Positions 1 through 32,231 of a DNA stretch of 32,231 nucleotides are shown in pieces (position 1 is the stretch's first letter; every line of letters begins with the position of its first letter). The DNA comes from Oscillospiraceae bacterium. Its GTDB lineage: Bacteria; Bacillota; Clostridia; Oscillospirales; Oscillospiraceae. The position numbers were made by a program, and so were the translations under genes. Below the pieces are notes generated by a model. The model worked only from the letters and a program-made list of their open reading frames with translations, had not been told where the DNA came from and ran no database searches. Location: NCBI GenBank assembly GCA_902779945.1, contig CACZDN010000024.1:1-32231 (forward strand). Direction: 5' to 3'.

Positions 1-2
1 AA

Positions 3-413
3 TTCCTGTTTGAAGATCTCTATGCCTGGGCGGGACAGCTTCGCACAATAGATATGTCGAAGAAGGGCACCGCTTTCGTGAAAGCCGGGGAGATCAAAAT
101 GCTTGGAGAGAAAGCCTTCGCCCGCCTCAACCATAGGCACAATTTTGCGGGGCTTGCGCATGAAGACTTTGTGGAAAACATCGTCGATTTCTATAGTGTG
201 ATCAACCTGCTGCATCCCTTTCGGGAAGGAAACGGCAGAACGCAGCGCGTATTTTTTACGCAGCTGATCCGTAGTGCGGGGTATGACATTGATTTTTCAC
301 AAATTGACACAGACGAATTGATGGTCGCCACGATTCAAGCTGTCGGTGGTGTAAACGATCTGCTTCTCGCAGTATTCCGGAACGCAATCAAGGGTGACAC
401 AGAGAAACGATAA
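3..413 (+). CDS. Fic-domain protein, 5' truncated by window edge
   Basis: The open frame runs in from the window edge, so only the last 136 residues are present. The core Fic motif is intact: HPFREGNGRTQR matches HPFx(D/E)GNGRxxR, whose His is the catalytic base and whose GNGR segment binds nucleotide phosphates. Upstream, LYAWAGQLRTIDMSK is the usual Fic segment before the active site. Fic enzymes transfer AMP or another nucleotide monophosphate to Ser, Thr or Tyr of a target protein, and many act in toxin-antitoxin or effector roles. The N-terminus, where an inhibitory helix would lie, is outside the window, so regulation and partner cannot be judged. The gene converges on the integrase gene with a shared terminator between them. 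Whether it is island cargo or host sequence is not decidable here. Confidence 0.85.
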   Translation, partial: FLFEDLYAWAGQLRTIDMSKKGTAFVKAGEIKMLGEKAFARLNHRHNFAGLAHEDFVENIVDFYSVINLLHPFREGNGRTQRVFFTQLIRSAGYDIDFSQIDTDELMVATIQAVGGVNDLLLAVFRNAIKGDTEKR

Positions 414-417
414 CTCT

Positions 418-440
418 GGAGGCTGGATCTTCCAGCCTCC
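418..440. terminator. Bidirectional terminator between fic and int
   Basis: A 10-bp perfect stem (GGAGGCTGGA / TCCAGCCTCC) with a 3-nt loop lies between two convergent genes. On the plus strand it is followed by TATTTT. It starts 5 bp after the fic stop and ends 6 bp before the integrase stop, so it probably serves both. Confidence 0.75.
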
Positions 441-445
441 TATTT

Positions 446-1603
446 TCATATCTCCCCGGCGAGAAAGCCGCCGACTTTGTTTGCCGCATCCTTTTTCATG
501 GCATTGGTGATATGACCGTAGGTGTCCAGCGTAAAGCCCGCGGAGTAGTGGCCGAGCAGACCGGAGAGCGTTTTCACGTCCACGCCGTTTTGCAGCGCCA
601 GCGTTGCGAAGGTATGGCGCAGATCATGGAAGCGTACCTGCTTCAGCCCCGCCCGTTTCAAGACCCGGTGCAGCATCTTCAGCACGCTGTCCGGGGAGAT
701 CGGTCCGCCGGAAGGCGAGGAGAACACGTATTCGCTGAACCCGTTTTCCCGTTCTTTCTTCTCTTTTAAGATCTGCGCTACCTCCGGCGAGACCACGATC
801 TGCCGATAAGCATTCTTCGTCTTGAGCGGAGACTCTTGCACCTTGCCGTCCATGCGCGTGATCTGACAGTGTACGTCGAGGGTGCTGTTCTCAAAATCCA
901 CGTCCGACCATTTCAGCCCCAGCAGCTCACCTCGCCGCAGTCCGGTAGACAGCTCCGTATAGTACAGCTCGAACACGCCCGACCGTCTCGCTTCCTCGAA
1001 GAACTTGCTCAGCTGATCCAGCGGGAGCGTTTTCATTTCCGTCTTTTCCTTTCGCGGCAGGATGCAGTCCTCTGTGGGGTTGGACGGGATCAGCTTTTCC
1101 TTCACAGCACGATCCAAGGCGTGGGACATGAAGAAGTACATATTCCGCACCGATTTGGCAGAGAGGCCGGCCGACTTTTTTTCCGACTCTTTTCTCTGAA
1201 CTCTGCCCGCGTTTCTCATACGATTGAAGAAGAACTGCACGTCGTGATTGGTGAGCTCTTTCAATTGCTTGTCGCCAATCGGATCGTGAGCGATCTGGTT
1301 TTTCAGAAACCCGCCGTAGTTTGTCAGGGAGGAAGAGCGCAGATAGACGCTGCCGTAGTTGTCCAGCCAGTATTGTAACCAGTGGCTGAGAGTAAAGTCG
1401 CCTGAACTTGCTGGATCGTATTGCTGTGTGGTCTCAATCGCCTTCTTGAGCTTTTCTTTGACCTCGCCCTGTGTCTTTCCAAGAACGCTTTTGATAATCT
1501 GCTTTCCTGTTTTGGGATCGTGTCCGACTGTGTATCGGCCTTCCCAACGTCCGTCTTTCCGTTTGCGTATGCTGCCTTCGCCATTTGCTCGTTTCCTGGC
1601 CAT
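446..1603 (-). CDS. int: Tyrosine-type site-specific integrase
   Basis: This is a phage/ICE-type integrase of 385 residues. I chose the ATG giving MARKRANGEGS because AAAGGAGG lies 8 nt upstream; the longer frame (395 aa) and an ATG two codons earlier are badly spaced. The N-terminal basic segment (GEGSIRKRKDGRWEGRYTVG) is the arm-type DNA-binding domain. A SAM-like core-binding domain follows at about 65-170, then the catalytic domain. Visible catalytic residues are R of TGLRRGE (about 223), K of PLKTK (261), H..R of HDLRH (326, 329), H of GLLGH (352) and the nucleophile Y of LDTYGH (362). All are present, so the enzyme should be active. The gene ends the minus-strand HTH-xis-int series. The probable attachment site is the tRNA-Arg fragment near 12.2 kb. 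Confidence 0.95.
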   Translation of the reverse strand: MARKRANGEGSIRKRKDGRWEGRYTVGHDPKTGKQIIKSVLGKTQGEVKEKLKKAIETTQQYDPASSGDFTLSHWLQYWLDNYGSVYLRSSSLTNYGGFLKNQIAHDPIGDKQLKELTNHDVQFFFNRMRNAGRVQRKESEKKSAGLSAKSVRNMYFFMSHALDRAVKEKLIPSNPTEDCILPRKEKTEMKTLPLDQLSKFFEEARRSGVFELYYTELSTGLRRGELLGLKWSDVDFENSTLDVHCQITRMDGKVQESPLKTKNAYRQIVVSPEVAQILKEKKERENGFSEYVFSSPSGGPISPDSVLKMLHRVLKRAGLKQVRFHDLRHTFATLALQNGVDVKTLSGLLGHYSAGFTLDTYGHITNAMKKDAANKVGGFLAGEI

Positions 1604-1661
1604 GCTCATCGCCTCCTTTTGTAGCACAAACAAATACCACAGAATTTCAGAAATAGCTACT

Positions 1662-1901
1662 CTATTTTTTCGTGGTCTGTGCTTTTATCCAGGCGATGAA
1701 TTCTTCCTTTGGCACAATAATGCGTGAGCCGATTTTGATGGTTGGAAAGTCCTCGCTTCTGACCAGCTCATAGGCTCCGGCGCGAGAAATTCCGAGGATT
1801 GCCGCCACCTCCATCACTGAGAGCATCAACGGCAGTTCATCGTACTTTTTGTAAATTGTCTCGTTTCTCTGAACGATGCTAAAACCTCCTTTATGGGGCA
1901 T
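1662..1901 (-). CDS. Excisionase-like helix-turn-helix protein
   Basis: A small DNA-binding protein with a MerR/excisionase-type winged helix: LSVMEVAAILGISRAGAYELV is the HTH, and the segment around GSRIIVPKEEFIAWI is the wing. Excisionases bend DNA and steer the integrase toward excision. Its place just upstream of int on the same strand supports this. The start is ambiguous. The ATG at 1901 has only a weak GAGGGG upstream, whereas a perfect AAAGGAGG (1885-1892) lies inside that frame, 7 nt before an AUC codon at 1875-1877. Translation from there would give a 71-aa protein. A later ATG at about 1826 would start right at the HTH. Confidence 0.85.
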   Translation of the reverse strand: MPHKGGFSIVQRNETIYKKYDELPLMLSVMEVAAILGISRAGAYELVRSEDFPTIKIGSRIIVPKEEFIAWIKAQTTKK

Positions 1902-2004
1902 AGGAACCCCTCTTTTTTCGTTGAAAACACTGCGTTTTTTTGCTTCATGACACCCTCGGGCGTCTTTTTACGGGAGCAGGAACCCCCCTCGCAAAACCCC
2001 GAAA

Positions 2005-2023
2005 CTGCCCGCACTGCGGGCAG
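2005..2023 (-). terminator. Possible terminator after the HTH gene
   Basis: CTGCCCG / CGGGCAG forms a 7-bp GC stem with a 5-nt loop, followed on the minus strand by TTTCGGGGTTTT. It lies in the 226-bp gap between the HTH gene and the excisionase gene, which otherwise holds no convincing gene. The T-tract is interrupted, so termination may be partial. Confidence 0.4.
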
Positions 2024-2127
2024 AAGTGGCTGCAGCGGGGCGGCGGACGACCCCGCTGCTTTCTCCCGCCTCCTCCCCTCTGCGTTGCCTGCGGCTCTGT
2101 ACCGGGTCGAAAAATCTGCGCAGCCGT

Positions 2128-2586
2128 TCACCTTGCCTCCTCCGCCAAAGCCGCACGCAGCGGCTCCTGTGGGTGCCTGCGGTTGTAATCTTCCATCCTT
2201 TGCCTGGCCTGCTGGGCAGCCCTCTCCGCATCAAGCCGGACGAATTGTTGTTGGGTGTAGTACTCGATGGCATCCTGGATGGGACGGATGGTGTAGAGCA
2301 GACATCCGTTGTGGATGCGGCCGTCTCGGGTCTGCACCCTGGTATGTTCGGTGTAGATTAGATCCTTTTCTTCAAGCTGTAGCACATACTTTCGCACCGT
2401 ATTGTCGCTGAGCTTCAGCGCCCGCCCGATGGTCGCGTAGCTTGCCACAGCCTGGTATGTTTTTCGATCTTCAATGAACATGAGATAGCTGTAGATTGCG
2501 ATCTCTGAATCGCAGAGGCCAAGAGAAAAAAGCTCTTTTGGTATTGGGAAGAAGTGTCCTGGTATGATTCTTTTGTTTTCCCGCAA
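2128..2586 (-). CDS. Helix-turn-helix protein of the island control region
   Basis: A 152-residue protein read from a TTG start with AAGGAG 6 nt upstream; no ATG fits the conserved N-terminus. Residues about 25-85 look like a winged helix: IAIYSYLMFIEDRK, then YATIGRALKLSDNTVRKYV as the recognition part, then LEEKDLIYTEHTR as the wing. This resembles the N-terminal domain of replication-initiator or relaxosome-type HTH proteins often found beside xis and int in Firmicutes elements. The C-terminus is charged and probably helical (QQARQRMEDYNRR). It may regulate int/xis or act in element replication. There is no separate catalytic domain, so the regulatory role is preferred. Confidence 0.75.
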   Translation of the reverse strand: MRENKRIIPGHFFPIPKELFSLGLCDSEIAIYSYLMFIEDRKTYQAVASYATIGRALKLSDNTVRKYVLQLEEKDLIYTEHTRVQTRDGRIHNGCLLYTIRPIQDAIEYYTQQQFVRLDAERAAQQARQRMEDYNRRHPQEPLRAALAEEAR

Positions 2587-2609
2587 TCGCTGCTCCTTCC
2601 TGTTTTCGA

Positions 2610-2730
2610 TTTCGAAACGATTCGTGCAGGCTTCGTCAAAAAATCCCTCACGCCTTTAGGCAAAAAGAAAGTCTTCTGATAGCCTGCCTATTCAAAAATT
2701 TGTATTACCTCTTTTATGACCGTTTCGAAA
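2610..2730. promoter_or_regulatory. Inverted pair of CGTTTCGAAA sites upstream of HTH-xis-int
   Basis: TTTCGAAACG at 2610-2619 and its exact reverse complement CGTTTCGAAA at 2721-2730 bracket the region that must contain the promoter of the HTH-xis-int series. Each contains the palindrome TTTCGAAA. They are candidate binding sites for the HTH protein encoded directly downstream. No clear -35/-10 pair was seen between them. Confidence 0.35.
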
Positions 2731-2788
2731 AGAAAAAAGTTCCTGCGTCATAAGCGCATTCGCGCAGCGTCTGAAAATTTTTCAAGCA

Positions 2789-2822
2789 AAAGGACTGCCG
2801 CCCGTCTGGGTGACAGTCCTTT
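2789..2822 (-). terminator. Terminator of the hsd operon
   Basis: AAAGGACTG / CAGTCCTTT form a 9-bp stem around an inner GCCC/GGGT helix. Read on the minus strand it ends CAGTCCTTTTGCTTG. It lies about 70 bp past the stop of the last operon gene. In the 304-bp gap at 2587-2890 it is accompanied only by a 27-bp repeat and the control sites of the HTH gene; no further gene is seen there. Confidence 0.7.
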
Positions 2823-2827
2823 GTGCG

Positions 2828-2854
2828 TATTCTTTGTATACTGCGACGCAGAAT
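2828..2854 (+). repeat. Left copy of 27-bp direct repeat bracketing the hsd operon
   Basis: The 27 nt beginning TATTCTTTGTATACTGCG recur at 11929-11955 in the same orientation with 24 of 27 identities; the first 18 are identical. The repeat contains the palindrome GTATAC. This copy lies between the operon's last stop codon and its terminator. Confidence 0.75.
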
Positions 2855-2890
2855 CTGAGATACTGAGTACAGTTTTCTCATACAGGCAAA

Positions 2891-3604
2891 TTAAATTCCA
2901 AGTACGTATTCATAGTCAAGCTGCTTTTTTCGTTCCTGCCAGTCAGGCATATGCACGGTCAGTAAATCATAAAAATCTTTATTATGATGCGGATACAGAA
3001 AGTGAATCAGCTCGTGGAGGATTACATATTCAATGCAGGGCGCGCTCGCTTTATATAGATAGTAGTTTAGGTTGACGGTTGCGTTTTTTCTACTACAGCT
3101 GCCCCATAACGTGCTCATCTTCTTGACACAGACTGCAGGTTTTTCAATTCCATGCTTCCCTATTATCGGATAGAGCCGGTCAACAACTTTTTGAAAATAG
3201 CATCGAGATGTCTGCTGCCACCAGTTGTTTACCTGCCTGTCAATTCTCTGTTGATCTGCTTCAAAGGTCAGGACTTTCAAGACCCCGTCTTCCACAAGAA
3301 TCTGTTTCTTGTTGGACGGATAAACACGAACGGTCAATTGCCGACCAAGAATTCTTGTTGATGTTCCGGAAGAAAAGTGCTCCTCTTTTTCAATTGCTTT
3401 TGTCTGGGTAAACAGATCCCGTTTTTCTTCAATCCAAGAAGTTTTTTCCAGCAGGTATTTTTCTATCCACTCTTCCGGCGTGTCCAGAGGTACAGACAAG
3501 TGAATCTCTCCTGACGGAAAAACCTTGAGCCTGACCTGTTTCATCTTTTTGAATGAAACTTTGACGGGAAATGTGTTCCCTTTTATTGTAACGTCAAAGC
3601 CCAT
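2891..3604 (-). CDS. YgjP/M48-type metallopeptidase-like protein
   Basis: A 237-residue protein of the YgjP-like (DUF45) metallopeptidase family. The zinc motif HELIH sits in VILHELIHFLYPHHNKDF, with a downstream HxxxF as third-ligand candidate. The N-terminal half has the typical beta-rich segment (VRLKVFPSGEIHLSVP) and the family's SCSRKNATVNLNYYL stretch. Its biochemical role is not established. It starts 2 nt after the hsdR stop, so the two are translationally coupled. Members of this family commonly accompany hsdR genes (from memory). It is the last gene of the operon. No signal peptide is seen, so it should be cytoplasmic. Confidence 0.85.
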   Translation of the reverse strand: MGFDVTIKGNTFPVKVSFKKMKQVRLKVFPSGEIHLSVPLDTPEEWIEKYLLEKTSWIEEKRDLFTQTKAIEKEEHFSSGTSTRILGRQLTVRVYPSNKKQILVEDGVLKVLTFEADQQRIDRQVNNWWQQTSRCYFQKVVDRLYPIIGKHGIEKPAVCVKKMSTLWGSCSRKNATVNLNYYLYKASAPCIEYVILHELIHFLYPHHNKDFYDLLTVHMPDWQERKKQLDYEYVLGI

Positions 3605-3606
3605 GT

Positions 3607-6600
3607 TTAATACCTGCTCATTGCCGTCTTGATGATACTCTCTATCATTAAGTCCATTTTTTCTTCAGGCAGATCAATGCCAAACGCATCGCAGAAGTCC
3701 CACAGTAAATCTTCTACTGCCTGATTCATTTTTTTGTGGATGGGAATACTCGTTCGCCAGTCTACGCGAGCTAGAGACTGAACTGCCTGCTTGATATCCA
3801 GCGACAGCTTTCCAAGACTTTCTTCATAGTCGAGCGTTTCTTCCCCTTGTTGTTTTAGTATGTCACTGAATGCACCATAAAATGCTTTTGCATCGCTGTC
3901 ATTGATAATAGCAGATGGATAGGAGTGGCCGGTAAACCCTTGCCGCAGATCTTCGGCCATTTTTTTCATGTTCTCCAGATAGGTATTTTCATCTCGTGAC
4001 TTGCGATATGCTGCTATGGTATCGCGGATTCGTTCGGAGAAGCGCTTATAGAGCATGGGATCTTCATACCTGCGAGACTCCAATTCCGAAACGATTCGCG
4101 TATGGATGTATGCCGCCTTTGCTTTTTGCCCCTCCACTTCTTCGAGCTGCTTATCCATGGCAGCCTTATCGTGCAGCGCAATCGGTTCCACAACAATCTC
4201 AACTGGCTCGGATGTGACAAAGGTATTCAGCAGGTTTCGAATGCCATCTTCATATTTGTTGAAGTCTACTTTCTCGGCAAAAACCATCATCAAAGCAGAA
4301 CGCAGCTTTTGGAAGAAAAGCAGATCAGCTTTATACTTCTGCATTTCATCAAAGCCGATGCTCTGATAAAGCGAATAGTCCGCCACAGCAAGGCTCATCA
4401 TCTTGGAGAAAGCCGCAAGCCTTTCATAGAATTCTTTTCGCAGCTTCTCGCTTTCTTCCGCATCTTCTTTGTCGAAGAAAGCCACCCACGCTCGCGGATT
4501 GTTCTGGTCAAATGTGGTGTCACCGAAAAATGCCCAAACAGCTTGATGCGCAAGTTTGAGCTTTTCTTTCCCTTCGGTTGCAGTATCGAGAGCGCCGACA
4601 AGATCTGCCGTATCGAAGCCGGAGAAGCCGGACTGGTCGTCGCTGTACATTTCCAGCGCACTGTCGAGTTTTCCAAACAAGCCCCAGTAGTCGACAATCA
4701 AGCCAAAATCTTTTCCCGGAGCGATGCGGTTTACGCGGGCAATCGCCTGGAGAAGCGTGTGCTCCTTCATGGGTTTGTCAATGTAGAGCACACCAAGAGA
4801 AGGTGCGTCAAAGCCCGTCAGAAGCATACTCTGGACGATCACGATATCGACGTCCTCACCGCCGATGATGTTGTTCTTTACATACTCCTCATAATCATCA
4901 TATTTGCTGCCGAAGCGCGGTTCGACCTCGGTCTTGAAGAAGTCCCGGATCAGTGCTTTGTCATTGTTGGACACATCCCCCTCGTCTCCTTCGGACGAGA
5001 TCGATTCATCGCAGATCAAAGCCGCGGCATGAACGCCGCCGATCCCGTTGATCGCCCGCTCCAGTTTGACCGCCGTCGCGCGCGTCGAAACAGCAGCCAT
5101 GGCTTTATAGCCTCTCGGCCGGCAGTAGCTGAGAAAGTGCTCATGGATGTCAAAAGCAATCATGGACAGCCGCTGATCCGTCTGCGCGAGCTTCATGAAC
5201 GAGCTCCACTTCCGGCGCATGTCCTCTTTTTGCGGTTCCGTTAAAGGCGCGAGGATGCTTTTCAGATAATCGTCGATCCGATCGCTGCTGACATCCTGGG
5301 GAATAACCCGTCCGTCATAGACCAAAGGCACAATCACCCCGTCCCGGATACCATCTTCGAAGCGATAGGAATTGCCGATCCTCTGGCCAAATTTCAGGTA
5401 CGTATTGGTCTGGTCTTTTCTGAGGAGCGGCGTCCCGGTGAAGCCGATCTTGAAAGCCTTCGGCAGCACATCATTCATCATGTTGTGAAATTCGCCGGTA
5501 TGGGAACGGTGGCTCTCGTCGATCAGCAGAAAGATATTTTCATCGGTGATCTTCGTGCGGGTTTTTGCAGCAGCTTCAAACTTGTTGATGGTAGTGGCAA
5601 TAATCGTATTGCCCTCGTCCTTCAGTAAACTTACCAGACCGCGACCGGTGGTAGCTTCGGCAGGGTCCAGACCTGTATGGACAAAGTTATCCCGGAGCTG
5701 TTTGATCAGATTCAGCCGGTCGCAGACCAGCACGAACCGAGGATTTTTGATTCTCTTATCTGCAAGAATCCGTTTGACCAGCATGACCATGGTCAGAGAC
5801 TTTCCGCTACCCTGCGTGTGCCAGATGACGCCGCCGCGGTTCATGCAGCCATCCTCGCCATGGATCCGGCGCATAGTGTTTTCCACACCGAAGAACTGCT
5901 GATAGCGGGCGATCTTCTTCACGCCGCTGTCATAGAGGATAAAGAAGCGTACCAGATTCAGCAGACGCGGCTTCGACAGCATGGAGACGATAACTTTATC
6001 CTGTTCGGTGATATGCCCATCATCCACGTAGCGCTTGGCGGCATCCTCCTGCCATTGCACATTCTCTTCGTGCCATTTGCAGTAGAATTCCTGCGGTGTC
6101 CCGGCTGTGCCGTATTTCACCGCCTCCGGGTTCATGGCGAGAACAAGCTGTGTGAATTTGAAGAGTTGGGGGATATAGTCCGGCTTCCAGTTGCGGACGT
6201 TCTGCTTGACGCCCTCCTCCAAATCCACGCTGGACTTTTTGCACTCGATCACCGCAAGGGGGATGCCGTTTACCAGGAGGACGATATCCGGACGGGCGTA
6301 CTTTCCGTTGGTGCGCTCCACCGAGAACTCATCAGTGACCTGCCAGATGTTGTTTTCCGGGTGCTCCCAGTCAATATAGGAGATATCGAAGGACTGCATA
6401 TTGCCGTCGTAGAGATGCACGTCGCAGCTTTTTCCATAGATCAGCCGGTCATAGATGGCCTTGCTGGCAAACATGAGCCCACGGTCAAGCTGAACATCCA
6501 GCTCGCGGATCGCGTCGCCAATGGCCTCGTCGGGAAAGGGCGTCTGCTTGCCGCGATAAAGAAACGACTGTGAGGAGAGAAACTCCCGCATGACGTCCGG

Positions 6601-6738
6601 GAAAAGCACATGCGAAAGACGGCCGCGCTTCTGCTCGGCCTCAGCGCGGGGGATATACTGGTATCCCATCGCCTGCAATTCTTTCAGCGCCCTGTCCTGA
6701 GACTCGGGGCGTTCGTTGAAGATTGTGTGATTCAGCAT
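3607..6738 (-). CDS. hsdR: Type I restriction enzyme, R (motor and nuclease) subunit
   Basis: At 1043 residues this is full length for HsdR. The nuclease domain shows PD-(D/E)xK as PDIVLLVNG...IECKK (D151, E165, K167). The superfamily 2 translocase follows: Walker A in HTQGSGKS (about 307-314), motif II DESH (407-410), motif III FTGTP (about 433-437), and motif VI QAIARVNRIAPGK. The C-terminal helical region (about 830-1043) should dock onto the methylase. With HsdM and HsdS it forms the complex that translocates DNA and cuts distant from unmethylated sites. The start has GGAGG 8 nt upstream. All key residues are intact. It is separated from hsdM and hsdS by two small genes. Confidence 0.97.
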   Translation of the reverse strand: MLNHTIFNERPESQDRALKELQAMGYQYIPRAEAEQKRGRLSHVLFPDVMREFLSSQSFLYRGKQTPFPDEAIGDAIRELDVQLDRGLMFASKAIYDRLIYGKSCDVHLYDGNMQSFDISYIDWEHPENNIWQVTDEFSVERTNGKYARPDIVLLVNGIPLAVIECKKSSVDLEEGVKQNVRNWKPDYIPQLFKFTQLVLAMNPEAVKYGTAGTPQEFYCKWHEENVQWQEDAAKRYVDDGHITEQDKVIVSMLSKPRLLNLVRFFILYDSGVKKIARYQQFFGVENTMRRIHGEDGCMNRGGVIWHTQGSGKSLTMVMLVKRILADKRIKNPRFVLVCDRLNLIKQLRDNFVHTGLDPAEATTGRGLVSLLKDEGNTIIATTINKFEAAAKTRTKITDENIFLLIDESHRSHTGEFHNMMNDVLPKAFKIGFTGTPLLRKDQTNTYLKFGQRIGNSYRFEDGIRDGVIVPLVYDGRVIPQDVSSDRIDDYLKSILAPLTEPQKEDMRRKWSSFMKLAQTDQRLSMIAFDIHEHFLSYCRPRGYKAMAAVSTRATAVKLERAINGIGGVHAAALICDESISSEGDEGDVSNNDKALIRDFFKTEVEPRFGSKYDDYEEYVKNNIIGGEDVDIVIVQSMLLTGFDAPSLGVLYIDKPMKEHTLLQAIARVNRIAPGKDFGLIVDYWGLFGKLDSALEMYSDDQSGFSGFDTADLVGALDTATEGKEKLKLAHQAVWAFFGDTTFDQNNPRAWVAFFDKEDAEESEKLRKEFYERLAAFSKMMSLAVADYSLYQSIGFDEMQKYKADLLFFQKLRSALMMVFAEKVDFNKYEDGIRNLLNTFVTSEPVEIVVEPIALHDKAAMDKQLEEVEGQKAKAAYIHTRIVSELESRRYEDPMLYKRFSERIRDTIAAYRKSRDENTYLENMKKMAEDLRQGFTGHSYPSAIINDSDAKAFYGAFSDILKQQGEETLDYEESLGKLSLDIKQAVQSLARVDWRTSIPIHKKMNQAVEDLLWDFCDAFGIDLPEEKMDLMIESIIKTAMSRY

Positions 6739-6811
6739 TGCGCGTTCCTCCGGTATGAAAGAGTAAGAGGCACAGCGGGGCTTGGTGAAGGCCCCGCCGG
6801 CCTGCTTTGGA

Positions 6812-7045
6812 TTACTGCCTGTCCCTCGGCGGACACGGGTCGTTCCCGTGACTGTCGGGACGCTGGATGACTCCGTCCTTGCGGTGCGGGATCAGTTCCG
6901 TTCCCTGGTTGATGCTCATTCTTCGTCCGGCGTCCATGGCCTCTTTCTTGGTCTCGTAGTGGCCGCTGGCCCGCTGGGCGTTCTCACGCTTTACATCCCA
7001 GCCGCCGTCGGGGTTGGGGACAACATGGTGTTCTTTTCTCGGCAT
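6812..7045 (-). CDS. DUF2188 small protein
   Basis: A 77-residue protein with the DUF2188 pattern: HHVVPNPDGGWDVKRENAQRA, then a helix (SGHYETKKEAMDAGRRM), then a polar tail with the charged HRKDG turn. The family is widespread and its function unknown. I chose the ATG at 7045 because AAGGGG lies 8 nt upstream; the longer frame has no such signal. It lies 5 nt after the preceding 70-aa gene and 73 nt before hsdR, so it is clearly part of the operon. The domain resembles a small nucleic-acid or dsRNA-like fold, but that is only an impression. Confidence 0.8.
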   Translation of the reverse strand: MPRKEHHVVPNPDGGWDVKRENAQRASGHYETKKEAMDAGRRMSINQGTELIPHRKDGVIQRPDSHGNDPCPPRDRQ

Positions 7046-7050
7046 GGTCT

Positions 7051-7263
7051 TTACCCCTTGTGTGCCCTGGGACAGCAAGTCTTGCAGCCGTCCGCGTCGG
7101 AATAATAGGCTTTGGCAAAATTGACTGCCTCAACTTCATTGTTAAACCAACCGAGATTGATTCTGTCAGACACACCCAGACTGTCTGCGTGCTCCTGTGT
7201 GTGAACCTCGTGATGATAGCCGGGGTTGTATGTCGCGTTTCGATTGACAATGTAATAGTTCAT
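7051..7263 (-). CDS. 70-aa conserved small protein with C-terminal Cys pair
   Basis: The protein starts MNYYIVNRNATYNPGYHHEVH and ends with a short cysteine- and histidine-containing tail (DGCKTCCPRAH). The CxxCC plus His could bind a metal. I recall similar roughly 70-residue proteins with an IVN.NA...HEVH start and a Cys-rich end near restriction or defence genes, with no assigned function. AGAAAGG 5 nt before the ATG fixes the start. It begins the second half of the operon, after a 205-bp gap holding palindromes and hairpins, and is followed 5 nt later by the DUF2188 gene. Confidence 0.75.
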   Translation of the reverse strand: MNYYIVNRNATYNPGYHHEVHTQEHADSLGVSDRINLGWFNNEVEAVNFAKAYYSDADGCKTCCPRAHKG

Positions 7264-7296
7264 TTGTACCTTTCTCTTGACTGTCGTCAAGCCGTC

Positions 7297-7327
7297 GTGC
7301 TAAACTTAGCACATCAATAAGTTGATG
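7297..7327. promoter_or_regulatory. Two abutting palindromes upstream of the 70-aa gene
   Basis: GTGCTAAACTTAGCAC (7297-7312; 7-bp arms) and CATCAATAAGTTGATG (7312-7327; 6-bp arms) share one base and lie 34-64 bp before the 70-aa gene. They could be an operator pair or an RNA structure controlling the downstream half of the operon. No clear promoter was seen beside them. Confidence 0.45.
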
Positions 7328-7350
7328 ATTTCCCGTCTGCTTATTTGATC

Positions 7351-7388
7351 GAACGCTTGAACTGCGGCAACAGTTTAAGCGTTCTTTT
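7351..7388 (+). terminator. Plus-strand (antisense) terminator inside the hsd operon
   Basis: GAACGCTTGAACTG / CAGTTTAAGCGTTC pair over 14 bp (one G-T), with a 6-nt loop, followed by TTTTTAT on the plus strand. All surrounding genes are on the minus strand, so as a terminator it would stop antisense transcripts. On the minus strand the T-run lies before the stem, not after. Confidence 0.6.
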
Positions 7389-7428
7389 TATATGCCCTCA
7401 TAGGCCTCGCCTCCTTTCCGTTTTCCGT

Positions 7429-7466
7429 GGATGCTCCGGACAATGACTCGCTATGCCGGAGCATCC
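7429..7466 (-). other. Stable hairpin just after hsdS
   Basis: GGATGCTCCGG / CCGGAGCATCC is an 11-bp perfect stem with a 16-nt loop, 2 bp past the hsdS stop. There is no T-tract on the minus strand, so it looks more like an mRNA 3'-end stabiliser or processing site than an intrinsic terminator. Confidence 0.55.
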
Positions 7467-7468
7467 GT

Positions 7469-8689
7469 TCAGACCTTAACTCGTACTAACCCGGTCAGCA
7501 GCAGTTGCATCAGGGCTTTTTTCTTTTGCTGTCCGGCTTCCAGCTCACGCTGATGAAGGGTGATAAGGGTGTCGAGAGCTGTTAAAGATGCTGAAATGCA
7601 CTCTTGTTCGGGTTTGGTGGGGACCATTGTTTTAAGCTCAACAAGGTTCCCAACGGCAAGTCCTGGCTGTGCCGACTGCCCAGAAAATTGGCCTAAATTC
7701 ATAACCCCGAAGCAATAGAAAAGAAACCTTGTATCGTTGTATTTGTCAGCCTTTACAGCTACTGCATGTTCAGTAAAATAGGCCTTCCCAGAGGAAAAGT
7801 TCATGTTTCCGCATAGTGCTCCTTGACGGCCAATTAGGGCATATTCACCGTCATGATTGTAGCGATCAGTATACCCTCTAAGGCCATTGCCTCCAAATAC
7901 TGGATAGCTGCCTGCTTCAGCGATATCCTCTGCGCTGATAAAGTCTCCACTCTTAAACTCGGAGCAGAGTTCTCCTAACTTACGCTGTTCCCAAGGAGCT
8001 GTGAAGCCGGGGAAGCGCAGCTCCGGCACGTCCTCTCCTTCCCGAGGGAACATCTTCGCCAGGCAGGTCTTTTTCAGCTGCTTCAATTCCTCCACGCGCT
8101 TCTGCTTCAGCTCGATAACCCGATCACAGGCGGACAGGATGTCGGCGATCTTCTGCTGCTCTGAAATTGGTGGGATTGGCATCATAAATTCCCCGAGGCG
8201 GCTAAAATACATCCGGGTTCTTGTGCTGCCCTTCTTTTGCGCGCGGCAGAAAGATCGGAACTCATTTGTCCCATTCAGGTACTCAATGAGCAGACTCTGA
8301 TTAAGTTCTGCGTTTGTGGTAAAGACTGGATATTCCGGGCTGACCAGCACGGGGGCGCCCAAATCATTTACGTTGAATTTGAAAACATCATCATCGCTCA
8401 TGTGCCGGTAGGTAACATAGCCCTCCGGAACGACATGAAAACCCCCGGTGGTTTCCTCGAAGCGCTGGTCGTTATAGTAATCTGTCTGCGGAAGCAAGCC
8501 CTGGCGCGAAGATGTTGCCAGCATATACCGTTCTGTGTCGTTGGAATACTCATCATGGGCAACCAGGTATTTCGCGATCTTCTCATATTTCCAGTCGAGC
8601 GGGCGCCGCTGGTGATTCTCAACGATATATCCGTCCGGTATCTCACCGCGGCGGACAGCCTCGATCCGTTTTCTGATTTCGTCTCTCAT
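7469..8689 (-). CDS. hsdS: Type I restriction-modification specificity subunit
   Basis: A 406-residue HsdS with the two-target-domain layout. Target recognition domain 1 covers about 25-155. The first conserved coiled coil (SEQQKIADILSACDRVIELKQKRVEELKQLKK) is at about 170-205. Domain 2 begins with PWEQRKLGELCSEFKSGDF. The second coiled coil (LDTLITLHQRELEAGQQKKKALMQLLL) ends the protein. HsdS fixes the bipartite recognition sequence and scaffolds HsdM and HsdR. I chose the ATG at 8689 (AAGGTG upstream) over a GTG seven codons earlier. It follows dinD by 48 bp. The operon also carries a half-length S-like gene, so two specificity polypeptides may compete or cooperate. Confidence 0.93.
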   Translation of the reverse strand: MRDEIRKRIEAVRRGEIPDGYIVENHQRRPLDWKYEKIAKYLVAHDEYSNDTERYMLATSSRQGLLPQTDYYNDQRFEETTGGFHVVPEGYVTYRHMSDDDVFKFNVNDLGAPVLVSPEYPVFTTNAELNQSLLIEYLNGTNEFRSFCRAQKKGSTRTRMYFSRLGEFMMPIPPISEQQKIADILSACDRVIELKQKRVEELKQLKKTCLAKMFPREGEDVPELRFPGFTAPWEQRKLGELCSEFKSGDFISAEDIAEAGSYPVFGGNGLRGYTDRYNHDGEYALIGRQGALCGNMNFSSGKAYFTEHAVAVKADKYNDTRFLFYCFGVMNLGQFSGQSAQPGLAVGNLVELKTMVPTKPEQECISASLTALDTLITLHQRELEAGQQKKKALMQLLLTGLVRVKV

Positions 8690-8737
8690 CTCTTCACCTT
8701 TGATTCTCACAACCAGGTGTGTAGCGGAAATGGCAGA

Positions 8738-9583
8738 TTAGCGATCTTCTCCGCTTTTCAGCCTGCGCTGTTCCTGTTCCCGCTCAATCTGCGCGATGCT
8801 CTTCTTCGGCGTCGGCAGATCCTCGGGCATTGTGCCGCCCAGTTCTTTTATGGTCTCGCGCACTTTTTTCCCGACCTGGAAATGTACTTCATTTGCCGCG
8901 TACTTTCCACGAACGTTTTCTCGCCGAAGCTTCTCGTCGGTCTGTGTTGCACGGAACAGGTTTGCCGCCAGTTCTGTGCTGCCCATATGGTCCAGAATCT
9001 TCTGGCTTTTCTTCAGCCCCTTGCGCTCATGGATTTCTTTTGCGCCGAGCCCACCGTACAGCCCTTGGTAACCCCTGTTCTGAAAGATCGCATAATCTTT
9101 TTGATTGACGATACCTGCCATTTGCGCAGCCTCAGCGAGAGACTTGTTGTGGGCTGTCATCTCGTTGCGAATGGCCAGACGCTTCTGATCCTCGCTCAGT
9201 TCCTCGTAGTTGTCAATCAACTCTTGCTGCCTGGTTTTCACGGCAAAATAGGACTGCCCGACCGCGATCACCTCTTTGCGGGGATCCCCATTCATTACGA
9301 TCAGGTAGCAGGCATACCGGGAGAGCATTACATCATCAATCTCGCGCTCTGCCCCGGAGCCGATGTCAACCATTTTGCCAACGTCGGCAAAATGGTCAGA
9401 AACATCAAAGCCGCTGTTCTGGCAGGCCAACTTTGCGCGGTCGATCGCTTCTGCGAAGCGCCGCCACTGCGCATAGTCCAGTATCGGCTGCAGCTCGCGT
9501 GCCAGCCAGTACTCCTGCCCGTACTCGTTTACATGCTTGATGCTCTCAAAGGTCTCTTCACTGTAATTCACAAGATCATTCAT
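8738..9583 (-). CDS. dinD: DinD-like DNA damage-inducible protein
   Basis: A 281-residue protein with an N-terminal BRO-N-like domain (FESIKHVNEYGQEYWLARELQPILDYAQWRRF) and a DinD-type C-terminal half (KKSQKILDHMGSTELAANLFRATQT). In E. coli DinD is SOS-induced and disassembles or inhibits RecA filaments. The start codon overlaps the hsdM stop (ATGA), so it is translationally coupled to the methylase and made from the restriction operon. I saw no SOS box in front of it. It might temper RecA-dependent recombination on cleaved DNA, or signal damage from self-restriction; both are inference. The assignment to DinD rather than RhuM-like relatives is fairly secure. Confidence 0.88.
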   Translation of the reverse strand: MNDLVNYSEETFESIKHVNEYGQEYWLARELQPILDYAQWRRFAEAIDRAKLACQNSGFDVSDHFADVGKMVDIGSGAEREIDDVMLSRYACYLIVMNGDPRKEVIAVGQSYFAVKTRQQELIDNYEELSEDQKRLAIRNEMTAHNKSLAEAAQMAGIVNQKDYAIFQNRGYQGLYGGLGAKEIHERKGLKKSQKILDHMGSTELAANLFRATQTDEKLRRENVRGKYAANEVHFQVGKKVRETIKELGGTMPEDLPTPKKSIAQIEREQEQRRLKSGEDR

Positions 9584-11160
9584 AATCCCAATTCCTCCAG
9601 GTACTTGGCCAGCTGCGCCTCCGCCTCGGCAATCTCCGCCTTGATCCGCTGGATGTTACCCTGCACTTCCTCGATGTCCACCAGTTCTTCTTCCTCAAAG
9701 CTGTCCACATAGCGGGGGATGTTGAGGTTATAATCGTTGGCCCGGATCTCCTCCGGCGTAGCCACGTGGGCAAAGCGCTCCACATCCACCCGGTCGGTGT
9801 AAGCCTTGTAGATGGCATCGATGTGGCACTGATCCAGCTTGTTCTGGTTCTTGTCCTTGCGGTAGCGGAGATTTCCGTCGGCATCCTTGCCGGAGGCGTC
9901 GATGAACAGCACGTCGTTCGTCGTCCGGTTCTTCTTGAAGACCAGGATGCAGGCGGGGATGCTCGTCCCATAGAAGAGGTTGGCCGGAAGTCCGATCACG
10001 GCGTCCAGCAGATTCTTCTCGATGACGGTCTGACGGATGCGGCCTTCTGCCGCGCCGCGGAACAGCACGCCGTGGGGAACGACGGCGGCCATGCGGCCGT
10101 TGCTGCGCAGGGAGTAGAGCATGTGCAGAAGGAACGCCCAGTCACCCTTGCTGGCAGGGGGAACGCCCCAGTCAAAGCGGTGATAGGGATCCAGATTCGC
10201 AGTCATCTTGAATTTTTTATCCTTGCTCTCGCTGCCGTCCTCCTGACCACCGCGGTTGAAGCCCTCGGCCCATTTGTCCAGCGAGAAGGGCATGTTGGCG
10301 ACGATCACGTCAAACTGTTTCAGGTTGCCGTCAGAGTCCAAATGCTGCGGGTTGGAGAGCGTATCGCCCCAGGCGATCGCATCCCGGTTGACATGGATGC
10401 CGTGGATGAAGAGATTCATTCTGGCCATCGACCAGGAGGAGCCGTTCATCTCTTGCCCATAGATCGCCACCGAGTCCAGGTTTCCGGCTTTTCGTGCGGT
10501 ACGGATCAGCAGGGATGCCGAGCCGCAGGTTGGGTCGTAGATGGAGTCGTTGGGCTTCGGAGCAGTCAGCATACCCATCAGTTCGGATACCATACTCGGT
10601 GTGAAGAAGGAGCCGGCTTTCTTACCCGCCTCTGCAGCGAACTCGCCGACCATGTACTCGTAGGCATCACCGATCACATAGGCTGGATCTTCACCGGGGG
10701 CCACTTCGATCTGTGAGGGCTCCAGGCAGAGCGGTTTGAAATCTTCCAGCAGCGTGCGGAGCTTTGTCACCTTCTGCTGCGGGTTACCGAGCATGGATTC
10801 GCTGTTGAAGTTGACGCTGCGGAACACGCCACCCAGCTCGGAGTTGCTGTCCTGGATACCCTGCAGGGCTGTGTTGATCTTTTCTCCGATCTTGGGATCA
10901 AAGCGGTTTTCATACAGGTAGTCAAAGCGCTGGTCGTCTGCCAAAACAAAGGGGAGATTTTTCTTGGCCCGCTCGATGCGGATCTCGTTGCCGTTGTACC
11001 TGGCCTCCAGCCCGCGTAGGTTTTCCTTATAGGTGTCATCCAGATATTTCAGGAACAGCATAGTGAGGACGTAGTCCTTGTAGTTTGCTGCGTCGATGGA
11101 GCCGCGGAACGTGCCGGCCGCTTTCCACAGCGTCGCTTTTATATCCTCATAGCGTGTCAT
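9580..11160 (-). CDS. hsdM: Type I DNA methyltransferase subunit
   Basis: A 526-residue N6-adenine methyltransferase. The HsdM N-terminal helical domain (about 5-145) precedes the catalytic domain. The SAM-binding motif I is DPTCGSASLLI (about 209-219). The catalytic motif IV is NMPF (about 289-292) where NPPF/Y is usual; Met for Pro occurs in some HsdM proteins, to my recollection. The C-terminal helical segment (VQGNIQRIKAEIAEAEAQLAKYLEEL) should pair with the HsdS coiled coils. The gene begins inside the last codons of the half-S gene (14-bp overlap) and ends overlapping dinD, so three genes are tightly coupled. It methylates the recognition site to protect host DNA. Confidence 0.96.
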   Translation of the reverse strand: MTRYEDIKATLWKAAGTFRGSIDAANYKDYVLTMLFLKYLDDTYKENLRGLEARYNGNEIRIERAKKNLPFVLADDQRFDYLYENRFDPKIGEKINTALQGIQDSNSELGGVFRSVNFNSESMLGNPQQKVTKLRTLLEDFKPLCLEPSQIEVAPGEDPAYVIGDAYEYMVGEFAAEAGKKAGSFFTPSMVSELMGMLTAPKPNDSIYDPTCGSASLLIRTARKAGNLDSVAIYGQEMNGSSWSMARMNLFIHGIHVNRDAIAWGDTLSNPQHLDSDGNLKQFDVIVANMPFSLDKWAEGFNRGGQEDGSESKDKKFKMTANLDPYHRFDWGVPPASKGDWAFLLHMLYSLRSNGRMAAVVPHGVLFRGAAEGRIRQTVIEKNLLDAVIGLPANLFYGTSIPACILVFKKNRTTNDVLFIDASGKDADGNLRYRKDKNQNKLDQCHIDAIYKAYTDRVDVERFAHVATPEEIRANDYNLNIPRYVDSFEEEELVDIEEVQGNIQRIKAEIAEAEAQLAKYLEELGL

Positions 11161-11737
11161 TTTTTTCTCCTCCGCCTGTTGTGATTTTTGAGATCATCAT
11201 AGACACAAGCCTGTCGTTTTCATCGATGTACTCCCGCAGCAACGCTTTGCGCTTTCGTGAAAGCTGCCAGATCGCGCCGAGCTTTTTCTGGTCTGTCATA
11301 GGGACAAGCGGGACTGTGATTTCCGCCAGCTTTTTCTGTGAGATAGCCTTGATTGCAGCTGAAGTACCTGAGACATGCTCCACCTGACCAATGACATCCT
11401 TCTGCTCCAGAAGGCATGCGAGATACAGCGGGTCAATTTCTGCTGTTGGGCGAACAATAAGCAAATTTTGTGAGGCAACCGCACCCGCTTCGTTATCTGA
11501 TATGACAAATACAAACGAGGGATTCAAACGCTTGACCAAAATATCGCCAGCCCGGAGTCTCAAATGTTGGCTAACGTCGTCTCTCCGGTATTGGGTTTCC
11601 ATTCCATGGAGGTCCCCCGTATCAGAAAAGCTGTTTGGTTGAAGCACTTTGAAAGCATATCCGTCTTTATCTCCGAGGCCGGTTACACCGGTGAAAACTT
11701 CTGCCAAAGCTCCGAGCTGTTTTTCTGAGGAACACAC
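11147..11737 (-). CDS. Half-length type I specificity (S-like) subunit
   Basis: A 196-residue protein with one target-recognition domain and one coiled coil, about half an HsdS. The start resembles a TRD (LGALAEVFTGVTGLGDKDG), and the C-terminal part (MTDQKKLGAIWQLSRKRKALLREYIDEN) resembles the conserved helical region. I chose the GTG at 11737 because AAAGGAGG lies 7 nt upstream; the ATG 51 bp earlier lies upstream of the predicted transcript. It is the first gene of the operon and overlaps hsdM. Half-S proteins can dimerise to give palindromic specificity; here it might alternatively compete with full HsdS or act as a regulator. Confidence 0.8.
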   Translation of the reverse strand: MCSSEKQLGALAEVFTGVTGLGDKDGYAFKVLQPNSFSDTGDLHGMETQYRRDDVSQHLRLRAGDILVKRLNPSFVFVISDNEAGAVASQNLLIVRPTAEIDPLYLACLLEQKDVIGQVEHVSGTSAAIKAISQKKLAEITVPLVPMTDQKKLGAIWQLSRKRKALLREYIDENDRLVSMMISKITTGGGEKNDTL

Positions 11738-11759
11738 GCAAATCCCTCCTTTCGCGCTT

Positions 11760-11788
11760 ATCATATCATTGCACGATGGAAATGTCAA
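11760..11788 (-). promoter_or_regulatory. Promoter of the hsd operon
   Basis: TTGACA (11783-11788), a 17-bp spacer and TATGAT (11760-11765) on the minus strand are almost the sigma-A consensus. The start point should fall near 11753, giving a leader of only about 15 nt that begins right at the ribosome binding site. No other promoter of this quality was seen within the operon. Confidence 0.85.
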
Positions 11789-11928
11789 GTTATATATTTG
11801 TTAAGCACTAACTTACTTATCCGCATTCAATATTTTTCTTTATTTCGGAGCATTGAAGCAAATCTCCGTATTATCTTTTAACGATTATTGCGCGCAGATC
11901 CATTTCAACGTCTGCATCCCTGAAGTCT

Positions 11929-11955
11929 TATTCTTTGTATACTGCGGCGTAAAAT
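11929..11955 (+). repeat. Right copy of 27-bp direct repeat bracketing the hsd operon
   Basis: It matches 2828-2854 at 24 of 27 positions in the same orientation. It lies 140 bp upstream of the operon promoter. In the stretch 11789-12153 I see no convincing gene: only this repeat, a tandem 11-bp repeat and a terminator hairpin. Confidence 0.75.
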
Positions 11956-12018
11956 TTGCGTTGTGTCTGACCCTGTACATGTGTTATTGTACTGTGAAGA
12001 GAATTAAATCGCTCCCTC

Positions 12019-12041
12019 TGACCCATACGTTGACCCATACG
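12019..12041. repeat. Tandem TGACCCATACG repeats near the attachment site
   Basis: TGACCCATACG occurs at 12019-12029 and again at 12031-12041, one base apart. Short direct repeats close to the attachment core are typical arm-type binding sites for the N-terminal domain of tyrosine integrases, and this pair lies about 115 bp from the tRNA fragment. The role is inferred. Confidence 0.5.
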
Positions 12042-12066
12042 GGGAAAGCAGGGGATAGATTTCAGC

Positions 12067-12096
12067 AGCACGACGGTTCCAAACCGTCTGCTTTTT
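12067..12096 (+). terminator. Intrinsic terminator, plus strand
   Basis: AGCA-C-GACGGTT, loop CCA, AACCGTC-TGCT forms an 11-bp stem with one bulge, followed by TTTT. No plus-strand gene was found just upstream, so the transcript it ends is unknown: read-through across the island end or a small RNA. Confidence 0.55.
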
Positions 12097-12153
12097 CCGG
12101 GCAGAACAGGCCTAAACGAACGCAAAAGCAGGCAGTGAAAACTCCGGCCGCAG

Positions 12154-12198
12154 CTACGGACCAGAAGGTCAGGGGTTCGAATCCCTTATCGCGTGCCA
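12154..12198 (+). pseudogene. 3' fragment of tRNA-Arg(ACG): island attachment site
   Basis: The 45 nt run from the anticodon loop CTACGGA (anticodon ACG) through the 3' anticodon stem CCAGA, variable loop AGGTC, T arm with TTCGAAT, acceptor strand ATCGCGT, discriminator G and CCA. The preceding bases do not pair with CCAGA and no D arm or 5' acceptor strand is present, so this is only the 3' part. Integrases that target tRNA genes leave exactly such a displaced 3' end at one junction. The identity block starting in the anticodon loop is a common crossover point. The intact tRNA should lie at the other island end, left of the window. Confidence 0.85.
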
Positions 12199-12400
12199 AA
12201 ATATCCCGGCCCCTAACGGGGGCCGGGATATTTTGCATTTAAGGGATTCGAATGTGTAATTTCACACGCCGGGGGCGTGTGCGTGAGCCAGTGCGCACAT
12301 CTGGCGAACACTTCTATGTTTCGCATAGGAACAACGTCTGTTTCCCGCGTGCCCGCTACCCTGCGAAACATGCAGGCGAATCCCTTATCGCGTGCCAAAA
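12178..12400 (+). repeat. 24-bp direct repeat of the tRNA 3' end (12178-12201 and 12377-12400)
   Basis: CGAATCCCTTATCGCGTGCC plus AAAA occurs at both positions with no mismatch, 199 bp apart, each followed by its own terminator hairpin. The 172 bp between contain inverted repeats (ATGTTTCGCA 12316-12325 with TGCGAAACAT 12362-12371; CACACGCC with GGCGTGTG) but no gene. Confidence 0.85.
12198..12234 (+). terminator. Terminator behind the tRNA-Arg fragment
   Basis: A perfect 16-bp stem (12198-12213 with 12219-12234) around a TAACG loop starts in the CCA end and finishes with TTTT, with an A-tract on the other side. It is the natural tRNA terminator and can work in both directions. Confidence 0.85.
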
Positions 12401-12429
12401 ACCCGGAGCCCGCAGGGCCCCGGGTTTTT
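12397..12429 (+). terminator. Terminator behind the second tRNA-end copy
   Basis: AAAAACCCGG (12397-12406) pairs with CCGGGTTTTT (12420-12429) around an inner GCCC-GCA-GGGC hairpin. Position relative to the tRNA end is the same as for the first terminator, but the stem sequence differs. Confidence 0.8.
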
Positions 12430-12449
12430 GTAAAAAAGAACCAAAAAGT

Positions 12450-12481
12450 CCGGGAAATACGTGTTTTTGCGTATTCCCCGG
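12450..12481 (-). terminator. Terminator of the 80-aa gene
   Basis: CCGGGAAATACG pairs with CGTATTCCCCGG (11 of 12) around an 8-nt loop. On the minus strand it is followed by ACTTTTTGGTTCTTTTTT. It begins 9 bp after the stop of the 80-aa gene. Confidence 0.75.
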
Positions 12482-12489
12482 ATCTTTCT

Positions 12490-12732
12490 TTACCAGACCA
12501 GCTCTCTGCCGAAGCGGCTGAGGTAGCCCTCCTTGGTCAGGATCTCCGGGCTGATGCTGTAGGCCTTCGCAAATTCGACGGCCTTCTCCTTGCCGGGAAC
12601 AGGGGAGATCACCGTGCCGTCCTGCCGGACGAGCCAGAACTTCTTGCCGTCGCCATCGTCGACGATCACCCCGCCCGTGACATCCGCCAGCGTGAAGTCG
12701 TTGAGCTCCATCTTGCCATGGTCGTTCGTCAT
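12490..12732 (-). CDS. 80-aa protein of unknown function
   Basis: I do not recognise this protein. It is acidic and soluble, with no signal peptide or membrane segment. The sequence suggests a small beta-rich fold: GGVIVDDGDGKKFWLV, QDGTVISPVPG, then a helix (KEKAVEFAKAYSI) and a polar C-terminus. It is a real transcription unit: the ATG has GAGGAG 8 nt upstream, a consensus-like promoter lies about 100 bp before it, and a terminator follows directly. Its codon use matches the high-GC chromosome rather than the island. It stands alone between the island end and the lacI-family gene. Confidence 0.75.
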   Translation of the reverse strand: MTNDHGKMELNDFTLADVTGGVIVDDGDGKKFWLVRQDGTVISPVPGKEKAVEFAKAYSISPEILTKEGYLSRFGRELVW

Positions 12733-12833
12733 TTTTACACTCCTCGCTTTCTATTCAAAACATTCCTGTTTCGGTTTACGTCTGCATGATAGCACACGAA
12801 CTGTCACAAAAGCATCACTCATGCCGCAGAATC

Positions 12834-12862
12834 ATTATACCATTCAAATGCCGCGTTGTAAA
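12834..12862 (-). promoter_or_regulatory. Promoter of the 80-aa gene
   Basis: TTTACA (12857-12862), 17-bp spacer and TATAAT (12834-12839) on the minus strand, about 100 bp upstream of the ATG. Confidence 0.75.
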
Positions 12863-12911
12863 CGGAGAATACAATTTTGAACAAACTCCGATTCTGTCCG
12901 CCGGGCTGTCC

Positions 12912-13907
12912 TCATGTCGACTCGCGCTCCACGAGCTCCGCGGTGAAGACGAGGCGTTTCGGGGTGAGGCGGCTGTCCTCCGGGGCGTCGATCTCCTCCA
13001 GGAGCATCTGGACTGCGCTGCGGCCCATTTCGATGGCCGGGATCTCCATGGCGGTCATGGAGGTCTCCAGCATTGCGCCGATGGAGTGGCCCGTCAGACT
13101 CATGACGCGCACCTCGTCCGGAACGCGCTTTTTCTGCTCCTTGAGCATACGCAGGGCCCCGAGGCCCTGGGCATCCACCGAGGTGATGATCGCGTCGAGC
13201 TGCGGGTAGCGGAACAGCAGCTCCTGCGTCTGGTGATAGCCGAACTCAAAGGTGTGGCCGACGAAGGACTCGGGGATCGTGAGCTCCTCCAGGCCCAGCT
13301 CCCGGATGGCGCGCCGGTAGCCGTCGTATCGGTCCCGGAAGGGGACGATCTGCCCGTTCCCGCCGAGAAAGCCGATGCCGCGGGAGCCGAGGCGGTAGAG
13401 GTACTTCACGGCCTCGCAGGCGGTATTTTCATAGTCCGCGACAATGCTGTTCATGCGCGGGATCTGATCGCGGATGACCTGGACCACCGGCGTGCCCGCG
13501 GCCTGAATGTCCTGGATCAGACGGGAGTTTCGCCCGGTGGGGCCGATGATGAGCCCGTCGATGAAGCCGCTGCGCAGGCGGTTGAGGCACTCCTTTTCGA
13601 CTGCCGAGTCATAGCCGCTGTTGCAGAGGAGGACGGCGTAGTTTCGCCGCTGCGCCTCCTGGTTGATCCCCGTCACGATCCCGGCAAAGACGGAGAGAAA
13701 AAAGCTCGGCACGATGATGCCGATGGTGCGCCGCTTCCCCTGCCGCAGGGCCTGGGCCATCACGTTCGGATGATAGCCAAGCTCCTTCGCCGCGGCGTAG
13801 ACCCGCTTTTTCGTGTCCGGATGGACATAGCCGGTGTTGTTCAGCGCCCGCGAGACGGTGCTGACGTCCACACAGGCCAGCTTGGCGACATCCTTCAGCG
13901 TAGCCAT
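12912..13907 (-). CDS. LacI/GalR-family transcriptional regulator
   Basis: A 331-residue repressor. The N-terminal HTH is TLKDVAKLACVDVSTVSRALN (about 3-23), followed by the hinge helix region ending VMAQALRQGKR. The rest is a periplasmic-binding-protein-like effector domain starting RTIGIIVPSFF, with the DGLIIGPTG and DAIITSVDAQGLGALRML segments typical of the family. It is transcribed divergently from the aldolase and TRAP genes, whose uptake substrate or an intermediate is the likely inducer. Four GCAA-N4-TTGC sites lie between, two of them at the start points of the divergent promoters, so it probably represses both itself and the transport operon. The start has AAGGGGG upstream. Confidence 0.93.
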   Translation of the reverse strand: MATLKDVAKLACVDVSTVSRALNNTGYVHPDTKKRVYAAAKELGYHPNVMAQALRQGKRRTIGIIVPSFFLSVFAGIVTGINQEAQRRNYAVLLCNSGYDSAVEKECLNRLRSGFIDGLIIGPTGRNSRLIQDIQAAGTPVVQVIRDQIPRMNSIVADYENTACEAVKYLYRLGSRGIGFLGGNGQIVPFRDRYDGYRRAIRELGLEELTIPESFVGHTFEFGYHQTQELLFRYPQLDAIITSVDAQGLGALRMLKEQKKRVPDEVRVMSLTGHSIGAMLETSMTAMEIPAIEMGRSAVQMLLEEIDAPEDSRLTPKRLVFTAELVEREST

Positions 13908-13969
13908 GGTTTTTCCCCCTTATTATCTGAGAGTGAAATTGCGATACGTTGAAAATCGCCCGGAGCGCG

Positions 13970-14075
13970 TCTGTCATCCCGGGCATGAACGAAGGGTTCA
14001 TGCGGAAACAAAAGATCCTTCGGCTCCGCTTCGCTGCGCTCAGGATGGCAGCGTTTTCCCGCTCAGGGTGACAGC
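13970..14075. repeat. Imperfect palindromic intergenic repeat
   Basis: In the 230-bp leader of the LacI-family gene lies a block bounded by TGTCATCCC at the left and by GGATGGCA and GGGTGACAG at the right. It contains the AAGATCCTTCGGCTCCGC and CTGCGCTCAGGATGGC stretches that I recognise as a very common dispersed bacterial repeat (CATCCTGAGCG...AAGGATC). TGTCA/TGACA ends and internal hairpins suggest a MITE-like or extragenic palindromic element. Confidence 0.6.
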
Positions 14076-14151
14076 AATTTTCCAATGTGCCCCCGCAGGG
14101 GACACAATATCGCCGCTTTCCATGCACCTCGGTATATTCTGCAAACACAGT

Positions 14152-14163
14152 GCAAACGCTTGC
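14152..14163. promoter_or_regulatory. Operator GCAAACGCTTGC of the LacI-family gene
   Basis: A GCAA-N4-TTGC palindrome centred on CG, like other LacI-family operators. It begins about 10 bp past the -10 of the regulator's own promoter, covering the start point: autorepression is expected. Confidence 0.65.
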
Positions 14164-14173
14164 GCATACATGC

Positions 14174-14202
14174 ATTATAGTATAATCGTCTGGACTTTGC
14201 AA
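14174..14202 (-). promoter_or_regulatory. Promoter of the LacI-family gene
   Basis: TTGCAA (14197-14202), 17-bp spacer, TATAAT (14174-14179) on the minus strand. The transcript has a leader of about 260 nt containing the palindromic repeat at 13970-14075. Confidence 0.7.
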
Positions 14203-14289
14203 GGACGTTTTGAAGCATTCACGTTCTTGTTGAAACATACAAAAGCCGAGGGAATTTCAAGGTTTTAAACTGTTCAGTTTGTGAAACAT

Positions 14290-14322
14290 GCAAAAAATTG
14301 CAGAGGACATGCAAATCCTTGC
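14290..14322. promoter_or_regulatory. Upstream operator pair
   Basis: GCAAAAAATTGC (14290-14301) and GCAAATCCTTGC (14311-14322) share the GCAA-N4-TTGC pattern and are 21 bp apart, two helical turns. They lie 18-50 bp upstream of the -35 of the aldolase promoter and could support cooperative binding or looping. Confidence 0.5.
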
Positions 14323-14339
14323 ACACTCGGGAAAAGCCC

Positions 14340-14393
14340 TTGACGTTTTTCAAAACTGTGCTATGATGAGCTCACAAGCAAGCAAACGATTGC
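14340..14393 (+). promoter_or_regulatory. Promoter and operator of the aldolase-TRAP operon
   Basis: TTGACG (14340-14345), 16-bp spacer, TATGAT (14362-14367). The operator GCAAACGATTGC (14382-14393) starts 14 bp past the -10, at about +9, where a bound repressor would block the polymerase. It differs from the regulator's own operator at one base only. Confidence 0.75.
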
Positions 14394-14475
14394 AGATCGG
14401 GTGCACGGGCCCGTGCCTGATCTGCGAAAGCGGACAACAAAAATAATATGAACGACTGAAAAGGAGATTACGAGC

Positions 14476-15331
14476 ATGGCTAAGGTTAAGACTTTCAAGA
14501 CGATCTTCCCCGCTGTTTCCGTCCCCCTCAACGATGATTACTCCATCAACGAGAAAGAGTTCCGCGAATACCTCCGCTGGATCAAGACCTTCTACGGCAA
14601 GGGAATCGAAGGCCTCGTCTGCAACGGCCACACCGGCGAGATCACCGGCCTGAGCCGCGCCGAGCGCAAGAGAGTCACCGAGATCTGCGCCGAGGAGTGC
14701 GGCGACGTGATGACCATCATCTCCGGCGTCAACTGCGAGAACACCATCGAGTCCATCGAGATGGCCAAGGAAGCCAAGGAAGCCGGCGCTGACGGCATCC
14801 TGCTCATGCCTCCCCACATGTGGCTCCGCTTCGGTATGCACCCCGATGCCCCCTTCGAGTACATCAAGGACGTGGCTGAGGGCGCCGACATCGACATCAT
14901 CATCCACCTCTACCCCGCCACCTCCAAGGCCTTCTACCCGGTCGAGACCCTCATCAAGATGTGCAAGGAGATCGAGCATGTCAAGTGCATCAAGGTCGGC
15001 ACCCGCGTGACCGCCATCTACGAGCATGACGTCCGCCTCCTCCGCCAGGAGTGCCCCGACATCTCCCTCATCACCTGCCACGACGAGACCCTGTGCGTGA
15101 CCTGGTTCACCGGCATGGACGGCGCTCTGATCGGCTTCGCCGGCTGCGTGCCCGAGCTCATCTGCGGCGCTTGGGAAGTCTTCCGCAATCCCGACAAGCA
15201 CACCCTCAAGGAAGCCCAGGATTGGTCCAACCGCATCTACCACATCTCCCAGGCCATCTACGGCGGCGGCCAGCCCTCCGGGCCTCGAGCGCAGCCAGCT
15301 CCCCGCCGTCGACATGGAGCAGTTCAAGTAA
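14476..15331 (+). pseudogene. DHDPS/N-acetylneuraminate lyase-family aldolase with 3' deletion and frameshift
   Basis: The frame gives a class I aldolase of the DapA/NanA superfamily up to about residue 268. Catalytic residues are Y146 (HLYPATS) and Schiff-base lysine K173 (CIKVGT); the usual GTTGE motif reads GHTGE. After YGGGQPSG the frame departs from the family into an Arg/Pro-rich tail running to 15564. In the +1 frame from 15281 a family-like end appears (GLERSQLPAVDMEQFK, stop 15329-15331). About ten codons between the two also seem missing. So a small out-of-frame deletion near 15275-15283 is likely, real or from assembly. Family members cleave or make 2-keto acids. Its place before TRAP genes under LacI control points to catabolism of an imported acid rather than lysine synthesis. 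Confidence 0.8.
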
Positions 15332-15394
15332 TTCCAGGCCCGCAAAAACAAAATACCGCATCCCGCGAACACAGGCTGCGGCAAATTGACAACA

Positions 15395-15422
15395 GCTGCC
15401 CGGCCCGAACAGGTCGGGCAGC
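15395..15422 (+). other. Hairpin between aldolase and TAXI genes
   Basis: GCTGCCCG / CGGGCAGC, 8 bp with a 12-nt loop, lies in the 255-bp gap before the TAXI binding-protein gene. No T-run follows. It may stabilise or process the mRNA; nothing else is recognised in the gap. Confidence 0.4.
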
Positions 15423-15586
15423 CGTTGCGTTCAGAATGCGGCAAAGGTCCCCTTTGATTGAGCTTTCCTGCGCCGGATGTGCAGAACTTGCGGATGCTTT
15501 TCCGGGCATTTGCGTTTTGCCCCCGTTCGGTTTATTTTGTAAGCAACAGCTTTCGCTGACGTAAATTTTTTTCAGGAGGAATCACC

Positions 15587-16543
15587 ATGAAAAAACTGCT
15601 TGCTCTGCTTCTTGTTATGACCATGTTTGTTTCTCTCGGCGCCTCCGCTTTCGCGGGCGACATCCCCAAGTTCATGACCGTGGGTACCGGTTCCACCGGC
15701 GGCGCGTACTACCCCATCGGCGTAGCGATCGCCGAAGTGCTCACCAGCAAGCTCGGCACCCAGGCCACCGCTGAGGTCACCGGCGGCTCCCTCGACAACC
15801 TCCGCCTCATCAACGACGGCGACTGCGACCTCGGCATCGCCCAGGGCAACAACATGATGGATGCCTTCAACGGCACCGGCGACTATGTCGACAACGCCTA
15901 CGAGAACATCAACGCCATGTTCGGCGGCCTGTCCAAGGGCTACTTCCAGGTCGTTGTGCTCGAGAACTCCCCCATCCAGTCCATGGCCGACCTGAAGGGC
16001 AAGAAGGTCTGCATGGGCCCCGCCGGCAACGCCGCCATCATCCTCGCCAACCTCGTCTGGGGCAAGTACGGCTTCTCCACCGACGACATCAAGACCACCT
16101 ACGTCGCCTATGACGACGGCATCTCCCAGCTCGAGGACGGCAACGTCGACGCTGTCTACATCCAGACCGCCATTCCTGCCTCCGCCATCCAGCAGCTCGC
16201 CGCCGGCGGCAAGGGCTACCGTCTGCTCTCCGTGGACGAGGACATTGCCAAGGAGCTCTGCGACGAGTACGGCTACTTCGGCTACGGCACGATCGCGACC
16301 ACCGTGTATGACAACATGAAGGAAGAGGCCCACACCATGTACGTCTCCAACATGGTCGCCGTCCGCGCCGACCTGGACGAGGATCTGGTGTACGAAATGA
16401 CCAAGGCCATCTTCGAGAACCTCGACATCATCAAGTCCTCCCACAAGGCCGCCAGCGGTCTGACCCTTGAGAACGCCGTCCGCGTCTCCATCCCGATGCA
16501 CCCCGGCGCCGAGCGCTACTTCAAGGAAGTCGGCGCGATGTAA
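15587..16543 (+). CDS. TAXI-family TRAP transporter substrate-binding protein
   Basis: A 318-residue secreted binding protein. The signal peptide is MKKLLALLLVMTMFVSLGASAFA, with cleavage after AFA. The mature start FMTVGTGSTGGAYYPIGVAIAEVL carries the TAXI-family hallmark TGSTGGAYYP. The rest is the two-lobe fold with DLGIAQGN and DLKGKKVCMGPAGNAA. TAXI proteins capture organic acids or amino acids outside the membrane and deliver them to a fused TRAP permease, which is encoded 25 bp downstream. AGGAGG lies 8 nt before the ATG. The substrate is not evident; the linked aldolase suggests a keto acid or sugar acid. Confidence 0.93.
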   Translation: MKKLLALLLVMTMFVSLGASAFAGDIPKFMTVGTGSTGGAYYPIGVAIAEVLTSKLGTQATAEVTGGSLDNLRLINDGDCDLGIAQGNNMMDAFNGTGDYVDNAYENINAMFGGLSKGYFQVVVLENSPIQSMADLKGKKVCMGPAGNAAIILANLVWGKYGFSTDDIKTTYVAYDDGISQLEDGNVDAVYIQTAIPASAIQQLAAGGKGYRLLSVDEDIAKELCDEYGYFGYGTIATTVYDNMKEEAHTMYVSNMVAVRADLDEDLVYEMTKAIFENLDIIKSSHKAASGLTLENAVRVSIPMHPGAERYFKEVGAM

Positions 16544-16568
16544 TCCTCTGATCGGAGCATAGTAAGCT

Positions 16569-18458
16569 ATGGATAACACACTTGCTCAGGACATGACGAA
16601 GGACGACAAGATCCGGTCCTGGCTGTGCAGGATTATCTTCATCGCAACGTCATGCCTCTATCTCTACACCGCCGGCTTCGGCAGCATGGACGAGATGGTG
16701 CAGCGCTGCCTGCTGATCCTGGTCGCGGGCTTCGCGGTGTTCCTCACCAAGCCCTTCACGATCAAGGGCAAGCGCAACGCGGGGACCCGCGCGCTCGACT
16801 GGCTCTTCGCCGCCGCGATCATTGTGGTCTGCGTCTACATCATGGCCGTCTGGCCCGCGCGTTCCGTCACCACCAAGGCAAAGCCCCAGCTTGACAGCAT
16901 CATGGGCACCATCATGATCGTCGTCCTGCTGGTCGCCACCTACAAGACCACGGGCTGGCCGCTGGTCATCACCTGCTGCGTATTTCTGGCCTACGCCCTG
17001 CTGGGCCCGTACATGCCCGGCTTCCTCGCCCACCGCGGCTACACCTGGAAGCGCGTGGCGGAGACCATGTACGTCTCCACCCAGAGCATCTTCGGCGTCC
17101 CCGCCGGCATCGCGGCGACCTACATCGTCTGCTTTGTCATCTTCGGCTCCTTCCTGGAGACCTTCGGCGCCGGCCAGTGGTTCGTGGACATCGCCTTCGC
17201 GGGCGCCGGCCGCTTCCGCGGCGGCCCTGCCAAGACCGCGATCCTTTCCTCCGCCCTGATGGGCATGATCTCCGGCTCCCCGGCGGCGAACGTCGTCACC
17301 ACCGGCACCTTTACGATCCCGCTGATGAAGCGCATGGGCTTCAAGCCCCATGTGGCAGGCGCGGTGGAGGCAGTCGCCTCGACGGGCGGCATGTTCACCC
17401 CGCCGATCATGGGCGCGGCGGCCTTCATGATGGCGGAATTCCTGAACGTCAAGTATTCCACCGTCGCCGCCGCCGCGATCCTGCCCGCCGTGCTCTACTA
17501 CATCTCCGCTCTGCTGGTGGTGGACAGCATCTCCGTCAAGGAGCACCTGGTCGGCCTGCCGAGCAGCGAGCTGCCCTCCGTCAAGTCGGTGATGAAGGAG
17601 CGCGGACTGATGGGTCTGCCCATCCTCATGATCATCATCGTCATCCTCCTGGGCTGGAGCCCGATGAAGGCCGCCTTCTGGGCCACGCTCCTCACCCTGG
17701 CGCTCTCCTTCTTCTCCCCGGCGACGCGTCCGACCGTGGCGAAGTTCTTTGAGGCGCTGGAGAGCGGCACCAAGAGCGTCGTCGGCATCGCGATTTCCTG
17801 CGCGGCCGCCGGCATCATTGTCGGCATCCTGCAGCTGACCGGCCTTGCCACCCGCATGAGCGTCCAGCTCGTCAACCTCGCCAACGGCAACATCTACATC
17901 GCGGCGCTGCTGACGGCGATCATCACCATCATCCTGGGCTGCGGTATGCCGCCCACGCCGACCTACGTCATCCTGGCGACCTGCCTGGTCCGCCCGCTGA
18001 CCGAGATGGGCGCCTCCCCGCTGTCCGCGCACATGTTCATCTTCATGTTCGCCTGCGTCGGCGCGCTGACTCCCCCGGTCGCCATCACGGCCTACACCGC
18101 CGCGGCAATCGCGAAGTCCAACCCGAACCAGACAGGCTTCACGTCCTTCCGCATGGGCATCGTGGCCTACATCATCCCGTTCATCTTCCTGCTCAACCCG
18201 GCGATCCTGCTGGAGGGCGCGGGCATGGAGGTCGTGATCGCCTCGGTCACCGCCATCCTCGGCGTGTTTTGCCTGACCGGCGCCATCGAGGGCTACATGT
18301 TCAAGTACTGGAGCACCGTCTCCCGCGTAATGCTCGCGGTGGGCGCGCTCATGATGATGATCCCCGGCACAATGACCGACCTCATCGGTATCGGCCTTGC
18401 GGTCCTCGGCTTCATCCTCGACAAGCTGATCTTCAAGCCCCAGCCGAAGCAGGTTTGA
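16569..18458 (+). CDS. TRAP transporter fused permease (TAXI type)
   Basis: A 629-residue polytopic membrane protein combining the small (DctQ-like, about residues 20-130) and large (DctM-like, from about 150) membrane subunits, as in TAXI-type TRAP systems. The DctM part has GLGxP-like helices, ISGSPAANVVTTGTFTIP, and CGMPPTPTYVILA with the second substrate-site loop. It imports the ligand of the binding protein encoded 25 bp upstream, driven by an ion gradient (Na+ in studied members). The ribosome binding site is weak (GGAG 12 nt before the ATG), so translation may depend on the preceding gene. A terminator follows, so the operon ends here. Confidence 0.95.
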   Translation: MDNTLAQDMTKDDKIRSWLCRIIFIATSCLYLYTAGFGSMDEMVQRCLLILVAGFAVFLTKPFTIKGKRNAGTRALDWLFAAAIIVVCVYIMAVWPARSVTTKAKPQLDSIMGTIMIVVLLVATYKTTGWPLVITCCVFLAYALLGPYMPGFLAHRGYTWKRVAETMYVSTQSIFGVPAGIAATYIVCFVIFGSFLETFGAGQWFVDIAFAGAGRFRGGPAKTAILSSALMGMISGSPAANVVTTGTFTIPLMKRMGFKPHVAGAVEAVASTGGMFTPPIMGAAAFMMAEFLNVKYSTVAAAAILPAVLYYISALLVVDSISVKEHLVGLPSSELPSVKSVMKERGLMGLPILMIIIVILLGWSPMKAAFWATLLTLALSFFSPATRPTVAKFFEALESGTKSVVGIAISCAAAGIIVGILQLTGLATRMSVQLVNLANGNIYIAALLTAIITIILGCGMPPTPTYVILATCLVRPLTEMGASPLSAHMFIFMFACVGALTPPVAITAYTAAAIAKSNPNQTGFTSFRMGIVAYIIPFIFLLNPAILLEGAGMEVVIASVTAILGVFCLTGAIEGYMFKYWSTVSRVMLAVGALMMMIPGTMTDLIGIGLAVLGFILDKLIFKPQPKQV

Positions 18459-18512
18459 TAAATCCACAGCACAGACTGCAGGGGAGGGGCCTGCCCCTCC
18501 CGGCAGAATAAG

Positions 18513-18567
18513 AAACATACGGCGAAATCGCAGTTCAAATGATGACACGATTTCACCGTATGTTTTT
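18513..18567. terminator. Bidirectional terminator between TRAP permease and GDPD genes
   Basis: 18513-18530 pairs with 18548-18565 at 17 of 18 positions and is followed by TTTTT on the plus strand, with an A-rich flank on the other side. It lies between convergent operons. The core ATACGGCGAA resembles the terminator at 31097-31133. Confidence 0.85.
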
Positions 18568-18613
18568 CGTTATGCTTGACCAGCCGGGAAGAGCCGGCCC
18601 CTCCTGCGGTGAC

Positions 18614-19351
18614 CTATCGTTTCGCGGCGAGCCAGGCCATGGGGATGCTGGGGTAGTTGCTGAAAATGCCGTCCACGCCCCAGGCGTAGAGCCTTTCCAG
18701 CGCGTCCATGTCGTTGACGGTCCAGACGTTGATTTTGATCCCGTGGTCCTTGCAGTCCTTGACGTTCTCGTCGTTGAGACCCGCGACCGGCGGGTGGTAG
18801 CACTGGAAGCCCGCGGCTGCGCAGTAGGCCCCGGGGAAGACCTTGACGCCGCTCTCGTGCTCGACGAGCGCGCCGAGCTCCACATCGTCCGGGACAATGG
18901 CTTTCATGCGCGTCAAGGAGAAGTGGTTGAAGGACGAGAAGAGGACCTTCTTCTCGAGACCGTACTTCACGATCATGTCCCAGGTCTTCTCCTCAATGCC
19001 GGGATAATAGGTATTGTCGGTCTTGATCTCAATGTTGGTGACGATGGACTGTTCAGCGGCCCACTCGCAGTACTCCTCAAAGGCGGGGACCTTCTCGGGA
19101 CCGTGGCGGCCCGCCCAGAGCTTCGCGGCGTTCAGACGGCGCAGCTCCTCGAAGCGCAGGTCGCAGATGCGGCCCGTGCCGTCGGTGGTGCGGTCCACGC
19201 GCTCGTCATGGTGGACGACGAGGACGCCGTCCTTCGTGGCGTGTACGTCCAGCTCGATCCCGTCGGTCCCCACCTCGACCGCCTTGCGGAAGGAGAGCAT
19301 GGTATTCTCCGGGTATGCGCCGCTGTAGCCTCTGTGTGCAAATACTCTCAT
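18614..19351 (-). CDS. Glycerophosphodiester phosphodiesterase
   Basis: A 245-residue GDPD/UgpQ-family enzyme that hydrolyses glycerophosphodiesters to sn-glycerol 3-phosphate and an alcohol. The family signature is complete: FAHRGYSGAYPENT at the N-terminus (catalytic His, Arg; Glu of PENT), the metal ligands in IELDVHATKDG, and the second histidine in VVHHDE. Later conserved stretches are NIEIKT and NVWTVND. There is no signal peptide, so it is cytoplasmic. It starts 15 nt after the dctM stop, as the last gene of the TRAP operon, so the imported ligand may be a glycerophosphodiester or its breakdown may be co-regulated. AAAGGA precedes the ATG. Confidence 0.95.
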   Translation of the reverse strand: MRVFAHRGYSGAYPENTMLSFRKAVEVGTDGIELDVHATKDGVLVVHHDERVDRTTDGTGRICDLRFEELRRLNAAKLWAGRHGPEKVPAFEEYCEWAAEQSIVTNIEIKTDNTYYPGIEEKTWDMIVKYGLEKKVLFSSFNHFSLTRMKAIVPDDVELGALVEHESGVKVFPGAYCAAAGFQCYHPPVAGLNDENVKDCKDHGIKINVWTVNDMDALERLYAWGVDGIFSNYPSIPMAWLAAKR

Positions 19352-19366
19352 CTTGTCAATATCCTT

Positions 19367-20659
19367 TCACGAACCGAAAATAAGGCGCGGGAGCAGCAGG
19401 GAAATCTCGGGGATAAAGGTGACGAACAGCAGGCCGATGATCTCCGCGATGATGAAGGGAAAGCACTCCTTCACAAATTCGTTCAGCTTGCAGCCCGTGA
19501 TCGACATGCAGGTGAACATCATGGAGCCGAAGGGCGGCGTCAGACCGCCGATCATGATGTTGACGATGCACATGGCCCCGAAGTGGATCGGGTCAACGCC
19601 CAGCTTGGTGACCACCGGGATCAGCAGCGGCGCGACGATGATGAGCGCGGCGCCGCCTTCGAGAAACATGCCCATGATGAGCAGCAGCAGGTTCACCAGC
19701 AGCAGCATCAGCCACTTGTTCGACGTGACGTTCAGCAGCAGCGTGGTGATGTGCATGGGGATCATCTCCCAGGTCAGGTAGTAGCCGAAGACGTTGGCGG
19801 CCACGATGACCAGAATGACGGTGGCGGTGCCGTTGATGGTCTCGACAAAGATCCTGGGCAGGTGCTCCCACTTGAGGCCCTTGTAGATCACCGCGCCGAC
19901 AAAGAGGCAGTAGGCCACCGCGAAGGCGCCGGCCTCAGACGGAGTGAACAGGCCGATCCGGATGCCCAGCACGATGCCGAGCGGGAACAGCAGCGCCCAC
20001 AGGGAGTCGGCGCACTGGCGGGCGATCTCCTTCCCCGTGGCCTTCTTGTCGCGCGAGGGGGTGTAGCCGCGCTTGACGGCGATGAAGTGAACGCTCACCA
20101 TCAGGCAGGCGGCGATCACGAAGCCGGGCAGGTAGGCGGCGGCGAACATCTTCGCCACCGAGACCTTTGCCAGCAGCGCGTAGATGATGAGGTCGATGCC
20201 GGGCGGGATGATGGGCGTGACCGCCGAGGAGGCCGCCGTGATGGCGGCGGAGAAGCCCTTGGAGTAGCCGCGCTTTTCCATCTCGGGCACCAGCATCTTG
20301 CACTCCATGGCGGCGTCCGCGTTGGCGGAGCCGGACACGCCGCCCATCAGGCAGCTCAAAAGCACGTTGCTCTGCGCGAGACCGCCCTTCATATGGCCGG
20401 TCAGCACGTCGGCCATTTTCATGAGCTTGCCGCTGATGCCGGCGTAGTTCATGATGGAGCCCGCCATGACGAAAAAGGGGATCGCCAGCAGCGGGAAGGA
20501 CTGGGCGCTCGTGACGAATTTCTGGAAGATCAGGTCGACCGGGGAGTTGTGGTCGATCACGCTGAAGTAGAACAGGGCCGAGCCGATCAGCGCGAAGGCC
20601 ACCGGAAAGCCCGAGAAATACAGCACGAACGCGACGATGATGGGGATATATCCGATCAT
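19367..20659 (-). CDS. dctM: TRAP transporter large membrane subunit
   Basis: A 430-residue hydrophobic protein with about 12 membrane segments, typical DctM length. Family stretches visible are LLAIPFFVMAGSIMNYAGI, GGVSGSANADAAME and AAITAASSAVTPIIPPGIDLIIYA, and near the end the GGLTPPFGSMMF loop. It forms the ion-coupled translocation path with DctQ. The start has GAGGAGG 10 nt upstream, within the end of dctQ, from which it is separated by 4 bp. Substrate cannot be told from the membrane subunits. Confidence 0.95.
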   Translation of the reverse strand: MIGYIPIIVAFVLYFSGFPVAFALIGSALFYFSVIDHNSPVDLIFQKFVTSAQSFPLLAIPFFVMAGSIMNYAGISGKLMKMADVLTGHMKGGLAQSNVLLSCLMGGVSGSANADAAMECKMLVPEMEKRGYSKGFSAAITAASSAVTPIIPPGIDLIIYALLAKVSVAKMFAAAYLPGFVIAACLMVSVHFIAVKRGYTPSRDKKATGKEIARQCADSLWALLFPLGIVLGIRIGLFTPSEAGAFAVAYCLFVGAVIYKGLKWEHLPRIFVETINGTATVILVIVAANVFGYYLTWEMIPMHITTLLLNVTSNKWLMLLLVNLLLLIMGMFLEGGAALIIVAPLLIPVVTKLGVDPIHFGAMCIVNIMIGGLTPPFGSMMFTCMSITGCKLNEFVKECFPFIIAEIIGLLFVTFIPEISLLLPRLIFGS

Positions 20660-20663
20660 GCTC

Positions 20664-21173
20664 TCACACCTCCTCGTCGGGTCCGAGGACCCTGCCGTAC
20701 TGCTTGATGGATTTCCTGTCTTTCACAATAAATATGAAGGACCAGATCGACATATCCAGAAAGCTGAGCGCAAGGGAGGCGGACACCCAGGCGGAGGACA
20801 CGCCCAGGATCGCCGTCGGCTTGCGGTAGGAGCGCTTCAGATACACGATACTGAGATAGAACAGGAAGCAGCAAAGAAAGGCCATCAGCACGTCCACAGT
20901 GATCTTCACCGCGTTCTGCGCCCGCAGCGGCAGCCTGTTGACCAGAATGTCAACACCCACGTGCGCGCGCATCTTGTAGCAGGCCGCCGATCCGATGAAG
21001 GCCGTCCATACAAAGCAGCTCGTCGCCATTTCCTCTGCCCAGGGGATGCCGGTGCGGAACACATAGCGGGTCAGCACGTTGATGATGACCAGCACCAGCG
21101 TCACGATAAACAGCAGCGAGGCCACGATCTCCTCAATGTTTTCAAAGATAAATTTCGGCGTGATTTTTTTCAT
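20664..21173 (-). CDS. dctQ: TRAP transporter small membrane subunit
   Basis: A 169-residue protein with four predicted membrane helices: about 12-36, 47-65, 88-108 and 129-150. It has the conserved GIPWAEEMATSCFVWTAFIGSA segment of DctQ proteins. It supports DctM in the TRAP complex. GAGGTG precedes the ATG. It follows the binding-protein gene after 72 bp, in which a GC-rich hairpin occurs, a layout that favours higher binding-protein levels. Confidence 0.93.
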   Translation of the reverse strand: MKKITPKFIFENIEEIVASLLFIVTLVLVIINVLTRYVFRTGIPWAEEMATSCFVWTAFIGSAACYKMRAHVGVDILVNRLPLRAQNAVKITVDVLMAFLCCFLFYLSIVYLKRSYRKPTAILGVSSAWVSASLALSFLDMSIWSFIFIVKDRKSIKQYGRVLGPDEEV

Positions 21174-21200
21174 GGTTCACCTCGAAGCAAAACGGAAAAC

Positions 21201-21228
21201 GGGGAGTGAAGGGCTGCCTCCACTCCCC
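21201..21228 (-). other. Intercistronic hairpin between dctP and dctQ
   Basis: GGGGAGTG / CACTCCCC, 8 bp, 12-nt loop; on the minus strand followed by GTTTTCCGTTTT. This looks like a partial terminator or processing element that raises binding-protein mRNA over permease mRNA. Confidence 0.55.
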
Positions 21229-21245
21229 CTTACGTTTGTCAGGGA

Positions 21246-22247
21246 TTACTTTTCGGCCGCGTGGAACTCGGCGATCGCGGCGCGGAACTCGTCGTAGAGG
21301 CCCGGGGTGACGCCCTTCATGTTCTCATAGACCGGGGCGACGGCAGCCGCGAAGGCGTCGGTGTCGACCTCGTTGAAGGTGTGGCCGGTGGCCTCGAGCT
21401 TGGCCTTGGTCTCCTCATAGCTGCTGTTGATCTTCTCGATCATGCGCTGGGCGGAGGCGGTGAACTCCTCCTGGATGATGGTCTGGTACTCCTCGGGGAT
21501 GGTCTCCCAGACGTTCAGCGGGAAGTAGACGCCGCAGGTGCCGATGAAGTGGTTCGTCAGCGAGCCGACAGAGGCGACCTCGCCGGAGCCGTCGTTGAGG
21601 AAGTCGTCCATGGTGCCCTCCAGGCCGTCCACGACGCCCTGGGTCACGGCGGACAGAGTCTCATCCCAGCCGATGGGGACGGCATTGGCGCCCATGGCGT
21701 TGAGCGTATCGACAAAGAGCTGGGACTTGGGGACGCGGATCTTCATGCCCTTGAGATCGTCGGGCGTGTAGATCTCTTTATTGGTCTTCATGAAGCGGTA
21801 GCCGGAGAAGTAGTCGAGCGCCAGGACCTTGATGTTGTCGGCCTCGAGCTTCTTGACCATTTCCTTCACGGTGTCGGTGTTGATGAGGTATTCATACTCG
21901 TCGGAGGAGCTCGTCATCATCGGGCCGACGAGGACGTTGAAGTCGGGCACGTAGTCTGCGATGTAGGACGGGTCCTCAACAGAGATGAAGTTTGCGCCGC
22001 TGGCGACCTGCTCAAGGCCGTCCTTGTAGGTCGGGAGCTGGCTGCTGTGGAAGACCTGGATGTCGATGGCGCCGCCGGTCTTCTCACGGATGTTGTCAGC
22101 CGCCTCCTGGATGGAGATGGCGAGCTGCTCGGTCGGGCCGAAGACGTGGCTGAGCCGCATCGTCAGCTTGTAGTCCGCGCTGGCGGACATGGCGCAGAAG
22201 CTGAATACCAAGCAGAGGGCGAGGAAGAGCGCAAGTGTTTTTTTCAT
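21246..22247 (-). CDS. dctP: TRAP transporter substrate-binding protein (DctP family)
   Basis: A 333-residue secreted protein. The signal peptide is MKKTLALFLALCLVFSFCAMSASA; the Cys is not in a good lipobox. The mature part begins DYKLTMRLSHVFGPTEQLA and carries the DctP-type segments FHSSQLPTYKDGLEQVASG and DDLKGMKIRVPKSQLF. The Arg of KIRVP is the family's carboxylate-binding residue, so the ligand is probably an acid. It is the first gene of the dctPQM-GDPD operon, with AAAGGAG 10 nt before the ATG. A near-consensus promoter and a leader hairpin precede it. Confidence 0.95.
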   Translation of the reverse strand: MKKTLALFLALCLVFSFCAMSASADYKLTMRLSHVFGPTEQLAISIQEAADNIREKTGGAIDIQVFHSSQLPTYKDGLEQVASGANFISVEDPSYIADYVPDFNVLVGPMMTSSSDEYEYLINTDTVKEMVKKLEADNIKVLALDYFSGYRFMKTNKEIYTPDDLKGMKIRVPKSQLFVDTLNAMGANAVPIGWDETLSAVTQGVVDGLEGTMDDFLNDGSGEVASVGSLTNHFIGTCGVYFPLNVWETIPEEYQTIIQEEFTASAQRMIEKINSSYEETKAKLEATGHTFNEVDTDAFAAAVAPVYENMKGVTPGLYDEFRAAIAEFHAAEK

Positions 22248-22292
22248 GACCGGATTCTCCTTTTTGAATTATTTTCCGTTTTCGGCCGTCCG

Positions 22293-22327
22293 AATCCCCC
22301 GCTCCGACAGACGCAAGGCGGGGGATT
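22293..22327 (-). other. Hairpin in the dctP leader
   Basis: AATCCCCCGC / GCGGGGGATT, a 10-bp perfect stem with a 15-nt loop, forms early in the roughly 100-nt dctP leader. No T-tract follows. It could stabilise the 5' end or bind a regulator. Confidence 0.5.
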
Positions 22328-22352
22328 GTGAACAAACCTTTAAGGCATCTTT

Positions 22353-22381
22353 ACTTTACCGCAATGTCAGGGTTTTGTCAA
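22353..22381 (-). promoter_or_regulatory. Promoter of dctPQM-GDPD operon
   Basis: TTGACA (22376-22381), 17-bp spacer and TAAAGT (22353-22358) on the minus strand; predicted start near 22346. Confidence 0.75.
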
Positions 22382-22575
22382 TGCTTACCGAAGAGACCGG
22401 CACTTTTTTGGCTTCTTTCATAAAAACTGCACAGTCATTTTGGATAATTCTCGCGGCGCGGGAGCAGGGAAAAGGGCAAAACGCCGCTCTCCGCGCCGAT
22501 GATTGAATATTTCCGCACGAATCGGGGAATACTCCCGCGTGAAAGAAAAAGCTTTGTGCGGGAGGATCGTGAAAA

Positions 22576-23805
22576 GTGTTCAAGAAAAAGTGGCTGCGCC
22601 TGCTGGCCTTTCTCGGCGGCGGGCTGGCGGCGATTGCGGCAGGGGTGCTGGGGGCGTATTTTCTCTGGGAGAAGCCGCCCGAGACGACGGCGGGCAACCC
22701 GGTGCTGACGGAGCTGACGCAGACCGCGCCGCCTGCCGCGTCCGCCGCGCCCGCGGCCCCGACGCCGGACCGCGGCACGCCCTTCAGGACCGAGCGGCAG
22801 GACGGGGTCTACACCATCCTGCTGGCGGGCAGCGACGACGGCACCGGCAACACCGACACCATCATGGTGGCGAAGCTGGACACCGTGCGCCACACGGCAA
22901 ACTTCGTCAGCATCCCGCGCGACACGCTCATCAACGTGGACTCGCCAATCCGCAAGCTCAACGGCGTGTACTGGACCGCGGTCTACAGCGGCCTGAGCGG
23001 CAGCGAGGCCCTGCGCCGGCACGTCAAAAAACTGACGGGCTTTGATGTGGACTGCTACGCGATCATCGAGCTCGACGCCTTCGAGCGCGCGGTGGACGCA
23101 CTCGGCGGCGTGTGGTACGACGTGCCGCAGCGCATGTACTACGAAGACGGCCCGGTCATCGACCTGGAGCCCGGGTGGCAGCTTCTGGACGGCGAGCAGG
23201 CCATGTGGCTCTGCCGCTACCGCAGCGGCTACGTCAACGGCGACCTGGACCGCATCGAGGTCCAGCATGACTTTCTGAAGTCCGCGGCCGACCAGTTCCT
23301 GCAGCTCGGCACCATCCCGAACATCCCGCAGGTGGCGGCGATTCTGGCCGAGAGCATGGACACGAATCTCACGGCCTCAAACATGGCGTGGCTGGCCCGC
23401 CAGCTCCTGCGCTGCCGCAGCGAGGACGTGAACTTCTACACCGCGCCGAACACCCCGGCCTACGTACACGATCTGAGCTATACCTTTCTGGACCTCTACA
23501 ACTGGATCCAGATGATCAACGACTGTCTCAATCCCACGGACCAGCCGGTGGGCGAGGGGCAGCTCGATCTCGTGTACCTGCGCGGCGGGGAGGTCTGCTG
23601 CACCACGTCCCTCCAGGGCGTGGCCTATTTCACGCTGGGCCGGCGCGAGAGCGCGCCCGTCTACGAGGAGCCGGAATATGAGGAGGAGCCGGCCGAGGAG
23701 GAGCCGGAGACTCCACCTCCGCCCGAGAGCTGGATCACCGAGTACGGCGAAGCTGCCTCCACCCCCACCCCCGCGCCGATGGACGACTGGCTGATTATAC
23801 AATAA
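22576..23805 (+). CDS. LytR-CpsA-Psr (LCP) family cell-wall ligase
   Basis: A 409-residue membrane-anchored protein. The GTG start (GGAGG 10 nt upstream) gives MFKKKWLRLLAFLGGGLAAI, a short cytoplasmic end and one membrane helix (about 8-28). A Pro/Ala linker follows, then the extracellular LCP domain (about 70-260). Visible motifs are SIPRDTLINV with the catalytic Arg, the ELDAFERAVDALGGVW segment, and LCRYRSGYVNGDLDRIEVQ. LCP enzymes attach teichoic acids, capsule or other glycopolymers to peptidoglycan using lipid-linked donors. The C-terminus is unusual: a Glu/Pro-rich tail (about 355-409). It is followed by the divergent-function rpmG operon with its own promoter. Confidence 0.93.
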   Translation: MFKKKWLRLLAFLGGGLAAIAAGVLGAYFLWEKPPETTAGNPVLTELTQTAPPAASAAPAAPTPDRGTPFRTERQDGVYTILLAGSDDGTGNTDTIMVAKLDTVRHTANFVSIPRDTLINVDSPIRKLNGVYWTAVYSGLSGSEALRRHVKKLTGFDVDCYAIIELDAFERAVDALGGVWYDVPQRMYYEDGPVIDLEPGWQLLDGEQAMWLCRYRSGYVNGDLDRIEVQHDFLKSAADQFLQLGTIPNIPQVAAILAESMDTNLTASNMAWLARQLLRCRSEDVNFYTAPNTPAYVHDLSYTFLDLYNWIQMINDCLNPTDQPVGEGQLDLVYLRGGEVCCTTSLQGVAYFTLGRRESAPVYEEPEYEEEPAEEEPETPPPPESWITEYGEAASTPTPAPMDDWLIIQ

Positions 23806-23822
23806 TATTATAGAAAAAACAC

Positions 23823-23851
23823 TTGACCTCTCAATTCGGCTGTGGTATAGT
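23823..23851 (+). promoter_or_regulatory. Promoter of rpmG-secE-nusG
   Basis: TTGACC (23823-23828), 17-bp spacer, TATAGT (23846-23851), giving a leader of about 130 nt before rpmG. Confidence 0.75.
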
Positions 23852-23984
23852 ACTACTTACCTGTCGGACGAGAGGTTTTCTTTTTGCGCGCCTTTTTCAG
23901 GACGCAGAGGGAGACACGAACGCCCCATACAGGGAGGCAATGCCCGTCCTGAGACGGGTAAATAAAATAGGAGGTGCCGAAAGA

Positions 23985-24146
23985 ATGGCTGCAGGCGCAA
24001 GAGTAAAAATTACACTCAGATGCGAAGAATGCAAGCAGAGGAACTACAACACGGTCAAGAACAAGAAAAATACTTCCGACCGTTTGGAGCGCAGCAAGTA
24101 TTGCCCCTTCTGCAGAAAGCACACCAAGCATGTCGAGACCAAGTAA
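23985..24146 (+). CDS. rpmG: 50S ribosomal protein L33
   Basis: A 53-residue L33 of the zinc-binding type: CEEC near residues 13-16 and CPFC at about 40-43 supply four Cys ligands. The family pattern [16 protein letters not shown] is clear. L33 sits near the E site of the large subunit. The ATG at 23985 has AGGAGG upstream; a longer in-frame extension lacks one. It opens the rpmG-secE-nusG operon, 20 bp before secE. Cys-containing and Cys-free L33 paralogues can exchange under zinc limitation in some Firmicutes. Confidence 0.97.
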
Positions 24147-24166
24147 GGACGGAAAGGAACGCAACA

Positions 24167-24436
24167 ATGGCTGAAGAAAAGAAAACCAACACCGCTCCCG
24201 CAAAGGCCGTTACCGCCGTCAAGAAGGATGAGACCGAGCAGGGCTTCTTCCAGAAGGTCGGCAAATGGTTCCGCGAGATGAAGAGCGAGCTGAAGAAGGT
24301 CATCTGGCCCACGCCGAAGACCCTTCGCAACAACACCCTCATCTCCCTCGGCATGATGGTCATTTCCTCGATCGTGATCTGGGGTTTTGATGAATTCGCT
24401 CAGATGGTGGTCAGACTCATCTTCCGTTTGGGTTGA
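24167..24436 (+). CDS. secE: Preprotein translocase subunit SecE
   Basis: An 89-residue single-span SecE. A charged N-terminal extension (about 1-28) precedes the amphipathic helix (WFREMKSELKKVIWPTPK, carrying the conserved K-x-V-x-W-P) and the membrane helix (about 55-80). SecE clamps SecY in the export channel. AAAGGA lies upstream of the ATG. It lies between rpmG and nusG as in most bacteria; its stop is 5 bp before the nusG ATG. Confidence 0.96.
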   Translation: MAEEKKTNTAPAKAVTAVKKDETEQGFFQKVGKWFREMKSELKKVIWPTPKTLRNNTLISLGMMVISSIVIWGFDEFAQMVVRLIFRLG

Positions 24437-24441
24437 GCGTG

Positions 24442-24966
24442 ATGGCCGAAGAAGCGAAATGGTATGTTGTTCATACCTATTCCGGGTATGAGAACGCTGT
24501 CGCCGCCGCAGTGATGAAGGCGGCGGAAAACCGCAGGATGACGGACCTGATCAAAGAGGTCAGCATCCCCATGGAGACCGTGACCGAGATCACGGACCAG
24601 GGGGAGAAAACCGTGGAGCGCAAGGTCTTCCCCGGCTACGTGCTGGTGAAGATGATCCTCACGGACGACAGCTGGCATCTGGTCCACAATGTCCGCGGCG
24701 CTACGGGCTTCGTCGGGTCCGACGGGAAGGCCGTCCCCCTCACGGAGCAGGAGATCTACGATCTGGGCGTCGAGCGCAAAGAGATCGTCGTCGGCTACGG
24801 CGTCGGCGATGAGGTCAAGGTCACTGACGGACCGCTTGCCGGCTTCCTCGGCATCGTGGAGGAGCTGGAGCCCGAGAAGGATCGGGTCCGCGTCGTGATC
24901 TCCATGTTCGGCCGCGAGACTCCGGTTGATCTGGAGCTCGATCAGGTCGAAGTCACCAAGGAATAA
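24442..24966 (+). CDS. nusG: Transcription termination/antitermination factor NusG
   Basis: A 174-residue NusG: the NGN domain begins WYVVHTYSGYENAV, with KVFPGYVLVKM and HLVHNVRGATGFVG, and the C-terminal KOW domain is VKVTDGPLAGFLGIVEEL. NusG binds RNA polymerase over the cleft and links it to Rho or the ribosome. The ATG at 24442 is preferred; a GTG one codon earlier and a TTG overlapping the secE stop are alternatives. There is no strong ribosome binding site, so translation is probably coupled to secE. Confidence 0.97.
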   Translation: MAEEAKWYVVHTYSGYENAVAAAVMKAAENRRMTDLIKEVSIPMETVTEITDQGEKTVERKVFPGYVLVKMILTDDSWHLVHNVRGATGFVGSDGKAVPLTEQEIYDLGVERKEIVVGYGVGDEVKVTDGPLAGFLGIVEELEPEKDRVRVVISMFGRETPVDLELDQVEVTKE

Positions 24967-25287
24967 CAATTCACGCAGATATTCGATAGGCCGCACAAAA
25001 TCAAATCCGTTTTTGACGGGGCTTTGCCTCGGCAAAAAACTCCCTGAGGCGAGCTGTGCGGGCTCTCGCGCCGTCGTCAAACGAAACTCACTCCATTCCT
25101 TCCGTTTTCCTCTCAACTTCAAAGCAGGGGCTTTGAAGTTGGTAAGGAAGAAGGAGGGAGCAGAACGTAGTTTTTGTCACGCTTGACAGAAACGGAGTGG
25201 CGCGAGCTTCTTCTGACGCGAGCGCGAGTCTCTCGATTCAAAACCGTGTTTTGAATCGTATACTAATAAGAAAGAGGTGCTGTAAAA
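24967..25287. repeat. Hairpin-rich 320-bp insert between nusG and rplK
   Basis: This stretch holds no gene. It contains two perfect 11-bp hairpins: CAACTTCAAAG (25114-25124) with 25131-25141, and CGATTCAAAAC (25234-25244) with 25248-25258. Further pairs are CCGCACA (24991-24997) with TGTGCGG (25055-25061), and GCCTC with GAGGC. The GGAGTG and GCGCGAG motifs recur in both orientations. It looks like an inserted palindromic repeat element, though an rplK leader structure cannot be excluded. Confidence 0.55.
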
Positions 25288-25713
25288 GTGGCACAGAAAG
25301 TAGTTGGATACGTAAGATTCCAGGTTCCCGCCGGCAAGGCGACTCCGGCGCCCCCCGTCGGCCCCGCACTGGGCCAGTACGGCGTCAACATCGGTCAGTT
25401 CACCAAGGACTTCAACGAGCGCACCAAGGGCGACATGGGCATGATGATCCCCGTCGTCATCACCGTGTACTCCGACCGCAGCTTCACCTTCGTCACCAAG
25501 ACCCCTCCTGCCGCCCTCCTCATCAAGAAGGCCTGCGGCATTGAGACCGCCTCCGGCGTGCCCCAGAGAGACAAGGTCGCGACCATCAGCAAGGAAGACG
25601 TCCGCAGGATCGCCGAGCAGAAGATGCCCGACCTCAACTGCACGGACATCGACTCCGCCATCAGCATGATCGCCGGTACCTGCCGCTCCATGGGCGTCGT
25701 CGTCGGGGACTGA
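25288..25713 (+). CDS. rplK: 50S ribosomal protein L11
   Basis: A 141-residue L11 from a GTG start, with AGAGGTG upstream. Family features are the N-terminal KLQVPAG-like segment ([25 protein letters not shown]) and the C-terminal rRNA-binding domain (about 75-141). L11 forms the stalk base with the GTPase-associated rRNA. It is 58 bp upstream of rplA. Confidence 0.97.
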
Positions 25714-25771
25714 TCCCCAACGTGGGAGGATATTAAATCCGAATCAACCACATTTTTAGGAGGAAAACAAA

Positions 25772-26461
25772 TTGTTTAGAGGTAAAAATTATAAAGAGAG
25801 CGCAAAGCTCATTGATAAGCAGAATCTTTACGACCCCATGGACGCGCTGAACCTGGTCTGCCAGGCCAGCAAGGCCAAGTTCGACGAGACCGTCGAGCTG
25901 CACCTCAAGCTCGGCGTTGACGGCCGTCACGCCGACCAGCAGGTCCGCGGCGCCATCGTCCTGCCCAACGGCACCGGCAAGACCGTGCGCGTGCTGGTCT
26001 TCTGCCCGCCCGAGCAGGTGGACGAGGCCCTCGCAGCCGGCGCCGATTTCGCCGGCGGCATGGAGTACGTCGAGAAGATCCAGAAGGAAAACTGGTTCGA
26101 GTTTGACACCGTGATCGCCAACCCCAAGATGATGGGCACCGTCGGCCGTCTCGGTAAGATCCTCGGCCCCAAGGGCCTGATGCCGTCCCCGAAGGCCGGC
26201 ACGGTCACCCCGAACGTGGCCCAGGCCGTCAAGGAGGCCAAAGCCGGTAAGGTCGAGTACCGTCTGGACAAGACCAACATCATCCACTGCCCCATCGGCA
26301 AGGTCAGCTTCGGCGCCGAGAAGCTGTACGAGAACTACGTTGCGCTGGTCGCGGCCGTCATCAAGGCCAAGCCCGCCGCCGCGAAGGGCCAGTACATCCG
26401 CTCCTGCGTCACCGCCTCCACCATGGGCCCCGGCGTCAAGATCAACGCCCAGTTATTTTGA
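25772..26461 (+). CDS. rplA: 50S ribosomal protein L1
   Basis: A 229-residue L1 from a TTG start with AGGAGG 8 nt upstream; no ATG fits. The family signature region ([34 protein letters not shown]) is intact. L1 forms the mobile stalk at the E site and in many bacteria represses its own operon by binding the rplK leader. Unusually, rplJ and rplL do not follow; the next gene is an ABC binding protein. Confidence 0.97.
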
Positions 26462-26568
26462 CCGTCACGCTGCCATGCTCCTGCGGCACATGTTTCACAA
26501 AGAAAACAGAAGGGCCCTGCGCTTTCCTGTCGCTTTTGACAAAATGCGCAGGGGGGAGGAAAACGGCA

Positions 26569-26597
26569 TTGACTTTAGCACCAAAAAGTGTTAAAGT
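26569..26597 (+). promoter_or_regulatory. Promoter of the Trp/Tyr-family ABC operon
   Basis: TTGACT (26569-26574), 17-bp spacer, TAAAGT (26592-26597). The transcript should start near 26604, just before the ribosome binding site of a short leader ORF. The 8-bp palindrome CCCTGCGC/GCGCAGGG (26515-26553) lies upstream. Confidence 0.75.
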
Positions 26598-26626
26598 CTG
26601 ATCATCAATCAGGAGGAGCCGCTGTC

Positions 26627-26707
26627 ATGTTCGGAATGCGCCGCGCAATTGCATACGGTTTTGACTATTACCTGTTTAGCAGACGTAATAGCGGTTTGTG
26701 CCGTTGA
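26627..26707 (+). CDS. Putative 26-aa leader peptide, Tyr/Phe-rich
   Basis: A short ORF with AGGAGG (26611-26616) 10 nt before its ATG encodes MFGMRRAIAYGFDYYLFSRR plus six more residues. Six of 26 codons are Tyr or Phe, five of them clustered (Y10, F12, Y14, Y15, F17). The first hairpin of the leader (CTATTAC 26665-26671 with GTAATAG 26685-26691) overlaps the end of this cluster. A second hairpin (CAGGA...TCCCTG, 26717-26741) and a terminator follow before the ABC genes. In known attenuators, ribosome stalling at such codons when the amino acid is scarce shifts pairing and prevents termination. Confidence 0.6.
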   Translation: MFGMRRAIAYGFDYYLFSRRNSGLCR

Positions 26708-26752
26708 GCGCCCGGACAGGATTCGTGTTCCACGGTCCCTGATCCGACAACG

Positions 26753-26784
26753 CGCCGCACAGACTGCCGTCTGGGCGGCGTTTT
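26753..26784 (+). terminator. Attenuator-type terminator before the ABC operon
   Basis: CGCCGC (26753-26758) pairs with GCGGCG (26775-26780), continued inside by CAGAC / GTCTG around TGCC, followed by TTTTC. It lies about 60 bp before the binding-protein start codon and inside its transcript. Confidence 0.75.
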
Positions 26785-26842
26785 CAATTTGGGACGTCCT
26801 GTTGAAAAGGCAAGAACAAAATACGATAAAGGAGAAACCACC

Positions 26843-27796
26843 ATGAAAAAAATCATCACGCTCATCCTTGCGCTGTCCCTCATGTTCAGCCTGGCCCTCT
26901 GCGGCACCGCCTTCGCCGACGACAGCTACACCGTCGGCATCTGCCAGCTCGTACAGCACCCCGCGCTCGACGCCGCGACCCAGGGCTTTAAGGACGCCCT
27001 GACCAAGGCCCTCGGCGACAAGGTCAGCTTCATCGAGCAGAACGCCTCCGGCGACTCCGCCAACTGCGCCATCATCTGCAACCAGTTCGTGTCCGATGAC
27101 GTGAACCTGATCCTGGCCAACGCCACCCCGGCCCTGCTGGCCGCCCAGGCTGCGACCAACAAGATCCCCGTCCTCGGCACCTCCGTCACCGATTACGCCT
27201 CCGCGCTTGACATCGACGGCTGGAAGGGCTACACCGAGTCCAACATCTCCGGCACCTCCGACGGCGTCCCCGCGGCTGAGCTGGCGGCCGTCGTCCAGGA
27301 GCTCTTCCCCGACGCCAGGAACGTCGGCCTGCTCTACTGCTCCGGCGAGCCCAACTCCAAGTTCCAGGCCGAGGAGATCCGTCCCGTCCTTGAGGGCATG
27401 GGCTACAAGGTCTCCGACTATACCTTTGCCGACTCCAACGACGTGGCCGCCGTCACCAACAACGCCTGCGACGACAACGACGTGCTCTACATCCCGACCG
27501 ACAATACCGCCGCCTCCAACGCCGAGCTCATCAACAACGTGGCCCTCGAGAAGAAGATCCCCATCGTCGCCGGTGAGGAAGGCCTCTGCTCCGGCTGCGG
27601 CGTGGCGACCCTGTCCATCTCCTACTACGATCTCGGCACCGTGACCGGCGAGATGGCCGCGAAGATCCTGGCCGAGGGCGCGGACGTCTCCACCATGGAG
27701 ATCCAGTACGCCCCCTTCGCCAAAAAGTTCAACAAGACCAACTGCGACATTCTCGGCATCACCGTCCCCGAGGCCTACGAGGCTATCGCGGAGTAA
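26843..27796 (+). CDS. ABC transporter substrate-binding protein, Trp/Tyr (TrpX/COG2984-like) family
   Basis: A 317-residue secreted binding protein. The signal peptide is MKKIITLILALSLMFSLALCGTAFA; the cysteine context is poor for a lipobox. The mature start YTVGICQLVQHPALDAATQGF is the family hallmark, followed by NASGDSANCAIICNQFV, NATPALLAAQAAT and VLGTSVTDY. Studied members of this group bind tryptophan or tyrosine (TrpX of streptococci) or related ligands. AAAGGAG lies 8 nt before the ATG. It is followed by its permease and ATPase. The Tyr/Phe-rich leader upstream fits an aromatic amino acid ligand. Confidence 0.92.
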   Translation: MKKIITLILALSLMFSLALCGTAFADDSYTVGICQLVQHPALDAATQGFKDALTKALGDKVSFIEQNASGDSANCAIICNQFVSDDVNLILANATPALLAAQAATNKIPVLGTSVTDYASALDIDGWKGYTESNISGTSDGVPAAELAAVVQELFPDARNVGLLYCSGEPNSKFQAEEIRPVLEGMGYKVSDYTFADSNDVAAVTNNACDDNDVLYIPTDNTAASNAELINNVALEKKIPIVAGEEGLCSGCGVATLSISYYDLGTVTGEMAAKILAEGADVSTMEIQYAPFAKKFNKTNCDILGITVPEAYEAIAE

Positions 27797-27816
27797 GAGA
27801 GTGGAGTGTTAAGCTT

Positions 27817-27890
27817 GGAGTGTGGAGTTATGGTGTCCGCTGCGCGGGTGGATTGAATCGCAGCGGAGCGGCCCCTTAACTCCACACTCC
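27817..27890. repeat. Palindromic repeat between binding-protein and permease genes
   Basis: GGAGTGTGGAGTTA (27817-27830) pairs with TAACTCCACACTCC (27877-27890), and inside it TCCGCTGCG (27836-27844) pairs with CGCAGCGGA (27859-27867). Further GGAGTGT-type units lie on both sides (27799-27809, 27889-27909). It fills most of the 131-bp gap inside an operon. Confidence 0.7.
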
Positions 27891-27927
27891 ACACTCCTGA
27901 CTCCACACTTTATTTGAGGTGTAATCT

Positions 27928-28872
27928 GTGACAATAACAAGCTATTTCGCTTCCCTGAACGTCCTGAAGCTCTTTCGCAACATGCCGGGCGGCGTATCCC
28001 AGGGCATCATCTGGGGCATCATGGCGCTGGGCATCTACATCACCTTCCGTCTGCTGGACGTGGCGGACCTGACGGTGGACGGCTCGTTCACCACGGGCGG
28101 TGCGGTGACGGTCATGCTGATCCTGGCGGGCTGGCCCGCGTGGGCGGCGCTTCTGATCGCGATGCTGGCCGGGCTCCTGGCCGGCTTTGTGACCGGTATG
28201 CTGCACACCAAGCTGGGCATCCCCGCGATCCTCGCGGGCATCCTGACCCAGTTTTCGCTCTACTCCATCAACCTGCACATCATGGGCATGGCGGCAAACA
28301 AGGCCGTCAGCGTGGACAAGTACCATCTGCTGCTCTCGTCCCGCAACATCCCCTCCGCCATTTTGACCGGTGTCATCATCGCGCTCGCGCTGGTGAGCGT
28401 GTTCTACTGGTACTTCGGCACCGAACAGGGCTCCGCCATCCGCGCGACCGGCAACAACCCCGCCATGAGCCGCGCTCTCGGCATCAACATCGACAACATG
28501 AAGGTGCTGGGCCTGTCCATCTCCAACGGCATCGTGGCCCTCTCCGGCGGCCTGCTGGCCCAGTATCAGGGCTTTGCGGACATCAACATGGGCCGCGGCG
28601 CGATCGTCATCGGTCTGGCCGCCGTCATCATCGGCGAGGTCGTGGGCGGCGCGATCCTGGGCAGACACCTCAATTTCTACGGGACGCTGAGCTTCACCGT
28701 GGTCGGCGGCGTGATCTACTATCTGGTCATCGTCATCGTGCTGTGGCTGCGCCTCAATTCCAACGATCTCAAGCTGTTCACCGCCGTGGTGGTCGCGCTG
28801 TTTCTGGCCGTCCCCTATCTGCGCGGGCAGAGGAAGAGCTCCTTTGCGAGACTCAGACGGAAGGGAGGCTGA
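27928..28872 (+). CDS. ABC transporter permease, Trp/Tyr (TrpY/COG4120-like) family
   Basis: A 314-residue protein with about eight membrane helices. It belongs to the branched-chain-type permease superfamily, as seen in the GNNPAMSRALGINIDNMKVLG cytoplasmic loop that contacts the ATPase and in VADLTVDGSFTTGGAV near the N-terminus. A GTG start with GAGGTG 6 nt upstream is chosen. It forms the channel for the binding protein encoded upstream and starts 4 bp before the ATPase gene. The C-terminal tail is basic (RKSSFARLRRKGG). Confidence 0.92.
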   Translation: MTITSYFASLNVLKLFRNMPGGVSQGIIWGIMALGIYITFRLLDVADLTVDGSFTTGGAVTVMLILAGWPAWAALLIAMLAGLLAGFVTGMLHTKLGIPAILAGILTQFSLYSINLHIMGMAANKAVSVDKYHLLLSSRNIPSAILTGVIIALALVSVFYWYFGTEQGSAIRATGNNPAMSRALGINIDNMKVLGLSISNGIVALSGGLLAQYQGFADINMGRGAIVIGLAAVIIGEVVGGAILGRHLNFYGTLSFTVVGGVIYYLVIVIVLWLRLNSNDLKLFTAVVVALFLAVPYLRGQRKSSFARLRRKGG

Positions 28873-28876
28873 CGCG

Positions 28877-29671
28877 ATGCTGGTACTGCAGAACATCTCC
28901 AAGACCTTCAACCCCGGCACCATCAACGAGAAAAAGGCTCTCGACGGGCTGAGCCTGCATCTGAAGCCCGGCGACTACGTCACCGTCATCGGCGGCAACG
29001 GCGCGGGCAAGTCCACCATGCTCAACGCGACGGCGGGCGTCTGGCCCGTGGACGAGGGGCGCATCATCCTCGACGGAGAGGACATCACCGCCCTGCCGGA
29101 GCACAAGCGCGCCCACCTCATCGGCCGCGTGTTCCAGGACCCCATGATGGGCACCGCGCCCAACATGCAGCTCGAGGAGAACCTGGCCCTGGCCGCGCGC
29201 CGCGGTCAGAGACGCGGGCTGCGCTGGGGCGTCACCAACGCCGAGCGCGAGGAGTACCACGAGCGGCTCAAGATCCTAGGCCTCGGGCTTGAGGACCGCA
29301 TGACCTCCAAGGTCGGCCTGCTCTCCGGCGGCCAGCGCCAGGCGGTCACCCTGCTGATGGCCGTGCTCCGCAAGCCCAAGCTCCTGCTTCTGGACGAGCA
29401 TACCGCCGCCCTCGACCCCGGCACCGCCGCCAAGGTCCTGGAGCTGTCGGACAAGATCGTGCAGGAGAACAGGCTCACCACCATGATGATCACCCACAAC
29501 ATGAAGGACGCGATCCGCCACGGCAACCGTCTCATCATGATGAACGAGGGGCACATCATTCTCGACATCGAGGGTGAGGCGAAAAAGAAGCTCACCAAGC
29601 AGGAGCTCATCGACATGTTCGCCCAGAAGGGCGGGTCCATCGACTCCGACGAGGCCCTACTGACCAAGTAA
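28877..29671 (+). CDS. ABC transporter ATPase, Trp/Tyr (TrpZ/COG1101-like) family
   Basis: A 264-residue nucleotide-binding subunit with all motifs: Walker A GGNGAGKST (about 39-47), Q-loop FQDPMMG, signature LSGGQRQ, Walker B LLLLDEHTA, D-loop LDPG, and H-loop THN. It powers import with the permease encoded immediately upstream. The Walker B motif ends DEHTA rather than DEPTA, which I recall as characteristic of this subfamily. GGGAGG precedes the ATG. A short hairpin and a strong terminator follow. Confidence 0.95.
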   Translation: MLVLQNISKTFNPGTINEKKALDGLSLHLKPGDYVTVIGGNGAGKSTMLNATAGVWPVDEGRIILDGEDITALPEHKRAHLIGRVFQDPMMGTAPNMQLEENLALAARRGQRRGLRWGVTNAEREEYHERLKILGLGLEDRMTSKVGLLSGGQRQAVTLLMAVLRKPKLLLLDEHTAALDPGTAAKVLELSDKIVQENRLTTMMITHNMKDAIRHGNRLIMMNEGHIILDIEGEAKKKLTKQELIDMFAQKGGSIDSDEALLTK

Positions 29672-29678
29672 GCAAAAC

Positions 29679-29699
29679 CGGGACCCCCTGCGGGTCCCG
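29679..29699 (+). other. Hairpin after the ATPase gene
   Basis: CGGGACCC / GGGTCCCG, 8 bp with a 5-nt loop, 8 bp past the stop; no T-tract. It probably protects the mRNA end, with termination at 29794-29833. Confidence 0.5.
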
Positions 29700-29793
29700 A
29701 CAGCGAGAAATACAGTACATGCGGTCCGGTTTCCAGGGGCGGTCAGCCGCCGCCCCTTACGCGTGGAAGGCGGACAAAAGCGCGAAAGGCGAA

Positions 29794-29833
29794 GGGGCGG
29801 GTACGTAAACGCACGTACCCGCCCCGTTTTCTT
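29794..29833 (+). terminator. Terminator of the ABC operon
   Basis: GGGGCGGGTACGT (29794-29806) pairs perfectly with 29813-29825 around a 6-nt loop, followed by GTTTTCTT. Confidence 0.8.
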
Positions 29834-29859
29834 AAACTGCGACGAATGCCGCGGACGCC

Positions 29860-29888
29860 TTGCGTTTTTCCTCCCTTTGTGATATGCT
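29860..29888 (+). promoter_or_regulatory. Promoter of the BCCT-like gene
   Basis: TTGCGT (29860-29865), 17-bp spacer, TATGCT (29883-29888); the start point would be just before the AAAGGAGGG ribosome binding site. Confidence 0.55.
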
Positions 29889-29915
29889 TGCACGCGTATA
29901 CAAAGGAGGGTTTTT

Positions 29916-31079
29916 ATGGATGCCTTTAATCAGTTTGTCTATATTGCCGGCGCGCTGACGACGGCGGTGTGCATTGTCCTGTGCCTGGTGCTCTTCTTCG
30001 CCTGCAGGAGCCGGGACGCAAAGGGGCGGCGCATCGAGCTGGACAGCAAAACGGACGAGCAGCCCTGGCCCCTCGGGCTCTGGATCGCGGGCGTGTTCGT
30101 GGCGGGGACGGGCGTTGCGCTCATGTACGCGCCGGCGGACCTCGTGGGCTACATCGGCGAGGGGCTGAACCCCATCGAGTCCATCACGATGGTCGCGCTC
30201 CTCAACGGCGCCCCGGTCTGGGCGCTCTACTCCGTCATGGGCCTCTGGTACATGAAGCACATGGACTCCAAAATCGGGAAGCTGGCCGCCATGCTGTCCA
30301 CGGTGCTGGGCATGTCGATCTCGCTCTGGACCGGCATGAACACCGTCGCGCGCTTCATCGGCCTGAGTTTCCCCGGCCTCAAGTTCATGCTCGCGGCCAT
30401 TACGGTGACGGTGGCGATGATCTCCGCGCGCAACAACCTGCTCAAGGGCATGTCGAAGCTCGCCTTCCTCGTGTTCTTTGTCGCCTTCCTGGCGGTGCTG
30501 TCCACGCCGCTGACCGATTTTGAGTTCAACCCCATCACGGGCCGCATTACAGGCAGCTTCTGGCGCGAATACTTCTGCGGCGCGACCGCTGCGAGCTGGA
30601 TCTTCTGGTTCCTCTCCTGGACGCCGACGGTCTCGCGCTGGCTGGCGCATATCTCCAAGGGCCGCACCATGAAGGAATACATCGCGGGCACCATGCTCCT
30701 GCCGACCGTGCTGGCCGCGGTGTGGATGGCGGTGTCGTGGATGTACCAGGACGTGATCATGAGCTTCAACCTGGCCCAGAACATCGCGTCCTTCATCCCC
30801 TGCGTGATCTTCATCATCTCCGGCATCCTCTTCATGACCGGCACGCTGGACTCCGACTGCAAGGTCTTTACAGAGGACCTGGAGTTTCTCAGCGGCGGCA
30901 AAATCCAGCGCAGGGCCGCCATCCCCTACTACGGGCTCTTTGTGCTCTTCGTGTTCAGCCTTTTTATCTCCGGCATCATCCGCAAGCCCTTTGCCTTCAA
31001 CGAGTATTCCTCCCTGATCTTCATGCCTCTCATGGTCATGAGCATCGTCGAGTGCGTCAAGCTCGTGAAGGAGCGCTGA
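29916..31079 (+). CDS. Shortened BCCT-like membrane transporter
   Basis: A 387-residue protein with about ten hydrophobic helices. The segment WIFWFLSWTPTVSRWLAHIS then KGRTMKEYI closely follows the betaine/carnitine/choline transporter (BCCT) signature, in which aromatic residues of one helix line the substrate site and the ARISRGRT loop follows. The N-terminal LMYAPADLVGYIGEG recalls BCCT helix 3. BCCT proteins normally have about 500 residues and 12 helices, so this one lacks part of the family fold. The tryptophan box is reduced (FWFLSW for W-x-WW), so it may not carry betaine. AAAGGAGGG lies before the ATG and a strong terminator follows; it is a single-gene unit. Confidence 0.7.
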   Translation: MDAFNQFVYIAGALTTAVCIVLCLVLFFACRSRDAKGRRIELDSKTDEQPWPLGLWIAGVFVAGTGVALMYAPADLVGYIGEGLNPIESITMVALLNGAPVWALYSVMGLWYMKHMDSKIGKLAAMLSTVLGMSISLWTGMNTVARFIGLSFPGLKFMLAAITVTVAMISARNNLLKGMSKLAFLVFFVAFLAVLSTPLTDFEFNPITGRITGSFWREYFCGATAASWIFWFLSWTPTVSRWLAHISKGRTMKEYIAGTMLLPTVLAAVWMAVSWMYQDVIMSFNLAQNIASFIPCVIFIISGILFMTGTLDSDCKVFTEDLEFLSGGKIQRRAAIPYYGLFVLFVFSLFISGIIRKPFAFNEYSSLIFMPLMVMSIVECVKLVKER

Positions 31080-31096
31080 CCGAAGCCTGAAAAAGT

Positions 31097-31140
31097 GTAC
31101 GGCGAATTCGCAAATTGCGCGAATTCGCCGTACGTTTTTT
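31097..31140. terminator. Bidirectional terminator between convergent genes
   Basis: A 15-bp perfect stem (31097-31111 with 31119-31133), 7-nt loop, followed by GTTTTTT on the plus strand. It lies between convergent genes at 31079 and 31157. The sequence resembles the stem at 18513-18565. Confidence 0.85.
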
Positions 31141-31156
31141 GCTGTATAGCCCGGGA

Positions 31157-31891
31157 TCAGTGCCTGTGATCTGCTCCCTTCGCACCAACGCCGAAGTGGA
31201 GCTCCTTCATGCCCTCGACCTCGTCGCAGATGTCCTTGAGGGCGCAGACAGAGCAGTCCGTAGGCAGACCCTCAAAGATGTGGGTCAGAGTGCCGGTCAC
31301 GTCGGCGGACTTCTTCGCCATGGCCCGGAGGGCAGCGTAGTCCGCTGCGGGATCGGTGAGGAAGATCACGGTGGCGCTGATGACGTTGGGGTCCTGCTTG
31401 TAGGCCCGGATGTAGTTCATGCCGAGGGCCCGGAAGTTGATGCCGCGGCGGACGGCCTCGCGGCTGACGCGGACCTGTTCGCGGTAGCTCTCGGGTGAGA
31501 TGCGCACCATGTAGCCCTGGGGGTAGACGTGATACTTGGCAAACTCGATGTCCCGGAGCGTGCGGTAGACCGCCTCGTCCTCGTCCTCCAGCACGCCGAT
31601 ACGCAGCAGCACGAGGCGGGCAAAGTCGCAGTCGCCCTTGATCTCCCGCAGGTCCCTGCCGCAGAGGACCACCTGATCCCTGCCGCCGAGAGCTTCGTTC
31701 GACGTGAAGAGCACGAAGTTTGCCGAGCCCTTGCCGGACGCGCCGAGCTCGAAGGCCGCGTCCTTCTGCAAAACCAGCTCGCTCGAGCTGTTGCAGGGCC
31801 AGACGGCCGCCGGGTCGTAGTCCCAGACCTTTGCGGGGAGCCTGTCCACAAGCTCTCGGGTCTCTTTGATCAGGGAATTGTAGAGCTCCAT
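31157..31891 (-). CDS. Cys-cluster protein, possibly acetyl-CoA synthase/CdhC-related
   Basis: A 244-residue soluble protein. Distinct features are the segment YPQGYMVRISPESYREQVRVS, an alternating hydrophobic stretch (NVISATVIFLTDPAADY), and a C-terminal cluster DCSVCALKDICDEVEGMKELHFG with C-x2-C-x5-C that could ligate an iron-sulfur cluster. I recall this ending in proteins annotated as CO dehydrogenase/acetyl-CoA synthase beta-subunit-like (CdhC). The full catalytic domain of acetyl-CoA synthase is not present at this length, so a true synthase is unlikely. Downstream partner upstream in the operon is a 55-aa membrane protein 3 bp away and a BadF-type ATPase, whose relatives activate radical dehydratases or corrinoid proteins. 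Confidence 0.5.
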   Translation of the reverse strand: MELYNSLIKETRELVDRLPAKVWDYDPAAVWPCNSSSELVLQKDAAFELGASGKGSANFVLFTSNEALGGRDQVVLCGRDLREIKGDCDFARLVLLRIGVLEDEDEAVYRTLRDIEFAKYHVYPQGYMVRISPESYREQVRVSREAVRRGINFRALGMNYIRAYKQDPNVISATVIFLTDPAADYAALRAMAKKSADVTGTLTHIFEGLPTDCSVCALKDICDEVEGMKELHFGVGAKGADHRH

Positions 31892-31894
31892 AGA

Positions 31895-32062
31895 CTAGAA
31901 TACCTGATTGACCTGCTTCCGGTCAAAGATGAGGTTGACCTGTTTGTACGCCCAGCCGAGCAGCTTCTGATCGAGGTTCCAGAAATAGACCACGAACAGC
32001 ACGCCGACGACCGCGACGAGGATGAGCACGATCTTTTTGATCAAGTCACAGATTTTGCACAT
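31895..32062 (-). CDS. 55-aa single-span membrane protein
   Basis: Not in any family I recognise. The frame MCKICDLIKKIVLILVAVVG continues through one membrane helix (about residues 8-28) to a polar C-terminus (WAYKQVNLIFDRKQVNQVF). The N-terminal CKIC pair could bind a metal or be modified. AAGGAG lies 12 nt before the ATG, which is rather far. The gene lies 36 bp after the activator ATPase and 3 bp before the Cys-cluster protein, so it is part of that operon. It is too short for most gene callers to accept with confidence. Confidence 0.6.
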   Translation of the reverse strand: MCKICDLIKKIVLILVAVVGVLFVVYFWNLDQKLLGWAYKQVNLIFDRKQVNQVF

Positions 32063-32098
32063 ATTTTCAATATGCTCCTTTCCTGATTGACGCGGGGT

Positions 32099-32231
32099 TT
32101 ACTTTTTGGCGAGGCCCTTCTGTCTCGCGTACTCGGCCGCGCCGAGGGCGCCCATGAGCTGCGGGTCGGTCTTGAGGTTGACGACCTTGAGCTTGAGCAC
32201 ATGCTCGATGGCCTCCTTGAGACCGTCGTTC
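32099..32231 (-). CDS. BadF/BcrA-type activator ATPase, C-terminal fragment
   Basis: The open frame enters from the right window edge and ends at 32099. The visible 43 residues include KVVNLKTDPQLMGALGAAEY, which matches the C-terminal end of BadF/BadG/BcrA/BcrD-type ASKHA ATPases (2-hydroxyacyl-CoA dehydratase activators), where P-x-x-x-GALGAA is typical. These enzymes hold an iron-sulfur cluster and use ATP to inject electrons into a partner enzyme. The Walker-like and cluster residues are outside the window, so activity cannot be judged. Confidence 0.65.
   Translation of the reverse strand, partial: NDGLKEAIEHVLKLKVVNLKTDPQLMGALGAAEYARQKGLAKK

Follow-up and report, generated by a model that had tools for sequence, protein, structure and literature searches.

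A putative tyrosine/phenylalanine leader-peptide attenuator upstream of a predicted tyrosine ABC importer in Oscillospiraceae, with related leaders before DAHP synthase genes in Clostridia

The window, i.e. the whole stretch of 32,231 nucleotides that was analysed, belongs to a draft genome of an Oscillospiraceae bacterium (2.87 Mb, 39 contigs, 85.8% complete). The leader features and importer genes described here are located on its forward (+) strand. The region 26569-26842 lies downstream (3') of rpmG, secE, nusG, rplK and rplA and upstream of the genes of an ABC importer, which were assigned by domain matches: a substrate-binding protein (PF04392, 26843..27796), predicted to be of the tyrosine type, a permease (PF02653, 27928..28872) and an ATPase (PF00005, 28877..29671). 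The genes usually following rplA are rplJ-rplL, which were absent among the ORFs scanned downstream of this stretch (23823-26842, ribosomal cluster and leader), with 31529-32086 outside the scan. Between the genes for the binding protein and the permease we noticed an imperfect palindrome (27798-27915) with 29 matches in the 2.87 Mb genome, counting both strands and the palindrome itself; judging from these matches it is a REP- or MITE-like element inside the importer operon. Further downstream an ORF of 387 aa (29916-31079) matched BCCT transporters weakly and over part of its length.

A promoter scan of a 601-base stretch returned two promoter-like sites, one per strand, while shuffled sequences gave a mean of 0.1. 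One of them, TTGACT-17-TAAAGT at 26569..26597, precedes the leader, and of 37 family genomes with a match (300 searched, window genome included), 32 were matched in the promoter part of the query. A Shine-Dalgarno sequence, read directly from the letters (AGGAGGAG, 26611..26618), is followed by a leader-peptide ORF of 26 codons (MFGMRRAIAYGFDYYLFSRRNSGLCR, 26627..26707, ATG at 26627 and TGA ending at 26707), found by ORF reading and recovered in related leaders. Five of the eight codons from Y10 to F17 are aromatic (Y10, F12, Y14, Y15 and F17). According to pairing in the alignment of related leaders, the codons of Tyr14 and Tyr15 (region 1, CTATTAC, 26665..26671) form the 5' arm of a pause hairpin, P1, with GTAATAG at 26685..26691 as 3' arm. 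Region 2 (GCGGUUUGUGC, 26691..26701), located within the end of the ORF, is the 5' strand of a predicted anti-terminator, as indicated by the alignment and a strand-swap test. Its partner by alignment pairing, region 3 (GCACAGACUGC, 26757..26767), provides the 3' strand and is at the same time the 5' arm and loop of an intrinsic terminator. The latter (26752..26784 including the U run) was detected by terminator scans and in related leaders; its stem at 26752-26781 has a folding energy of -21.0 kcal/mol, is followed by TTTC and ends about 60 bases upstream of the ATG of the binding-protein gene at 26843. An earlier note, made by reading this DNA, had described a consensus-like promoter, a well-placed Shine-Dalgarno sequence, a 26-codon ORF with five clustered Tyr/Phe codons, a hairpin over this cluster and a terminator ahead of the binding-protein gene, and all of these elements were confirmed.

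To see how often such an ORF accompanies the importer, we collected binding-protein homologues; 127 of the 250 family genomes searched have them, at 137 places in total. Upstream DNA was taken for 106 of the 137 places; the 29 least similar ones, one near a contig end and one second copy were left out. A leader was counted if an ORF of 12-40 aa with a Shine-Dalgarno sequence contained at least 5 Tyr/Phe codons in 10. This applied to 20 of the 106 places, the window included, and the remaining 86 were without such a leader. Among the same 106 places the reverse strand gave 3 hits and each of five dinucleotide-shuffled sets gave 0. At least two of the 20 (L169, L045) look accidental, and at least three likely leaders (L128, L056, L057) were missed by this definition. 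The aromatic codons picked out in the earlier note thus recur in the leaders of relatives. A number of importer homologues (L050, L056, L057, L163, L180, L181, L190, L194, L196, L197, L204) are preceded by Phe/Tyr leaders of a second type, in which the peptides have an R-x-AG-like motif in common (RFAG, RYAG, RYYFAG).

For the analysis of the RNA switch, 19 importer leaders were aligned from the promoter dyad described below through the terminator. In the 11-pair anti-terminator (26691-26701 / 26757-26767), 97.6% of 208 cells were paired compared to 90.7% in shuffles, none of 500 of which reached this value, and 12 cells were changed on both sides compared to a shuffle mean of 2.7 (again 0/500 as high). 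When the partner strand was shifted by 1 to 3 columns, the pairing fell to 26-53%. The aligned sequences are related and hence not independent, and stricter counts less sensitive to relatedness were unexceptional: 3 pairs had changed on both sides, a number reached in 76/500 shuffles, and there were 12 further pair types (reached in 138/500). An example of the changes is found in L227, where GCGGUUUGUGC:GCACAGACUGC of the window is replaced by GAAGUUUGUGC:GCACGGACUUC. We then let regions 2 and 3 of each leader pair with their own partner or with partners swapped between leaders. Across 58 leaders the own pairing reached -12.95 kcal/mol versus -8.97 kcal/mol after swapping (0/5000 permutations), and the difference held for 43 distant leaders (-11.6 versus -8.3 kcal/mol; 0/5000) as well as for 15 importer leaders (-16.7 versus -14.1 kcal/mol; 0/5000). 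In six of the 58 (L277, L279, L299, L310, L312, L315), most of the swapped partners gave better pairing than the leader's own. A simple duplex test gave no clear signal, as it could not separate the anti-terminator pairing from base composition. A terminator followed every leader in a set of 54 from which L104 was left out (in one case the terminator was placed by hand) and was present in 18 of the 19 aligned rows, the row of L148 ending before its position. Because region 3 is also the 5' arm of the terminator, terminator and anti-terminator are mutually exclusive; such an alternative fold, whose two strands change together, is what the attenuator proposed in the earlier note calls for.

The spacing of these elements is narrow. 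From the last aromatic codon to region 2 we counted 11-20 bases in 19 of 19 importer leaders, and the stop codon is located from 10 bases upstream to 32 bases downstream of the point where region 2 starts. The largest distances (26-32 bases beyond the start) are found in L148, L237 and L248, which makes the position of a finishing ribosome less clear in these three. With this arrangement a ribosome waiting on the aromatic run would leave region 2 free, while one finishing the ORF would generally cover it. P1 is less clear-cut: 88.7% of 133 cells were paired compared to 86.4% in shuffles (8/500 as high), with several rows apparently shifted in the alignment. In a consensus built from 7 leaders, its outer part extends into region 2. 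Since the core of P1 overlaps region 2 by one base, exclusion of the anti-terminator by P1 rests on these outer pairs, which are incomplete in several rows.

Taken as a ribosome-controlled switch, the leader would work as follows. When charged tRNA is ample, the ribosome would reach the stop codon and mask region 2 (26691-26701); region 3 (26757-26767) would then be free to form the terminator and transcription would stop. If charged tRNA-Tyr or tRNA-Phe runs short, the ribosome would wait on the aromatic codons (26654-26677) and block the 5' arm of P1, so that region 2 could pair with region 3, no terminator would form and the importer genes would be transcribed. We modelled this by folding the transcript, cut before the 3' arm of the terminator, with the ribosome represented as a mask. 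In the window, sequestration of region 3 was 0.92 with the ribosome waiting and 0.22 with the ribosome at the stop codon; a ribosome-free transcript gave 0.71 and shuffled sequence 0.48 (0/30 as high as with the waiting ribosome). Mean values for waiting, stop and shuffled were 0.66, 0.30 and 0.49 in 20 importer leaders and 0.66, 0.37 and 0.55 in 34 leaders of DAHP synthase genes, which are described below. Waiting exceeded stop by more than 0.1 in 16/20 importer and 28/34 DAHP synthase leaders and the reverse was seen in 0/20 and 2/34, respectively; the same-genus leaders L037 and L128 showed no difference between the two states. Leaders from the wider order behaved more weakly: of 25, 14 showed waiting above stop and 6 the reverse. 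The excess of waiting over stop is partly trivial as less of the transcript is masked, while the shuffled control carries an identical mask. The value of 0.71 for the ribosome-free case implies that in this model an untranslated transcript may terminate poorly, unlike the textbook case.

Other explanations of the conserved ORF and terminator have to be weighed against this reading. The aromatic peptide, while in the exit tunnel, could itself respond to free tyrosine or phenylalanine and stall the ribosome, as TnaC does with tryptophan in nascent-peptide arrest. Short peptides with many bulky residues, a subgroup of which carries the R-x-AG-like motif, would fit this, but the 15 aligned importer leader peptides have a mean column identity of 28% and not one invariant column, and the conserved tail of the peptide follows the RNA pairing region. 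Arrest by abundance would moreover raise expression at amino acid plenty, which is odd for an importer, and we regard this explanation as improbable. The same low peptide conservation speaks against the ORF encoding a functional small protein in front of an ordinary partial terminator devoid of any sensing. Such a protein would account for the well-placed Shine-Dalgarno sequence and for the retention of the ORF in relatives, but neither for the narrow spacing between codons and region 2 nor for the joint changes in regions 2 and 3, and its probability appears lower still.

The least probable of the alternatives, in our judgement, is that a protein- or ligand-binding RNA (a T-box, a TRAP-type array of GAG/UAG triplets or a new riboswitch) controls the terminator and that the ORF is incidental. 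T-boxes are common in Firmicutes for genes of this kind, as stated in the account given in PMC2494555, and they even occur behind the same promoter dyad in three of the loci discussed below (L238-L240). However, when the window and 7 relatives were searched against Rfam 15, no family passed its gathering threshold, be it the T-box (RF00230) or a known riboswitch, and sub-threshold matches in the leader had E-values of 0.14 or worse; the aromatic codons also keep their position relative to region 2. A glycine riboswitch was noticed at 934-1017 of L060, a stretch around another importer homologue. Given the anti-terminator, the codon spacing, the recurring leaders and the lack of a T-box or riboswitch match in Rfam, we support the leader-peptide attenuator originally suggested for this locus and consider it very probable from sequence comparison that the leader works by ribosome-mediated transcription attenuation, responding to how far tRNA-Tyr and tRNA-Phe are charged and thereby controlling an ABC importer for tyrosine, possibly also phenylalanine.

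Leaders of the same kind are found before DAHP synthase genes. We inspected the best 44 copies, from a longer list, of one DAHP synthase paralogue in the same family (at least 72% identity). An aromatic leader, mostly Tyr-rich, was present in 35, none in 7, and 2 were not judgeable; the leader of L104 was read by eye from the overlapping locus L031, L120 had too little upstream DNA, and L124 is the poorest in Tyr of these leaders. A model of the DAHP synthase leaders (R1) found nothing convincing in the window genome (best E 7.46). To cover a wider range, a covariance model built from 17 importer leaders was run on whole genomes with a threshold of E 0.001, the E-values being rough. At the level of the order, 31 of 365 genomes were matched: 26 matches lie before DAHP synthase genes, 2 before the importer (one of them the window) and 3 look false (L296, L300, G347). 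At the level of the class, 20 of 366 genomes gave 21 matches, consisting of the window and 20 others, 16 of which precede DAHP synthase genes. One further match precedes prephenate dehydratase (L316) and one phenylacetate-CoA ligase (L321), two look false (L319, which is the G347 match again, and L320), and the match in L317 showed no complete leader and terminator. The model therefore finds members in a minority of genomes. The 25 order-level DAHP synthase leaders contain 121 Phe, 102 Tyr and 1 Trp among 623 codons. The Phe/Tyr leader of L321 suggests that the switch also serves functions other than biosynthesis and import. A ribosome-stalling attenuator for a Tyr/Phe-responsive transporter had been thought unusual for Firmicutes when the leader was first noted; this expectation was not supported, as the same architecture is found before DAHP synthase genes in other members of the order and the class.

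Which amino acid is sensed was assessed from codon usage. The 19 importer leaders contain 89 Tyr, 39 Phe and 1 Trp among 416 codons (TAT 49, TAC 40, TTT 29, TTC 10, TGG 1). The window leader has three Tyr and three Phe codons and taken alone cannot tell Tyr from Phe. The best solved relative of the binding protein is CD0873 of C. difficile (E 3.8e-42; PDB 6HNI), a distant relative from the same binding-protein family, which according to the structure description in PMC6816091 was crystallised with tyrosine. The same description names the residues that select the side chain: Glu-263 and Tyr-279 for tyrosine, Ala and Tyr for phenylalanine (VC_1101), and Ala and Gln for tryptophan (SP1069). At the two pocket positions compared, corresponding to 263 and 279 of CD0873, the window protein carries Glu and Tyr. 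Across 50 proteins, the window included, this pair is Glu/Tyr in 48 and Asp/Tyr in 2; it does not differ between proteins whose genes have a leader and those whose genes lack one, so the pocket type does not track the leader. The curated tryptophan-type family TrpX (NF041285) was not matched by the window binding protein, which scored 213.3 bits against a cut-off of 390. The Trp/Tyr-family importer proposed in the earlier note is thus better described as one of the tyrosine type. Leader and pocket separately point to tyrosine, which is the likely cargo.

The promoter of the leader contains a second putative control element. A dyad with the sequence ACTTTAGCAC-N6-GTGTTAAAGT (general form ACTTTAGCAC-N6-GTGYTAAAGT) at 26572..26597 overlaps both promoter hexamers. 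We scanned the genome contigs of 84,980 species for the exact degenerate pattern, using no information on leaders, and obtained 35 stretches. They stem from Oscillospiraceae, Ruminococcaceae, Clostridiales, Clostridia and individual genera, Pseudoflavonifractor among them, and several come from samples of animal gut. Downstream (3') of the dyad, 14 stretches carry the importer and 15 a DAHP synthase gene. Three others have an acyl-CoA ligase gene behind a T-box, and there is one each with a prephenate dehydrogenase-like gene, a sodium symporter gene and the end of the contig. Importer and DAHP synthase were called by BLAST against the window protein and against a DAHP synthase confirmed by NCBIfam, respectively; the acyl-CoA ligase of L238 was named by its resemblance to those of L239 and L240. 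All 14 importer genes found in this way have an aromatic leader. The 15 DAHP synthase genes have a leader in 10 cases, one interrupted by N in 1, and the dyad near the gene but no leader in 4. Among the genomes with a leader before DAHP synthase is that of Oscillospiraceae bacterium CE91-St43. A dyad near a DAHP synthase gene with no leader found was noted for L106, L114, L116, L117, L233, L244, L246 and L247. In L238, L239, L240 and also L029 the promoter dyad is followed by a T-box, with the acyl-CoA ligase gene next in L238-L240. GAATACC in the T-box may represent a tyrosine specifier.

As the dyad is common to aromatic-supply genes with a leader, without a leader or with a T-box, it looks like the operator of an aromatic regulon, and it probably represents a second control tier separate from the attenuator. 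Operator and attenuator seem to be separable in evolution. In the window genome two exact matches were found, the clean dyad being present only at the window site; a loose pattern with two mismatches was swamped by chance (59 forward matches compared to 114 in the control). A candidate for a regulator that would act at this operator is a TrpR-family protein (PF01371), present in 130 of 150 family genomes. It was not found in G075 (96% complete), a genome with dyad and leader. HisR, whose operator consensus is given as cacTTTA-N6-TAAAgtg in PMC9413887, was ruled out by spacing, as TTTA and TAAA are 14 bases apart here rather than separated by N6. In L005, L009, L011, L018, L023 and L024 the dyad adjoins a gene that resembles Rrf2-family regulators when read by eye and is apparently transcribed opposite to the DAHP synthase leader.

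The enterobacterial attenuators trpL, pheL and hisL combine a short ORF with regulatory codons, a hairpin over these codons and mutually exclusive anti-terminator and terminator. Compared by architecture, the window leader has the same set of elements, but differs in its mixed Tyr/Phe run, its occurrence in Clostridia and its association with a predicted tyrosine importer, and with DAHP synthase in relatives. The nearest aromatic case in print is the uORFC-13-1 motif as described in PMC8632094, with 24 examples located 5' of aroF. By that description its uORF carries phenylalanine codons and, as in our leaders, is followed by a terminator and a DAHP synthase gene, but the motif is reported from no source other than Acholeplasma and environmental sequences and concerns phenylalanine. 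Within the Firmicutes, leader-peptide attenuation of a similar type is in print for histidine, differing by histidine codons and his genes in the reports PMC2965389 and PMC9413887. The report PMC5794164 likewise describes a leucine-rich attenuator peptide in Staphylococcus aureus, which is alike as a Firmicutes leader and differs by leucine and branched-chain amino acid genes. Our literature search, which covered mostly titles and few subscription journals and is weak evidence of absence, returned no Tyr or Tyr/Phe leader in Clostridia. The mechanism would be classical; the RNA family is apparently not yet in Rfam and the reading of Tyr and Phe recurs in Clostridia. In a rough form the proposed family can be written as GCAUAY-(UUUUAC)n-AAGUAAAAG-YGAUUUGUGYUGC followed by the terminator, whose 5' arm is the alternative partner. 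It would be hard to see in gene tables because short ORFs are easily missed in annotation; a similar omission of short leader ORFs is pointed out in a passage of PMC2965389.

On balance we lean slightly towards a broader view, in which the leader belongs to a class-wide, so far unnamed attenuator family of Clostridia that reads the charging of tRNA-Tyr and tRNA-Phe together and serves as a main control of entry into the shikimate pathway. A tyrosine importer of one lineage would have taken over this module, which was joined there to a promoter dyad, resulting in a two-tier control similar to the trp operon of E. coli. For the importer, whose nearest curated family name refers to tryptophan transport, the analysis provides a testable ligand. 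It further suggests that a good number of Clostridia steer their supply of aromatic amino acids by a leader-peptide switch. If this is true, the decision between importing and making tyrosine in Clostridia would become directly testable.
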